Assembly (NCBI GenBank): GCA_026702745.1
Contig: JAPPBT010000102.1
Location: 1 to 64,000, forward strand
Length of the DNA stretch: 64,000 bases
Source: Gemmatimonadota bacterium
Lineage (GTDB): Bacteria; JAAXHH01
Direction: 5' to 3'
Position 1 is the stretch's first letter; each line of letters opens with the position of its first letter. The position numbers were made by a program, and so were the translations under genes. Below are positions 1-64,000 of this stretch, piece by piece. The notes under the pieces were generated by a model. The model had not been told where the DNA came from. It worked only from the letters and a program-made list of their open reading frames with translations, and did no database searches.

Positions 1-938
1 TATCATGGCGGCAGACCAGGGCGGTCGATTTCAGATCGATTCAGGGTGCCATGACCGTCGACGGCGTGGGATCTTTCCTCTCCGGACTCGCAGGGACCGT
101 GCCGGGCACGACCTACACGACCAGCGTACCGCTTATCGAACTCACCGGCGTAGCCGCCCGGACCGTGGGCCTTTTCACCGGCGCCGCTTTCGTGGTGCTC
201 GTGTTCCTGCCCAAGGCGTTCGCCCTGGTCCTGGCGATACCGGATCCGGTCTTCGCGGCGTACTTTATCGTGTTGTTGGCGATGCTCTTTATCGTGGGTC
301 TAAAGATCGTCATCCAGGACGGCCTCGACAAGAACAAGGGCTTCATCGTGGGCGCCGCTTTCCTGGTGGGATTCAGTATGCAGTTTGAACTGATCTACCC
401 GGAGTTCGTCTCGCAGTTCGCGGGCGGCCTGTTCCGGAACGGCATGACCGCGGGGGGCCTGGTGGCCATTCTCCTCAACCTGGTGCTCAGTGCCACGGGA
501 TATCGCCGGTACCGGATGGAGACGGTACTGGACATGTCCGTCTTGCCTGAAATCCGATCGTTCCTCGGAAACTTCGCCTCCCGGGCCGGCTGGGACGAGG
601 CCATGGCGGGCCGGCTCGACGCCGTCGGCGAAGAGGTGCTGCTGACGCTCACCCGTCAGGAAGAACAGGAAGAACGTAAGCGGAGAAGTCTGCGGCTTGT
701 AGTATCCAGGGAACAGGGCGGGGCGGTACTGGAGTTTGTCGTTACGCCGAGGGGCGAGAACATACAGGACAGGCTCGCCATGTTATCCGACGAGTCGGAC
801 GAAACATCCATCGAACATGAAGTATCTCTCCGGCTCCTGCGTCATCTCGCGTCATCCGTTCGCCACCAGCAATATCACGACACGGATATCGTCACCGTAC
901 GCGTCAAGGCCACGGCGGCGGCAGATCCTGCCGGTTGA
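1..938 (+). CDS. NCS2-family xanthine/uracil permease, C-terminal part, with ATPase-like tail (5' end outside window)
   Basis: This is the 3' part of a nucleobase:cation symporter-2 permease; the frame is already open at position 3 and the start lies upstream. The first residues match the conserved NCS2 stretch around the GTTYTTSV and ELTGVAARTVG motifs, followed by four or five hydrophobic membrane segments up to about position 500. The family imports xanthine, uracil or urate across the inner membrane. After the last membrane segment comes a soluble region of about 135 residues (about 530-938) that looks like an RsbW/HATPase-type fold. Where such a fold normally has an N-box Asn, this protein reads GEEVLLTL, so nucleotide binding is doubtful. 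It converges on the hydrolase gene that follows. The permease call is firm and the tail call is tentative. Confidence 0.85.
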   Translation, partial: SWRQTRAVDFRSIQGAMTVDGVGSFLSGLAGTVPGTTYTTSVPLIELTGVAARTVGLFTGAAFVVLVFLPKAFALVLAIPDPVFAAYFIVLLAMLFIVGLKIVIQDGLDKNKGFIVGAAFLVGFSMQFELIYPEFVSQFAGGLFRNGMTAGGLVAILLNLVLSATGYRRYRMETVLDMSVLPEIRSFLGNFASRAGWDEAMAGRLDAVGEEVLLTLTRQEEQEERKRRSLRLVVSREQGGAVLEFVVTPRGENIQDRLAMLSDESDETSIEHEVSLRLLRHLASSVRHQQYHDTDIVTVRVKATAAADPAG

Positions 939-950
939 CTTCCCACTCAA

Positions 951-963
951 GCCCTCACAGGGC
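951..963. terminator. Short hairpin between convergent genes
   Basis: A 5-bp perfect stem (GCCCT/AGGGC) with a 3-nt loop lies in the 36-nt gap between the permease stop and the hydrolase stop. There is no T-run on either side, so it is only a weak candidate for a bidirectional terminator. Confidence 0.25.
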
Positions 964-974
964 GAATGGCCGCC

Positions 975-1916
975 TCAGGCCAAATGCGCCAGGTTGTTGC
1001 TTTCGAGAAATTCCCGGATCAGCGATACGCATTCCTCCGGCTGTTCCAGCGGAAAGAAATGCGTCGTATCGGGCAGGAAGTCGTAGTCGACCGTCACCAT
1101 GTCGCGCAGGTCCAGGGTCGGAAGGTAGGAATAGGGAAGGGTGGGGTCCGCCCCGATGACTTTCGTCGGGCAATCGAGCGCATCGAAATCCACAAGCACC
1201 GAATAACTTCTCGAATAATCGATGATCTGGGCCTCGAATTCCCGCGGGCACCGCAGTTCGTAACCGTCCCCGCTGTCGATCGGCCGCAGCGTCGTCTTCG
1301 CCATGAGTTCCCTTACCCCGGGGACTACGTGGACGAAGCCTGGCGAGTAGCTGAGCAGCTCAACGAAGTCCTCTTCCGTCTGGAACAAATGCCCGCGTCG
1401 CCTCGTGGCGGCGGCGACCTGTTCCGCGGCCGCGTCGAATTCGACCTGGCTGACCCCCGGCTTGCAAAGGGGCGGATCGAAGAGGATCAGGCCGGAGAAA
1501 TCTATCGCCGGGCCTGACGACATCAGATCCTTGAAGGTCGAGATGGACAGCAGGGTAATCAATGCCGAGACGGAGTGGTAGACGCCCACTTTCGGTTTCT
1601 GCCCGAACTGATCGTCGATGGCCTCCAGGATCAGGCGCTGGTCGTGGATCAGCGTCGGCACATCGTGTTTCTGCTGATCGCCGACGGTATTCCAGCCGTG
1701 ATTCCGCTGGTCGTACAGGATCAGATCGTAGTCATCGGCAAGGTGAGACCAGAAGGGATAATACAGGTCTATGGCGAGTCCGTTGCCGTGGCTCAGGACG
1801 AGACGCGGACCCTGTGGATTCCCGTGCCTGCGCAGCACGGTCACAGTCTCTTCGTCCAGGCGGACTTCACACGATGCTTGGGGATCGGGTACGATCCAGG
1901 TTTTGTCTTCAGTCAT
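975..1916 (-). CDS. Alpha/beta hydrolase fold protein
   Basis: The gene encodes 313 residues of an alpha/beta hydrolase. Visible motifs are the oxyanion-hole region SHGNG (residues 42-46), a YDQRNHG segment, a nucleophile elbow YHSVSA with Ser115 in the expected position (the usual G-x-S-x-G is altered), an acid candidate in the IGADPTLP segment, and the late catalytic His in DTTHFFPLEQPEE. I chose ATG at 1916; an in-frame TTG at 1955 would add 13 residues but has no spaced Shine-Dalgarno. No signal peptide is visible, so it is probably cytoplasmic. The substrate cannot be told; candidates are ester or epoxide hydrolysis or C-C bond hydrolysis. Confidence 0.8.
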   Translation of the reverse strand: MTEDKTWIVPDPQASCEVRLDEETVTVLRRHGNPQGPRLVLSHGNGLAIDLYYPFWSHLADDYDLILYDQRNHGWNTVGDQQKHDVPTLIHDQRLILEAIDDQFGQKPKVGVYHSVSALITLLSISTFKDLMSSGPAIDFSGLILFDPPLCKPGVSQVEFDAAAEQVAAATRRRGHLFQTEEDFVELLSYSPGFVHVVPGVRELMAKTTLRPIDSGDGYELRCPREFEAQIIDYSRSYSVLVDFDALDCPTKVIGADPTLPYSYLPTLDLRDMVTVDYDFLPDTTHFFPLEQPEECVSLIREFLESNNLAHLA

Positions 1917-2118
1917 TTGGCCTAAAGTCGCCCTTCCGCCGAAGCCTTGAATCAACCCCTTCGATATACAAAGCCAATGGACTCAAGTGTAGGCGTTAAC
2001 GTACCTCTCGCTTCGTTACTCGTCAAGCGTTTATACTCAATACTTTGAATACTTACTCGTAAGACAAATTCACAGTACGCGAAACGATTATTGCGCGGAG
2101 AGACTCCGGATACCGCGA

Positions 2119-5100
2119 TCAGAAGCCCATGCGTGCAAAGAGGCTGATACGATGATCGGATGCGCCACCGCGCCGGTCGATCCGCGTGCCGGAAAGCTCC
2201 AGAGATCCGGAGCGTCCGAGGTCCGCGGCGCCTATGCGGGCGCCCAGCCGCAACTGGCGGCGTTCATCCCCGTCGAGATACACGTCGCCAAAGGGGGTGA
2301 AGAGCACACCCGTGGGCGATGAAGCAAGGCCGTATCCCACCTCGGCCCGCAGGGAACGGGCGCGGCTGCCGCTGCGCAGGGCGGAATCGGCCAGGGGCCG
2401 TTCGCGCCACATCATGCCGGAGTCTGCGGTTCCAGCGCCCATGCGCGGCGCCACGGACATCGAAAGACCCCGGCCGTCCGAACTCGGTCTCAGATAGGCG
2501 ATGAGTGAAACGCCGTTCTCCCGGTATCCCTCTGCCGTATGGACCGCCAGGTAACGGCCCTGGGCATTAAGTCCGACACGACCGCCGGTCAGGCGGAGTC
2601 CGCCGGAGACTTCGAGGCCCTGTCCGGTCTGGCCGTCGCCTCCGTCGTAGCGTCCGGCCACCTGCGCATAGGGCGTTACGGTGGTTTCGCCCGCGAGGGC
2701 GGTCGTACGCGACCCTTCCAGGCCGACGCGTATCCGTTGCACGCCGGTTGCAATGTCGCTCAGTGCGGCCGATTCACTGTCGGAGGTGGAAAGGCGGAGC
2801 AACCCGGCGTCACCCACCAGGTCGAGTCCCAGACCGCCCGAGGAGGCCAGCCGGGACCGTGCGCCCAGCATGCCCATACGCATGGACAGGTCGCTCGTGC
2901 CATCCTCCACCTCAACTTCGCCGGAACCGAGTCCCACGATCGACCACACTTCCGTGAAACCGGTGGGGCAGGTCCAGCGCAAGTACGGCAGCACCGAGGT
3001 AAGCCGCGATTCCAGGCTGCCGCTCGCCACGGTAACGTCGTAGTCGGACTCGCCCATCGCACGAGAAAGGGCAATACCCGCCAACCAGCTGCGCCCAGTG
3101 GCCACGTCAAATCCGAGATACGCCGTTCTGAGGTTTCCGTCGTAGCTGGCGTCCACATCGGGCTCTCCCTGGAAGTTCTGCAGGTCGCCGGCGCCCCAGA
3201 CGGACCACCTGAGCCCGCCGCTGCCTGTGTGATCCTCCATCGCGTAGGAGAACGAGCTCGTCCGCAGCAGGTAGTCGCCGCTCGCGCCATGGCGGCGTTC
3301 CGCGCCCTGGAGCAACGCCATCTCTTTCGATGCGGTCTGCCGGCCTTGGCCGGTCAGTCCGGCCAGCGCCGTGATGCCCGATGCGAATCCGTCGATCCTG
3401 CGGCCTCCCACGGTGATCTCCCGTCCACCACCGGCGGAAAACCTGCCGCCTATGGTGGCGGAGACTCCGGACAGCATGCTTCGCCCGATGGCCGCCAGGA
3501 TGTTCGTATAGGCCTCCCGTTCTGCCGCGACGGCCGTGACAGTCACGCTGACGGCGAGGCTCGCCTCGCCCGCCGCGTTACGGGCCGAGACGTTGACCGT
3601 GGCGCCTCCTTTGCGCACCCCCGTTACCGTCAGCACGGCGCCCGACATGACCGCTTCGACAACGCCGTTATCCGTCGAGGACGCCGAATAGCTCAGGTCC
3701 GTTCCGCTGAACAGCGGGCCTGTATTGACCGTTTCGTCGTCTCCCGCCTCCAGCGATACCGCGGGCGGAGTGCCAATCGTCGCGGGAGCGTCATAGGAAT
3801 CGGTCACCGAAATCGTGGCGGAATCGAGGTCCACCTCCTCGCTGCGTGCGGTAATGACAATCGTCTCGCCCCCTGATTCGTATACCGTGTCGTCCGTGAC
3901 CGTGAAGGTCAGTTCCGTCGACCCCTCCGTCGCTCTGGCGGGTATCGTGATGACCAGATCTCCCGTGACGCTGTAATCGTCGGCGGTGGCGGTGCCGGAC
4001 AGAGAAAGGTCGATCACCGACGCTACCGGAATCGGTGCGCTGGACAGCGTGGCCGTTACCGTCACCGTCTGGACCCCGCCATCCTCCGTCAGCGTGGCGG
4101 GAGATACCGTCAGGGTGATCTCCAGCGGTTCATCGGGTGCAGGATTGTAAAGCCCCGACCCGATGATGACGTCGATCGGGAGGACGCTTCCGTCGGGCCT
4201 CGGGAATTCACCCGCGAACCGGCGGGCGTATCCCAACTTGGGGACGTCGGCGCTGTCGGTGTCGTCGGTGGGATCGTCGAAGTAATACTCCACGAAGCCG
4301 CCTTCCGGGTTGCTTTTCGCCGCTTCGATGACCTGCGGCAGAATGAGTTCTCCGGTCACGACGTCCCGCACGGTCGCTACCAGGGGCCGAAGCTCGAACC
4401 GGTCCGGAAACGCTCCATGGACCAGGATCGTGTTGCTTTGGAGGTCCAGGACGTAGAGATACACCGAGCCATGCCTCCAGGGACCGTTCGGATCCCGCAG
4501 GGCAACCCTTGATTTCGTGGAAGAGGCTCGGCCTTCGGTCTGGAAGAGGTTGAGAAAGTACTTCCCCGCTTCCCCGACGAAGGCCTTCAGGGTTCTCCGG
4601 TCCACCACCTCACTGGCGGTAATGGCCGGGTCTCCGTAATCGATGACTTCCTCATCCAGGTGCGTTTCGTTCAGGTCGAGTCCCGCGAGCAGCAAGACCG
4701 GGACGCCGAGATGTTCCGAGTAGTAGCTGCCGACATGGCCGGAGGCGCCGGGTACACCGAACCTGGTTCCATCGAATGCGCCGTCCGGTTCCTGCGACAA
4801 GAGGTTGTTGAGGGCGGCTATTGCGGGACCTCGGATGGCGGGATCGGTAGACTGCAGTTTGGCCAGATCGGCTGGCGTGACGCCTAGCGCAATCAGGATC
4901 GCGGTATAGAGCGAGGCTTTGATGCGCCGTCCCGACAGGGCCATTTGCTTCGCGTGAACATACACCCTGCGGTCGGGCGTCAGTTGCACGAGGTAGGTGG
5001 AGCCCGAACGGTAAGGTCCCCCTTCCTGCCTGATGAGGCACAGATTGTACAAGTAGACGCCATCTCCTAATTCCACGTTCAGCCGCTCTCTGGCGGCCAG

Positions 5101-7494
5101 CGTGAAGTCCCTCAGGCTGGCGCTGCCGTCTTCCACCTGTTGCGCCGTCACGGTCGGGTCCATCGGAGGTGCAACACCGTCGGGGAGCGGACAGGGTGCG
5201 GCAATCTCGGGCGCGCGCCCATAGAACCCCGACCCGATGATGACATCAATCGGGAGGACGCTTCCGTCCGGCCTCGGGAGTTCACCTTTGAACCGGCGGG
5301 CGTATCCCACCTTGGGGACGTCGGCGCTGTCGGTGTCGTCCGTGGGGTCGTCGAAATAATACTCCACGAAGCCGCCTTCCGGGTTGCTCTTCGCCGCTTC
5401 GATGACCTGCGGCAGAATGAGTTTTCCGGTCACGACGTCCCGTACGGTCGCTACCAGGGGCCGAAGCTCGTATCGGTCCGGAAACGCTCCATGAACCAGG
5501 ATCGTGCTGCTGTGGAGGTCCAGGACGTAAAGGTACACCGACCCATGCCTCCAGGGCCCGTTCGGATCCCGCAGGGCAACCCTGGATTTCGTGGAAGAGG
5601 CTCGACCGTCGGTCTGGAAGAGGTTGAGGTAATACTTCCCCGCTTCCCCGACGAAGGCTTTCAAGGTTTCCCGGTCCACCACCTCACTGGCGGTAATGGC
5701 CGGATCGCCGTAATCGATGACTTCTTCATCCAGGTGTGTTTCGTTCAGGTCGAATCCCGCGAGCAGCACGGTCGGAACGCCAAGATGCTCCGAGAAGTAG
5801 CTGCCGGCATGGCCGGAGGCGCCGGGTGCACCGAACCTGGTCCCATCGAATGCGCCGTCCGGTTCTTGCGACAAGAGGTTGTTGAGGGCGGCTAATGCGG
5901 GACCTCGAATGGCGGGATCGGTAGATTGCAATTTGACCAGATCAGCTGGCGTGACGCCCAGCGAAGTAAGGATCGCAGTATAGATCGAGGCTTTGATGCG
6001 CCGTCCCGACAAGGCCATTTGCTTCGAGTGAACGTACACCCTGCGGTCGGGCGTCAGCTGCACGAGGTAGGTGGAGCCGGAACGGTAAGGCCCTCCTTCC
6101 TGTCTGATGAGACACAGATTGTACAAGTACAGTCCATCGCCTATTTCTACGTTCAACCGCTCTCTGGCGGCCAGCGTGAAGTCCCTCAGACTTGCGCTGC
6201 CGTCTTCCACCTGTTGCGCCGTCACAGAAGGATCCGGCGGTGGCGTTGTCCCGTCAGGGAATGGACAGGGACCTGTTGCGACGGGATCGGGCGTGCGCCC
6301 ATACAAGCCCGACCCGATGATGAAGTCGGCCGATACGACGCTTCCATCCGGCCTCCGGAGTTCAGCGGCAAACTCGCGGGCGTAGCCCAACTTGGGGATG
6401 TCGGCGCTGTCGGTGTCGTCTGTGGGATCGTCGAAGTAATACTCCACGAAGCCGCCTTCCGGATTGTTTTTCGCCGCTTCGATGACCTGCGGCAGAATGT
6501 ACTCTCCCGTCACGGCGTCCCGGACGGTCGGTATTAGCGGACGGTACTCGAATTCATCCGGAAACGCCGCGTGAAACAGGATCGTGTTGCTGTTGAGGTC
6601 CAGGACGTAGAGGTACACGGACCCGTGTCGCCAGGGCCCGTTTGGATCCCGCAAAGCGAGCCTGAATTTAGAGCTGGCGGCTGCATCGCCCGACTGTATG
6701 AATTCACGCAGGTGCTCTCCCGCTTGCGTGACGAAGGCCTTCAAGGTTTCCCGGTCCACGACCTCACTGGCGGTAATAGCCGGGTCGCCGTAATCGATGA
6801 CTTCGTCGACCAGGTGCGATGCATTGATGTCGAATCCGACCAGCAGCAGAACCGGAGACCCTAAATTGGGGTCCACATAGACGGCGGCATGGCCCGAGGC
6901 GCCGGGTATACCTGGTGACAGACCCGGAACAGGGACGGTCGCATCGAATGCGCCGTCCGGTTCCTGCGACAATGTGCCCAGCAGGGCGTCGATGGCCTGG
7001 GCGACAGTGGAGGAATCGGGAGATGCCAGATTGAAGAGAATGGCTGGGGAGACGCCCAGGGCTTGAAGGATCGATCCGTAAATCAAGGGGTTGAGTTGCC
7101 GGCCGGACAATGCCATGTCCTTCGCGTGAATGTATAATCTTCCGTCGAGCGTCAGGCTCACGATGTAGGTGGAACCGGAACGCCAGATCCCATCATCCTG
7201 CCTGACGATACATCCGATATATACCCCTTCCTCATGGGACGCGGCCCCCTGGGCATATTCTCTGGACCGCTCCCTCACGGCGAGCGCGAAGTCCTCAAGG
7301 GTAGCGCTGCCGTCTTCCACTTGCTGGGCCGTCACAGCCGGGTCCGCAGGAGGCGTTGCCCCTTCAGGAAGTGGACAGGATATCTGCGTCTGCGCGAACG
7401 CCGGGCGCACATTTGTAAATAACCCGTAGATCACGAGCAGGCCGAACACAACAACGAGGAAATTCAGGGACTTCCGGAAGACATGCCGTGTCAT
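2119..7494 (-). CDS. Autotransporter-like surface protein with three tandem double-Cache-like units, a Calx-beta domain and a C-terminal beta-barrel
   Basis: The gene encodes 1791 residues. The N-terminus is a signal sequence with a long hydrophobic run ending near AFAQ. Three near-identical units of about 360 residues follow (about 40-405, 408-765 and 768-1118). Each unit carries two Cache-like halves, one opening with DPxVTAQQVEDGSA and one with DPAITASEVVDR, plus the WRHGSVYLYVLDL strand pair typical of small-molecule-binding Cache folds. A Calx-beta-like domain (about 1120-1245) and an Ig/cadherin-like stretch come next. The last roughly 450 residues are an autotransporter-type barrel ending in an aromatic residue (RMGF). 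Start 7494 has AGGAG seven bases upstream; ATG 7533 lacks this. The three units are so similar at DNA level that recent duplication or gene conversion is likely. It is predicted to sit on the outer membrane and bind a ligand. The Cache assignment is by pattern only. Confidence 0.75.
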   Translation of the reverse strand: MTRHVFRKSLNFLVVVFGLLVIYGLFTNVRPAFAQTQISCPLPEGATPPADPAVTAQQVEDGSATLEDFALAVRERSREYAQGAASHEEGVYIGCIVRQDDGIWRSGSTYIVSLTLDGRLYIHAKDMALSGRQLNPLIYGSILQALGVSPAILFNLASPDSSTVAQAIDALLGTLSQEPDGAFDATVPVPGLSPGIPGASGHAAVYVDPNLGSPVLLLVGFDINASHLVDEVIDYGDPAITASEVVDRETLKAFVTQAGEHLREFIQSGDAAASSKFRLALRDPNGPWRHGSVYLYVLDLNSNTILFHAAFPDEFEYRPLIPTVRDAVTGEYILPQVIEAAKNNPEGGFVEYYFDDPTDDTDSADIPKLGYAREFAAELRRPDGSVVSADFIIGSGLYGRTPDPVATGPCPFPDGTTPPPDPSVTAQQVEDGSASLRDFTLAARERLNVEIGDGLYLYNLCLIRQEGGPYRSGSTYLVQLTPDRRVYVHSKQMALSGRRIKASIYTAILTSLGVTPADLVKLQSTDPAIRGPALAALNNLLSQEPDGAFDGTRFGAPGASGHAGSYFSEHLGVPTVLLAGFDLNETHLDEEVIDYGDPAITASEVVDRETLKAFVGEAGKYYLNLFQTDGRASSTKSRVALRDPNGPWRHGSVYLYVLDLHSSTILVHGAFPDRYELRPLVATVRDVVTGKLILPQVIEAAKSNPEGGFVEYYFDDPTDDTDSADVPKVGYARRFKGELPRPDGSVLPIDVIIGSGFYGRAPEIAAPCPLPDGVAPPMDPTVTAQQVEDGSASLRDFTLAARERLNVELGDGVYLYNLCLIRQEGGPYRSGSTYLVQLTPDRRVYVHAKQMALSGRRIKASLYTAILIALGVTPADLAKLQSTDPAIRGPAIAALNNLLSQEPDGAFDGTRFGVPGASGHVGSYYSEHLGVPVLLLAGLDLNETHLDEEVIDYGDPAITASEVVDRRTLKAFVGEAGKYFLNLFQTEGRASSTKSRVALRDPNGPWRHGSVYLYVLDLQSNTILVHGAFPDRFELRPLVATVRDVVTGELILPQVIEAAKSNPEGGFVEYYFDDPTDDTDSADVPKLGYARRFAGEFPRPDGSVLPIDVIIGSGLYNPAPDEPLEITLTVSPATLTEDGGVQTVTVTATLSSAPIPVASVIDLSLSGTATADDYSVTGDLVITIPARATEGSTELTFTVTDDTVYESGGETIVITARSEEVDLDSATISVTDSYDAPATIGTPPAVSLEAGDDETVNTGPLFSGTDLSYSASSTDNGVVEAVMSGAVLTVTGVRKGGATVNVSARNAAGEASLAVSVTVTAVAAEREAYTNILAAIGRSMLSGVSATIGGRFSAGGGREITVGGRRIDGFASGITALAGLTGQGRQTASKEMALLQGAERRHGASGDYLLRTSSFSYAMEDHTGSGGLRWSVWGAGDLQNFQGEPDVDASYDGNLRTAYLGFDVATGRSWLAGIALSRAMGESDYDVTVASGSLESRLTSVLPYLRWTCPTGFTEVWSIVGLGSGEVEVEDGTSDLSMRMGMLGARSRLASSGGLGLDLVGDAGLLRLSTSDSESAALSDIATGVQRIRVGLEGSRTTALAGETTVTPYAQVAGRYDGGDGQTGQGLEVSGGLRLTGGRVGLNAQGRYLAVHTAEGYRENGVSLIAYLRPSSDGRGLSMSVAPRMGAGTADSGMMWRERPLADSALRSGSRARSLRAEVGYGLASSPTGVLFTPFGDVYLDGDERRQLRLGARIGAADLGRSGSLELSGTRIDRRGGASDHRISLFARMGF

Positions 7495-7506
7495 AGGAGA
7501 TCTCCT
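7495..7506 (-). promoter_or_regulatory. 12-bp palindrome containing the Shine-Dalgarno of the autotransporter gene
   Basis: The sequence AGGAGATCTCCT directly before the ATG at 7494 is a perfect palindrome that contains the ribosome-binding site. It could fold on the mRNA only with a very tight loop, or act as a protein site on DNA. Confidence 0.45.
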
Positions 7507-7752
7507 GCGCGAGGCGGAAGTGTGGGCAGTCATATACCGCAGTCAGTGTAGCCTATCTGATCAACCGAGCTGTCCGGTCAAGGGGTATGGTTCGAGCCAT
7601 TTCCAAGGACGACCATATATAAAATACATCAATTTGAAAATAGTTTGTTTTAGTAAGCATGCAAGATGTTTTCCGGCTGTGGACGGGTCTTGGACAAGCC
7701 GCTTTCGCCCGGTTCGGCCGAGGTTTGTACGCACGGGGTCCTGACCAGGCCG
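7507..7752. other. Intergenic region with an AT-rich patch
   Basis: This gap lies between the SelA-like gene (upstream on the minus strand) and the autotransporter gene. It has an AT-rich island at about 7609-7665 in otherwise GC-rich DNA, a plausible promoter area for the minus-strand autotransporter gene. I found no well-spaced -35/-10 pair and no convincing small gene. Confidence 0.35.
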
Positions 7753-8868
7753 CTACCCACCGGCAAGCACCTCCCGGCACCTTTCCGCCACGATCCGCTC
7801 CTGGCCGTCCTGCAGGTTATGGGGATTGATGGAGAATCCCTCCTCGCCCCTGTCCTGCACGATGATCCTGGGCGTGCCGTCGAGCAGTGCTTTCACTGCA
7901 TCGTCTCCCGTCAGACCGGCTTCCGGATCGATGGTGACCTCGAGCTGTGGCACGGCGTAGGTTTCCTCCGGATCGAGCCGGCCTACGGAAACGTGGGGAA
8001 TGCCGGCCAGTTCCTCTTCGATGTAGCGCACCTTTGCTTCCCAGCCCGCCGCGTCCACCGCATGGTCCCGGTTCAGGTAGATTTCGAGGGCCTTGATGAA
8101 GGCGAAGATCTCCTCCCGGCTGACCTTCATCGGCCGGCCGACCGTGGCGAAGGGCGTCCCGTTCACCGCGCAGGCGCTGATCAGGTCCTTCCGTCCGATG
8201 ATGAGGCCGGTCGACTGCGGACCCTGGAGGCTCTTGCCGCCGCTGAATATGACCAGGTCGGCACCGGCCTCCGTGAACCGGGTCAGCGTCGATACCGGAG
8301 GACATTCCGAGGCCGCGTCGACGATGACGGGCACGTCGACGGCATGGGCCATGGCCACGGCCTGTTCCAGCGGGACGGAGCGGTCGTTCTTGAAGTTCTT
8401 GCCCAGGTAAAAGACCGCTGCCGCCCGTGATCCATCCCCGATGGCCGCCCGCATGGCATCTGCCGGCGGACCGTCCGAGTCGTCCAGCTCGATCAGCTTC
8501 GCACCGGTCAGCCGAATGGCCTGGTCGTAGGCGATCCGGTGGGTCTTCTGGACGATCACTCCGTCACGCATCCCGGTCGTGTCCGGAAGCTGGCGGATCC
8601 GCTCCGGGTCGGTCCCGGTCATGCAGGACGCCGTGGTGATGACCAGACCGCACGCGGCGCTGGCGGTGACGTAGGCCGCTTCCACGCCGAGCATTCGGGC
8701 GACTTTCTCACCGGCTTTCTCATGCAGTTCGTCCAGGATACAGAACTCCCGGGATGCCGCGCGCATGGTCTCCATGATTTCCGGGTCCAGAAGGGCGCCC
8801 CCGTAACGCGTAGCCGTGCCGATGGCGTTTATGACCGGACGCACGCCGATGTCTTCATAGATACCCAT
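7753..8868 (-). CDS. SelA-like PLP-dependent enzyme (D-glucosaminate-6-phosphate ammonia-lyase-type family)
   Basis: The gene encodes 371 residues of the fold type I PLP family that groups SelA with DgaE-like ammonia lyases. The N-terminus MGIYEDIGVRPVINAIGTATRYGG-type pattern is characteristic of the family and sets the start at 8868; the open frame continues 25 codons further upstream but those codons are not conserved in type. The PLP lysine is expected at Lys212 in the SGGKSLQGPQST motif, with the Asp of the VIVDAASE segment holding the pyridine nitrogen. No selD, selB or tRNA-Sec signal is nearby, so a sugar-acid or amino-acid lyase role is more likely than selenocysteine synthesis. It is divergent from the PhyH gene at 9022. 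Confidence 0.8.
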   Translation of the reverse strand: MGIYEDIGVRPVINAIGTATRYGGALLDPEIMETMRAASREFCILDELHEKAGEKVARMLGVEAAYVTASAACGLVITTASCMTGTDPERIRQLPDTTGMRDGVIVQKTHRIAYDQAIRLTGAKLIELDDSDGPPADAMRAAIGDGSRAAAVFYLGKNFKNDRSVPLEQAVAMAHAVDVPVIVDAASECPPVSTLTRFTEAGADLVIFSGGKSLQGPQSTGLIIGRKDLISACAVNGTPFATVGRPMKVSREEIFAFIKALEIYLNRDHAVDAAGWEAKVRYIEEELAGIPHVSVGRLDPEETYAVPQLEVTIDPEAGLTGDDAVKALLDGTPRIIVQDRGEEGFSINPHNLQDGQERIVAERCREVLAGG

Positions 8869-8958
8869 GGCTTCGAACCCTTTCGCGATGGCCGCAATGC
8901 ATGTGCCCGGTCGGAAAACCCTTGTCCCGCCGTCAGATCGCACTGCATATTTTACTGT

Positions 8959-8970
8959 TGTCTCAAGACA
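8959..8970. promoter_or_regulatory. Small inverted repeat in the divergent promoter region
   Basis: TGTCT-CA-AGACA lies in the 153-bp gap between two divergent genes (starts 8868 and 9022). It could be an operator half-site pair shared by both. It is short and chance occurrence is possible. Confidence 0.25.
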
Positions 8971-9021
8971 GGTTTGTATCTGGAAATTATGCCGCGCAGG
9001 CCCATAATCAAGGAATAAAAC

Positions 9022-9933
9022 ATGCAGTACGACGCATCCCGGCGGACTTTCGACTGCGAGCCCACGCTCACGGATTCGGAGGTGCTACGCTTCTGCAGGG
9101 ACGGATATCTGCATTTCGAGGGCGTCGTGCCCGACGAGATCAACCGGCGGACGCGCGATTACCTGAACGGGAAGATCCCCGCCAATCCGTGCTACATGCC
9201 CGAGGGTATGACCGAAGAAGACCTGGCCCGGATCCGGAATTCCCATGAACCGAGTTCGATACTGCTCGAAGACTGGTTCATCGAGCACGTCCTGATCAAT
9301 CCCGTGATGGCGGGTGCGCTCCGTTCGCTCCTCGGCCGTCACGTGGGATTGCCGGTGCTGGTCAGCGACCACCGGATCGAATGTCCGAAGGAATCACAGC
9401 CCTGGCACCACGACGCCGATCACGTGTTCGGTCCGGAGATCCGTTTCGTCGAGGCATTCTATTTCCCCCAGGACACCCCCGACAACATGGGACCCACCGA
9501 AGTCACGCCCGGTTCCCATATCCGCTCGACCCGAAGGGGCCAGGAGGAGAACGGGGTGCTGTGTTCGGGACCCGCGGGGACCATCGGACTGCACTCGCAA
9601 AGCATCCTGCACCGCCGGGGCGAATCCACGGCATCCGGCCTGCGGCACATGCTGAAATACAGCTACTGGCGTACGGTGCCGCCCACGCGGGACTGGATCG
9701 TCGAACCGGATTTCGACTTCAGACACGCCGACTACGGAGGGCACGGGGCCGCCCGTTACGTGGCCCACATGTTCTACTGGCTCTGCGGCAAAGGCGATGA
9801 ATTCCGCCTCATCGGCGGCCAGGCGTGGCCCTGGAAATCCGCCAACCAGATCGGGCCCTCCTACGGTTTCGGACGTACGGAGGGATATCTCCCCGACTGG
9901 CGCGGGAACAACGACGATGACTATGCCCGGTAG
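9022..9933 (+). CDS. Phytanoyl-CoA dioxygenase (PhyH) family Fe(II)/2-oxoglutarate oxygenase
   Basis: The gene encodes 303 residues of a PhyH-type jelly-roll oxygenase. The iron site is complete: His129 and Asp131 in PWHHDAD, and distal His197 in ILHRRGE; Arg208 (or a neighbour) could bind the 2-oxoglutarate carboxylate. Such enzymes hydroxylate small molecules, amino acids or ectoine-like solutes using O2 and 2-oxoglutarate. The start has AAGGA eight bases upstream. Its 3' end overlaps the start of the kinase-LytM-phospholyase gene by 17 bp, suggesting coupled translation and a shared pathway. One inference is that it makes the hydroxylated amine that the fused kinase phosphorylates. The substrate is not known. 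Confidence 0.85.
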   Translation: MQYDASRRTFDCEPTLTDSEVLRFCRDGYLHFEGVVPDEINRRTRDYLNGKIPANPCYMPEGMTEEDLARIRNSHEPSSILLEDWFIEHVLINPVMAGALRSLLGRHVGLPVLVSDHRIECPKESQPWHHDADHVFGPEIRFVEAFYFPQDTPDNMGPTEVTPGSHIRSTRRGQEENGVLCSGPAGTIGLHSQSILHRRGESTASGLRHMLKYSYWRTVPPTRDWIVEPDFDFRHADYGGHGAARYVAHMFYWLCGKGDEFRLIGGQAWPWKSANQIGPSYGFGRTEGYLPDWRGNNDDDYAR

Positions 9934-12900
9934 CAGGCCCCCTCTGTCCGCCATCTCCGAGAACCGGCCCCGCTTCAGTCCTGAAAAGGCCGGTGAACTC
10001 GCCCGTTCCCTGTATGGTGTTTCCGGCACGCTGCGCGCGTTGCCGAGTGAGCGCGATCAGAACTTCCGGGTGACGGCCGGCGACGGCAAGGTGTTCGTCC
10101 TCAAGATCTCCGGCGCGGGCGAGCGGCGCGGCATTCTCGACCTTCAGCATGCCGCCCTGGAACACCTGTCCGCGCACTACGAAGAAGCTGCCTGGCCGCG
10201 GGTATGCCGCACGGGGGACGGCGAGGCCATCACCCGGGTCGATGGACACGACGGACGCCATCACCTGGTACGAATGCTGACCTACGTCGACGGACGGCCC
10301 CTCTGCGACGCCAGGCCGCACGGTCCCGGCCTGCTGAACCACCTCGGCGCCTTCCTCGGACGGTTGACCCGTGCTTTCGCCGGTTTCTCCCACGAGGAAA
10401 AGCAACCGGAACTCATCTGGAACGTGGACAACGGACCGGACGTCGTGCGCCGATACGCCGGCCAGATCCACGACGCCGGCCGGCGCGACCTGGTCATGAA
10501 TTTCTGCGAAGCATACGAGAAAACCGTCGAGCCCCACCTCTCATCGCTGCCGCGCCAGTTCATCCACAACGACGCCAACGACCAGAATGTCCTGGTCAGC
10601 CTGGTCAGCCTGGTCAACCGAGCCCGCGGGGTCAACCGAGCCCGCGGGGTCAGCCCCGAAGACCCGGCACCGAGCGAACTGGAAGTGGCCGGCCTGATCG
10701 ACTTCGGTGACATGGTGCATTCCTGCGCGCTCTTCGAACCGGCCGTGGCCGCCGCCTATGTCATGCTCGGCAAGGCCGAACCCCTTGCGGCGGCCGCCCA
10801 CGTCGTGGCCGGGTACCACACCGAGCACCCGTTGACGGACCTGGAACTGAAACTGATGTACCATTGCGCCGTGATGCGGCTCTGCATGAGCGTGGCCATC
10901 TCGGCCCACCAGCAGGTTGCCGAACCGGAGAATACCTACCTGTCCGTCAGCGAGAAAAACGCCTGGGACCTCCTCGAAAAACTCAAGGACGCCGCCCCAT
11001 CCTTTGCCGAATACCTGTTCCGGGACGCCTGTGGACGGCCGCCGTGTCCGCAGACACCCGGCATCGAAACGTACCTCTCATCGAAGCGCGGTGCCTTCGC
11101 GCCGGTCATGGGTCCCGATGTGGACCTCTCCACCGCCCTGGTATTCGATCTCAGCGTGAGCAGCCCGGACCGGGCCCTGCTGGGGGGTTCCATCGGCGTG
11201 GACGACCTTACCAGAGAGGTTTTCCGGCGCATGGAAGAAACCGGGGCCGAGGCGGGGATCGGCCGTTACGACGAAGCCCGCCAGGTCTACACCGCCGGGC
11301 AGTTCACCCTGGATTCCGACGAAATGCCGGAACGCCGGACCATCCACCTGGGCATGGATGTGTTCCTGCCCGCCGGATCGCCGGTCTTCGCGCCATTGGA
11401 GGGCAAGGTCCACAGCTTCCGGAACAACACGCAGCCACTGGACTACGGCCCATGCATCATTCTGGAACATGTCGCGGAGGAACGGGTAGGGACGGAAGAA
11501 CCGGAAGGCACGGCCGGTTCAGCCGGCTCGGAAGGCACGGCCGGTTCAGCCGGCTCGGAAGGCACGGCCGGTTCAGCCGGCTCGGCCGTGAATTTCTATA
11601 CGCTGTACGGGCATCTGAGCGTCGAATCGCTCACCGGTCTCTTCGAGGGCAAGCGGATCGAGAAAGGGGAACGATTCGCCACACTCGGCGACCCGGCGGT
11701 AAACGGCGGCTGGCCGCCCCACCTGCATTTTCAGGTCGTCACGGACATGCTGGGCAAAAAGGGCGATTTCCCCGGCGTCGGCGGACCGAGCCAGCGGAAC
11801 GTCTGGCGCAGCCTTTCCCCGGACCCGAATGTCATACTCGGCGTGCCCGCCGGAGCGTTCCCGCCGGACCAGCGGACACGGCAGGAGGTCCTTTCGTCCC
11901 GCCGCGAGCACATCGGCAGGTCCTTGAGCGTCTCCTACCGGCGTCCCCTGAAGATCGTCCGGGGCCATATGCAGTACCTGTACGATGAGGAGGGGCGCGC
12001 CTTCCTCGACGCCGTGAACAACGTACCCCACGTGGGGCACAGCCATCCCCGGGTGGTCGCCGCGAGCCACCGGCAGATGGCCGTGCTGAACACCAATACC
12101 CGCTATCTGCACGACAACCTCGTGGACTACGCCGAACGGCTCTGCGCGAAACTGCCCGACCCCTTAAGCGTGTGTTTTTTCGTGAACTCCGGGAGCGAGG
12201 CCAACGACCTCGCTCTTCGACTGGCGCGGGCCTATTCGGGACGAAGGGACCTGCTCATCCTCGACGGGGCCTACCACGGCAACCTCACGTCCCTGGTCGA
12301 CATCAGTCCCTACAAGTTCGACGGCCCCGGCGGCGAAGGCGCGCCGCCCCATGTCCACAAGGTGCCGCTCCCCGACCCCTACCGCGGGCCGTACAAGGGC
12401 TATTCGCCTGAAACGGGCGCACGGTATGCCGACCACGTACGCGAACGGATCGATGCGCTCGCGGAACAGGACCGCGGCATCAGCGCCTTCATCGCCGAGT
12501 CCCTGCCCGGTTGCGGTGGGCAGATCGTACTGCCGGACGGCTATTTCAAGAAGGCGTTCCAACAGGTGCACGAAGCGGGCGGCGTGTGCATCGCCGACGA
12601 GGTGCAGGTGGGATTCGGACGCGTGGGTTCGCACTTCTGGGGATTCGAGACCCAGGACGCGGTACCGGACATCGTCACCCTGGGAAAGCCTATCGGCAAC
12701 GGCCACCCGCTGGGCGCGGTGGTTACCACCCCCGAGATCGCGGGCGCTTTCGACAACGGCATGGAGTATTTCAACACCTTCGGCGGGAACCCGGTCTCCT
12801 GCGCCATCGGCCTGGCGGTGCTGGATATCATCGAGGAAGAAGGGCTCCAGGCCAATGCCCTGGAGGTGGGCGGCTACCTGCTGGAAGAGCTTCGCGCCCT

Positions 12901-13180
12901 GGAGCCGGACCACCCGATCATCGGTGACGTCCGCGGCATGGGGCTCTACGTGGGCGTGGAACTCGTGCTGGACCGCGATTCGCTGGTACCGGCCGGCCAC
13001 CAGGCTTCTTACGTGGCCAACCGGATGCGGGACCACGGGGTGCTGATCAGCACCGACGGCCCCCTGCACAACGTCCTGAAGATCAAGCCTCCCCTGGTCT
13101 TCACCCGGGAAGACGCCGACTATCTCCTGCACTGCCTCGGCAAGGTGCTCGAGGAGGACTATCTGCGGTTACCGGGCTGA
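9917..13180 (+). CDS. Three-domain fusion: APH-type kinase, LytM/M23 domain and class III aminotransferase-fold enzyme (putative kinase-phospholyase)
   Basis: The gene encodes 1087 residues in three parts. Residues 20-400 are an aminoglycoside-phosphotransferase-type small-molecule kinase with catalytic [10 protein letters not shown] (Asp219, Asn224) and the metal-binding IDFGD (Asp262). Residues about 450-650 are an M23/LytM domain with zinc ligands His477 and Asp481 (HLGMD) and His602/His604 (HLHFQ). Residues about 660-1087 are a class III aminotransferase fold with [17 protein letters not shown] and PLP Lys924 in [11 protein letters not shown]. In humans the APH-family hydroxylysine kinase feeds a class III phospholyase (PHYKPL), so the fusion suggests an amino alcohol that is phosphorylated and then split to aldehyde, ammonia and phosphate. 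ATG 9917 (or 9923) overlaps the PhyH stop. No signal peptide is present. Two tandem-repeat inserts lie at residues 226-246 and 530-556. An ordinary transaminase is the main alternative. Confidence 0.85.
10591..10653 (+). repeat. In-frame tandem repeats: three 9-nt units then two 18-nt units
   Basis: Three copies of CCTGGTCAG (the last ends in A) at 10591-10617 are followed by two perfect-but-one 18-nt units at 10618-10635 and 10636-10653. They encode VSLVSLVN then [12 protein letters not shown] in the turn between the catalytic loop and the DFG-type strand of the kinase domain. The same 9-mer recurs in the FG-GAP and TsaE genes. Confidence 0.9.
11504..11584 (+). repeat. In-frame tandem repeat, three perfect 27-nt units
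   Basis: Units run 11504-11530, 11531-11557 and 11558-11584 and are identical in all 27 positions. Each encodes EGTAGSAGS. The insert sits between two strands of the LytM/M23 domain, just before the NFYTLYGHL strand, and does not touch the zinc ligands. Confidence 0.95.
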
Positions 13181-13242
13181 CCGGGCTGACCGGGCTGACC
13201 GGGCTGACCGGGCTGACCGGCGTAATCGGCGTAATCGGCGTA
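13171..13242 (+). repeat. 9-nt tandem repeat that begins across a stop codon
   Basis: Five copies of ACCGGGCTG start at 13171 and continue as about three ACCGGCGTA/ATCGGCGTA units to 13242, keeping the 9-nt period. The stop codon of the fusion gene (13178-13180) lies in the first unit-to-unit junction, so the gene end itself seems to have been the seed. The rest of the gap to 13325 shows nothing else. Confidence 0.9.
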
Positions 13243-13325
13243 GCCCCGCGGAACCCGATTCCATCAACTAAATCGACGCCCCGGGATCGTCTGAGCCGGC
13301 CGTATACCGGTCACGGCCGCCGGTC

Positions 13326-14195
13326 CTAGAGCATCACGCCCCCCACCAGATTGTTCCCCGCGTAGACGCCGCGGTAGAGCGTCTGGCGCAGGGGCGGCAT
13401 GGAGGCGAGCAGCTCCGGATCGGGATCCCAATTGTGCCACCTGGAGTTGACGGAGTTATAGCAGCTGAAAATGGCGACGCGCGGATACTTCTCGCTGACC
13501 CACGGCCTTCCGCTGTGCGTCAGGGCCTCGGTGAAGAACATCAGCGATCCAGCCGGACAGGTATATGTATCCCAGATCGGCGAGTCCGGCGACTGGATGG
13601 AGGACGGCGTGGGAAAGACGGACTTGTGGCTGCCGGTTACCAGGAGCGTGCCGTTCCCCTCCTCCACCGGGTTCAACTCCCAGACCACCCGGGTCAGCGC
13701 GGAGTTGGCCTTCCCGGGAATGCAGTGGTAGAGATGGGAGTCGCCGGGGAGCCGCAGCATGCCGTTCCCGTTGTGGGGCCCGAACTCGCCGTCGCCGGCT
13801 TCCCGGTAGAACAGCGTGGCCGATTCCTGTCTGAAACCGTAGCAGATCTGGTTGGACAGGCCGGGATAGGCCAGGAATTCGTTCATGAACCCCACCACCC
13901 GCGGATGATCCGTCAGGCTTTGCAGCGGACCGCCGAGCGCCGACCGCTCCCGTTCGGGAATGGACTCCGGGTCATGGTGCAGCTGCAGGCAGAATGCCCG
14001 CATCTCCGCACATTCGGCTTCGGAAAGCACCCCGGGGATCAAAAGCCAGCCGTCCTTGTCGAACAGGTACTTCTGTTCGTCTGTCGGCGGGACCACCTCC
14101 TTGCCGTCGGCATTCACCCGGGTCAGATCGGCCTGGGATTCATCCAGGCGCGCGCCCAGGTTCTTGTCGATGATAAACGCTCCGTTGGATGACAT
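13326..14195 (-). CDS. PhyH-family oxygenase-like protein with an HxG instead of HxD iron motif
   Basis: The gene encodes 289 residues of a phytanoyl-CoA dioxygenase-like protein: KYLFDKDGWLLIPGVLS near the N-terminus is typical, and the core reads FGPHNGNGML with His141 followed by Asn142 and Gly143. The iron-binding Asp expected two residues after the His is absent. Distal His227 (ALTHSGRPW) and an Arg near 239 are kept, as is the TGSHKS turn. Loss of this carboxylate is known from Fe(II)/2-oxoglutarate halogenases (HxA/HxG), but it can also mean an inactive or differently liganded protein. It lies 36 bp downstream of the ALDH7-type gene on the same strand, so the two are probably one operon. 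Confidence 0.75.
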   Translation of the reverse strand: MSSNGAFIIDKNLGARLDESQADLTRVNADGKEVVPPTDEQKYLFDKDGWLLIPGVLSEAECAEMRAFCLQLHHDPESIPERERSALGGPLQSLTDHPRVVGFMNEFLAYPGLSNQICYGFRQESATLFYREAGDGEFGPHNGNGMLRLPGDSHLYHCIPGKANSALTRVVWELNPVEEGNGTLLVTGSHKSVFPTPSSIQSPDSPIWDTYTCPAGSLMFFTEALTHSGRPWVSEKYPRVAIFSCYNSVNSRWHNWDPDPELLASMPPLRQTLYRGVYAGNNLVGGVML

Positions 14196-14231
14196 GCGTA
14201 TTCCTCCCTGTGGTTGATTTGAGAAGCGCGG

Positions 14232-15770
14232 TCAGTCACCGTCTGATCCGACGGTGTCGAATTCGATTCCCTGGGCCAGCGGGAGATCGGTGGACCAGTT
14301 GACGGTATTGGTCTGGCGGCGCATGTAGGCTTTCCAGGCGTCCGAGCCCGATTCGCGGCCGCCTCCCGTCTCCTTCTCGCCCCCGAAGGCCCCGCCGATC
14401 TCGGCGCCCGACGTACCGATGTTCACGTTCGCGATGCCGCAGTCCGATCCCGTCGCGGAGAGAAAGCGCTCCGCCTCGCGCAGGCTGTCGGTAAAGATGG
14501 CGCTGGAAAGACCCTGGGGCACGTCGTTGTGCAGATCAATGGCCTCGTCCAGGGTTTCATACTCCAGGATATACAGGATCGGGGCGAAGGTCTCCTGTTT
14601 CACGATAGCCGACTGGGCGGGCATGCGGATGATCGTCGGTTCGACGAAGTTCGGTCCCAGGTCCGGACGGTGTTTCCCGCCGGTGACGACCTCTCCGCCC
14701 TCGGTCTTCGCCTGCTCGATGGCCTGCATCATGTCGTCCACGGCGTCGACCGTGACCAGCGGTCCCATGAGCGTGCCGTCGTCGATGGGATCTCCCATCG
14801 GCACCTGCGCGTAGGCGCGGGCCAGTCGATTGATCAGCGTCGTCGTCAAGCTTTTGTGCCCGATGATGCGACGCGTCGAGGTACACCGCTGTCCCGCCGT
14901 CCCTACGGCGCCGAATACGATGCCGGGCACGGCCAGCTCGAGGTCGGCGTTTTCGGTGACGACGATCGCGTTGTTGCCGCCCAGTTCCAGTATGCTGCGG
15001 CCGAACCGGGAAGCGACCCGTGCGGCCACGGTCCGGCCCGTCGCGGTCGAACCCGTAAAGGATACGAGCGGTATGCGTTCGTCATCGAGGATGAGGTTGC
15101 CCACGTCGCTGCCGCGGCCGATGGCCAGGTTGAACACGCCGTCCACCCCGTGGTCGGCCATGACCCGGTTGCACAGGTGCTGCGTGGCCACGGCCGTCAG
15201 CGGCGTCTGCCCGCTCGGTTTCCATACGGTGACGTCGCCGCACACCGAGGCCAGGGAAGCATTCCACGACCAGACCGCCACTGGGAAATTGAAGGCGGTG
15301 ATGATGCCGATCACGCCCAGGGGGTGCCACTGCTCGCTCATGCGGTGACTCGGCCGCTCGCTCGCGATGGTCAGTCCATACAACTGGCGCGAAAGGCCGA
15401 CGGCGAAATCACAGATGTCGATCATCTCCTGGACTTCTCCCATGCCCTCCACGCGGATCTTCCCCATCTCCAGGGAGACGAGTTCACCCAGCGGTTCCTT
15501 GTACGCCCGCAGGATGTTGCCCAGGTCCCTGACCATGTCGCCCCGCTTCGGCGCGGGCAGCGCTCGCCAGGTATCGAAGGCGGCGCGGGCGTGTTCGATC
15601 ACCCGGTCATAGACCTCGGGCGTCGCCTGCCGCACGCCCGCGATCGGCTCGCCCGTCGTCGGGTTGTACGACGTCAGGATGGGCCCCTCCCCGTGAATCC
15701 AGCCGTCCATCCCCGTACAGGCTCCGGCGTTCAAAGCCTCGATATTCAGTTTCTCAAGCAGTGCCTTCAT
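14232..15770 (-). CDS. ALDH7-type aldehyde dehydrogenase (aminoadipate-semialdehyde dehydrogenase-like)
   Basis: The gene encodes 512 residues of an NAD(P)-dependent aldehyde dehydrogenase. Catalytic residues are all visible: Asn161 (FNFPVAVWSWN), Lys184, Glu262 (LELGGNN) and Cys296 (GQRCTSTRR). The C-terminal run GTSGAEIGGAFGGEKETGGG with SDAWKAYMRRQTNTVN is characteristic of the ALDH7A1/AmaB branch, which oxidises 2-aminoadipate 6-semialdehyde in lysine and hydroxylysine breakdown. The start at 15770 has GGAG nine bases upstream; the longer open frame to 16004 overlaps the next gene and lacks family features. It fits as the step after the phospholyase encoded at 9917. Confidence 0.88.
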   Translation of the reverse strand: MKALLEKLNIEALNAGACTGMDGWIHGEGPILTSYNPTTGEPIAGVRQATPEVYDRVIEHARAAFDTWRALPAPKRGDMVRDLGNILRAYKEPLGELVSLEMGKIRVEGMGEVQEMIDICDFAVGLSRQLYGLTIASERPSHRMSEQWHPLGVIGIITAFNFPVAVWSWNASLASVCGDVTVWKPSGQTPLTAVATQHLCNRVMADHGVDGVFNLAIGRGSDVGNLILDDERIPLVSFTGSTATGRTVAARVASRFGRSILELGGNNAIVVTENADLELAVPGIVFGAVGTAGQRCTSTRRIIGHKSLTTTLINRLARAYAQVPMGDPIDDGTLMGPLVTVDAVDDMMQAIEQAKTEGGEVVTGGKHRPDLGPNFVEPTIIRMPAQSAIVKQETFAPILYILEYETLDEAIDLHNDVPQGLSSAIFTDSLREAERFLSATGSDCGIANVNIGTSGAEIGGAFGGEKETGGGRESGSDAWKAYMRRQTNTVNWSTDLPLAQGIEFDTVGSDGD

Positions 15771-15825
15771 CTTCGATGCTCCAGTTTGATCTGTGTTAGA
15801 AGAAACCCTCGGCGGCGCGCCTGGT

Positions 15826-16686
15826 TCACACGAAATCCTCGGCGTCCCGGTCCAGCCGCCTGATCTTCCCCATGTACGCCGTGACGCGCCGGTCGGTTTC
15901 GTGAGGATAGTCGAAATCCAACCCGTCGGCGACGGTGACGGCAAGACGCCGGAACAGCCGGATCGCATTGAACAGGGCGTCCCAGTTCTGATCCAGGTCC
16001 GCACCCGAATACGTGGATTCGATTTCCGCCCATGTCCCGGGGTCCAGGTAGCGCTTGAACCAGCGGCCGTGTTTGTTGGTCGTAACCGACCAGTCGTTTT
16101 TCATGCCGATATGCCATTCGATGACTTTTTCAAGAAAGGGGGAATGAACCTTTCTGTTCATGTGCTTCGCCCAGTAGAGTTCGTCACGCCACAGGGCCTT
16201 GGCTACGTAGATGATGTCCCACCAGAAATCGGCCACCAGTTCGTCGTATTCGTCCTTCGACGGCCTTTGAACGTGGTAGGCGCTGTGATAGGGCAATATG
16301 GGATTATGTACGATCCGGTCCTTGTCCAGCAGCACTCGGTAAGGTTCGGGCTCGCCGTTGAGGTCGTGCATGGACTCAACGTCCGCGACGCTCCAGTCGA
16401 TCCGGACGCCATCGTCATAAATTACCATGCGGCCTATTCTGCCATCATCGAACTGCGTTGGCAAGGTCGGCGAGCGCGTCATCACGGATCCGAACGCTTC
16501 CAGCCAGATGTCGTCCCGTTTGTAGGGCTCCGGGTCCGTGACGTACACGATCACGTCGTAGTCCGACAACAAATCGACCTGGTCGTTTCCATCGACCCGG
16601 CCACTCGACAGGACCAGCCCCCTGATCTGATCGTCCGCTTCCGCCCAGCGTTGTATCTGATCGAGGACTTCCGACGCCTTTCGCAT
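15826..16686 (-). CDS. ANT(6)/AadK-type streptomycin 6-adenylyltransferase family protein
   Basis: The gene encodes 286 residues. The N-terminal nucleotidyltransferase signature SSGRVDGND followed by SDYDVIVYV (metal ligands Asp42 and Asp44) and the long helical C-terminus with WWDIIYVAKALWRDELYWAK match the aminoglycoside 6-adenylyltransferase family. Start 16686 has CGGAG nine bases upstream. The family adenylylates streptomycin, but environmental members are often not proven resistance enzymes. It lies 55 bp upstream of the ALDH7 gene on the same strand. Confidence 0.8.
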   Translation of the reverse strand: MRKASEVLDQIQRWAEADDQIRGLVLSSGRVDGNDQVDLLSDYDVIVYVTDPEPYKRDDIWLEAFGSVMTRSPTLPTQFDDGRIGRMVIYDDGVRIDWSVADVESMHDLNGEPEPYRVLLDKDRIVHNPILPYHSAYHVQRPSKDEYDELVADFWWDIIYVAKALWRDELYWAKHMNRKVHSPFLEKVIEWHIGMKNDWSVTTNKHGRWFKRYLDPGTWAEIESTYSGADLDQNWDALFNAIRLFRRLAVTVADGLDFDYPHETDRRVTAYMGKIRRLDRDAEDFV

Positions 16687-16756
16687 GCCCTGTTCTCCGT
16701 TGATCCATCCGCCGACCCGCGGTCCCCGCTTGCCGAAGGACAAGGCGGCCGGACCG

Positions 16757-19534
16757 TCAACCCGTTTCCAGCCGGACTTCCGTAACCCTCGGGGTGCTTC
16801 CGCCGTTTTTAGCGCCCAGCGCGAGCCGGTACTGGACCCATGTTCCCGCGTCCGCGACCCGTACCGGCTGGGGCGTCTCGTACCAGGTGCCCGCTCCCCC
16901 GGCGCCATGCCAGGCCGATCGTGCAAGCGCCTCCTCCGAGTCCGCCCACCGGACCTGGGCGCGCACCCAGGTGCCCGGTCCGCATTCCGCTTCCCAGTCG
17001 ATGCCGGTCATGGCCTGTCCCCGGGATATCTCGTGCGGAGCCGAGACATAGTATTCTTCAGGCCCCGCGTCCAACAGGTTGCCCGTCTGCACGGCGGTCA
17101 TGCCGTGAGGGCCCATCGTGGGCAGCCGGGTGACCCGCCTGGCGTCGAACCCGTCGGGACCGTTCCACCAGACGGCGGAATGGCCGACGTGGTCGCCCTC
17201 GACCTTGTGATAGGCGATGGCGAGGTCGGCGCGGCCGTCACCGTCGAAGTCCGCGGCTACGCAGCCCGACGCGGAATGGGTGAACAGCCGGGTGCGGTCG
17301 TCGGCGGAGAATCCCCGGCCGGCACGGTTCCAGTAGATGTAGGAATCGATGTCCCGCACGCGGTTATCGTGGTAGGAGCAGACGAAGAGGTCGAGCAGGC
17401 CGTCCCCGTTGAAGTCCATGATGGACATGGCGTTCACCGCGTTGGACGGCAGGAGGGTGCGGCGGTCCTCGCGAAGCCCGTCGGGACCATTCCAGTAGAT
17501 GTGCACGAAAGAGTCATGGGGCGCTCCGATCGACGGTTCGTGTCCGCCGATGACCAGGTCGGGATACCCGTTCCCGCTGAGGTCCGCCGCCCGGGCGCAG
17601 GCGCCGTGCCACACGGAAAGCGCCTGGCACCGGTCCATGCTGAAGCCTTCCGGGCCGCCCCAAAGGATGAAGCTGTAGTCGTCGGCGATCTGTGGCACGA
17701 CCAGGTCGAGCCAGCCGTCGCCGTCCAGGTCGACGAGGAAGATCCAGCGCGGATCCTTGTACACGACGCCCTCGTATTCGAGCCGGATGCGCTCCGTTCG
17801 GCCGGCGTCGAAGCCGTCCCGTCCGCCGTAGAAGATGACGATATCCGGATGGTCGAATCCGCAGAAGACGAGGTCCAGGTATCCGTCCCGGTCCAGGTCC
17901 GCGCAGCAGACCCCGTGGGCCCGCACGGTCGGCAGGCGCACGTCCGGTTCGCTCCCTAATCGCCCTTCATCGTTGTAGTACACGTAGGACCCCGGATCCT
18001 TGCGGACCGAGTTTTCGGAGGCGTTGGCCAGGATCAGGTCAGGCATCCCGTCGTCATTCAGGTCGCACCGGAGCGCTTCCACCGCACCCCACCCCGGCAC
18101 TTCCTGGCGGTTTTCCGCCTTGAACCCATCGGGACCGCCGTAATAGACGAAGACGGGGATGTCGCCCCTCAGGTCCCGGCTGAACTGGTTGATGAAAACG
18201 GCCTGCGGCAGGGGATCGTCCGAGGCACGGGTCATGCGGACCAGCAGCACCCGCCGGGCGTCATGGGTCTCGAGGACGCGCGGTGGCGACAGCCCGTCCC
18301 GGCCCCAGCGGTACGCCAGGGATTCCGACGTATAGCTCTCCGGCGTGTGGGTCTGGCAGATCACGATTTCGGACCGGCCGTCCCCGTCCAGGTCCCCGAC
18401 GGCCGCATCGCAGGCGTATCGGCTGGGGATCGCCGTGCGGTTCTGATCGCTGTACCCGCCCTCGTCCCCGTCGTGGTACAGCCACGAACACTCCTCCCCG
18501 CCGTGGCGGTCACGGCAGGCCACGACCAGGCCGCATCGTCCGTCGCCGGCCAGGTCGCCCGCGGCGGCTGCGAAGGCGTTCCGGCAGGAAAGCCGGACCG
18601 GCGTCCCGGCCGCCCGTCCCCCTTCGAAGGGAACGAGAAAGATCGCATCGGTCCGAGCGACGAATACATGGGGCGCACCCCGGATATGGAGCACGGAGAC
18701 CAGCGGTACAGCGGGATCGACCTCCTCGGGATAACCATCGAGGCCCTGGTCCGCCTGGTCAGCCGGGTCCGCCTGGTCAGCCGGGTCCGCCTGGTCCGGT
18801 CTTTCGGGCGGGTCGGCAACGACGAAGACGTCGGATGATCGTTCCGGCACTATTCCGTCCGGACCGCCCCAGTATACCCGGACGCTTCCCCGGGCGGTCC
18901 GGATGACCAGGTCGGCGTACCCGTCGCCGTCCAGATCGCAGGACGCGGCCTGGTCCGCCTCGATTTCCAGGTCCCGGTAGCCTTTCGGTTCGAACCCCAG
19001 CGCCGTCTGGCGGAACAGCCGCAGCCTGCCGCCGGATACGAAGGCCAGGTCCGGCCTGCCGTCGCCGTCGAAATCACCCGCGGCCACCGAAGTGCAGCAA
19101 GGCGCGGGCAGGTACTGCACCCGCCGTTCGCCGAGTCCATCCGGGCCGCCGTAGTACAGGAACGCGTTGAGATCCCGCCGGATGCCGTTATAGAACATGC
19201 CGACGACCAGGTCGTCGTATCCATCCCCGTTCATGTCGGCGACGACACCCGTTCTCGCCCCGTCGGACGGCAGAAACCGGGGAGTGGTCCGACCGAGTAC
19301 GTCATGATACAGGGTAACTGGAGGTTTTTCACCATGGTTCTGGCTGTTGCAGAAGACGAGGTCGACGTGGCCGTCGCGGTCCAGGTCGAACTGGTGAATG
19401 CGTTGCAGTATCCCCGCCCGCGACACATAGAGATTCTGGCCGCCATTGCCGAAGGTACCGCGTCGGAAGGCCTCGAAACCCCGGGTAATCCATGTCGATG
19501 AGACGGAAGGGGAAGGATGGGAGGACATGGCCAT
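16757..19534 (-). CDS. Large FG-GAP/VCBS-repeat protein without an obvious signal peptide
   Basis: The gene encodes 925 residues made mostly of FG-GAP/VCBS-type blades with calcium-binding-like D-x-D/N-x-D-G motifs, such as DLDRDGHVDLVF, DMNGDGYDDLVV and DFDGDGRADLAI, repeated at least twelve times. Many blades carry the YYGGPDG turn. The last roughly 100 residues are a different, carbohydrate-binding-like or discoidin-like region. The N-terminus (MAMSSHPSPSVSS) has no hydrophobic segment, which is odd for a family usually secreted. A repeat insert rich in Asp, Gln, Ala and Pro lies near residues 247-262. Start could also be Met3. The function is not recognised; a beta-propeller for sugar or protein binding is likely. 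Confidence 0.75.
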   Translation of the reverse strand: MAMSSHPSPSVSSTWITRGFEAFRRGTFGNGGQNLYVSRAGILQRIHQFDLDRDGHVDLVFCNSQNHGEKPPVTLYHDVLGRTTPRFLPSDGARTGVVADMNGDGYDDLVVGMFYNGIRRDLNAFLYYGGPDGLGERRVQYLPAPCCTSVAAGDFDGDGRPDLAFVSGGRLRLFRQTALGFEPKGYRDLEIEADQAASCDLDGDGYADLVIRTARGSVRVYWGGPDGIVPERSSDVFVVADPPERPDQADPADQADPADQADQGLDGYPEEVDPAVPLVSVLHIRGAPHVFVARTDAIFLVPFEGGRAAGTPVRLSCRNAFAAAAGDLAGDGRCGLVVACRDRHGGEECSWLYHDGDEGGYSDQNRTAIPSRYACDAAVGDLDGDGRSEIVICQTHTPESYTSESLAYRWGRDGLSPPRVLETHDARRVLLVRMTRASDDPLPQAVFINQFSRDLRGDIPVFVYYGGPDGFKAENRQEVPGWGAVEALRCDLNDDGMPDLILANASENSVRKDPGSYVYYNDEGRLGSEPDVRLPTVRAHGVCCADLDRDGYLDLVFCGFDHPDIVIFYGGRDGFDAGRTERIRLEYEGVVYKDPRWIFLVDLDGDGWLDLVVPQIADDYSFILWGGPEGFSMDRCQALSVWHGACARAADLSGNGYPDLVIGGHEPSIGAPHDSFVHIYWNGPDGLREDRRTLLPSNAVNAMSIMDFNGDGLLDLFVCSYHDNRVRDIDSYIYWNRAGRGFSADDRTRLFTHSASGCVAADFDGDGRADLAIAYHKVEGDHVGHSAVWWNGPDGFDARRVTRLPTMGPHGMTAVQTGNLLDAGPEEYYVSAPHEISRGQAMTGIDWEAECGPGTWVRAQVRWADSEEALARSAWHGAGGAGTWYETPQPVRVADAGTWVQYRLALGAKNGGSTPRVTEVRLETG
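18751..18795 (-). repeat. In-frame 18-nt tandem repeat in the FG-GAP gene
   Basis: Two full 18-nt units (18751-18768, 18769-18786) and a partial third occur on the plus strand and each contains the 9-mer CCTGGTCAG found in the kinase and TsaE genes. Because this gene runs on the minus strand, the repeat is read antisense and gives ADQADP units. Confidence 0.9.
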
Positions 19535-19581
19535 AACCTATGGCAGGGCGGACGGTTAAATCAACCCCTTTATGGCGCTCC

Positions 19582-20835
19582 TCAGTGATCGAACAGGTCC
19601 AGCGTCTCCGGAGATCCACCGTGGGTCTCCGCCGCCATGGCGTCGAGGATTCCGAGGATGTCTCGGGCCACGGGAGTCCGGCGGAATCTGTACACTTCGC
19701 CGGGCAGTCCCGACGAGGATTCGTCGTCCACGGCGAGATCGTCGGAAATCGCCAGTATCAGATTGGGCGGACCGTGGCGCCGGATCAGGTCCAGACGTGT
19801 CCGGACCGCCGCGGAACGCCAGTAACCGAGGAAATCCAGGTACACTTTCGTCCCTGCGGCCGGATGGGTGAAAACGTAGTCGGGAACCAGTACGCCCCGG
19901 CCTCCAAGGTCGATGATTTCCGATCCGGCCGTCATGCGCCAGACCGTTTTCAGCCGGCCGAACCGTTCTTCGAGCCAGGCCACCTCCTCGGGTATCCACT
20001 GGCCCGTGGATGGGCCGATGGGTTTGAGTCCCGTTTCGGGCGTCAGCCTGAACACGCCCTCGCGACGCCTGGCGCCCCAGGTAACGGTTGCTGCGATCGA
20101 CCAGTTCCCGCAGTGCAGAACCGCGGGTAGAAACTGGGCGATCTGCAGTCCGTAGCGCTGGGAGGACTTGAAGAGTGCCATGGGACCGTCGATATGAATG
20201 TGGTAATTCCCCGGACCGGTCTGCCGGATCTCGTGGAGCAGCCGGAAGAACTTCAGTTTCCGGAAGAGGTCGCGGTAACGGGCCGGAGTCTCGCCCTCGA
20301 CGTGCAGGTCGAGTTCCGCCGCCCGGAACAGGACGGCCTGGACCAGGGCGACGTTGTACCTGCCGAGGAGCCACTCCGGGGTACAGGATTTAAAAGACTC
20401 CAGCCGCTCGGCCGCCTTGAGATCGGCATAGAAGGCCTGGTCGACCTCCTTTGCTTCAATGCCGGCCGACTTCGCCGCCTTGGCCAGAACGGCCTCCCGG
20501 TCGATGCGGATCTGGTCCGTGTTCCGGTAAGCCGCCGCCGCCGACTCAAAGATCTTGCTTCGCAGTTCCACCGGGTCGACGGGCGAAGCGGCCGCGAAGG
20601 TGCAGCGATCCTTCAACAGCTTGCTCAGGCCGCGGTGGAACAGGAAATCCGTTCCCGCGCCCGTGATATCCGCGAGTTCTTCGTCGAGTTCCTGCCGGGA
20701 ACCGCCTTCATGGCTTACGAAGGCACGGATCAGCGTTTCAGCCACGCCCAGGTGATCCCCGCTCGCTTCGTCGATGTAGGGAAGCTGGATCTGTCCCTTG
20801 CGGAACCGGACGCGGAGCAAGTCGCCGGTCAGCAT
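19582..20835 (-). CDS. Bax1-like nuclease (DUF790), partner of XPB
   Basis: The gene encodes 417 residues of the DUF790 family, whose archaeal member Bax1 is a structure-specific nuclease that binds the XPB helicase. The N-terminus MLTGDLLRVRFRKGQIQLPYID is typical and sets the start at 20835, one base after the stop of the XPB-like gene. The C-terminal part (VLVPDYVFTHPAAGTKVYLDFLGYW) looks like a PD-(D/E)xK-type nuclease core with Asp and Glu/Asp on adjacent strands. The tight coupling supports a working XPB-Bax1 complex for DNA repair. Confidence 0.85.
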   Translation of the reverse strand: MLTGDLLRVRFRKGQIQLPYIDEASGDHLGVAETLIRAFVSHEGGSRQELDEELADITGAGTDFLFHRGLSKLLKDRCTFAAASPVDPVELRSKIFESAAAAYRNTDQIRIDREAVLAKAAKSAGIEAKEVDQAFYADLKAAERLESFKSCTPEWLLGRYNVALVQAVLFRAAELDLHVEGETPARYRDLFRKLKFFRLLHEIRQTGPGNYHIHIDGPMALFKSSQRYGLQIAQFLPAVLHCGNWSIAATVTWGARRREGVFRLTPETGLKPIGPSTGQWIPEEVAWLEERFGRLKTVWRMTAGSEIIDLGGRGVLVPDYVFTHPAAGTKVYLDFLGYWRSAAVRTRLDLIRRHGPPNLILAISDDLAVDDESSSGLPGEVYRFRRTPVARDILGILDAMAAETHGGSPETLDLFDH

Positions 20836-20836
20836 G

Positions 20837-22225
20837 TCACGCCTCCCCAGGCGATGGCTTCCGGTAGGCACTGTGCTGCCTGCGCCGGGAACTCGCGTAT
20901 TCCTCGCCCGTCTGCTCGGCTACCAGTTCGTAGAGCAATGCATGCTTTCCCTCGACACGGCGCAGGATCCGGCCGAGACGCTGCACGTGCTCCCTCACGC
21001 TGCCGGTGCCGGAAAGCACCACGGCGACGTTGGCTTCGGGGACGTCGACCCCTTCGTTCAGCACGCGGGACGTAACCAGGAAGGGATACCTGCCCGCGTT
21101 GAACGACGCCAGGATGTCCTGGCGCTCCTTTACCTTCGTCTGGTGCGTGATGGCGGGGACGAGGAACCGGCGCGAGATCCGGTATACCGTTTCGTTGTCG
21201 CTGGTGAAGATGAGCATGCGGTCGCGGCGGTGCTGGCGGATCAACCGTTCCAGGACGCGCAGCTTGGCCTGTGAACCCTGGGCGATGGTCTTCTGGTTCC
21301 GGTAGGCCGTGAATGCCCTCCGTCCCTCTTCGCTCCTCGACGTTGCCGCCAGGAACCGCACCCATCCACCGGGGCCGGACAGGGCGATCCGCTGGCTGTC
21401 CAGAAACGCCCGGTAGGTGTTTCTCGCCTCCTGGTACTCCGTCCGCTCTTCCGGCGAAAGTCGCACGCTGATCTTTATAGTCTCGTATCCGGAAAGGTAT
21501 TCTCCGCTCAGCGAACGGATCTCCTGGCGGTAGACCGTATCGCCGATCGCATCCCGCAGGAGATGCTCCGCCCCGTCCTCCCGTTCGAGCGTGGCGGTCA
21601 GTCCCAGCCGGTAGGGCGCCAGCGACAGGTCCGCGGTCATCAGGTAGGAGGGTCCGGGCAGGTGGTGGCATTCGTCGAAGACCACGAGTCCGAACTGGTG
21701 GCCGAACCGCTCCATGTGCAGGTACGCGGAATCGTAGGTGGTCACGGAGACGGGCTCGATGTCGTAGTATCCCCCGCCGATGAGCCCGACTTCGGTGTCG
21801 AACTGGCTGGAAATCACGCCGTACCACTGCTGCATCAGGTCGATGGTCGGAACGACGACCAGCGTGCCGCGCTGGACGCGGGCCATGCACATGAGCGCGA
21901 CGAAAGTCTTGCCCGCTCCCGTCGGCAATACGACAATGCCCCGTCCGCCCGCCTGCCACCAGGCGTCCACGGCCTCCTGCTGGTAGGGAAAAGGGGACCG
22001 GTCCGACTGGAAGGACAGGTCCAGTTTCCCGTAGGACCGGGCGTCGTCCTGATGGGGGATGTCCCGGTCGTTGAGCCGGGTGATGATCTCGCGGTAATGC
22101 CGCGCCGGAGCACGGTACAGCGCTACCCGCCGGTCGAACACGCAACCGGGCAGGGACAACGCGTCCACCTGGTCCCGGTCGCCGTGCACCAGGATGGTCC
22201 CGCGGTCGAATTCGAGTCTGAGCAT
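20837..22225 (-). CDS. XPB/Rad25-type superfamily 2 DNA helicase
   Basis: The gene encodes 462 residues. Helicase motifs are clear: Walker A PTGAGKT (101-107), Walker B DECHH (184-188), GLTATL, the motif V region TSRVLNEGVDVPEA and motif VI QRLGRILRR. An N-terminal damage-recognition-like segment precedes the helicase core. ATG 22225 has AAGG nine bases upstream; a GTG at 22243 is also in frame. XPB-like helicases unwind DNA 3'-5' in nucleotide-excision repair; with Bax1 directly downstream this resembles the archaeal helicase-nuclease pair. The class V aminotransferase gene ends about 50 bp upstream. Confidence 0.88.
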   Translation of the reverse strand: MLRLEFDRGTILVHGDRDQVDALSLPGCVFDRRVALYRAPARHYREIITRLNDRDIPHQDDARSYGKLDLSFQSDRSPFPYQQEAVDAWWQAGGRGIVVLPTGAGKTFVALMCMARVQRGTLVVVPTIDLMQQWYGVISSQFDTEVGLIGGGYYDIEPVSVTTYDSAYLHMERFGHQFGLVVFDECHHLPGPSYLMTADLSLAPYRLGLTATLEREDGAEHLLRDAIGDTVYRQEIRSLSGEYLSGYETIKISVRLSPEERTEYQEARNTYRAFLDSQRIALSGPGGWVRFLAATSRSEEGRRAFTAYRNQKTIAQGSQAKLRVLERLIRQHRRDRMLIFTSDNETVYRISRRFLVPAITHQTKVKERQDILASFNAGRYPFLVTSRVLNEGVDVPEANVAVVLSGTGSVREHVQRLGRILRRVEGKHALLYELVAEQTGEEYASSRRRQHSAYRKPSPGEA

Positions 22226-22276
22226 GGGTTCGGGGCCTTGCACACACGCGGCGGCGCGTGGTGTGATCGTTCTGGA

Positions 22277-23494
22277 CTATTCCCGTTCTTCGAACAACTC
22301 GTTCCGCCGGGTGGCGAGCACCTCCTTCAACGCGTCGATGAACCGATCGATATCCTCGTAACTGTCGTAGAAGTGCGTGGATATGCGGAAGACGGGCAGA
22401 TGGCCGGCCCGCGTGCCGGCGATCTGTATGCGATACTCCTCCCACATGAGCTGTACGATCTTCTGGAGATCGCAGCCGTCGATGGTAAAGGAAGTAAGGA
22501 ATCCGGACATATCGGGCCCGGGGGGCACGGTCATGCGGGCGTCTTCGATCTCTGTCGTGATCAGTTCGCGCAGGTACCGGGCCAGGTCGAGGCAATAGGG
22601 CCTGATCCGGTCTTCCCACCCGATGCCCTGTTGAAAATCGATGGCGGCGCCCAGTCCGGCGAAGTGCGTCGTATCGTGAGTCCCCGTCACGTCGAACCGG
22701 CGTGCGTGGGTCACAGGGAAGGTATTGTATCCCAGAATGGGCGCCGGCAGCGCGCTCAGATAGGGATCCGCGACATAGCATATGCCCGTTCCCTTGGGCG
22801 CCAGCAGCCACTTATGGGTACTGCTGGCGTAGAAGTCGCACCCCCAGGCTTCGATATCGACAGGCACCATGCCGACCGCGTGGGCGCCATCCACCACGGC
22901 CACGGCGCCGTGGCTGTGGGCCAGGGTGGTCAGTTCGTCAACGGGCGCCACAAGACCCGTAGTGCAGTAGACGTGGGAGAAGACCATGACCTGGGTACGC
23001 GGCGTGATATGGGCGGCGAAGGCTTCGACGATCTCCCCCGGCGAGTCGGGCGGCGTCGGCAGGGGGACCTTCCGGATCAGCACGTGCTGCGTCCTGGCCA
23101 TGTGTTCCCACATGCGCTGGACGGAAGGATATTCCTGGTCGCTCATCAACACCTCTCCGCCGGGCTGCAGGGGCAACCCGCGGGCGGGGACGTTCATGCC
23201 CATCGTGGTGTTGAGTACCAGGGCCGTGTTTCTCGCGGAAGCCCCGGTGAAATCGGCGACTTTCTCGCGGGCCGACTCGACCAGGGTCCGCATGAGCCCG
23301 CCACCCTGGTTGCGCAGCGGGTTCTCCTCCACCTGCCGCAGCCAATCGATCACCTGCTCGATGACCGGTCTCGCCGATGGACCCACCGAGCCGCCCTGGA
23401 GAAAGGTCACACCGTCCTCGAGGTAGAACTGGCGCCGAATGTCCGCCCAGAATGCCCGCTCTTCATCGGTTATGGGTTTGTCGCGCGCAGCCAT
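22277..23494 (-). CDS. Class V aminotransferase-fold PLP enzyme (isopenicillin-N-epimerase/cysteine-desulfurase-like)
   Basis: The gene encodes 405 residues of a fold type I class V PLP enzyme. The PLP Lys is Lys228 in SSTHKWLLAPKGTG, and Asp202 (VVDGAHAVG) contacts the pyridine ring. The start at 23494 has a very strong AAAGGAGG Shine-Dalgarno; the open frame extends 34 codons further but without support. The protein is closer to the epimerase/amino-acid lyase-type group than to NifS, since no mobile-loop Cys motif of the desulfurases is evident. The substrate is unknown. Confidence 0.82.
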   Translation of the reverse strand: MAARDKPITDEERAFWADIRRQFYLEDGVTFLQGGSVGPSARPVIEQVIDWLRQVEENPLRNQGGGLMRTLVESAREKVADFTGASARNTALVLNTTMGMNVPARGLPLQPGGEVLMSDQEYPSVQRMWEHMARTQHVLIRKVPLPTPPDSPGEIVEAFAAHITPRTQVMVFSHVYCTTGLVAPVDELTTLAHSHGAVAVVDGAHAVGMVPVDIEAWGCDFYASSTHKWLLAPKGTGICYVADPYLSALPAPILGYNTFPVTHARRFDVTGTHDTTHFAGLGAAIDFQQGIGWEDRIRPYCLDLARYLRELITTEIEDARMTVPPGPDMSGFLTSFTIDGCDLQKIVQLMWEEYRIQIAGTRAGHLPVFRISTHFYDSYEDIDRFIDALKEVLATRRNELFEERE

Positions 23495-23665
23495 GGGCGC
23501 ATGCCTCCTTTGACGGGATTTCGAGGTGTCGAGCATCGCTCGAATATCGACGGTCCTGCCCTGCATGAAATGTGGAGGAGACCGCCCCAATGTCAAGGGG
23601 ATTAACGGCTTAACGGAAGTCGTATACCGTGCTCATATACCGTGGTGCGAGGGGGGCTTCCGATC

Positions 23666-23693
23666 TTGACAGCAGACCGGGGAAGCGTAAGTT
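23666..23693 (+). promoter_or_regulatory. Possible promoter for the sulfatase gene, close to the start codon
   Basis: TTGACA (23666-23671), a 16-bp spacer and TAAGTT (23688-23693) lie just before ATG 23702. If real, transcription would start within a few bases of the ATG, giving a leaderless mRNA. The -10 match is only partial. Confidence 0.3.
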
Positions 23694-23701
23694 ATGAAGC
23701 C

Positions 23702-25159
23702 ATGTCCCGTCCCAACGTCATATTCATCATGGCGGACCAGATGCGCGGCGACTGCATGAGCTGCGACGGCCATCCGGTGGTGGAGACGCCCAACCTGGAT
23801 CACCTGGCCGCCCGGGGCGCGCGTTTTCCCCACGCCTACACCGCGATCCCATCCTGTATTCCCGCCCGTTCGACCGTGATGACCGGCATGGACCAGTGGC
23901 ACACCGGCGTCCTCGGCATGGGACGCGGTCAGGGGCCCATCCCCAACGACTTCCCCCATACCCTGGCCGGCACGCTGGCGGATGCGGGATATGCCACCCA
24001 CCTGGTCGGGAAGGGCCACTTCACGCCGCAGCGTGCCGACATGGGCTTCCAGTCGTCGGAACTGGACGAGTCCGGCCGGTTGATCTCCCAGGGCCTGCGA
24101 GACGAGTACCGGCAGTGGTTCGATCGGGAGAAGAAACGTGACATTACACCGGACGATCACGGGGTCAACTGGAACTCGTGGATCGGGCGTCCCTGGCATA
24201 CGGAGGAATACCTCCATCCGACGGCCTGGACCATGAGCCGTGCGATCCATTACATCGCGCGGCGCGACCGCGCAAGACCCTTCTTCCTCAACGTCAGCTT
24301 CGCCCGGCCCCATTCGCCCTACGTGCCGCCCGGATGGTACTTCAACCTGTACCACGACCGGGAAACCCCACCGCCGTACATCGGCGACTGGGCGGACATG
24401 CACGACGTGCCCTTCGACGCCACGGACGTGAACGCATGGCACGGGAAGCAGTCGGCCGCACGCATCCATCGCGGCAGGTCCGGGTACTACGGGGAGATCT
24501 CCTTCATCGACACCCAGATCGGACGGCTCAAGAACTGGATGGAGCGGCACGAGCCGGAGGCCTGGTCCAACACCTGGATCGTCTTCACGTCCGACCACGG
24601 GGACATGGTGGGCGACCACCATCTCTGGCGCAAGACCTATGCCTACGAGGGGAGCGCGAGGATTCCGCTGATCGTCTGCCCGCCGGCTGCCTGGGACGAA
24701 CAGGTCACGGCACCCGTTCCGTACGGCGTGGCCGAACTCCGCGACATCATGCCCACGATCCTGGACGCCGCCGGGTTGGACGTGCCGCCCACGGTGACGG
24801 GAAAAAGCCTGCTGCCGCTGGTCCGGGGCAACTCAGGTGGATGGAGAACTTACCTGCACGGCGAGCATTGCTGGTGCTACGCGCCCGAACAGGAGATGCA
24901 ATACGTTACGGACGGCCACCGGAAGTTCATCTGGCTGCCGCGCATCGATCAGAAGCAGTTCTTCGACCTCTATAAGGACCCCGGCGAGTGCCGCAACCTG
25001 GTGAGCGACCCGGCCTATGAAAAAGAAATAGAAAAGTGGGAGGGGTATCTCGTGTCGGAGCTCGAGGCGCGAGACTGTGGATGGGTCGTGAACGGCCGGC
25101 TGCACTGCCCGGACGAACCGTTGGTCTCACCGTTCAAGGACGTCCGGTACCAGGGTTGA
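23702..25159 (+). CDS. Type I sulfatase (formylglycine-dependent)
   Basis: The gene encodes 485 residues. The N-terminal MSRPNVIFIMADQMRGD holds the metal-binding Asp, and Cys52-Ile-Pro-Ala-Arg56 is the CxPxR site converted to formylglycine. Other sulfatase features are LVGKGHF and FTSDHGDMVGDHH. No signal peptide is seen, so it may act in the cytoplasm, as do some choline-sulfatase-like or phosphonate monoester hydrolase-like members. The next upstream in-frame Met, 20 codons earlier, lacks family residues. The natural substrate is not clear. Confidence 0.88.
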   Translation: MSRPNVIFIMADQMRGDCMSCDGHPVVETPNLDHLAARGARFPHAYTAIPSCIPARSTVMTGMDQWHTGVLGMGRGQGPIPNDFPHTLAGTLADAGYATHLVGKGHFTPQRADMGFQSSELDESGRLISQGLRDEYRQWFDREKKRDITPDDHGVNWNSWIGRPWHTEEYLHPTAWTMSRAIHYIARRDRARPFFLNVSFARPHSPYVPPGWYFNLYHDRETPPPYIGDWADMHDVPFDATDVNAWHGKQSAARIHRGRSGYYGEISFIDTQIGRLKNWMERHEPEAWSNTWIVFTSDHGDMVGDHHLWRKTYAYEGSARIPLIVCPPAAWDEQVTAPVPYGVAELRDIMPTILDAAGLDVPPTVTGKSLLPLVRGNSGGWRTYLHGEHCWCYAPEQEMQYVTDGHRKFIWLPRIDQKQFFDLYKDPGECRNLVSDPAYEKEIEKWEGYLVSELEARDCGWVVNGRLHCPDEPLVSPFKDVRYQG

Positions 25160-25195
25160 ATCGTGGCGGAAGGAAGCATCAGGACGAATTGCAGG

Positions 25196-25381
25196 TCAGG
25201 AATGTCGATCATCCTTCTGCTCCGACCTGGCTTCGAGGAGCCCTTCGACGCGTGAAACCCGAGTGCCGAGATCGAACACTTTATCGCGCAGGTCGCGGAT
25301 ATCTGTCTTGAGATCGCGAAAGAAGTAAATAAAAACTCCGATTGTGATAACCTGGGGTATCCAGTCTGTCCAGCCTGGCAT
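25196..25381 (-). CDS. Small single-span membrane protein with coiled-coil tail
   Basis: The gene encodes 61 residues: one N-terminal hydrophobic segment (about residues 8-21, ending YFF) and then a charged amphipathic helix (LKTDIRDLRDKVFDLGTRV). A strong GAGGTGA Shine-Dalgarno lies about four bases before the ATG, which argues that it is a real gene. It has the same architecture as the next gene (25406) and probably belongs to the same two-gene unit. Function is not recognised. Confidence 0.65.
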   Translation of the reverse strand: MPGWTDWIPQVITIGVFIYFFRDLKTDIRDLRDKVFDLGTRVSRVEGLLEARSEQKDDRHS

Positions 25382-25405
25382 CTTGTCACCTCTCTTCCGT
25401 TGTTA

Positions 25406-25621
25406 TTATGAAGTCTGGCGCTGACTGAGCATGATATTTTCGATCCGGGCGATCCGGTGCTCCAACTTCCCGATATCTTCCCGGATACGCGTTTCCATGT
25501 TCTGCATCTCGGCCTTCAGTTCGGCCCTCAGCTCCTGGCGCCCTGCCTCGGCTTCCCGCCAGAAGAAGACGAAGGCCGCCAGCAAAACGGCCGGTTGAAT
25601 CAACAGTCCAGCTATTTCCAT
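25406..25621 (-). CDS. Small single-span membrane protein with coiled-coil tail
   Basis: The gene encodes 71 residues with a hydrophobic segment (residues 4-20) followed by a long heptad-rich helix (RQELRAELKAEMQNMETRI). The Shine-Dalgarno AGGAAG lies six bases before the ATG. It is immediately upstream of the 61-residue gene and both end in a similar R-V/I-E-x-L pattern, so they may be diverged duplicates. Holin-like or XhlA-like proteins share the layout, but no lysis genes are nearby. Confidence 0.65.
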   Translation of the reverse strand: MEIAGLLIQPAVLLAAFVFFWREAEAGRQELRAELKAEMQNMETRIREDIGKLEHRIARIENIMLSQRQTS

Positions 25622-25791
25622 GATGTCTTCCTGTGTTTGGGTACCGATACACTAATCGTCCTTGACGGAGCGTTGCCGAGGTGATACAAAGTAGTCAGTC
25701 AGCGCGTCATGGCGGATTCTCGAACAATTCGTCGGACGGCGTGCCCAAATCTGCAGGAAGCCGTTGTCGACCTTGAGATCAAAACGACGCA

Positions 25792-26913
25792 TTGGCCAAG
25801 TTGCACCACGTGAGGGAACACACATTGGACGAGATCGGAACGCGCAAGGAAGACCTGGATACCCCGGTCCTCTGGGTCGACCTGGATCGGCTTGAAAACA
25901 ACATCCGCACCGTGGGACAACGGCTGAATGATGCCGGCGTGGACTGGCGCCCGCACATCAAGGGGGTCAAGATCCCGGCGATTGCCCACAGGCTTCTGGA
26001 GTCCGGCGCCATCGGCGTTACCTGTGCCAAACTCGGCGAGGCCGAGGTCATGGCCGCGGGCGGCGTCGAAGACATCCTCATCGCCAACCAGGTGGTCGGA
26101 CCGCCGAAATACATCCGCCTGACCCATCTCTGCAGGCAGGCGGACGTGAAGGTCGCCGTCGACAGCGACGCCACGCTGGAGGATCTGGGCCGCACCGCGA
26201 TGGAAACCGGCGTCGAAGTCGGCGTGCTCGTCGAACTGAACACGGGGATGGAACGGGCCGGCGTCCGGCCTGGCGAACCGGTCGTCGAACTCGCCCGGAA
26301 GGTCCACCAGACCCCCGGCCTACGGTTCCGGGGGGTCATGGCCTGGGAGGGGCACGCCTGCGTGGACGAAGACTCCGACTGGAAACACGGGGAGATCAGG
26401 CGGGCCGTGGGAGATCTCGTGGACTCCGCGCGGCGCTGTCGGGCCGCGGGACTACCCTGCGATATCGTGAGCGGCGGCGGGAGCGGCACGCTGTCGGTCA
26501 CGCCCGACCTGGCAGGGATCACCGAGATCCAGGCGGGCGGCGCGATCTTCAACGATGTGATGTACACCCTGTGGGGGGTTCGGACCGACCCGGCCATCTT
26601 CGTGCACGTGACGGTCACCAGCCGCCCCGAACCGGACCGGCTGATCGTGGACGCCGGGTTCAAGACCGTACCCGCGTGGTTCGGCATGCCCATGCCGGTA
26701 GGTGTCGATGGCGTGGAGAGCGTGCGCATGTCCGCGGAACACGGGACCGTGACCTTCACGGGTCCGAACCACGAGATCGCCGTCGGGGACAAACTCGACC
26801 TCATGGTGGCCTACACCGACGTCACCCTGTTCCTCCACGACCACCTCTACGGGATCCGCAACGGGGTCGTCGAGACGATCTGGCCCATCGTCGGCCGCGG
26901 AAAACTGCGCTGA
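25792..26913 (+). CDS. D-threonine-aldolase/D-serine-dehydratase-like PLP enzyme
   Basis: The gene encodes up to 373 residues of the alanine-racemase-fold family that includes D-threonine aldolase and DSD1-type D-serine dehydratase. PLP is expected on Lys57 in RPHIKGVK. The C-terminal HDHLYGIRNG stretch is where the family binds its metal. The start codon is TTG at 25792; a second in-frame TTG at 25825 has a better placed GAGGG eight bases upstream and gives a protein starting near DEIGTRKEDLDTPVLWVDL, so the first 11 residues are uncertain. It acts on D-beta-hydroxy or D-amino acids. Confidence 0.78.
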   Translation: MAKLHHVREHTLDEIGTRKEDLDTPVLWVDLDRLENNIRTVGQRLNDAGVDWRPHIKGVKIPAIAHRLLESGAIGVTCAKLGEAEVMAAGGVEDILIANQVVGPPKYIRLTHLCRQADVKVAVDSDATLEDLGRTAMETGVEVGVLVELNTGMERAGVRPGEPVVELARKVHQTPGLRFRGVMAWEGHACVDEDSDWKHGEIRRAVGDLVDSARRCRAAGLPCDIVSGGGSGTLSVTPDLAGITEIQAGGAIFNDVMYTLWGVRTDPAIFVHVTVTSRPEPDRLIVDAGFKTVPAWFGMPMPVGVDGVESVRMSAEHGTVTFTGPNHEIAVGDKLDLMVAYTDVTLFLHDHLYGIRNGVVETIWPIVGRGKLR

Positions 26914-26974
26914 TCCGCGGAAAACTGCGCTGATCCGCGGAAAACTGCGCTGATCCGCGGAAAACTGCGCTGAT
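26895..26974 (+). repeat. 20-nt tandem repeat, four units, starting inside the 3' end of a gene
   Basis: Four perfect units of CCGCGGAAAACTGCGCTGAT cover 26895-26974. The stop codon of the aldolase-like gene (TGA, 26911-26913) is in the first unit. The period is not a multiple of three, as expected for a repeat that expanded in non-coding DNA. Confidence 0.95.
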
Positions 26975-26991
26975 CCGACGAAAGCCGCACC

Positions 26992-27930
26992 ATGAAGGGC
27001 GACCCTTCAGCCGGATCAATCACCAGGAATGCTACCGGAATGCCCGAGAAGTCCAGATACACTACGCTGACCCCGTCCGGTTTCGGGGCCGAACTCGGGG
27101 ACGTGGACCTCGCGCGGCCCGATGAAGCCATGGTCAACGAGGCCGTGGCCGCGTTTCACGAGGCGGGCGGACTGGTGGTCGTCCGTAACCAGGGACATAT
27201 CGAACCCGGTCACCTTCGCCGGTTCGTGACCCGGTTCGGCACGCCTGAAGGTAACGAGAAGTACGATCCGGCCTTTCTGGTCCCGGGGTTCCCCGACATA
27301 CTGCGCATCGGGAACGCGACAGAGAACGGAAAGTACACCGCGCTCTTCATCCAGGCGGACCCGCCGCCGCTGCTGTGGCACATGGACGATTCCTTCCGCC
27401 ATCCCCAGCCGATCGGATCCTGCCTGTTCTGCGTCCGCACGCCCCCCGAGGGCGGGGAAACGGGCTTCGCGGGCATGACCGCGGCCTATGAGGACCTGCC
27501 GGACCAGGTCAAAGCACGCATCGAGTCTATACGTACCGTTCATTCCTACAACCACCTCAACGAGTTGCTCAGGAAGAAGAACCCGCATCGGCCACCGCTC
27601 AGCGAAGCACTGCGGGCACAGTTTCCCCCGATCGTCCGGGCCCTGGTCGCACGGCACCCGGAGACCGGTCGGAAGTCCCTCTACCTGCCCCTTTGCCATA
27701 TCGAATCCGTCGAAGGGATGTCGACGGCGGAGGGATCCGCGCTGCTGAACGATCTGCAGGCCCACGCGACCGGAGTGGACTACACCTACATGCACCAGTG
27801 GCGTCCGGGCGACCTGGTGGTCTGGGACAACCGGTGCACGCTGCACGCCCCGACGCCCTTTGACGACACGCGTTACGAACGGCTCATGTACCGGCTTACC
27901 TTCAGCGGCCGCCAGATTGCCGGCTTCTGA
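26992..27930 (+). CDS. TauD/TfdA-family Fe(II)/2-oxoglutarate dioxygenase
   Basis: The gene encodes 312 residues with the complete facial triad His130-Met131-Asp132 (LLWHMDDSF) and His285 (RCTLHAPTPF), and Arg301 for the 2-oxoglutarate carboxylate. TauD-type enzymes hydroxylate a carbon next to a sulfonate, ether, amine or similar group so that the group is released. Start could also be ATG 27040 (MPEK). The gene ends six bases before RtcB, so the two share an mRNA. Confidence 0.82.
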   Translation: MKGDPSAGSITRNATGMPEKSRYTTLTPSGFGAELGDVDLARPDEAMVNEAVAAFHEAGGLVVVRNQGHIEPGHLRRFVTRFGTPEGNEKYDPAFLVPGFPDILRIGNATENGKYTALFIQADPPPLLWHMDDSFRHPQPIGSCLFCVRTPPEGGETGFAGMTAAYEDLPDQVKARIESIRTVHSYNHLNELLRKKNPHRPPLSEALRAQFPPIVRALVARHPETGRKSLYLPLCHIESVEGMSTAEGSALLNDLQAHATGVDYTYMHQWRPGDLVVWDNRCTLHAPTPFDDTRYERLMYRLTFSGRQIAGF

Positions 27931-27936
27931 GAGGAC

Positions 27937-29202
27937 GTGACCGCTTTGGCAAATCGCATACCCTACCGGCAGTGGGGACGGGACCTGGACGCGCAGTCGA
28001 TCCAGCAGATGGAGCGGGCCTGCGCGCTTCCCGTGTCCCTGGCCGCCGCGCTGATGCCGGACGCCCACGTGGGTTACGGCCTGCCCATCGGCGGCGTGCT
28101 GGCCACGGACAACGCGGTCATACCCTACGCCGTGGGCGTCGACATCGCCTGCCGGATGAAAATGACCGTCCTGGACCTTCCGCTGGGTACGCTGCGGCAC
28201 GACCGGGGAACGGACCGCCTGAAGAAGGCCATCTCGGCGGAGACGCGCTTCGGCGTGGGGGCCCGTTTCAAGAAACGCCGGAACCACCCGGTCCTCGACC
28301 GGAACTGGTCCGTCTCCCCCGTGACCCGGAAGGCCAGGGACAAGGCCTGGAGCCAGCTGGGCACCAGCGGGAGCGGCAACCATTTCGTCGAATTCGGCGA
28401 GCTGACGCTGAACGAGCCGTTGAAGGGGCTCGATACCGGCACCTACCTCGCCTTGCTGTCCCACAGCGGAAGCCGCGGGACCGGCGCCATGGTCGCCTCC
28501 CACTACAGCAGGCTGGCCATGTCCCTGCGTCCCGAGCTGCCCAAAGAGCAACGGCACCTGGCCTGGCTGGACCTGAACTCCGAGCCGGGACAGGAATACT
28601 GGGCGGCCATGGAGCTTATGGGCCATTACGCGGAGGCCAACCACGCATGTATACACCGGCACATGGCCGGCCACCTCGGTGCGGAAGTGTTGCTGGACCT
28701 GGAGAATCACCATAATTTCGCCTGGGAGGAACGAATCGCCGTCCCCGGCCAGCACGGCCAATCCGGCCAACACGAACAGTCAGGCCAGCATGAACAGTCC
28801 GGGCGGTCCGGGCGGAGGCTGGACTGTAAAGCGATCATACACCGAAAGGGCGCCACGCCGGCCGGCCCGGGCGTTCTGGGCATCATACCCGGCTCGATGG
28901 CGAGTCCGGCCTTCGTGGTCCGCGGAAAGGGCAATCGCGCGTCGATGAACTCCGCGGCACACGGCGCCGGCCGCGTGATGAGCCGGAAACGGGCGATCCG
29001 GAGCCTGAACTGGCAGGACGCCAACCGGCTGCTTCGGGAGAAAGGCGTCACGCTCATGTCCGCCGGCCTTGACGAAGTTCCCTTCGTGTACAAGAATATC
29101 GAAGAAGTGATGGCGGCCCAGACCGACCTGGTGGAGGTGGTGGCCCGTTTCGATCCCAGGCTGGTGAAGATGGCGCCGGCCGGCGAGCGACCGGAGGATT
29201 AA
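27937..29202 (+). CDS. rtcB: RtcB-type RNA ligase
   Basis: The gene encodes 421 residues of the RtcB family, which joins 2',3'-cyclic phosphate or 3'-phosphate RNA ends to 5'-OH ends using GTP and manganese. Landmarks are DAHVGYGLPIGG, GVDIACR with the metal-binding Cys72, GSGNHFVEF, ENHHNFAW, IHRKGATPA and the guanylylated His342 in AAHGAGRVMSR. The start codon is GTG (27937) with GAGG close in front; TTG at 27946 is an alternative. A Gly-Gln-rich repeat insert occupies residues 271-293, between the ENHHNFAW strand and IIHRKGAT. No RtcA or RtcR gene is in view. Confidence 0.9.
   Translation: MTALANRIPYRQWGRDLDAQSIQQMERACALPVSLAAALMPDAHVGYGLPIGGVLATDNAVIPYAVGVDIACRMKMTVLDLPLGTLRHDRGTDRLKKAISAETRFGVGARFKKRRNHPVLDRNWSVSPVTRKARDKAWSQLGTSGSGNHFVEFGELTLNEPLKGLDTGTYLALLSHSGSRGTGAMVASHYSRLAMSLRPELPKEQRHLAWLDLNSEPGQEYWAAMELMGHYAEANHACIHRHMAGHLGAEVLLDLENHHNFAWEERIAVPGQHGQSGQHEQSGQHEQSGRSGRRLDCKAIIHRKGATPAGPGVLGIIPGSMASPAFVVRGKGNRASMNSAAHGAGRVMSRKRAIRSLNWQDANRLLREKGVTLMSAGLDEVPFVYKNIEEVMAAQTDLVEVVARFDPRLVKMAPAGERPED
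28747..28815 (+). repeat. In-frame imperfect 9/18-nt repeat in rtcB
   Basis: Imperfect 9-nt units based on GGCCAGCAC are arranged partly as 18-nt doublets and encode GQH/GQS/EQS triplets, giving a flexible loop. The insert lies away from the metal-binding residues. Confidence 0.85.
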
Positions 29203-29206
29203 GACC

Positions 29207-30427
29207 ATGAGAGTAACGAACGTCGAAGCATTCGCGGTACGCGTTCCGAGAGAAGCCGGCCAGAAATTGCGTGAATGCCAGGGAGCGCGTGAAGGTCAGG
29301 GAACGGCCGCCGGCCCTGGAGCGACCGGCGAATCCCCCAAAGCCGGTACTGCCTCCCCATATTTCATCCCGGAAAACAGGCATGCCTTCAAATCCGATAT
29401 GCACGAGACCCTGGTGGTGCGCGTCTCGACCGAAGAGGGCCTGGTCGGCTACGGCGAAGGGCAGAGTCCCATATTGCCCGATACGACGCGGACCATCGTG
29501 GAAAACCTGTGCCGTCCCGTATTGATCGGTGCCGACCCCTTCGACGTGGAGGTCCTGTGGCAGCGTCTCTTCGACGGCATGCGGGAGAGGGGACATCCGA
29601 CCGGCTTCTACGTCGACGCCCTAGCCGCGTGCGACATCGCCCTGTGGGACCTGAAAGGCAAGGCGCTGGACCTGCCGGTCCATAAACTGCTCGGGGGACG
29701 GTTCCGGGACCGGGTCGAAATCTACTCGGGATGCGCCGGCCGCGACCCCGCCACCGCGGCGGACCGGGCCGAAAGACTCGTGGCCGAGGGCTACCGCGGT
29801 CTGAAACTGTCCCCGTCAAGGGACCGCGCCGGTACCGTCGCCATCGCCAGGGCCGTCCGCGAGCGCGTAGGTCCGGACATCGCCGTCATGGTGGACGTGC
29901 ATACCGAATTCGACGTGGCCGAGGCGATCAGGCTGGGGCGGGAACTGGAAGCACTGGACATCTACTGGCTGGAGGCGCCGACTCTGCCGGAAGACCTGGC
30001 GGGCCACGCGGCCGTGACCCGGGCGCTTGACATGCACGTCGCCAACGGTGAGTGGTACCGCACCCGGTTCGAGATGAAGGAAGCCTTTGACCGAAGGACC
30101 TGCGACGTGGTGATGCCGGATATCGGGCGTACGGGGCTGACCGAGGGCAAACGCATCGCCGTGCTCGCGGAGACCTACAACATCCCCGTATCACCCCACA
30201 TCGGGGGCGGCGGACTGCTCGCCACCGCCGCGACCATCCAGCTGTCCGCGGCCATTCCCAACTTCCTGGTCATGGAACACGGCCACGAGTCTTTTCCCAC
30301 GCGGTGCCGCTACGCGCTGGAAGCCCCGCAACCCACAAACGGCGCGTTTCCGGTGACGGACGATCCCGGCCTGGGGGTCCGGATCGACGATGAAGCGCTG
30401 GAAGGTTTTTCAAGTCCCCTGCATTAA
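29207..30427 (+). CDS. Enolase-superfamily enzyme (mandelate racemase/muconate lactonizing-type)
   Basis: The gene encodes 406 residues. The capping domain is followed by the barrel with Lys200 (GLKLSPSRD), metal-binding Asp230 and His232 (MVDVHTEF), Glu in WLEAP, Glu in NGEWYR, Asp in MPDIGRTG and His in VSPHIGGGG. The usual K-x-K acid/base pair reads K-L-S here, so only one Lys of the pair is present. Such enzymes dehydrate or racemise acid sugars. A Gly/Gln/Glu-rich insert at residues 24-47 breaks the first capping strand. It starts four bases after rtcB. Confidence 0.83.
   Translation: MRVTNVEAFAVRVPREAGQKLRECQGAREGQGTAAGPGATGESPKAGTASPYFIPENRHAFKSDMHETLVVRVSTEEGLVGYGEGQSPILPDTTRTIVENLCRPVLIGADPFDVEVLWQRLFDGMRERGHPTGFYVDALAACDIALWDLKGKALDLPVHKLLGGRFRDRVEIYSGCAGRDPATAADRAERLVAEGYRGLKLSPSRDRAGTVAIARAVRERVGPDIAVMVDVHTEFDVAEAIRLGRELEALDIYWLEAPTLPEDLAGHAAVTRALDMHVANGEWYRTRFEMKEAFDRRTCDVVMPDIGRTGLTEGKRIAVLAETYNIPVSPHIGGGGLLATAATIQLSAAIPNFLVMEHGHESFPTRCRYALEAPQPTNGAFPVTDDPGLGVRIDDEALEGFSSPLH
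29276..29347 (+). repeat. Low-complexity insert in the enolase-superfamily gene
   Basis: A GC-rich stretch with imperfect repeats (two GCGTGAA-GGCCAGG-like segments) encodes a Gly/Ala/Gln/Glu-rich loop. It is less regular than the other repeat inserts in the window but of the same kind and position (a surface loop). Confidence 0.55.
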
Positions 30428-30528
30428 ACCGCGATCACTGCTCGCACGCTTGCGGTCGGCCTGGGTCGTCCTGGTTCCGGCTGACCCCGCGCGGCTCGTC
30501 CTGCCCCGCCCGCCACACGCCGGTCGCA

Positions 30529-32241
30529 TCAGTCCAGGGCGGACTTGAGCCAGTCCCAGAGGCCGCGGCTGCGCGGCTGATCCGCCGCGTCACGATCCGT
30601 ATCCCTGAAATACCCGTTCATCCAGGTCAGGTTGGACCAGACCTCCATGCCGAGGCGGTTGGGCTGGAGAGTAGGGCTGTGGAAATCGGGTTTCCACAGG
30701 CGGTGCTCCACGGGAAACCAGAGGAAGATGCCGCCCACGTCCTCCACGAGCCTGCGCTCTGCGGCGTGGTAGATGGCGTACCTTTCCTCGGGCGGCCCCA
30801 TGAACTCGTTGCCCTCGTGAATCAGCCGTTCGAAGGTGTCGTCGTGCCACGCGTGACGCCCCCTGGACCGCCAGAGCCCGAGCAGGTTGGCCGGATCGGG
30901 GAAATCCTGGCTGTAGGCCACCAGGGCCAGCGTCACCTCGTGGTTGTTGAGACCGTCGGTGAACACCTTGCGTTCGATGACCCTGACTCCGACCCGTACG
31001 TTCAGCGCTTCGGCGATCATCGCCTGGATGGCCTCCGCGGGCAAGCGGGTGGCCTGGTAGTCGTGGGTGCGGATCCAGATATCGACCTGGGGAAACCCCT
31101 TGCCGCCGGGGTAACCGGCTTCGGCCAGCAACTGCCTGGCCCGTTCGGGATCGTAGGGCAGCATATCGCGAAAGACCTCCGGTCTCGAGCCGGGGAAACC
31201 GGGGGCCAGCATGCTGTAGGCCGCCACGCCCACGTCCTTCAGGGCGGAGTCCATCAGGGCCGTGCGGTCGATGGAGTGGGCGAAGGCTCTGCGGACGCGG
31301 AGGTCGTCGAAAGGCGGATTGTATGTATCCATGGTCATGTAGAACGTGACGAAGTTGACCATGGAATGCAGTTCATGACGGAGCACCGGGTCGCTCTTGA
31401 CCCGTCCGAGCGCCGCTTGCCCGTTCAGGAGAATCATGTCCACCTCATCGGCCGTATACGCCGAGAGCATGAGCGGCACGGCCGACTGGGAGAACACCCG
31501 GATGATCACCTGGTCGAGCAGGGGCGGCATGGATCCCCGGTACATCGGGTTGGCGTCCAGGATGATAATCTCGTTCTTGCGCCATTCCGTAACCTTGAAA
31601 GGGCCGGACGAAATATGGGTCTCCGCCCGGGTGGACCACTCTTCGCCGTACTTGGCCACCGCGTGCTCCGGCGAAGCCCAGCTCATGATGAGGTTGAAGG
31701 GCAGGTAAGGGACGGGCTGCTCGGTATGTACGGCCAGCGTCGTATCGTCTATCGCCTCCACGCCCAGCGAATCGACGGGAAGCCGCCGGCCGACCACGTC
31801 GCTCCAGTTCTTGATGATGCGGTAGTGCCATTCGAAGTCGTAGGCATTGTCCGGGTCCGCTCCCCGGCGGAAGGTAAAGACGTAGTCATGGGCGGTGAAG
31901 GGCCGGCCGTCGTCCCACTGCATTCCTGACCGCAGGTGGAAGAGCCAGGTATTGCCGTCCGGCGTGGCCTCCCAGGACTTTGCGGCGGCCGGCACCAGGT
32001 CGTAGTTGTGGTCCTGGCGGACCAGCGGCTCGGAAATGAGGTTGGTGGCCGGGCTGCGCTTGTAAATGGTCTTGAACCACTCCATGTACGTCCCGTCCAT
32101 CTCGAAGAAGCGAAGCCTCTGGTTTTCCGGCGGAGCGGCGTCCTCGGGCAGTTCGATACCGATGGAGTTGACCTGCTGGGCCCGGAGTTCCGGAACCGAA
32201 AAGAACAAAACCAACACTAGAAACGGAGTGAGTCGTTGCAT
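30529..32241 (-). CDS. Family 5 (DppA/OppA-type) extracellular solute-binding protein
   Basis: The gene encodes 570 residues with an N-terminal signal peptide (MQRLTPFLVLVLFF to about AQQ). The body matches SBP_bac_5 proteins: EPLVRQDHNYDLVPAAAKSW, the QWDDGRPFTAHDYVFTFRR region and a long C-terminal lobe. It binds a peptide or oligosaccharide-like ligand in the periplasm for an ABC importer. No permease or ATPase gene is adjacent, so it is an orphan here. ATG 32262 (MFLWYLTM) is an equally usable start. Confidence 0.83.
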   Translation of the reverse strand: MQRLTPFLVLVLFFSVPELRAQQVNSIGIELPEDAAPPENQRLRFFEMDGTYMEWFKTIYKRSPATNLISEPLVRQDHNYDLVPAAAKSWEATPDGNTWLFHLRSGMQWDDGRPFTAHDYVFTFRRGADPDNAYDFEWHYRIIKNWSDVVGRRLPVDSLGVEAIDDTTLAVHTEQPVPYLPFNLIMSWASPEHAVAKYGEEWSTRAETHISSGPFKVTEWRKNEIIILDANPMYRGSMPPLLDQVIIRVFSQSAVPLMLSAYTADEVDMILLNGQAALGRVKSDPVLRHELHSMVNFVTFYMTMDTYNPPFDDLRVRRAFAHSIDRTALMDSALKDVGVAAYSMLAPGFPGSRPEVFRDMLPYDPERARQLLAEAGYPGGKGFPQVDIWIRTHDYQATRLPAEAIQAMIAEALNVRVGVRVIERKVFTDGLNNHEVTLALVAYSQDFPDPANLLGLWRSRGRHAWHDDTFERLIHEGNEFMGPPEERYAIYHAAERRLVEDVGGIFLWFPVEHRLWKPDFHSPTLQPNRLGMEVWSNLTWMNGYFRDTDRDAADQPRSRGLWDWLKSALD

Positions 32242-32409
32242 GGTCAGATACCATAAAAACATGGATATGTCCGGCCCTGGTGGATTGACCCTTGTGTGAT
32301 ATTTTAATTTAACCAACATAGACAGAGTATGCCATATTCGATTTTCCGAATCCTGATCACCGTCCACTGAAACCGCGAAGGCGACCGCCTCTGCCGGAGT
32401 TCAAGGCGT

Positions 32410-33195
32410 ATGTCCGATTACACGTTTCCCTATTTGAAAGGCATCATAGAAGACTACGACAGGGATGGTTTCGTCATCGTGCGGGATGTCCTGCCGGCCG
32501 ATCTGCTTCGGGAAGTCGACCGGCACATCAATTGGCTGATGGAACGTCATCCCGACCTGCCCCCGGAATCGCTGGGACACTGGCTCATCGCCGACGACCC
32601 CTTCTGGGTCCGTTTCCTCAGCGACCGCCGCCTGCTCGACGTGGCGGATGCCCTGGTCGGTCCGGATGTGGCCTTCTTCGCGGCGGACTACATCTGCAAG
32701 CCGCCCCACAGGGGCAAGGGGGTCCTCTGGCACCAGGACGGACACTACTGGCCCCTGGAGCCCATGGACGTCATCACGGTCTGGTTCGCCGTAACCGATT
32801 CGACGCCCTCCAACGGCTGTGTCCGCGTGATCCCCGGATCGCACAGATCCGGTCTGCACAATCACTCACCGGAGAGAAAAGACAACTACATCCTCAACCA
32901 GGCCGATCCGGACGCGTTCGATGAAAACCAGGCGGTCGATCTGGTGCTGTCGCCCGGAGACGTCTCGGTCCATCACCCGCTGCTGTTGCATGGATCCAAT
33001 CCGAACGAAAGCAACGCGTGGAGGCGGGGTGGTTCAATTCAGTACATGCCCGCGACGACGAAGGTCACGCGGGAATGGCCGTGCCTGTTCCTGTTCCGCG
33101 GCCATCCCGCTCCCGGGATCAATACCTACCGGGAGTTCCCCGTGTACGAAGACGCAAAGCACATGGCGTTCAGCGGTTGCGAGGCCTGGTCTTAA
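32410..33195 (+). CDS. Phytanoyl-CoA dioxygenase (PhyH) family oxygenase
   Basis: The gene encodes 261 residues with the classical PhyH motif set: VLWHQDGHYW (His108, Asp110), distal His194 in LLLHGSNPNES and Arg206. The IPGSHRSGLH turn is also typical. It is short for the family but complete. It is the third PhyH member in the window, and unlike the one at 13326 keeps the iron-binding Asp. It converges on chrA. The substrate is unknown. Confidence 0.85.
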   Translation: MSDYTFPYLKGIIEDYDRDGFVIVRDVLPADLLREVDRHINWLMERHPDLPPESLGHWLIADDPFWVRFLSDRRLLDVADALVGPDVAFFAADYICKPPHRGKGVLWHQDGHYWPLEPMDVITVWFAVTDSTPSNGCVRVIPGSHRSGLHNHSPERKDNYILNQADPDAFDENQAVDLVLSPGDVSVHHPLLLHGSNPNESNAWRRGGSIQYMPATTKVTREWPCLFLFRGHPAPGINTYREFPVYEDAKHMAFSGCEAWS

Positions 33196-33288
33196 GTGCT
33201 CTGCCCCGGTACCACTCACCAGCGCTGTGTCTTACGGAACACGTAACTGTCAACGCGCAAGATGACTGCCTGGACGATCGCGGCACCG

Positions 33289-34434
33289 TCATCCCAGGAC
33301 GGCTGCCAGCATCCCCGCCGCGGCAAAGAAGGCGACCAGCGCCAGGATCGGCAGGCGCAGCGCCCTGAGCAGGAAGAACCCGATGATGGCGAGGGCGAGA
33401 TCCAGGGACGAAAAGACGGCGTTGACGAACACGGGCTGGTAGAGTGCGGCCAGCAGGAGTCCGACCACCGACGCGTTGACCCCCGCCACCGCGCCAGCGG
33501 CACCCGGCTTTCGCGCCAGGGTCTCCCAGGTGTCGTGGAAGGACAGGATCAACAGGAATCCCGGCAGGAAAATACCGAGGACCGCGATCAACGCACCGGC
33601 CAGTGCGTGATCCGGGCTCATGCCGGCGCCCAGGAACGCCGACATGGCGAACATGGGGCCTGGAATGGCCTGGGCGGCGGCGTAGCCGAGCAGGAAACGG
33701 TCGATGGGAAGCGCGTCGCCCACGGTCTGCTGGAGCAACGGCAGTACCACGTGTCCACCGCCGAATACCAGGCTGCCGGCCTGGTAGAACCGGGAAAACA
33801 GGTCGAGGTCCGGCGACAGGCTCGCCAGGAGCGGAAGACCGAAGAGGAGCAGAAAGAAGAGGGCCAGCGGCAGCCAGGAGAATCGGAGCCGGCCTCCGGG
33901 CGGCGCCTCCGGCGCGCGCAGAAAGCGCCAGCCGGCCAGCGCGCCTGCCGCCAGTACCGCGAACTGGGTCGTCATCGAAGGGGCGACCAGCAGGACCGAC
34001 GCGGTCAGGATGCACAATGCCCCGGCGAGGCGGCGTCTGCAGAAGGTGGAATACATGCCCAGCACGGCGTCGGCGACCACGACCACGGCCAGCAGTTTCA
34101 GTCCCTTGACGAATCCGCCGAACCAGACCGTGTCCGTTACCGTGCTCCCGGCGATGGCAAGCAGGTACAGGAGCACGAAGGACGGCAGCGTGAACCCAAG
34201 GAAGACGGCGATGCCGCCGGCGACGCCCGCCCGCTGGTATCCGATGGCAAAGCCGACCTGGCTGGAAGATGGTCCGGGAAGGAACTGGCTCAGGGCTACG
34301 AGCCGGCCGTAGGAGGCTTCGTCAAGCCACTTCAACCGATCCACGAAGGCGGTCCGGAAATAACCCAGGTGGGCGACGGGACCGCCGAAGCTGATGCATC
34401 CCAGGGCCAGGAATCGCCAGAAGAGTTCCCACAT
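33289..34434 (-). CDS. chrA: Chromate transporter, CHR family
   Basis: The gene encodes 381 residues of a two-domain CHR-family transporter. The N-terminal half opens with FWRFLALGCISFGGPVAHLGYF and carries QFLPGPSSSQVGF; the C-terminal half repeats the pattern with SLVFGGGHVVLPLL and AAQAIPGPMFAMSAFLG. About ten or more membrane segments are predicted. The family exports chromate or sulfate-like anions. It starts four bases after the stop of ppdK, so it is co-transcribed with it, an unusual pairing. Confidence 0.88.
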   Translation of the reverse strand: MWELFWRFLALGCISFGGPVAHLGYFRTAFVDRLKWLDEASYGRLVALSQFLPGPSSSQVGFAIGYQRAGVAGGIAVFLGFTLPSFVLLYLLAIAGSTVTDTVWFGGFVKGLKLLAVVVVADAVLGMYSTFCRRRLAGALCILTASVLLVAPSMTTQFAVLAAGALAGWRFLRAPEAPPGGRLRFSWLPLALFFLLLFGLPLLASLSPDLDLFSRFYQAGSLVFGGGHVVLPLLQQTVGDALPIDRFLLGYAAAQAIPGPMFAMSAFLGAGMSPDHALAGALIAVLGIFLPGFLLILSFHDTWETLARKPGAAGAVAGVNASVVGLLLAALYQPVFVNAVFSSLDLALAIIGFFLLRALRLPILALVAFFAAAGMLAAVLG

Positions 34435-34438
34435 GATT

Positions 34439-37150
<2,712 letters not shown>

Positions 37151-37164
37151 GACGCTATCGTGCT

Positions 37165-37216
37165 CCTTTACTATATCCCTTTACTATATTCCTTTACTAC
37201 ATTCCGTTGCTCTATT
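37165..37216 (-). repeat. 13-nt tandem repeat in the ppdK leader, overlapping the Shine-Dalgarno
   Basis: Four 13-nt units, CCTTTACTATATC and three variants on the plus strand, cover 37165-37216. On the mRNA each gives an AGTAAAGG-like segment, and the last unit merges into the AAAGGAG before the ATG. The repeat is A/T-rich, unlike the others in the window. Confidence 0.9.
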
Positions 37217-37259
37217 CCGTCCCGCCCGCAGGGTTTTTCGCCAAAAAACACAGGGCGTT

Positions 37260-37288
37260 AGCATAACTCGGCGAAGCAGAAGTGTCAA
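37260..37288 (-). promoter_or_regulatory. Sigma70-type promoter of ppdK-chrA
   Basis: TTGACA (37288-37283), a 17-bp spacer and TATGCT (37265-37260) occur on the minus strand. The -35 is a perfect consensus match and the spacing is ideal. The leader would be about 100 nt and contains the 13-nt repeats. Confidence 0.55.
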
Positions 37289-37293
37289 CCGAT

Positions 37294-38046
37294 TTACCCT
37301 TCCTCCGTTTCCTGGCGCTGGCGAAAGACCTCGTACAGCACGAGGGCGGCCGCCACGGACGCGTTGAGCGAATCCACGTGCCCGGCGACCGGTAGCCGCA
37401 CCACCTCGTCGCAGTTGCGCCGGACCAGGGACCTCAGTCCCTTGCCCTCACCGCCAATGACGAGCGCCACGGGGATGGTATAGTCCATTTTGCTGAAAAG
37501 CGAAGGACCGTCCGCCGCGAGGCCCACGAGCCAGACGCCCGCTTCACGAAGCGCCTTCATGGCGTGGTTCATGTTCGCCACCCGCGCGACCGGAACGTGC
37601 ACGCTGGCCCCGGCGGAAGCCTTGACCGCGGCGGCGGTCAGTCCCGCCGCGTTTCGACGGGGTATCACGACGCCGTCGGCGCGGACCGCATCGGCCGTGC
37701 GAATGATCGCGCCCAGGTTGTGGGGATCCTGTATGCCGTCCAGCATGACGAGGAAGGGGGGAGATTCGGACCTGCGGGCCGAGGCCAGGATATCCGCCAT
37801 TTCGGCGTACGGGTGGCCGGCCACCGTGGCGACGACCCCCTGGTGCCTGCCTTCGGTCAGACGGTCCAGCCGGCGGCGTTCGGTGAACTGGAACACGACG
37901 CCCCGTTTCCGGGCAAGGTCCAGTATGTCGGCCACGTCCTGGCGCGCAACCCCGTCGGCGATGTAGATCCGGTTGAGGCTCCGGCCCGCCTGCAGGGCCG
38001 CTCTGACCGGGTTCCGTCCGTAGATGACTTCCGTGACTTCCGACAT
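37294..38046 (-). CDS. rlmB: 23S rRNA 2'-O-methyltransferase RlmB (SpoU/TrmH family)
   Basis: The gene encodes 250 residues. The N-terminal substrate-binding domain VIYGRNPVRAAL is followed by the SPOUT domain with LDGIQDPHNLGAIIRTADA, the cofactor knot VIGGEGKGLRSLVR and LPVAGHVDSLNASVAAA. RlmB methylates a guanosine (G2251 in E. coli) in 23S rRNA. Some family members act on tRNA, but the length and N-terminus fit RlmB. Confidence 0.9.
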   Translation of the reverse strand: MSEVTEVIYGRNPVRAALQAGRSLNRIYIADGVARQDVADILDLARKRGVVFQFTERRRLDRLTEGRHQGVVATVAGHPYAEMADILASARRSESPPFLVMLDGIQDPHNLGAIIRTADAVRADGVVIPRRNAAGLTAAAVKASAGASVHVPVARVANMNHAMKALREAGVWLVGLAADGPSLFSKMDYTIPVALVIGGEGKGLRSLVRRNCDEVVRLPVAGHVDSLNASVAAALVLYEVFRQRQETEEG

Positions 38047-38370
38047 GGCCGTATCAGCCCGTGACGAGTATTAAACCATCCTGAGGACTGTGTCGCTACG
38101 ACGCGCTGCCACGATCATGGAAAACCGTGGCGATCTCCCCGGGGGCACCCGGTCAAGATAAAGCACCGGCCCGACGCAACGAACCTTTTTCGCCCGACGG
38201 CGTTCAATATCGAAGTCCGGCTGTGACGGCGCGACAAGGATTCCGGCGGTCAAGGCCAACTGCAATTGCTTGACGTCCCCGGCGGTCGCCGGTACCATAT
38301 CGATGCTCAGCGACTGGGATCCGCCCCTCCCGGGCTACGAGAAACCCTGACCGCCCACAGACCAGGATCC
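38047..38370. other. Intergenic region, divergent promoters expected
   Basis: This 324-bp gap separates the divergent rlmB and flippase genes. A 75-codon open frame on the minus strand (38071-38298) has no Shine-Dalgarno and no recognisable motif, so I do not call it a gene. No tRNA, hairpin terminator or repeat stands out. Confidence 0.5.
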
Positions 38371-39837
38371 ATGTTCCAAGGCCTCAAAAGACTCACCACC
38401 CATTCGGCGATCTACGGTCTCAGCGACGTGCTGGGCAGGTCCATGGCCTACCTGCTGGTACCGGTGTATACCCATGTCATGCCCGTGGAAGAATTCGGCT
38501 ACTATGGGCTCGTATATACCTTCATCGCGCTGGCCAACGTCGTCTTCCTCTACGGCATGGATTCGGCCTTTCTCAGGTACTACGTGCTCGAGGAAGACCG
38601 CAAGCGGGATACGCTGAGCACCGGCTATCTCACCATGCTGTTCACGTCGGCCGGGCTCGCCGTGATCATCGTCCTGTTCGCCGCCCGGATCGCGCCCCTG
38701 ATTGCCGTCTCCGCTTCCCTCACCTCCTACGTCCAGCTGGCCGCCGCCGTCCTGGCGCTGGATGCCCTGAACGCCATTCCCTTCGCGCGACTCCGGGGAG
38801 AAGGCAAGGCGGCGACGTTCGCCTCCCTCAAGCTGATGAAGGTCATGATCGAACTGGGGGGGAACTGCTACCTCGTCGTCGTGCTCGACATGGGGCTGCA
38901 GGGCATTCTCATCAGCAACATCGCCGGGTCCGGTATCGTTTTCCTCATCCTGGCGGGCATTACCCTGCGGCACATGTCCTTCTCCTGGTCTCGCGGAACG
39001 ATGGGACGGCTCCTTAAGTTCGGCCTGCCCTACGTGCCCGCCGGCGCCTGCATCATCATCATCGAAACCATCGACCGGCTGATGCTGGAACGGATGGCCG
39101 GCACGGAAACCCTCGGTATATACCATGCGGCCCGCAAACTGGGCGTCGGCATGCTCATCTTCGTCACCATGTTCAGGCAGGCCTGGCAGCCCTTCTTCCT
39201 GGAGACTTCCAGGGAGGAGAACCCCAGGCCGCTGTTCGCCCGCGTGCTGACCTACTTCCTGGCCATTGCGGGCGGCGTCTTCCTGGCCCTTTCTTTCCTC
39301 ATCGACGACCTGGTCCGCATATCCTTCGGTGGCTATACCCTTATCGAGGCGTCATACTGGGAAGGGATCGCCGTGGTACCGATCCTGCTCGCGGCTTACG
39401 TGCTGTATGGGATCTACGTCAACCTCACCGTGGGCGTCTACCTGGAGAAGAAGACCATCCTGCTCCCCTTCATCACCGCCGCGTCGGCCCTGGTCTGCAT
39501 CCTGACGAACCTCTGGCTCATCCCGGAATTAGGCATGTACGGGGCGGCAACGGCCTCTGCGGCCGCCTACGCGGTGATGGTGGCCGGGCTGTATTTCGTG
39601 GGCCGGAGGTACTACCCCATACCCTATGAATACATCCGTCTGCTCAAGGTAGTCTTCGCGTGCGGCGTGCTGTTCGCAGTGCGTGAACTCACCGGAAGCG
39701 CATGGCCCGGGGAGATCACCTGGCCCGGGGAGATCGCCCTGGTCGCGGCCTACCCGGTGGCGTTGTGGGCGATGAGATTCTTCAACGCCGGGGAAATGGC
39801 GTTTGCGAGACGATACCTGCGCCTTCGCGGATCGTGA
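38371..39837 (+). CDS. Polysaccharide flippase (Wzx-type, MOP superfamily)
   Basis: The gene encodes 488 residues with about 12-14 membrane segments and the typical start LTTHSAIYGLSDVLGRSMAYLLVPVYT. It should move lipid-linked sugars across the inner membrane for surface polysaccharide. AGGA lies just before ATG 38371. A duplicated WPGEI(T/A) hexapeptide lies near the C-terminus (39703-39738). The 3' end overlaps that of the opposite ASPIC gene by 56 bp. No glycosyltransferases are next to it. Confidence 0.85.
   Translation: MFQGLKRLTTHSAIYGLSDVLGRSMAYLLVPVYTHVMPVEEFGYYGLVYTFIALANVVFLYGMDSAFLRYYVLEEDRKRDTLSTGYLTMLFTSAGLAVIIVLFAARIAPLIAVSASLTSYVQLAAAVLALDALNAIPFARLRGEGKAATFASLKLMKVMIELGGNCYLVVVLDMGLQGILISNIAGSGIVFLILAGITLRHMSFSWSRGTMGRLLKFGLPYVPAGACIIIIETIDRLMLERMAGTETLGIYHAARKLGVGMLIFVTMFRQAWQPFFLETSREENPRPLFARVLTYFLAIAGGVFLALSFLIDDLVRISFGGYTLIEASYWEGIAVVPILLAAYVLYGIYVNLTVGVYLEKKTILLPFITAASALVCILTNLWLIPELGMYGAATASAAAYAVMVAGLYFVGRRYYPIPYEYIRLLKVVFACGVLFAVRELTGSAWPGEITWPGEIALVAAYPVALWAMRFFNAGEMAFARRYLRLRGS
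39703..39738 (+). repeat. In-frame 18-nt duplication in the flippase gene
   Basis: Two 18-nt units (39703-39720 and 39721-39738) differ at one position and encode WPGEIT and WPGEIA in a loop between the last membrane segments. Confidence 0.85.
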
Positions 39838-41554
39838 TCAGCTGGCCACCTTCGACTCCGGTTGCGACGTCTCTCGCGCCGAGGGGCCATTCCACGATGA
39901 CCGAGTCCGCCACGGCGTGAGCGCCAAGTCCGAAATGGGCCCTGAGATCGTTGGCCGCAAGGTAGCTGTAGGCGCTTCGGATTTCCCGCGACTGTCGTAT
40001 GGCATCCGTGACCACGGTGACCCGCGCACCGATGCCGTTGCGATTGCTCCGGACGCCCTCGGTGGCGACGAGCAGGCTGAGGGGGTCGGACTGACCGGCG
40101 CCGCCGCTTCCGACGCCATCGCCGCCCCCAATCACGCCGGTCGCACCTCGCCCGTTAATCCCGTCGTTCCGCAGCAGCAGCGGGACGTCGTTCACCGTGG
40201 TGACCAGCACGTCGACGTCGCCGTCGTTGTCCACGTCTCCGAAGGCCGCGCCACGGTGCACGCGCTCCACCTGGAAGGGTGGACCCGCTTCAGGGCTGAC
40301 GTCGGTGAAAACGCCATCGCCCTCGTTCCGGAACAGCTGATTGGTCTGCGCGTAGGTGATCGTCGGATCGAAGAGGGAGATGTTGTCGATCACGTGGCCG
40401 TTCGCTGCGAAGATATCCAGCCAGCCATCGTGATCGAAATCCTTGAAGGCCGTACCGAATCCCAAAAAGAGCAGTGTGGGATTGCCCACGCCCGCGCCGA
40501 AAGTCGTTTCGGTGAATGTACCGTTCCCGTTGTTCCGGTGCAGCGAGTTGGGTTCCAGGGAGAAATTGGTCACGTAGATGTCCGCCGACCCATTCCGGTC
40601 GTAGTCTCCGAAATCCACCCCCATGCCCGCCCGGGCTACGCCGTCCTCGCCATAGGCCACGCCCGCCAGCAGGGCCATGTCGGTAAACGTGCCGTCGCCG
40701 TTGTTCCGGTACAGGAAATCCGGCGTCAGGTCGTTGGCCACGAAGATATCCGTCCATCCGTCGCCGTCGTAGTCGCCTCCCACGACCCCGAGGCCCTTGC
40801 CATTCGGATTCGAGATTCCCGCCGCCACGGAGACGTCGGAAAACGTGCCGTCGCCGTTGTTTCGGTACAACAGGTCGGCCGCGCCTTCGTAGATGTCGGG
40901 TCCGCAGTAGGACTGGATGCCGTCCCGGGAGCAGCGCTTGTTGGTCTCGAAGTCGAATTCGACGTATGCGCACACGTAGAGGTCCAGGTACCCGTCCCGG
41001 TCGTAGTCCAGGAACGCCGCGCTGGTCGAGAACATGGGGTTCGTCGGTACCGTCAGACTCGCCCGGGCGGTCACGTTCCGGAATGTCCCGTTCCCTTCGT
41101 TACGGTAGAGGATGTTCGCCCCGTAATTCGTGACGAACAGGTCGTCGTCGCCGTCGTTGTCGTAATCCGCGACGGCCAGGCCCATCCCGTAACCCCCCGC
41201 ATTGCCCACGCCGGCCTGGCTGGTTACATCCGTGAAGGATCCGTCACCGTCGTTGCGATAGAGGGCGCTGGACAGGGGCCGGTCGGGCACGAAACCCGGT
41301 ATGGCCGCGCCGTTGAGCAGGTAGACGTCGAGGTCGCCGTCTCCGTCGTAGTCGATGAACCCGCCGCCGGACGCCACCGTTTCGAGGAAGTAGTACCGGC
41401 CCGATTTGCCGTTGGTGTGCCGGAACGTGATCCCGGCGGTAGACGCGATGTCCGTGAACTGCACGACCGGCCGGGGCCCTTCAGGACGAGGATCGGGCTG
41501 GCCACAGGAAGGAAAGAGGAATAGGAAGGAGAGAAGTACCGGCGCCCATCTCAA
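39782..41554 (-). CDS. CRTAC1-like lipoprotein with FG-GAP repeats and ASPIC/UnbV domain
   Basis: The gene encodes 590 residues. A lipoprotein signal ends at FPSC. FG-GAP/VCBS blades with calcium-binding-like motifs (DYDGDGDLDVYL, DYDNDGDDDLFV, DYDRNGSADIYV) make up most of the protein, and the C-terminal ASPIC/UnbV domain is recognised by SNRNGIGARVTV and VIVEWPLG. A glycine-rich insert near residues 464-490 splits the start of the ASPIC domain. The start codon TTG overlaps the stop of the upstream gene as TTGA. It is the last gene of the envelope cluster. The role is probably surface binding or adhesion. Confidence 0.85.
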   Translation of the reverse strand: MRWAPVLLSFLFLFPSCGQPDPRPEGPRPVVQFTDIASTAGITFRHTNGKSGRYYFLETVASGGGFIDYDGDGDLDVYLLNGAAIPGFVPDRPLSSALYRNDGDGSFTDVTSQAGVGNAGGYGMGLAVADYDNDGDDDLFVTNYGANILYRNEGNGTFRNVTARASLTVPTNPMFSTSAAFLDYDRDGYLDLYVCAYVEFDFETNKRCSRDGIQSYCGPDIYEGAADLLYRNNGDGTFSDVSVAAGISNPNGKGLGVVGGDYDGDGWTDIFVANDLTPDFLYRNNGDGTFTDMALLAGVAYGEDGVARAGMGVDFGDYDRNGSADIYVTNFSLEPNSLHRNNGNGTFTETTFGAGVGNPTLLFLGFGTAFKDFDHDGWLDIFAANGHVIDNISLFDPTITYAQTNQLFRNEGDGVFTDVSPEAGPPFQVERVHRGAAFGDVDNDGDVDVLVTTVNDVPLLLRNDGINGRGATGVIGGGDGVGSGGAGQSDPLSLLVATEGVRSNRNGIGARVTVVTDAIRQSREIRSAYSYLAANDLRAHFGLGAHAVADSVIVEWPLGARDVATGVEGGQLITIREGAGIVSQTPFPRR

Positions 41555-42102
41555 CGGCGTTTTCTCATAAGTACGACGGTCATGGCCACGAGGGCAAGCA
41601 CACCCAGGCTGACCCCGGCGACGAGAAAGCCCGACACCGGTTCCCTGACCAGCGGAACCTCGAAGGCGACACTTGCCTTCTGTTCGCCGCGGGCCGCAAA
41701 CTCCACCTCAACGTGATGCACGCCCGGAATCCGCCGGGTCCACATGATGGGACGGTCTATGGCCTCGGCTTCGGCACTGTGGTAATGAGTGTATACGTTG
41801 CCCTGTGGATCCGTGATCCCGATCCGGAGGACGCCCGCGTAGTATTCGCCCGACGACCTGCGCTGGACGTAGGTCACGAATCGCGCGTCGCCGCCGAGAT
41901 CGTAGGCCTTGAAGGTCAGCGTGTACCCTGCGTCCATGTCCCGTGCTTCGTCGACGACGGCCTGCTCGGAGAACGTATATCCGACGAAAGTGCCGCCCGC
42001 CACCTGATCGTCACCGGGCGCCCCGTTGCAGCCTGGCGCCGTAACCACCAGCGTGACCACCGCCGTGAACACCAGAAAGAAGCTTGTTTTGATACCGCGC
42101 AC
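41551..42102 (-). CDS. Lipoprotein with C-terminal membrane anchor, unknown function
   Basis: The gene encodes 183 residues. The start is GTG 42102, overlapping the upstream TAG by one base (TAGTG) with GAGGAG eight bases ahead; the longer open frame upstream is not supported. An N-terminal hydrophobic stretch ends in TAPGC, a lipobox-like site. The middle is a beta-rich domain (YTFSEQAVVDEARDMDAGY) and residues about 160-178 form a second membrane segment followed by MRKRR. The pattern resembles a small sensor or an electron-transfer accessory, but no family is recognised. Confidence 0.7.
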   Translation of the reverse strand: MRGIKTSFFLVFTAVVTLVVTAPGCNGAPGDDQVAGGTFVGYTFSEQAVVDEARDMDAGYTLTFKAYDLGGDARFVTYVQRRSSGEYYAGVLRIGITDPQGNVYTHYHSAEAEAIDRPIMWTRRIPGVHHVEVEFAARGEQKASVAFEVPLVREPVSGFLVAGVSLGVLALVAMTVVLMRKRR

Positions 42103-43229
42103 TAGTTGTACTCCTCGGGAAAAACGAAGTGGTACCGGACGACTCGGTCCTCCTCCAGTTCCGCGAAATAGATCCGGCCCTGCCGGTCCACGTGCATGGG
42201 TACGCCGACCACGTCGAACTGCGCCGACATTTCCCACTTTCCATCCGGCCTGAAGAAATCGAACCATCGATCCAGTTTCGTCAATTGCAGTCTGGGCATG
42301 CCCATCACGTTGAGACCGATCTGTTCGAATTCCTGGTACTGTATGGAGTTGACGATTCGTCCGTCGGGCAGAACGGCCAGTCCGCCGGACACGCCCACGG
42401 GCGGCGGTTGCCGCGTAGCCGTCCAGCGCGCCATGGGGTTCATAGCGAAGGGAGTGGTCCGGTAGAACTCCAGTTCCAGTCCGTTTACCCGGTCGAATTT
42501 ACGGATCCAGTAAGGGTGTTTCGCGGATACGACCACGTAACCGTCCTCCGTCGTTTCCATGGCCGCGTCTGAATACGCGATGAATTCCTTGAGCGTTCCC
42601 GTGCGCCGCAGGGTCTCCATCGGATTGTAGAACTTGGTGATCGGATCGCCTTCCGGACTGTATTTGTAGATGAGATCGTGCTGCGTAATGACGAAGACGA
42701 GCACGTTGCCCTCGGCATCGATGCGTATGCGGCGAGGCTTCGTAACCTGCGTGGACCAGATGTCCGCGAAGGTAAGGTCCGGATTGAGTACCGTGACCCG
42801 GTCGAGTTCGTTGTCCAGCACGAACAGTCTTCCTTCGTCATCCACCGCCATGTCTACCGGAGACCTGAACTGCAGCGGTCCCACGCCTAACGACCCTACG
42901 GCCGACTGAAAGCTACCGGATTCGTCGAACCTGGAAATCTGTTTTAGGTCCGAATCGGCAATATAGATGTTGCCGCTTCGATCCGTGGTGATCCCGAAAA
43001 CCGAAGCAAAGGACGGGCCCTCGCCTCCTTGGATCACCAGGTCTTCTTCGAGCGTGACGTCAGCCGTCTGATCGGGTGCGTGCCGGACCGGGGCGTCGCT
43101 GATGACTCTTGAAGCGCCCGCGACCACTTCCGTTCTCCCGCGCCACATCCCGTCATCGTCCGCTTCCGTACAGCCCATCAGAAGTGCCGCGGCCAGGAGC
43201 GACAACGCTCCGGACTTGAACCGCTTCAT
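42102..43229 (-). CDS. Six-bladed beta-propeller (NHL-like) lipoprotein
   Basis: The gene encodes 375 residues. The signal peptide ends at ALLMGC, a lipobox. The body shows repeated GNIYIADSDLKQISRFD and DEGRLFVLDNELDRVTV blades of the 6-bladed beta-propeller type. I chose ATG 43229 because AAGGAG lies six bases upstream; ATG 43265 would overlap the TPR gene. Such proteins bind peptides or small ligands on the cell surface. Genes of this type often accompany TPR and receptor genes in FCB bacteria. Confidence 0.8.
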   Translation of the reverse strand: MKRFKSGALSLLAAALLMGCTEADDDGMWRGRTEVVAGASRVISDAPVRHAPDQTADVTLEEDLVIQGGEGPSFASVFGITTDRSGNIYIADSDLKQISRFDESGSFQSAVGSLGVGPLQFRSPVDMAVDDEGRLFVLDNELDRVTVLNPDLTFADIWSTQVTKPRRIRIDAEGNVLVFVITQHDLIYKYSPEGDPITKFYNPMETLRRTGTLKEFIAYSDAAMETTEDGYVVVSAKHPYWIRKFDRVNGLELEFYRTTPFAMNPMARWTATRQPPPVGVSGGLAVLPDGRIVNSIQYQEFEQIGLNVMGMPRLQLTKLDRWFDFFRPDGKWEMSAQFDVVGVPMHVDRQGRIYFAELEEDRVVRYHFVFPEEYN

Positions 43230-43254
43230 CCGCTTCTCCTTCCGGTACATCGAT

Positions 43255-44871
43255 TCATGATCCATTCCTTTCCTGCCTGATCTGCTCCCACTGCTGCTGC
43301 AATATCACGTTTTCCGGCTCGATACGGATGGCAGTCCGCATCGCTTCATCGGCCCCGCCGTAGTCTCCTCTCGCGTTCCGCACGATAGCGAGCGTTTCGT
43401 AGGCGACGGCGGTAGGCGCGATCTCAACCGCCCTGCCAGCCAGTTCAAGGGCACGGTCCAGGTCCTCCCCGTGCCGGGTGATGAGCCAGGCCAGGTTCGT
43501 ATAGGCCTCCACATAGTTCGAATCCAGCAGGATCGCCTGCTGATATGCAACGCGTGCCTCATCGAACATGCCCAGTTCCACGTAGGCCACGCCCAGGTTG
43601 TTAAAGGCGTGAACGAAACGGGGCGACAGCTCCGTCGCTATCCTGAATTCCCGCACGGCGTCCTCGTACCGGCCCAGGCGGGTAAGGGCCGTCGCCATGT
43701 TGTAATGCACCTCCGCCACCCGGGGGTTCAGCCGTACCAGGGATTCCGCCTGCGACAACGCTTCCCTGAACCCGTTGAGCTGCTGAAACGTATCGAGAAA
43801 ACGCCTGGCCTCGTCCTGTCTGCCCATGGCGTTCAAGGTGTTTCCGATCGCAAGATAGGGTTCGGGGTACGTCCGGTTGAGTTCTATCGCCCGCGAGAAC
43901 GCTTCCAGGGCTTCTTCTTGCCGTTGGGCGGCCGCATAGGCCGTACCCGCATGGTAGTGAAGGGTAGGCGACTCGGGATCCATCTCCAGGGTCTCCTTGT
44001 ACAGCGTGATCGCCCGTTCAGCCTGGCCAGCACGCAGCGAGGCCTGGGCAAGACCCGCGATGGCTTCCACCGATGCTTCATCAATGCGTAGCGCGTTCTC
44101 GTAGGACCGGACCGCGTCGTCGACACGGCCTTCACTCAACGCGATCACACCGAGCTGGCAGTAGGCTTCCAGCATGCCGCTATCCACCTGCAAAACCGCA
44201 CGAAAGGCATCCCGCGCTTCCTGGAACTTACGCTGATCCAGCATCACGCGTCCCAACGCGAACCGGGCGTCGACGTATTCCGGATCGATGGACAGGGCAT
44301 TGGCATAGGAAATGGCGGCCTCGTCCAGGGCGCCCAGTTTCTCTTCCGTGGTCCCCCGGCCGTAGTGAAACCGGCTGTTGTCGGGGTCACGGCCCGTCGC
44401 CTCGACGAAGGACTTGATCGATTCGACAAGCCGGCCCGTGTACTGGTAGGCCTGGCCCAGGTTGTAGTGAGGTTCGGCGCGATCGGGATCCATTTCCACG
44501 ACGCGGAGGAACGCCTCGATCGCTTCGTCGTACCGTTCCTGCCGGGCGTAGACCAGACCCAGGTTGAAATGGGCATCGGCGTCCCCGGGACGCAGTTCGG
44601 TGACGACCAGGAAGGCCGCTTCCGCCGTGTCCAGCTTTTCCAACGCGACGGCGGCAAGCCCAAGGTTGAAGTAGTTGGAGGGTTCGTTCCTGTTGTCCTC
44701 GATCTGCCGTCGGAAGTACATCACGTCTTCGAGCAGAATGGACTCGTCCTCGGGGGACAGTTGCCTGACCCCTTCATCCTGACGGACGGTGGTTATGCTC
44801 GTTAGGTAGGGACCGGTGTCCGTAATCAGAGGCGTGTAAAGCAGAAGGGCTGCGAGAAGGATATTGCGCAT
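43255..44871 (-). CDS. Tetratricopeptide-repeat protein with signal peptide
   Basis: The gene encodes 538 residues with an N-terminal hydrophobic signal (MRNILLAALLLYTPLI) and about twelve TPR units, for example NYFNLGLAAVALEKLDTAEAAF and HFNLGLVYARQERYDEAIEAF. It is likely periplasmic and acts as a scaffold. It begins ten bases after the cytochrome gene ends, so both are probably on one mRNA and could work together in heme-protein assembly or electron transfer. Confidence 0.88.
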   Translation of the reverse strand: MRNILLAALLLYTPLITDTGPYLTSITTVRQDEGVRQLSPEDESILLEDVMYFRRQIEDNRNEPSNYFNLGLAAVALEKLDTAEAAFLVVTELRPGDADAHFNLGLVYARQERYDEAIEAFLRVVEMDPDRAEPHYNLGQAYQYTGRLVESIKSFVEATGRDPDNSRFHYGRGTTEEKLGALDEAAISYANALSIDPEYVDARFALGRVMLDQRKFQEARDAFRAVLQVDSGMLEAYCQLGVIALSEGRVDDAVRSYENALRIDEASVEAIAGLAQASLRAGQAERAITLYKETLEMDPESPTLHYHAGTAYAAAQRQEEALEAFSRAIELNRTYPEPYLAIGNTLNAMGRQDEARRFLDTFQQLNGFREALSQAESLVRLNPRVAEVHYNMATALTRLGRYEDAVREFRIATELSPRFVHAFNNLGVAYVELGMFDEARVAYQQAILLDSNYVEAYTNLAWLITRHGEDLDRALELAGRAVEIAPTAVAYETLAIVRNARGDYGGADEAMRTAIRIEPENVILQQQWEQIRQERNGS

Positions 44872-44881
44872 GCCGTACCCG

Positions 44882-46813
44882 TCAGTCGAAGTAGGATCTG
44901 ATTCGATCGCGGAGGCTCAGTCCTTTTGAAGGCGTGGAAACTTCCAGTTGCCCAACAGGCCTTACCGAGGTGACGTCCGAAGCCACGGTCATGTCCTTCT
45001 GTGTCCACTTCTTGAGATCCGCCAGCGGCTTGAACGCTCTTCTGTAAATCAGATCGGTATGGATATCCACGCGATCGACATCCGACGGGACTTCAAAGGA
45101 ATACACGGAGCGATCCGCCTCGCGCGCCTTGATCCGCGTGTCTTCAACGATGCGGGTCGCCTGCCAGTCCATGACGTGGGTATTGCCCTCGTCGTCACCG
45201 AAGACCAGGGCGAATCCCTTGCCCGGGTAGCCCGCGTAGTTCCCTTCGGCCAGGTCGCCTTCCCCGCCGTAGGACGGTACGCGCTGGTCCCCCAGGTAAC
45301 GCAGGGTATCGCCATTGGCCAGCACCGGTGTGACGAGCAACAGCATGTTTCGGATGGTGATTCCCGACGGGATATGGTGGCCGGTATTTACGTTGCGCAC
45401 GTCCACGGTCACCGTCAGCAGGCCTTTGGATACAACAGCGTCGATGGCCAGGGTGGCGGCATTCGGCAGGAGCTCTTCCGTGGCCCCGGGGAACCCATGT
45501 GTTTTAACGGTGGTCGGATCCCGGTATCCGATGGGTGTCCAGAACTTCTCCGCGTCGCCGTTTACGAAAGAACCAAAGGTGAAACCATCGGATTCGGGCT
45601 CCATGTGACAGTCCTGGCACTCGATGCCCATGGCGGAATAGGGACTCTCCTTCCATTCCCGATACGTATCCATGAACGGAAGGCCGTGCTTGTTCTTGTG
45701 CTGGTGGCAGGCAGAGCAGTAGTCACTGCTCGTGTATTGCGGATTGTAACTCGCCACCATCGGAGAGGTGTTGGATGAACCCGGCAACGGGGTAAAGTTG
45801 ATGACGTCGTCATAGGGTCCGTAGACGAAGATCGGCGGAAACTTCCCCTTGATGAGCCTGGCATGTCTTTCCTCTTCCATGGCCACCAGGTTAAGGGTAA
45901 TCGATCCATTCACGCCCGCGTGATCATTCACCTCCACGTTCTGGATCTTGTGGCAGAAATCGCAATGTATCCCCGCGGCGTCGACCGAACCGGCCATTTT
46001 CTCGTACTCCATGCGTTCAAGCGTCTTGTAGTCCTGGATGGTAGGATAGGCCAGCGAACGGTTGTACACGACCTTCAGGTCGGTGTTCCCCGGCGCGCGC
46101 ACGGCGGCCGAGGGAGCGTGGCAATCGGCGCATTCTCCGGCTTCATCGGGGAAATCCAGCCTGAAACCCGGCCCCACGTTCTCATTCCCGTCCGCATCCG
46201 TACCGTCGTAAAGATTCAACGTCCACGGATTGGTCACGCCTTTCGCGTGTTGGGAAGTATTCCACTGATCGTAGAGGTCTCTGTGGCAGAGGTAGCAGGT
46301 CGGTTCGAAATGGCAGAGGTTGCACCCCTCTTCGAAGCCCGTGTGGGATTGCATACGCAGTCGTTCCAGCTCTTCCGGATCTTCGCGAAGATCGACCAGC
46401 GATTTATGGGGGGTGATGAAATCGTAGGAGTCGTCTTTTTCTTCCGGTACTTTTTGCAATATAATCGTCGTATATGAGGTTTTGGGATCGACCATGACCC
46501 CGCCATTCAACCAGCCTTCCTTGCCTGCCGTTACCGCGTAATGCTGCACGGGATCTTCAATGATGTTCAGGGTAAACCTTCCCTCGGAATCGGTAAGCAC
46601 GAAATTCGGCTTTCCGTGTTCCCGCACGCGGACATCCGGTATGGGATCTTTCCCATCGATGACGATTCCGCTCAGCTGCAGGGCCTGGGCCCTGGTTTCC
46701 AGACCGATCATCGCTCCGGCTGTCACGATGCATCCGATCACGAAAATCCTCAACACCTGCCTGAATGCGGTCAGGCGTTTCGCGGCCAGTCCGGTCAGTC
46801 TGTACAACACCAT
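44882..46813 (-). CDS. Six-haem c-type cytochrome (cytochrome c554-like) with N-terminal regulatory-like domain
   Basis: The gene encodes 643 residues. An N-terminal membrane/signal segment (residues 18-38) is followed by a carboxypeptidase-regulatory-like Ig domain (LSGIVIDGKDPIPDVRV, residues 46-120). Six CxxCH haem motifs follow at residues 164, 173, 228, 284, 366 and 399; the last roughly 240 residues are beta-rich and have none. The layout fits a periplasmic or surface cytochrome of the c554/nitrite reductase-related family. The Shine-Dalgarno GGGGAA lies within a leader that contains competing hairpins (46825-46876). Confidence 0.88.
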   Translation of the reverse strand: MVLYRLTGLAAKRLTAFRQVLRIFVIGCIVTAGAMIGLETRAQALQLSGIVIDGKDPIPDVRVREHGKPNFVLTDSEGRFTLNIIEDPVQHYAVTAGKEGWLNGGVMVDPKTSYTTIILQKVPEEKDDSYDFITPHKSLVDLREDPEELERLRMQSHTGFEEGCNLCHFEPTCYLCHRDLYDQWNTSQHAKGVTNPWTLNLYDGTDADGNENVGPGFRLDFPDEAGECADCHAPSAAVRAPGNTDLKVVYNRSLAYPTIQDYKTLERMEYEKMAGSVDAAGIHCDFCHKIQNVEVNDHAGVNGSITLNLVAMEEERHARLIKGKFPPIFVYGPYDDVINFTPLPGSSNTSPMVASYNPQYTSSDYCSACHQHKNKHGLPFMDTYREWKESPYSAMGIECQDCHMEPESDGFTFGSFVNGDAEKFWTPIGYRDPTTVKTHGFPGATEELLPNAATLAIDAVVSKGLLTVTVDVRNVNTGHHIPSGITIRNMLLLVTPVLANGDTLRYLGDQRVPSYGGEGDLAEGNYAGYPGKGFALVFGDDEGNTHVMDWQATRIVEDTRIKAREADRSVYSFEVPSDVDRVDIHTDLIYRRAFKPLADLKKWTQKDMTVASDVTSVRPVGQLEVSTPSKGLSLRDRIRSYFD

Positions 46814-46824
46814 CGGAATTCCCC

Positions 46825-46876
46825 GATTCTCTCACAACATAAGAGAATCCCTCATCGAACGGACTGAGGGATTCTC
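46825..46876 (-). promoter_or_regulatory. Competing hairpins in front of the cytochrome gene (attenuator-like)
   Basis: On the mRNA, segment B (46854-46842) can pair with segment A (46876-46865) as a perfect 12-bp stem with a 10-nt loop, or with segment C (46832-46825) as an 8-bp stem with a 9-nt loop. C ends right before the GGGG of the ribosome-binding site. The 3' side of the A:B stem is followed by TTATGTTGT. The region also could serve as terminator of the preceding PorV-like gene. Confidence 0.5.
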
Positions 46877-46929
46877 CTGGTGCTTCAAACGATAATGCTT
46901 ACATCCATCGGTACTTCCTGGCTTGATGT

Positions 46930-47913
46930 TTAGAAGCCCACGCCGACGGACACGCGATGCAGATCGTCCAGCAGTTCATACTGCGTATACGCGTAATCAA
47001 CGTTGAGACTCAATTCACCCTGGCTGAACCGGAGACCGGCACCAGCGGAAACGCCTTCGTCCTGGCCGCCACTGTAACCGGCTTTCCAGCCAACCCGCCC
47101 CGCGATGTAATCGTTCACCCACCACTCGATACCAAGATTGAGCACGGAATCGAACTCGCGAAGCTTCCAGAGTTCGGCGCTGGTCATGATGCTACCCACC
47201 GGCAGTTCGGTCGGTTCAATGGCGAAACCGATACGGAACGTCGTGGGCAACTGATCGCGAGCGCTCGACTCATCGATGAATTGCATGTCCGGACCGAAGT
47301 TCTGGAACGAGGCGCCAATACGGAAGTTACGGAAGTCCGTCGTATAGATGGTGCCCACGTCGACCGCAACCGCCGTGCTGGTCCGGTCATCGTCTCCGGC
47401 ACCGCTCGTGCCTTCCGACACGTACTTCAGCGATCCACCGACCGCGAACGAATCCGTCAGACGACGTGCGTAACTCGGACCGATGGCCAGGTCCGTCACG
47501 TTAAAGTTCTGGCCCTGGTTGGCGAATTGACCCGTCGGATCTCCAGAGGTGGTATAGGGTATGTCGCCCGAAAGCAACGAATGCACACTCACACCCACCG
47601 CCCCGTTATCGCCGAGATTCCACACGAGACCTGCGCTGAACACGGTCATTTCCGCAAAATACGGTGCGTAGGAAACGCCGACCGCACCCCTGCCCTCAAC
47701 GAACACCATGGTAGCCTGGTTCGTAAGGGCCGAGAAGGCGCCAAGGTCCGTATAGGACGTGGCGGAAGATGCAACACCCGCGACACGGGCGCTAGAATCC
47801 AGCGTCAGAAACTTCGTCGCGGCGGTTCCACCTTTGGAAACCTGAGCATGTACCGGCGCTGACAGTGCCAGCAGCAGTCCGGTGACCACGCCCCAGCGAA
47901 ACAATACTTTCAT
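46930..47913 (-). CDS. PorV/PorQ-like outer-membrane beta-barrel protein
   Basis: The gene encodes 327 residues. A signal peptide ends near VHAQ, followed by KGGTAATKFLTLDSSARVAGVASS and alternating barrel strands ending in VSVGVGF. This pattern fits the PorV/UPF0164 family, which shuttles cargo of type IX secretion. GGGAGG lies eight bases before ATG 47913. It lies just downstream of the large secreted protein with a sorting-like tail, which supports a cargo-partner relation. Confidence 0.8.
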   Translation of the reverse strand: MKVLFRWGVVTGLLLALSAPVHAQVSKGGTAATKFLTLDSSARVAGVASSATSYTDLGAFSALTNQATMVFVEGRGAVGVSYAPYFAEMTVFSAGLVWNLGDNGAVGVSVHSLLSGDIPYTTSGDPTGQFANQGQNFNVTDLAIGPSYARRLTDSFAVGGSLKYVSEGTSGAGDDDRTSTAVAVDVGTIYTTDFRNFRIGASFQNFGPDMQFIDESSARDQLPTTFRIGFAIEPTELPVGSIMTSAELWKLREFDSVLNLGIEWWVNDYIAGRVGWKAGYSGGQDEGVSAGAGLRFSQGELSLNVDYAYTQYELLDDLHRVSVGVGF

Positions 47914-47987
47914 TAGAAAACCTCCCTGAATCGGACCGCCCCGCGCCATGGCCGGTCATGGCCCATGGCGCAGGACGTAACCGCAGT

Positions 47988-50900
47988 TTACCGCCGGACG
48001 TAGAGTTTCAACGTTTTCGCGTAGTCCACGCCACCGATCTCGGCTTCTACCACGATAATATACAGACCGCTGGAAACAGGTACGTTGGAATCATTCTTCA
48101 GATCCCAGTCCGTCACACCACCGATCGTCGTGGTCTGGTCACCCGGCACGGAGAACTGCTTCACCTGCAGGCCGGCCGCATCGAAGATCGTGATGCGGGA
48201 CGGTACCGGAGCGTTGAAGAACTTGACGGTCTGAGACTTCGTCGCCAGATCCCACTGGGCCTGGAAGACAAAGGGGTTGGGTGCGACCGTCATCAGATTC
48301 TCAAACTCCGCCACACCGCCGACCACGTCGTTACGGACCACGGTTGTCGGGATGACGTCCTGTCCCGGAACCTGCGGACCCACCGTCAGACCCCGGTAGG
48401 GATACTGACCGTGCCAGCGTCCGTCCGTCCCGTTTGCGTTCATCGTGTAGAAACTCTCGAGGCCATTGATGGTACGGGTGATCACGCGCTGCGAAGAACC
48501 CTGATCTGCGACGTAGTTGTCGAAATCGTGCTGCTGCGCGCTTTCGGTATCCACCGAGGCTACGTAGTACCAGTAGCTGAACCCGATCAGCACGGAGCGA
48601 TCCTCGAACATATAACCGCTCTTGCCCACCAGTCGGGGATCGGTGGGAATACCGCCAACACTGGTAATCTGCGCATCACCGGATCCGATGGCATCCGGAT
48701 AGCGATCCGAGAAGCTGGTGGCGATGGCCGTCGTGGCGCCCAGTGCGTTGTTTGCTTCGACGATCTGCGCCGAACTGGGCTTGGTTTCGATGAAATCATC
48801 CTCGAAACCCGGCAGCCTGCTGCCAGCCGGATACGGGTTCGGATAGGAAACGGACTCCGGCGGATTCAGGCTGTTGGTCTGATTTCCGCCGCCGCCGCCG
48901 AATTCAGCGATCTGGACGTACGGACCGGAGAAGTTCGGCGCTGCGAAGCGCTTCACCAGGTCGTCAGCCACGAAGTCGTATACCCGGCCGATGTTATAAT
49001 CGGCACCGAGGGTCAGCCCTTCGTGGATGAACCGGGCGTAGGGATGGCCCTGCTTCACCGCGGCACTCGTCGGATCGGTTACGTCCGTGACCGGTGCAGC
49101 GCCTTCGCTCAGACCCAGGTTCGGCGGAATCACCGTACTGTTGTAACCGACTTCATGGGCCACCGTAGCGGTCGGGAACTGATCAATGAAACCGGAAGCA
49201 CGGTACACGCGGTACTTCGAGAAGTCCGCGCGGCCCAGGCCCGGATCCCTAGCCGTTTCCGCATTGTTGGCCCATGCCAGCGCGATCGTACCGTTGGCGG
49301 TCGGGAAGACCGACAGGGTAGGAGGCGGAGGCGGATGGAACAGCGCGCCGCTGGCTGCACCGCGACCGGGGTTGTGCGTCGCGGTCATGACTGCGCCGCC
49401 ACCGTCCCGCATGACGGAACCATCAGCGTTGTACATTGGGACAGTGCGGTCATTGGAGCCGTCCCAGTAGTACGTGTTGTTGGCCATGTTGTACTTCCGC
49501 TGCATCCACACGTCCATGGCACGGAGGTACACGTCGTAAGTGCCGTCCTTGCCGGCGCCGACGACATCAGCGTGCCAGATGGACAGATCCTCGCCGGGCG
49601 CCTTGGTGTAGGGGCCCCAGCCAAGGGCGTTCCGGATACAACCGGCGCCCGAGGTCTCTTCCTTCGTGTCGCTTCCGTTGTACGGATCGGGCACGATGCC
49701 CCGGAACACGCCGTCGAGATCGAAGAGCGTAAAGCTGTCATACTGACCAGGCTGCACACCATTGGCCACGCCGGGGTTGCCGGACTGGGTCAGGTTACGC
49801 GGGTCGCCCCACATCAGGCCCATGCCCGCGGCCGATCCACCCGGCTGCGTCTTGGCAGTCCAGGTGCTGATATCGGAGTTTCTATCAAGCGGAGAGCCAC
49901 TGGTAAAGAGATCCGGATGCGGTGAACTGCTTCCGCCCGGCACGTTGACTTTCTTGTTCTCGAGGTACTTGGTAAGGGAACCCTCGTACCAGCCGAAAAC
50001 GGTCCTGAGGTCGGCGATCCACCATTCGTGGGTATTGAACAGGCCGACGGAAGGCGCGTCATAGATATCCAGCGCCGCGACATTGTTCAGATCCCCGTAC
50101 ATATCATCGTCGCCGGAACCTTCCAGGACCAGCAGGGAGGCCTCGCCCACGTGCAGCGGATTGAAGTTACCGTTGGTCGTATTCCACACGTAGGAATCGA
50201 TCCCCGGATGGTTCGGATTGTCCTCGTCGAACATGGTAACCAGACCCGAATAGAAACGATCGCTGAAGGGCGCCTGGTTGTATCGACCCGAATTGATCAA
50301 TCCTTCCGGCACGGCGAGAGGCATCACACGACTGAACATGGCGGGCGGCTGCTTGTCGTCGCCGCCGGTTCCGCCGCCGATCGCCCCACCGGTCAGGAGT
50401 GGGTTGTTCGTCCAGGGAATATCAAAGTCGTAATTGAAGATGATCAGGAAGTTCTTGATCGTAACGCCTTGCTCTTCCAGCGTGCCGTCCTGATTCACAT
50501 CGACATCACCGTGCACGTGCAGCACGTGACGCAGCAGGATGAAATCATTCGTATGACCGTAGCCGTAGCTGAAGCTGTACGACTGACGCTGGACACGGAT
50601 GCCGGCATTCGTATTGAACGTCGTTTCCGTAATGAACGGCTCGCGGTAACCGCCAGGTCCCACGGTGCCACCAGCAAAACCCGGGCTCGTTGATCCACCC
50701 TGATCGGACCAGAAGCCCTGGGGCGCCTGCTCGCGCTGGTGAGGCGGTGCACGGTAAACGTTGGTGGTACCGATGAAATCGCCTTCAGCACGGCTGATGG
50801 GCATACCGGCCACGGCGTTGGGCTGATAGGCCGTAATCCCGAAGGCCGACGCCCACAGCGGCGCATCCAACCCGCCCGCGGGAAAGGTGTACGACGGGAA

Positions 50901-51179
50901 GCCCATCGTGGGACTCATGGAACGGCCCGATCCCCGCCAGCCTACGCCGGTGTAGGTATCGGTGATTTCCGAGTTCATGATGGCCATGTAGGTCTGGCCG
51001 CCAATATAGGCATCCTGTCTTTCGTCCAGGGCCAACTCGTTCGGGATCGGAGACCCCTGAGTCGCCGCGGATCTTGCCGGGGCGTCCGGCAACGCCGTGA
51101 GGTATTGAGCGACCCCCAGGGCAAGCGCCGTCGTAAACACGACCGCTCCGGCTGTTACATATCGACGCCATTTCTTCAA
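47988..51179 (-). CDS. Large secreted protein with C-terminal sorting-like domain
   Basis: The gene encodes 1063 residues. TTG 51179 is the start, with AAGGAGG six bases upstream; no ATG fits. The N-terminus KKWRRYVTAGAVVFTTALAL is a signal segment. A fibronectin-III-like region occurs near GTIALAWANNAETARDPG. The last roughly 90 residues (APNPFVFQAQWDL to LKLYVRR, with DAAGLQVKQF and SSGLYIIVVEAE) resemble type IX secretion sorting domains. No enzymatic motif is recognised in the central region. It lies between the TonB-dependent receptor and the PorV-like gene, and is probably exported to the cell surface. Confidence 0.75.
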   Translation of the reverse strand: MKKWRRYVTAGAVVFTTALALGVAQYLTALPDAPARSAATQGSPIPNELALDERQDAYIGGQTYMAIMNSEITDTYTGVGWRGSGRSMSPTMGFPSYTFPAGGLDAPLWASAFGITAYQPNAVAGMPISRAEGDFIGTTNVYRAPPHQREQAPQGFWSDQGGSTSPGFAGGTVGPGGYREPFITETTFNTNAGIRVQRQSYSFSYGYGHTNDFILLRHVLHVHGDVDVNQDGTLEEQGVTIKNFLIIFNYDFDIPWTNNPLLTGGAIGGGTGGDDKQPPAMFSRVMPLAVPEGLINSGRYNQAPFSDRFYSGLVTMFDEDNPNHPGIDSYVWNTTNGNFNPLHVGEASLLVLEGSGDDDMYGDLNNVAALDIYDAPSVGLFNTHEWWIADLRTVFGWYEGSLTKYLENKKVNVPGGSSSPHPDLFTSGSPLDRNSDISTWTAKTQPGGSAAGMGLMWGDPRNLTQSGNPGVANGVQPGQYDSFTLFDLDGVFRGIVPDPYNGSDTKEETSGAGCIRNALGWGPYTKAPGEDLSIWHADVVGAGKDGTYDVYLRAMDVWMQRKYNMANNTYYWDGSNDRTVPMYNADGSVMRDGGGAVMTATHNPGRGAASGALFHPPPPPTLSVFPTANGTIALAWANNAETARDPGLGRADFSKYRVYRASGFIDQFPTATVAHEVGYNSTVIPPNLGLSEGAAPVTDVTDPTSAAVKQGHPYARFIHEGLTLGADYNIGRVYDFVADDLVKRFAAPNFSGPYVQIAEFGGGGGNQTNSLNPPESVSYPNPYPAGSRLPGFEDDFIETKPSSAQIVEANNALGATTAIATSFSDRYPDAIGSGDAQITSVGGIPTDPRLVGKSGYMFEDRSVLIGFSYWYYVASVDTESAQQHDFDNYVADQGSSQRVITRTINGLESFYTMNANGTDGRWHGQYPYRGLTVGPQVPGQDVIPTTVVRNDVVGGVAEFENLMTVAPNPFVFQAQWDLATKSQTVKFFNAPVPSRITIFDAAGLQVKQFSVPGDQTTTIGGVTDWDLKNDSNVPVSSGLYIIVVEAEIGGVDYAKTLKLYVRR

Positions 51180-51268
51180 AATGAACCTCCTTATGCCGGC
51201 AACGTCTTGCGAACGTCGCCAACCTGGCGAGGAGACGCGCGGGAAATGCGCGTCTCCTCGCGTTGGAT

Positions 51269-54200
51269 TTACCAAGCTAAGTTGAGACCCACCCAGATAT
51301 CGCGTGGTCCGTTGGCCTGCGAGCCGATGCCACCTACCGGACCGCCTACGAGGCCTACAGGATCTCCACGACGGTGCCAACGATCGCCGGCTGCATTGGC
51401 AGCATTGCTGACGATGCTGTAGATATTCGTCCGGTCGAAGAGATTGTTAACCTGGGTGAACACGCCCAACCGTACCGCGCCGAGATCGAAAGACTTCTGG
51501 GCGTACAGGTCGGTCGTCCACGTCCAGGGCGAACGCTGCGAAGCAGCAAGCAGACCGAGCGGATCGATCGCTTGATCGCTGGACGTGCGGTACTGGTTGC
51601 CGCTCTGCGCCTTGGTCAGGAAGGAAGCGTTTATACCATAGGGCAGCTCGACCAGGAGGTTCGCAACGATCCGGTGACGACGATCGAAACTGGTGAACTC
51701 GCGTATGTAGGTATCCGGCGTCGGAGTTCCATCCACGAAGTCGGAGAATACGAGCACTGTCTCGCCGCCGCGCTCACGAACCGTTTGAGGCGTCGTCAGA
51801 TCGGACGTGAAAGCCAGGGTGTAGTTGGCCCGTACCGAGAACCGGTTGGCCATCTGGCGCCGCACCGACACCTCAAGTCCCCGTGTATCCTGGGCATGAG
51901 TCGGAAGCAGTATGGAAATCTCGCGCTGCGAACCGCCGATGAAAGCGACATCGGGCGCGAAGAGCCATACCAGCGGCAGGTTGTTCACGTCCCGGAAATA
52001 ACCCGTGACGTCCAGGTAGTACCCGGGATAGACCTCGGCCTGCAGACCCATCTCGTAGTTCGTGGACTTCTGGAACGGCAGATCCGGGTTTCCGTGGTTC
52101 CGCTCGAATGACGAGGTTTGAACCAGACCGGTGAACAGTCTTTCCAGCGACGGGCGCTGGTTGAAGATCCCGTACGAATAATGCAGCGCGGCGCGATCCG
52201 TGATCGGGTGAGAGATACCCAGGCGCGGTGCGAGACCCGTCTTCATCGACGGCTCGAGCGTGCGGTATTCGGGATCGTCATGCTCGGGATCGGGACCCGG
52301 ACGCGGACGGTACGGGTTGATCGCGTTGGCGTTGGCATCGAAGATGTCCAGACGCAGTCCCGCGTTCACCACGAGGCTACCGTACTCGATCCGGTCCTGC
52401 ATGTATGCGAAGTACTCGACCGGGTAAACGTGCGCCTGACGTCCAGCGAGGGGCAGGACGCTGGCCGTCGGATCCCGGTTGAGGTCGTTGAAGAGCGTCA
52501 CGGCGTTACCCCGGGCGGGACCCCGCGTGTTCTCTTCGTAATCGTTCATCGTAATGCCGAATCCGCCCTTGAGCTGATGATTCGAGGTCATCTGGCTCGT
52601 AATGGCGAAATTTATGTCGGTCTTGAACGGGCGTCGACTCGTGTAGTTACCGAAGTCGATCGAAGCGTAGGCCTCATCGCCGTACAGGATATAAGGCACC
52701 TGCGTACCGGCGCCCTGCTCAAGCGGCGAATAACCCACGGAGTGGATGAACGCATCGGTAAGGGCCGGCAGGGGCTCCTTGCCGTACTTGGGATTATAGC
52801 GTTCGTTGTACTCGCGCAGGTGGCTGAAGCGGATCTCGTAGAAGGTACGAGGGCTGAGCGTATGGGTAAACGCCAGGTTGAAGTGCAGCCGGCCGCCGTA
52901 ATCCTGGTTGAGACCTTCTTTATTGTACTTCCAGGCATAGTTCGAGGAGCCCGGATCGAAAATCCCGCCGACGCTGCCCGAACCACGATTGCCCTTCTTG
53001 CTGAAGAAACCCTGGTCTTCGATGAGTCCGGACATGGACAGCTTCATGGCGGTCTCTGGCCGGTAGGTCATCTTGACGAAGGTGTTCATCACGCGCGCGT
53101 AGTCATTGGGATTCCGTCCCCAACTCTCCGCGAACCGGCCCGATGCGAACCAGTTCAACTTGCTGCCCAGCGGACCGCCCATGCCGAAGTCGATCTGTAC
53201 CGGGCGCTTCTCCGTCCGGTTGTTCCGGGCGAACTGGTTGTACTTGTCCAGATGGAACGACCGGTCCACTGCGAAACTATTGGCCTGGGCTTCCGGCAAA
53301 CCGTCGGTCAGATAGGACCAGTTGATGGCCTCGACCTCCGGAATGACCCGGTCATAATCCCAATAATAGTTGTCGCGCTTGTAGATGGCGGACCAGCTGT
53401 CCGGCGCGCCGGTCATGTCCAACACGTCGAAGGGATCCTGCAGCCTGAGACCGTCGTCCGCGCGGGCCGGGTCGCTGTTGAAGGCGTTCGTCTTGTCGAT
53501 CGCGTCCTGGATGACCTTGCGCAGGTCCTCCTCGGACCAGGTCCCTGCCCGGTACGCGTCCACGATATCCATATCCGGCGGCTTGACCCAGTTGAGACCC
53601 TTCTGGCCCAGCGTGCGGTATTCGAAGTTACCGTTGTAGCTGGCGCCGCCTTCGCGGGTCACCACCGAGGTAATGCCGGCCAGTGCGTTCACGTATTCGG
53701 CGTTGAACGTACCCGTCTTGACCTCGAGTTCCTGGATCATGTAGGGGTTGACCGCAAACGCCTGTCTCGTATTCGTACGCTGCCCGGTTACCGTGGCCCC
53801 GTCGAGCGTGGTCTGCTGATCCTCCGCGCGACCGCCTCGGAGGTTACCGGCGAAACTTCCCGCAGTGGTCAGGACCACTTCGGAAATGCTGATCACCGGC
53901 ATCGAGTGGATTTCCTCGGCCTGCACGATGGTCCGGGTGGAGGTAAGGCTCTTCTCGACCAGATCCCGCGTCGCCACGACCTCGACCGCCTCCGCGGATT
54001 CGAGAATCGTGGATTCCAGCTCGAAGTTGAGCGTCGTGGTCAAGTCGGCATTCACCAACGTACCCACGGCCCTCACCGGGACGTAGCCGATGACGTTCAC
54101 CACCAGGTTGTAGTTGCCGGGCGGTACGTTCAGGATAAAGTACTCGCCCATGTCATTCGCCATCGCACCCAGAACCGTGCCCTCGACTTGGACACTGGCT

Positions 54201-54346
54201 GCCGGCAGCGGTTCCCGCGTCGCGCTGTCGACCACGACACCGGAAATCTTACCCAGCGACAACTGCGCCTGTGCATCCGTCGAGATGCTGAGCACTAACG
54301 CGAAAGCGAATGCGAAGCGCAAAGCTCGTGAAATTGTTATAGACAT
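51269..54346 (-). CDS. TonB-dependent receptor with carboxypeptidase-regulatory-like domain
   Basis: The gene encodes 1025 residues. A signal peptide ends at DAQAQ; a carboxypeptidase-regulatory-like domain (SGVVVDSATREPLPAASV, GEYFILNVPPGNYNL) precedes a plug with LRGGRAEDQQTTLDGATV and a long beta-barrel. It should be an outer-membrane importer or SusC/Cna-B-like receptor. GAGGAG lies eight bases before the ATG. It opens the minus-strand envelope cluster; the stop is 89 bases ahead of the next gene. Ligand unknown. Confidence 0.88.
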   Translation of the reverse strand: MSITISRALRFAFAFALVLSISTDAQAQLSLGKISGVVVDSATREPLPAASVQVEGTVLGAMANDMGEYFILNVPPGNYNLVVNVIGYVPVRAVGTLVNADLTTTLNFELESTILESAEAVEVVATRDLVEKSLTSTRTIVQAEEIHSMPVISISEVVLTTAGSFAGNLRGGRAEDQQTTLDGATVTGQRTNTRQAFAVNPYMIQELEVKTGTFNAEYVNALAGITSVVTREGGASYNGNFEYRTLGQKGLNWVKPPDMDIVDAYRAGTWSEEDLRKVIQDAIDKTNAFNSDPARADDGLRLQDPFDVLDMTGAPDSWSAIYKRDNYYWDYDRVIPEVEAINWSYLTDGLPEAQANSFAVDRSFHLDKYNQFARNNRTEKRPVQIDFGMGGPLGSKLNWFASGRFAESWGRNPNDYARVMNTFVKMTYRPETAMKLSMSGLIEDQGFFSKKGNRGSGSVGGIFDPGSSNYAWKYNKEGLNQDYGGRLHFNLAFTHTLSPRTFYEIRFSHLREYNERYNPKYGKEPLPALTDAFIHSVGYSPLEQGAGTQVPYILYGDEAYASIDFGNYTSRRPFKTDINFAITSQMTSNHQLKGGFGITMNDYEENTRGPARGNAVTLFNDLNRDPTASVLPLAGRQAHVYPVEYFAYMQDRIEYGSLVVNAGLRLDIFDANANAINPYRPRPGPDPEHDDPEYRTLEPSMKTGLAPRLGISHPITDRAALHYSYGIFNQRPSLERLFTGLVQTSSFERNHGNPDLPFQKSTNYEMGLQAEVYPGYYLDVTGYFRDVNNLPLVWLFAPDVAFIGGSQREISILLPTHAQDTRGLEVSVRRQMANRFSVRANYTLAFTSDLTTPQTVRERGGETVLVFSDFVDGTPTPDTYIREFTSFDRRHRIVANLLVELPYGINASFLTKAQSGNQYRTSSDQAIDPLGLLAASQRSPWTWTTDLYAQKSFDLGAVRLGVFTQVNNLFDRTNIYSIVSNAANAAGDRWHRRGDPVGLVGGPVGGIGSQANGPRDIWVGLNLAW

Positions 54347-55017
54347 CTAATTCACTCCTCGTTTAACAGAGCCCTTCTGATTATTGTCAGCTTGCCCCGG
54401 CCTGCTGACGGTATCGTAATGTTGCAGACTCGACTTCAAATTCCAACCGCACTTCTTTCGACACTCACCTCCCTCCAGCGATGGTATTGGGGCAATCGTA
54501 TATAAATAAGTAATCTGAATACCTTAAAATACTAGAAACGACATACATGACGGCCGCGTGCAAGGGCGTGAACACGCGACGAAACATCGATTTTGGATGT
54601 CAGGATTCCAAGTTCCTATTTAATGCAAACAACGTGCCAGATTTCGATTCGCCCGCCGGCGCGCACAACTCCCTGCCCGGAACCCATTGGGGCTCTAGGT
54701 GTAACAAGTCCATGTGCCGTATTCTGCCACCTGTAAGGGGTCGTTCCGGACAACACGAAACACGAAATAATTTTCATCCTTCGATACGGGCTGAAACGAA
54801 TTGCACAACACGGTCCGAATCCATTACGCTATCGTACTCATTGCAACCCCGCGACCGCCGTCATATCTTTCTTGACATTATGTACGGACGCGCATAAGGT
54901 GTTGCGCTGGTAATGGTTCGGCTATGTTTGGTTATTCGCTTGCAACGAGTAGTAAGTATATATCCGGTCCCATTCATAGTCAACATTATTATTTCATTTT
55001 GTTCAAAAAAACAGGCG
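54347..55017. other. Long divergent intergenic region with promoter elements
   Basis: This 671-bp gap separates the divergent receptor and threonine synthase-like genes and is more A/T-rich than its surroundings, with an AT patch at 54500-54545 (tataaataag-like) that could hold the receptor promoter. A 116-codon open frame at 54547-54897 has no motif or Shine-Dalgarno and is not called. No tRNA or riboswitch was recognised. Confidence 0.45.
54872..54900 (+). promoter_or_regulatory. Candidate sigma70-type promoter of the threonine synthase-like gene
   Basis: A perfect TTGACA (54872-54877) is followed after 17 bp by TAAGGT (54895-54900), a moderate -10 match. The leader would be about 110 nt to ATG 55018. 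Confidence 0.45.
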
Positions 55018-56366
<1,349 letters not shown>

Positions 56367-56370
<4 letters not shown>

Positions 56371-57887
56371 GAACGAAACCGATATTCGGCGCGGCCGCCT
56401 TTTCAGTCACTGCCGCCGGCATCCTGCTGCCGGTCCTGGCCCTGCTTGTGCTCGCCTGCGGCGGTCCCCTGCAGTTCCGCGGGGGGCCTTCCGGGCCGGA
56501 ACGCCGCCTGGCGGAGGACATAAGCCGGATCCTGGACCATCCGGACCTGGCGCCCATGACCGTTGGCGTGAAGGTCGTTTCGCCGGTCACGGGCCGGGTA
56601 CTCTTCGCGCGGCATTCCGACGGACTGTTCCACCCCGCGTCCAATACCAAGCTCTTCACCGCCCTGGGCGTCCTGCGGACCCTGGGCCCCGACTACCGCT
56701 ACCAGACGAGCGTCCTCGCGGACGGAGACGCCGCTGCCGGAAGCGACACGCTGAACACGTCGCTGTACCTGCTCGGCCGCGGGGACCCCATGCTGGAATC
56801 GGCGCACCTGGACAGCCTCGCCGGCCTTATCGCCGGGTCGTACGGCGCGCGGGTCATCGTGGGCGACATCGTCGTCGACGACGCCTACCTGGACCGGGTG
56901 CCCTACGGTGAAGGGTGGATGTGGGACGACGTGCAGTACAGTTACTCCGCCTCACTGAACGCGCTTTCGGTAAACGGAAACAGCGTGAAGATCGGCATTT
57001 CGCCCGGGGCCGCCGTCGGCGCGCCCGTAACGGTCCGGGTCGATCCGCCGACGACATCCGTTAATTTTGTAGTGGAAGCCCTGACGGCGGCAGCGGGGGA
57101 TACCGTGTCCGCCGAACCGCTCAGGATCGAGCGCGACTGGCCGTCGCGGTCCAACCGGATCACCATAACCGGCCGGGTCGCCAAGGACGCGGAAGAGCGG
57201 GAGTACTTCCGGTCTGTCGAAGCGCCCGATCTGTATGCGGGAAAACTGTTCCGGGACAGGCTGCAGGCCCGCGGCGTCCGCGTGACGGGACCGGTCCGAA
57301 AAGGCGTCACGCCGACCCGCGCCCGGACGGTGGCGACCTACCGTTCACCGCCGGTGACCGGGGCCCTGGCCCGTCTGCTCAAGTACAGCCACAACCTGAC
57401 GGCGGAACTGCTTATAAAGACCATGGGACGCCACACGACGGGCGAACCGGGCTCTTCCGCCGACGGGCTGGCCGCCCTCCGGCAGGTCCTGGCGGACTAC
57501 ATCGGCCTGGATCCCGAGGCCTACCGATTCGCGGACGGATCCGGGCTCTCGTGGTACAACTACGTATCGCCCGACCAGGTCGCGGCGTTGCTTACGGCGG
57601 CGTACCACGATCCCGAAATCGGCGACGAATTCAGGGAGGCACTGCCCGTCGCCGGAGTGGACGGAACCCTGGCGAACCGGATGAAGGACACGGAGGCCAT
57701 GGGCAATCTCAGGGCGAAGACCGGCACGCTGACCGGTGTGAGCTGCCTGAGTGGTTACGTCCATACCCGAGACGGCGAGCCCCTGGTCTTCTCGATCCTG
57801 GTGAACAACTTCGTCGGTCCGGCGTCTACGGCGCGCAGTGCACAGGATGCGATCGGCGTCCTGCTCGCGGAATTCAGCCGCAAGTGA
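56367..57887 (+). CDS. dacB: D-alanyl-D-alanine carboxypeptidase/endopeptidase, PBP4 family
   Basis: The gene encodes 506 residues of an S13-family low-molecular-weight penicillin-binding protein. The N-terminus has a hydrophobic segment ending in LVLAC (Cys31), so it may be a lipoprotein. Active-site motifs are Ser92-Asn-Thr-Lys95 (HPASNTKLF), Ser-His-Asn in LKYSHNLTAELL and KTG in LRAKTGTLTG. It trims or cuts peptidoglycan cross-links. The ATG overlaps the threonine synthase stop, suggesting coupled translation. Confidence 0.88.
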
Positions 57888-57934
57888 CCTCAAGTGAAAC
57901 GGCGCATGTAACGCTAACCGGGAAGGGACCTGCT

Positions 57935-58405
57935 ATGGCGAAGTCCAGGGATCCTCACATAGAAGGCAAGGTCAACCGGGCGCACTACTCGAGCAAGACG
58001 GAACTGTCGGCGCGCCTTTTCGCCGTGCTGGACCTGACCGAGGAGGACCGGGGACTGAACCTGATCCTCCAGCTTTCCCGGGCGGTGCGGCGGGGCGATG
58101 TCCTGGAACTCATCTGCACCGACGAAGAAGGCGTCGGACCGGGTTCGAACGTGGACCGGACCGCCTACATCGGATTCGCGGAAGTTTCGGAAGCGGGACT
58201 GCTGCTCTGCGGGGACACGGTCTCTGTCCGGGAGGAAGAGATCGGGACGATAACAGGTTTCGACGAGACGCACCTGCCCAACCACCTGAACGTCGTCATC
58301 CGATCGAATCGTCTCGCCACGGGCCGGGAGATGGAACTGACCCTGGACGAACTGGTCACCTTCTCCGGGATATGCGCCGACCCGGACCGGGGCATCGGGT
58401 TCTGA
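57935..58405 (+). CDS. Conserved small protein of unknown function
   Basis: The gene encodes 156 residues with AAGGGA about eight bases before the ATG. It begins HIEGKVNRAHYSSKTELSAR and is rich in charged residues, with no membrane segment and no motif I recognise. It sits 47 bp after dacB and converges on rsgA across a repeat-rich gap. It looks like a compact cytoplasmic beta-rich domain. I cannot assign a family. Confidence 0.6.
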   Translation: MAKSRDPHIEGKVNRAHYSSKTELSARLFAVLDLTEEDRGLNLILQLSRAVRRGDVLELICTDEEGVGPGSNVDRTAYIGFAEVSEAGLLLCGDTVSVREEEIGTITGFDETHLPNHLNVVIRSNRLATGREMELTLDELVTFSGICADPDRGIGF

Positions 58406-58443
58406 TTACCACCTTGCCGTCCACCGTCCGGTCAGCCGACCTG

Positions 58444-58525
58444 CCGGCACAACGGACCGCCGCCGTCCGGCACGACGCCCCGCCGCTGTCCGGCACAACG
58501 GACCGCCGCCGTCCGGCACGACGCC
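58444..58525. repeat. 36-nt direct repeat with hairpins between convergent genes
   Basis: Two identical 36-nt units (58444-58479 and 58490-58525) are separated by 10 nt. Each contains a CGGAC/GTCCG stem with a 7-nt loop, and the second ends at the rsgA stop codon. The pair may act as a bidirectional terminator. There is no T-tract. Confidence 0.7.
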
Positions 58526-59514
58526 TATCGCCCGTCAGGTCGCCCCCCGTCCAGTTCTTTACGCAACGCGACGTAGCTGTCGTATCGCTCACGTGACACG
58601 TCGCCCGTTGCCACGGCAGCCCGCAGTGTACAGTCCGGTTCGTGGACGTGCGTGCAGTCGTGGAACCTGCAACCCGCCAGGTGGCCGCGCATTTCGGGGA
58701 ACAACTCCGGTAGCTCGCGCGGCGATACGTCCCACAGGCTGAATTCCCGGATCCCCGGAGAGTCGATCACCAGGCCCCCCGCATCGAGCCGGTGCGCGGC
58801 GAGATAGGTGGTGGTGTGCCGGCCGCGGCCCGTCGTCCGGTTCACCTCGCGGACCCGCAGTCCAAGGCCGGGTTGCATGGCGTTCAGCAGGGAAGTCTTC
58901 CCCGCGCCGGACGGGCCCGCGATCGCGGAAACCCGGTTCCGAAGCGTGGCTTTCAGCAGGTCGACTCCTTCCCCCGTCACGGCGCTGGCCGGGATGACGC
59001 GGAAGCCGCACCGTTCGTAGATCGCCGCGATGTCCGGGTCCCCGTCCTTCGACAGATCGATCTTGTTCAGGCAGATGACCGGGGCGAGGTTGCCGGCCTC
59101 CGCGGCCACGAGCAGGCGGTCCAGCAGCTGCAGGTTCGGGCGCGGGTCCCGCACCGAGAAGACGGCGACGAGATGGTCGGCGTTGGCGATCATGATCTGT
59201 TCCATGCGCCGCTTGCCGGGGGCGAGACGGGAGAGTTTGGAGCGGCGCGGGAGCACTTCCTCTATGGCGCCGGTCTCGCCCTGGTCCTCCACGACGCGCA
59301 CGCGATCGCCGATGGCCACGGGATTCACGGCGTCGATACGGCCGACCTGCTCGACGGAGTGATGCTGGTCGTCCCGTTCCGGATAGATCAGCGCCTTCTT
59401 CATCCTGCTGCGCAACGCGCAGGCGAAGATCCCGTGCCGGGTCTCCACGTCGAACACGCCCCGGTGTTCCCTGATTACGATGCCTTCGGTCGGTTTCACA
59501 ATAGCGGCGCCCAT
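58525..59514 (-). CDS. rsgA: Ribosome small-subunit biogenesis GTPase RsgA
   Basis: The gene encodes 329 residues. The OB-fold N-terminus is followed by a circularly permuted GTPase: NKID, then the P-loop GPSGAGKTSLLN, and DSPGI. A C-terminal zinc motif CRFHDCTHVHEPDC is complete. RsgA helps the 30S subunit mature. It follows holA with a gap of 31 bases on the same strand. Confidence 0.92.
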   Translation of the reverse strand: MGAAIVKPTEGIVIREHRGVFDVETRHGIFACALRSRMKKALIYPERDDQHHSVEQVGRIDAVNPVAIGDRVRVVEDQGETGAIEEVLPRRSKLSRLAPGKRRMEQIMIANADHLVAVFSVRDPRPNLQLLDRLLVAAEAGNLAPVICLNKIDLSKDGDPDIAAIYERCGFRVIPASAVTGEGVDLLKATLRNRVSAIAGPSGAGKTSLLNAMQPGLGLRVREVNRTTGRGRHTTTYLAAHRLDAGGLVIDSPGIREFSLWDVSPRELPELFPEMRGHLAGCRFHDCTHVHEPDCTLRAAVATGDVSRERYDSYVALRKELDGGRPDGR

Positions 59515-59545
59515 GGCGCCTGGCCGGCCCTCCGTGACATTGCGG

Positions 59546-60556
59546 CTATGCCGCGTGTCCGGTGCACAAGGAATACAACAGCCGCCGCATGACGAGTTCG
59601 GGCGGCAACGCGCTGGACTTCAGGGCCGTATCGGCTTCGTAGAGCGCCTCGAACCCGCTGAGCAGGTCCCGTCCCGCCAGCAGCCTGGACTGCGCGGCAT
59701 AACGGTTGTAGAACCGGTTGAACCCCCATCCCAGCTGCAGCCTCTTCTTGATGTCGTCGTCCGTCCGGCGTTCCCTTTTCAGGAACCTGATCTTCCAGAG
59801 GATCACCAGGTGGCGGACGAAGAGCGCCACGATGGCCTGAGGCGCGTCGCCGCCGTCTATCGCACGCTCGTAGGCCACCAGCGCCCGGGCCAGGTCCTTC
59901 TCGCCGACGGCCTCGGCGATGTCGAAAACCGTCCCCGCGCGAACGGGACCGAGCGTACTCTCCACGTCGCCGGCCGCTATCGTATCCCGGCCACCGACGA
60001 ACACGGCCAGTTTCTCCACCTCTCCGGCCAGTTCCCCCAGGTCGGTCCCCACGACCGCCTGCAATTGATGCGCGGCTTCCGGGGTCAGCCGCTTTCCGTA
60101 ACGTTTCGCCTGCTGCTGAAGCCAGGAAGGAACCCGTTCCGGGAACAGGGGGTAGAACACCACCGAGACCGCCGACGCCGCCAGCCGTTCGTACAGCCTG
60201 GTCTTCAGGTTCACCCGGGGCGCTTCGAGCACCAGGACCGTACTCGGCACGGGCCGCTCCGCGTAGTCCGCCACGGCTTCCCTGTCCTTCTGCGGCAACT
60301 TGTTGAAATCCCGGACGACGACCACCCGGCGGTCGGTCATCATGGGCACGAGGGACGCGGCGGTCAATATCGCCGCAGCGTCGCTTTCGTCGCCGCGAAG
60401 CACGTCCATGCAGAACGCCTCCGTCCCCGGCTCGACGACCCGGGCGACCAGCGTATCCACGGCTTCTTCCTTCCGGTACGCCTCGTCGCCGGAGAAGAAG
60501 TACACCGCTTCGATCCGGCCTCGGTCAATTTGCTGAATCAACTGCTCGGGGTTCAT
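59546..60556 (-). CDS. holA: DNA polymerase III delta subunit
   Basis: The gene encodes 336 residues of the HolA family: MNPEQLIQQIDRGRIEAVYFFSGDE at the start, VVVVRDFNKLPQKDREAV in the middle and a helical C-terminal domain with AYERAIDGGDAPQAIVALFVRHLV. It loads the sliding clamp as part of the clamp-loader complex. I chose ATG 60556; upstream codons are not conserved. A 15-nt duplicated element with TTGACT and TATATT lies in the divergent promoter region. Confidence 0.87.
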   Translation of the reverse strand: MNPEQLIQQIDRGRIEAVYFFSGDEAYRKEEAVDTLVARVVEPGTEAFCMDVLRGDESDAAAILTAASLVPMMTDRRVVVVRDFNKLPQKDREAVADYAERPVPSTVLVLEAPRVNLKTRLYERLAASAVSVVFYPLFPERVPSWLQQQAKRYGKRLTPEAAHQLQAVVGTDLGELAGEVEKLAVFVGGRDTIAAGDVESTLGPVRAGTVFDIAEAVGEKDLARALVAYERAIDGGDAPQAIVALFVRHLVILWKIRFLKRERRTDDDIKKRLQLGWGFNRFYNRYAAQSRLLAGRDLLSGFEALYEADTALKSSALPPELVMRRLLYSLCTGHAA

Positions 60557-60646
60557 GCGAGCGCCTAGCCGACGGACCGCGGCCGGCCTTTGCAGGCCCG
60601 GTGCGGAGCCGGCACGAATCGGGTTACGGGAATCGCGAAATACGAA

Positions 60647-60676
60647 TATATTCAAGTCAATTATATTCAAGTCAAG
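60647..60676. repeat. 15-nt tandem duplication in a divergent promoter region
   Basis: Two 15-nt units TATATTCAAGTCAA(T/G) lie at 60647-60661 and 60662-60676. On the minus strand they supply TTGACT and TATATT-like elements in series, in the 186-bp region between holA and the TIGR02757 gene. Confidence 0.85.
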
Positions 60677-60742
60677 CCGCATACGCCATCCCTTAACCGA
60701 ACCCCGGGCTTAAATCCTGGCCCGCAACACGGACGTTTCGCC

Positions 60743-61561
60743 ATGACGCGTATCGACTGGACCGCGATCGGGAACCGGCTGGAAGTCCTGTACCGTTCCT
60801 TCGATCCTTCCATGATCTCGCCCGACCCGCTCGAAGTGGTAAGACGCTTCGAACGTCCGGAAGACCAGGAGATCGCCGGTCTGGTGGCGGCTTCGCTGGC
60901 TTACGGCCGGGCGGAAACGATCATGGACGCGGCCGGCGAGGCGTTGGGAAGGATGGGAGACGCGCCCTGGGACTTCGTCATGGGTTACGATCCCGGGCGG
61001 GACGGCGGACGATTCGACGGATTCGTATACCGGTGGACGCGGGGACGGGACCTTTCTTCCCTTGTCGCGGTCGTGGGGAAGGCCCTTCGGCGGCACGGTT
61101 CCCTCGGCGCGCTGTTCGCCGCGGGCCATTGCCCATCGGATAACCACACGGGTCCCGCGCTTGCTCATTTCACCGATACGCTGCTCGGATACACGCGGGA
61201 GATCCATCCCGGGGAGCGGCGCGAGCGGCACGGGACGAAAACGGGGATCCGCTACCTGTTGCCCTCCCCGGTTTCGGGCAGCGCCTGCAAGCGGATGAAC
61301 CTTTACGTCCGGTGGATGGTCCGGCGGGAAGCTCCGGACCTGGGCCTCTGGCCGCGTATTCTGCCCGCCCGCCTGGTGATGCCGATCGACACCCACGTGG
61401 CGCGGATTTCCAGGCGGCTGGGCCTGACGTCCCGGAAGCAGGCTGACTGGAAGATGGCCGAGGAGGTCACGCGGGCGCTGAGGAGATTCGACCCGGAAGA
61501 TCCGGTCAAATACGACTTCGCCCTTTGCCACTGGGGCATGCTGGAGTACAGGAAGCGATAA
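60743..61561 (+). CDS. TIGR02757 (DUF2400) family protein
   Basis: The gene encodes 272 residues. The conserved regions include LVAASLAYGRAETIM, MNLYVRWMVRR and VMPIDTHVARISRRLGLTSRKQADWK, which are typical of the TIGR02757 family. The helix-hairpin-helix-like shape is shared with some DNA glycosylases, but no catalytic Lys is obvious in the usual place, so the activity is unknown. It precedes serS by about 150 bp. Confidence 0.83.
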   Translation: MTRIDWTAIGNRLEVLYRSFDPSMISPDPLEVVRRFERPEDQEIAGLVAASLAYGRAETIMDAAGEALGRMGDAPWDFVMGYDPGRDGGRFDGFVYRWTRGRDLSSLVAVVGKALRRHGSLGALFAAGHCPSDNHTGPALAHFTDTLLGYTREIHPGERRERHGTKTGIRYLLPSPVSGSACKRMNLYVRWMVRREAPDLGLWPRILPARLVMPIDTHVARISRRLGLTSRKQADWKMAEEVTRALRRFDPEDPVKYDFALCHWGMLEYRKR

Positions 61562-61574
61562 ACTGCCCGGCCGG

Positions 61575-61620
61575 CGCGTCCACGTGCGCATCCACGTGCG
61601 CGTCCACGTGCGCGTCCGCC
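61575..61620 (+). repeat. 12-nt tandem repeat before serS
   Basis: Three CGC(G/A)TCCACGTG units and a partial fourth lie at 61575-61620, starting 14 bases after the stop of the TIGR02757 gene. Confidence 0.9.
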
Positions 61621-61710
61621 AACGCTTCGTTTCTGCTTGCCGGGCGCGAAGGCCTCTTCCTATTTTACCGTGGTTTATTGCGGCAGATCATCCACGGACA
61701 CGGAGGGATC

Positions 61711-62979
61711 ATGTTAGACCAGCGATTCGTCAGGAACAACCCCGACGTGGTAAAGCAGGCGGCGGCGAACAAGAACGAGCGGGTCGACGTCGACGGGTTC
61801 CTCGACCTGGATGCCCGGCGGCGGGAACTGCTGCAGACGAGCGAGTCGCTCAAGCAGCGGCGGAACACCGTGTCCGACGAAATCGCCTCGATGAAACGCG
61901 ACGGCGAAGACGCTTCCGTACGGATCGAGGAGATGCGGGAGGTGTCCGTGCGCATCAAAGGGATCGACACCGATCTGGCCGGCCTCCAGGACAGCCTGCA
62001 GTCCGTGCTCGAGCGCCTGCCCAACATACCCCATCCCTCGGTGCCGGTCGGCGCCGACGAAAGCGCCAACGTGGAGGTGCGCCGCTGGGGGGCCACGCCC
62101 GATGTGGATTTCGAGCGCAAGGCCCACTGGGACCTGGGAGAAGCGCTCGACATCATCGACTTTCAAAGAGCGGGCAAGATATCGGGCAGCCACTTCGTCC
62201 TCTTCAAGGGCGAAGGCGCGCGGCTGCAGCGCGCGCTGATCCAGTTCATGCTCGACCTGCACATCCAGAAGCACGGGTACACGGAAGTCATCCCGCCCTA
62301 CATCGTGAACCGCCAGAGCATGTTCGGCACGGGCCAGCTGCCGAAGATGGAAGAGGACATGTACCGGACCGACCTGGACGACCTGTTCCTCATCCCCACG
62401 GCGGAAGTTCCCGTCACCAACATGCACCGTGACGAGATCCTTTCCGAGGACGACCTGCCGATCTACTACACGGCCTACAGCCCCTGCTTCCGCCGCGAGG
62501 CCGGTTCCTACGGGCGGGAGACCCGCGGCCTGATCCGGGTGCACCAGTTCGACAAGGTGGAGATGGTCAAGTTCGTCCGTCCGGAGACCTCCTACGATGA
62601 ACTTGAGACGCTGGTAAACGACGCGGAGGAAGTGCTGCAGCTGCTGAACATCCCGTACCGCGTGGTTTCACTGAGCACGGGCGACCTGAGTTTCGCGGCG
62701 GCCAAGTGCTATGACCTGGAAGCCTGGGCGCCCGGGGTAGACCGGTGGCTGGAGGTCTCTTCCTGCAGCAATTTCGAGGATTTCCAGGCGCGGAGAAGCG
62801 GGATCCGGTACCGGAACAAGGACGGGAAAAGCCAGTTCGTGCATACCCTGAACGGATCGGGCATGGGCATGGCGCGGACCCTGATCGCGGTGTTGGAGCA
62901 CTACCAGACCGGGCGCGGCAGCATCCGCATCCCGGAAGTCCTGATCCCCTACATGGGTGGACTCAAGGAAATCGGGTGA
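61711..62979 (+). CDS. serS: Seryl-tRNA synthetase
   Basis: The gene encodes 422 residues. The coiled-coil N-terminal arm begins MLDQRFVRNNPDVVKQAAANK, which sets the start at 61711; GGAGGG precedes it. The class II core shows FRREAGSYGRETRGLIRVHQFDKVEMV and the C-terminal LNGSGMGMARTLIAVLEHYQ. It charges tRNA-Ser with serine. tsaE follows with a GTGA overlap. Confidence 0.95.
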   Translation: MLDQRFVRNNPDVVKQAAANKNERVDVDGFLDLDARRRELLQTSESLKQRRNTVSDEIASMKRDGEDASVRIEEMREVSVRIKGIDTDLAGLQDSLQSVLERLPNIPHPSVPVGADESANVEVRRWGATPDVDFERKAHWDLGEALDIIDFQRAGKISGSHFVLFKGEGARLQRALIQFMLDLHIQKHGYTEVIPPYIVNRQSMFGTGQLPKMEEDMYRTDLDDLFLIPTAEVPVTNMHRDEILSEDDLPIYYTAYSPCFRREAGSYGRETRGLIRVHQFDKVEMVKFVRPETSYDELETLVNDAEEVLQLLNIPYRVVSLSTGDLSFAAAKCYDLEAWAPGVDRWLEVSSCSNFEDFQARRSGIRYRNKDGKSQFVHTLNGSGMGMARTLIAVLEHYQTGRGSIRIPEVLIPYMGGLKEIG

Positions 62980-63512
62980 ACGCTTCGATACATGGGGACG
63001 CGCAGGACCGTCCCGTACGGCGCAGTTTCGACACGGACGGACCCGGGCAGACCGCGCGGGTCGGGAGACGGCTTGCGGCGTGGCTGGCGCCGGGGGACAC
63101 GGTGCGGGTGTCCGGAGACCTGGGCGCGGGGAAGACCTGTTTCATCCAGGGGATCTGCGCGGGCCTCGGTGTCGCGGAACCGGTCACGAGTCCCACCTTC
63201 ACCCTCGTGAACGAATACTACGGTCAGCCTGGTCAGCTTGGTCAGCTTGGTCAGCCTGGGCGGGTCCCCGTGGCCCACTTCGATCTCTACCGCCTGGACG
63301 ACCCCGAGTCGGTACTGGACCTCGGCTTCGACGAATACCTGGACGCGTGCGTCTGCCTGGTCGAATGGGGAGACAAGTTTCCGGGGATCATGCCGTCCGA
63401 CGCGGTAACGGTAAACATCGAAATCGGAGCGGGAACGCGGAGAACGCTGGAGATTGCAGGCAGTGGCGAACTGGTGGCTGATCTGGAGGCAGCGGCCCAG
63501 GCCGGCCGTTGA
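62976..63512 (+). CDS. tsaE: tRNA threonylcarbamoyladenosine biosynthesis ATPase TsaE
   Basis: The gene encodes 178 residues. The Walker A GDLGAGKTCF and SPTFTLVNEY motifs with HFDLYRL are typical of TsaE, which works with TsaB, TsaD and TsaC to form t6A37 in tRNAs. The start is GTG 62976, overlapping the serS stop (GTGA), with AAGGAA upstream. A Gly-Gln-Pro/Leu repeat (63222-63257) lies between VNEYY and the VPVAHFDLYRL strand. Confidence 0.9.
   Translation: MNASIHGDAQDRPVRRSFDTDGPGQTARVGRRLAAWLAPGDTVRVSGDLGAGKTCFIQGICAGLGVAEPVTSPTFTLVNEYYGQPGQLGQLGQPGRVPVAHFDLYRLDDPESVLDLGFDEYLDACVCLVEWGDKFPGIMPSDAVTVNIEIGAGTRRTLEIAGSGELVADLEAAAQAGR
63222..63257 (+). repeat. 9-nt in-frame repeat in tsaE
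   Basis: Four units of GGTCAGCCT/GGTCAGCTT encode GQP, GQL, GQL and GQP. The 9-mer is a circular shift of the one in the kinase domain (CCTGGTCAG), but is read in another frame. Confidence 0.95.
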
Positions 63513-63515
63513 CCG

Positions 63516-64000
63516 CTAGACCGGCTTAATGGACGGCTGGGCGACGGACTGGGCGGGGAGCAGGGCGGGCACACGGGATTCCACGACCGTCATGCCCATG
63601 GTCCGCTTGAGGACTTCGTCCATGGTCGATACCGGGATGATCTCGATCCCGTCCTTCACCTCCGGCGGCACGTCCACGAGGTCCTTCCGGTTGCGGAGCG
63701 GTATCGCCACTTCCTTGATGCCGGCCCGGAGCGCGGCGATCAGCTTCTCGTTCAGTCCGCCGATGGGCAGGACGTTTCCCCGGAGCGTGATCTCGCCCGT
63801 CATGGCGATGTCGCACCGGACCGGCACGCCGGTCAGCGCCGAACAGAGCGCCGTCGCGATCGTGATGCCGGCGGAAGGCCCGTCCTTGGGGATCGCGCCT
63901 TCGGGCATATGCACGTGGATCTCGACGTTCTTGTAGAAATCCGGTTCGAGTCCCAGCGAAGGCGCCCTGGACCGGGCGTAGGTGAGTGCCGCGTGGGCCG
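63516..64000 (-). CDS. lon: Lon protease, C-terminal part (5' end outside window)
   Basis: Only the C-terminal part of the peptidase domain is present: [15 protein letters not shown], then [17 protein letters not shown] with the nucleophilic Ser, and [16 protein letters not shown] with the catalytic Lys. The tail after [12 protein letters not shown] is short and divergent. The AAA+ module lies beyond the window edge. It converges on tsaE with only three bases between the stops. Confidence 0.92.

Follow-up and report, generated by a model that had tools for sequence, protein, structure and literature searches.

A conserved two-module envelope gene cluster joins a recurrent TonB receptor, T9SS-like tail protein and PorV-family trio to a multihaem cytochrome set

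The eight-gene cluster described here is built from two modules: module A (genes 1–3) encodes a TonB-dependent receptor, a large exported protein with a T9SS-like tail and a PorV-family barrel, and module B (genes 4–8) a multihaem cytochrome, a TPR protein and envelope lipoproteins (Table 1). Gene content, gene order and its conservation, the recurrence of the module A trio, its separate class of PorV, its tie to SprA and the apparent loss of PorU from the genus can all be read from the sequences of the window (the whole 64,000-nucleotide stretch of DNA that was analysed) and of the genomes compared with it. The odds seem to us about even that the cluster is a two-module envelope operon for TonB-coupled capture of a substrate at the cell surface, equipped with a redox module.

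Table 1. Features of the cluster, listed from its 5' end
Feature	Position	Strand	Description	Evidence
Gene 1	51269..54346	-	Oar-like TonB-dependent receptor, 1025 aa; CarboxypepD_reg, Plug and barrel	PF13715, PF07715, PF25183; order kept
Gap between genes 1 and 2	51180..51268	-	Two tandem RNA hairpins, then RBS of gene 2	
Gene 2	47988..51179	-	Exported protein, ~1063 aa; type-A-like T9SS C-terminal tail; putative TTG start	Weak TIGR04183
Gene 3	46930..47949	-	Outer-membrane barrel, PorV family; trio class, not housekeeping PorV	NF033709, tree
Gene 4	44882..46813	-	Six-haem c554-type cytochrome; N-terminal CarboxypepD_reg-like domain	PF13435
Gene 5	43255..44871	-	TPR protein; N-terminal hydrophobic segment	Many TPR matches; N-terminus in relatives
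Gene 6	42102..43265	-	NHL-type beta-propeller lipoprotein	PF01436, PF17170; lipobox Cys kept
Gene 7	41551..42267	-	Lipoprotein; C-terminal membrane helix, RKR end; no known family	Alignment of 9 relatives
Gene 8	39782..41554	-	FG-GAP/ASPIC lipoprotein	PF13517, PF07593; lipobox Cys

All eight ORFs listed in a preliminary description of this region are present on one strand, overlapping or spaced by 10–116 bases as it had claimed, and its labels agree with the family matches, which are to a TonB receptor, PorV, a c554-type cytochrome, TPR, an NHL propeller and FG-GAP/ASPIC. An overlap between genes 1 and 2 was not borne out: the most likely start of gene 2 is a TTG codon at 51179 rather than 51380, and gene 2 thus does not reach into gene 1. 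This codon is preceded by AAGGAGG, and both the ribosome-binding site and the TTG are conserved. Gene 7 probably starts downstream of its listed ORF start; searched against Pfam at a permissive E-value, it gave chance-level matches only. In the relatives checked, genes 6, 7 and 8 all keep their lipobox cysteines. Genes 3 and 4 are separated by 116 bases without overlap. An internal terminator had been named as something that would count against a single unit; terminator-like sites across the region occur at the background level of shuffled sequence (14 found, 14.0 expected).

On its 3' side the operon is bounded by a convergent 523-aa ORF on the + strand, conserved in the relatives compared, whose sequence reads like that of a polysaccharide flippase, and on its 5' side by a divergent threonine-synthase-like (thrC-like) gene. 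A candidate ninth gene between gene 8 and rlmB, a 263-aa ORF, was rejected as the opposite strand of the conserved 523-aa ORF. Between the operon and the thrC-like gene, positions 54547–54897 hold a short ORF or conserved stretch that is 35–76% alike among members of the genus. A ligand is not indicated by any gene of the operon, and an Rfam scan of the window returned no match, so no riboswitch points to one either.

The first of the tandem hairpins between genes 1 and 2 is an exact inverted repeat with arms at 51227–51240 and 51248–51261. Across 12 genomes, 88% of the cells in the aligned fold are paired, above both shuffled and slid controls, and nine pairs in the stems have changed on both sides (23 cells, compared with 7.0 after shuffling). 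Because the hairpins lack a T run, we read them as a possible stabiliser or processing site, one that could set how much receptor is made relative to surface protein.

Conservation was assessed in a phylum-level group of 16 genomes, the window's included. All 15 others retain the eight genes in this order as far as their contigs extend: 10 carry all eight genes on a single contig (one with the ASPIC gene cut at the contig end), and in the remaining five (G004, G012, G014 and G015 among them) the contigs are broken and the genes present still lie in order. The ASPIC end of G009 was set aside in the contig-break count. This arrangement is shared by members of the genus with further genera and families of the taxonomic order, far beyond chance, and persists although the identity of the cluster genes falls to 39–60% across families. 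The named relatives are metagenome-assembled genomes (MAGs) labelled Candidatus Latescibacterota, Gemmatimonadetes or Zixiibacteriota; from papers on Latescibacterota and from isolate names we take the group to be mostly sponge-associated, which is not established for the window's own genome. The earlier proposal that the eight genes constitute one conserved envelope unit is thus supported within the lineage, where the case that would have spoken against it, the same genes lying apart in related genomes, was not seen. That they constitute a single system holds only in part, since the unit is divisible: genes 1–3 occur as a trio elsewhere, and in G015 genes 4, 5 and 8 have paralogues that occur without the trio. 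Genes 4–8 are joined to the trio in this lineage only.

Gene 1 matched the Plug, CarboxypepD_reg and OMP_b-brl_4 families, and scored 44.3 bits against the SusC/RagA model, below its cut-off of 368.25. The tail of gene 2 scored 16.1 bits against TIGR04183, a sub-threshold match (cut-off 23), and in many outside genomes the same region matches similar large proteins at their T9SS-like tails. A Pfam search with gene 2 found no match, no SusD-family lipoprotein adjoins the receptor, and comparison of the gene 2 profile with the PDB gave nothing credible. AlphaFold modelling gave mean pLDDT values of 28.7 for gene 2 and 40.7 for the cytochrome, both too poor for use.

The gene 2 profile found matches in 80 genomes outside the phylum, mostly through the tail region. 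We selected 40 outside loci, mainly top-scoring ones, solely by their similarity to gene 2 (nearly all of it in the tail). A TonB receptor lay directly upstream in 33 of the 40, a PorV-family gene directly downstream in 33 and both in 32, with contig ends interrupting two loci (L144 and L172). Across many other bacterial lineages the trio is repeated within single genomes, in up to dozens of copies. In one genome assembled as a single contig (G359), receptor, tail-type protein and PorV were found together at 13 of 16 further PorV loci sampled; of the other three, one had receptor and PorV and two had PorV alone. The 27 trio genomes sampled from outside the lineage each had 5–39 PorV-family genes, and the window's genus three. 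The genes 3' of the trios differ, including GH31, PIG-L and cytochrome P460 genes, and by these changing downstream neighbours the trio resembles uptake loci. Uptake or attachment of a substrate, as proposed in the preliminary description, is plausible for the trio.

Two further loci deserve mention. At L136:11479-13395 (G120), a three-CXXCH protein with cytochrome P460 domains lies directly after the trio. The window's genome carries a second pair of receptor and T9SS-tail protein, without a PorV (L100:1418-13015, G000 C20), beside PhoU/PstB/PstA/PstC-like genes and a polyphosphate kinase gene (ppk); this is perhaps a phosphate uptake locus.

Gene 3 belongs to the PorV/PorQ family (181.7 bits against NF033709, cut-off 90). 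In a quick tree of 69 PorV sequences, with SH-aLRT support and no bootstrap, a housekeeping clade (SH-aLRT 100) gathered 21 sequences, including all eight that adjoin PorU and the second PorV of the window's genome, and the trio PorVs, gene 3 included, all fell outside it. SprA was detected in the window's genome at 672 bits (cut-off 200), in 28 of 28 trio genomes and in 77 of 80 tail-bearing genomes, compared with 67 of 288 others; related genomes in these counts are not independent. The type IX machinery that the preliminary description proposed to look for is there in part, as SprA and a housekeeping PorV, with PorU absent from the genus.

This absence appears to be a loss. Peptidase_C25, the domain of PorU, is missing from all 12 genomes of the genus and present in all four other genomes of the lineage, which belong to other genera; a direct search of the genus with the C25 domain of G013 gave nothing significant. 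In G013, PorU is flanked by an oxidoreductase-like gene on one side and PorV on the other, and in G001 the same space measures 317 bases. That PorU is missing exactly between conserved neighbours argues for its loss from a conserved locus rather than for an assembly gap. At this space the window's own genome has an unrelated 451-aa propeller-like ORF of odd base composition (L097:8077-9432, G000 C34). Given the loss, gene 2 may be held at the surface by its own PorV in this genus. Anchoring by PorV cannot be the trio's general reason, since PorU is present in 26 of the 28 trio genomes.

From these observations we infer the following scheme, in which export, PorV anchoring, uptake, electron transfer and any link between modules A and B are the conjectural elements. 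Gene 2 would be exported through SprA, the type IX translocon, and received via its C-terminal tail by gene 3, its own PorV-family barrel. It would then stay on the surface beside the receptor encoded by gene 1 and act outside the cell as the receptor's partner in capture, in the role that SusD has for SusC, without being a SusD itself. In module B, electrons would enter a six-haem cytochrome, probably with bis-histidine ligation, from quinol, and this cytochrome, together with envelope lipoproteins, would carry them at or near the outer membrane to whatever module A captures. A single PorV is reported to be shared among type A cargo (PMC12618676, PMC9143113), so that a PorV dedicated to gene 2 is an extrapolation. 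A more specific form of the scheme, to which we give roughly one chance in three, holds that the trio is a highly duplicated pan-lineage capture module, each TonB receptor being served by a T9SS-exported partner of its own and by a dedicated PorV paralogue as carrier and anchor, and that in this genus such anchoring replaced the lost PorU and the module fronts a multihaem redox operon.

The cytochrome belongs to the c554 family (23 bits against PF13435, gathering cut-off 20.8), with the penta-haem c552 (5ze8) as its relative in the PDB. Its six CXXCH motifs, which uphold the earlier six-haem label, are invariant in 13 sequences together with seven further histidines, a number sufficient for what is probably bis-histidine ligation. 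These haems are also the starting point for an unlikely alternative, extracellular electron transfer, in which the surface protein would be a scaffold, the cytochrome would reduce an outside acceptor and the receptor would be incidental or scavenge iron or haem. Two relatives of the cytochrome (L155:4362-6395 and L056:1385-3328) bear C-terminal T9SS-type tails, which would make them surface cytochromes, and the first has weak OmcA/MtrC similarity. In G015, and in favour of the two-module scheme as well, a trio-less paralogous set (L055:6495-14296) comprises a cytochrome-b561-like/c554 fusion, a cytochrome, an ASPIC protein, a TPR protein and a Fer4_5 protein, placing paralogues of the cytochrome, ASPIC and TPR genes behind a quinol-type cytochrome b/c. 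Against this alternative, the window's cytochrome has no tail and no deca-haem partner, no MtrB-like barrel lies beside gene 4 (the operon's barrels being the TonB receptor and PorV only), and trios elsewhere adjoin GH31 or PIG-L genes, not cytochromes. Neither a trio nor an ASPIC gene adjoined the cytochrome at any of 20 outside cytochrome loci examined, and the closest outside relatives of gene 4 adjoin Sortilin/BNR propeller proteins. The suggestion that the cluster passes electrons is plausible as regards the cytochrome itself, but neither an MtrB-like conduit gene nor a T9SS tail offers a path across the outer membrane.

It is also improbable, in our estimate, that the receptor works outward, exporting gene 2 or another protein as Oar does PopC in Myxococcus xanthus. 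Gene 1 is in the OMP_b-brl_4 barrel family and the receptor always lies directly 5' of the tail protein, as this would lead one to expect; yet the tail of gene 2 is T9SS-like, the trio tracks SprA, and the direction in which a receptor works is not readable from sequence. We know of no T9SS-like tail on PopC. Equally improbable is that two unrelated operons are neighbours by descent only: either module is found without the other and genes 3 and 4 are set apart by their gap, but the order has held across families despite the divergence of the genes.

The recurrence of the trio suggests a one-carrier-per-cargo construction of surface capture systems, of which we found no description. Our literature search returned no paper on the trio, or on T9SS together with multihaem cytochromes, and is weak evidence of novelty as it covered few subscription journals. 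If the reading is correct, each type-A-like T9SS cargo protein can have a PorV to itself, an arrangement that the literature we found has for type B cargo and PorP/SprF only; a gene family present at 5–39 copies per genome in many uncultured lineages would gain its first functional frame; and, in a little-known group associated with sponges, outer-membrane uptake would be tied to a multihaem cytochrome. Any cultivable species that carries the trio would allow it to be tested.

Among known systems, SusCD of Bacteroidota is similar in having a CarboxypepD_reg TonB receptor, an adjoining large surface protein, many copies per genome and changing neighbour enzymes. It differs in that the partner here is T9SS-tailed rather than a SusD lipoprotein, a PorV-family barrel is included, and gene 1 lies far below the SusC/RagA cut-off. 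For Oar we know of no PorV or tail-protein partner. Gene 1 shares with it the barrel family and the N-terminal CarboxypepD_reg-like domain, whereas Oar exports a protease (PMC6434023). Gene 4 is similar in sequence to c552 (5ze8) and the c554 family over the haem regions, and is distinguished by its six haems, its additional N-terminal CarboxypepD_reg-like domain and a C-terminal beta region. With type A C-terminal domain (CTD) cargo, its shared PorV shuttle and its PorU sortase, the window's genome has in common SprA, a type-A-like tail and a PorV-family protein, but the PorV of the cluster is a paralogue that falls outside the clade of housekeeping PorVs and the genus is without PorU. Type B CTD cargo requires a PorP/SprF barrel of its own, whose gene usually follows immediately (PMC12618676, PMC9143113), and so resembles the trio in having a barrel of the FadL/PorV kind right after the cargo, one per cargo; the trio departs from it in its type-A-like tail, its PorV-family barrel and the TonB receptor in front. 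By this analogy, the trio looks like a type-A-like counterpart of the type B arrangement of cargo and PorP/SprF.
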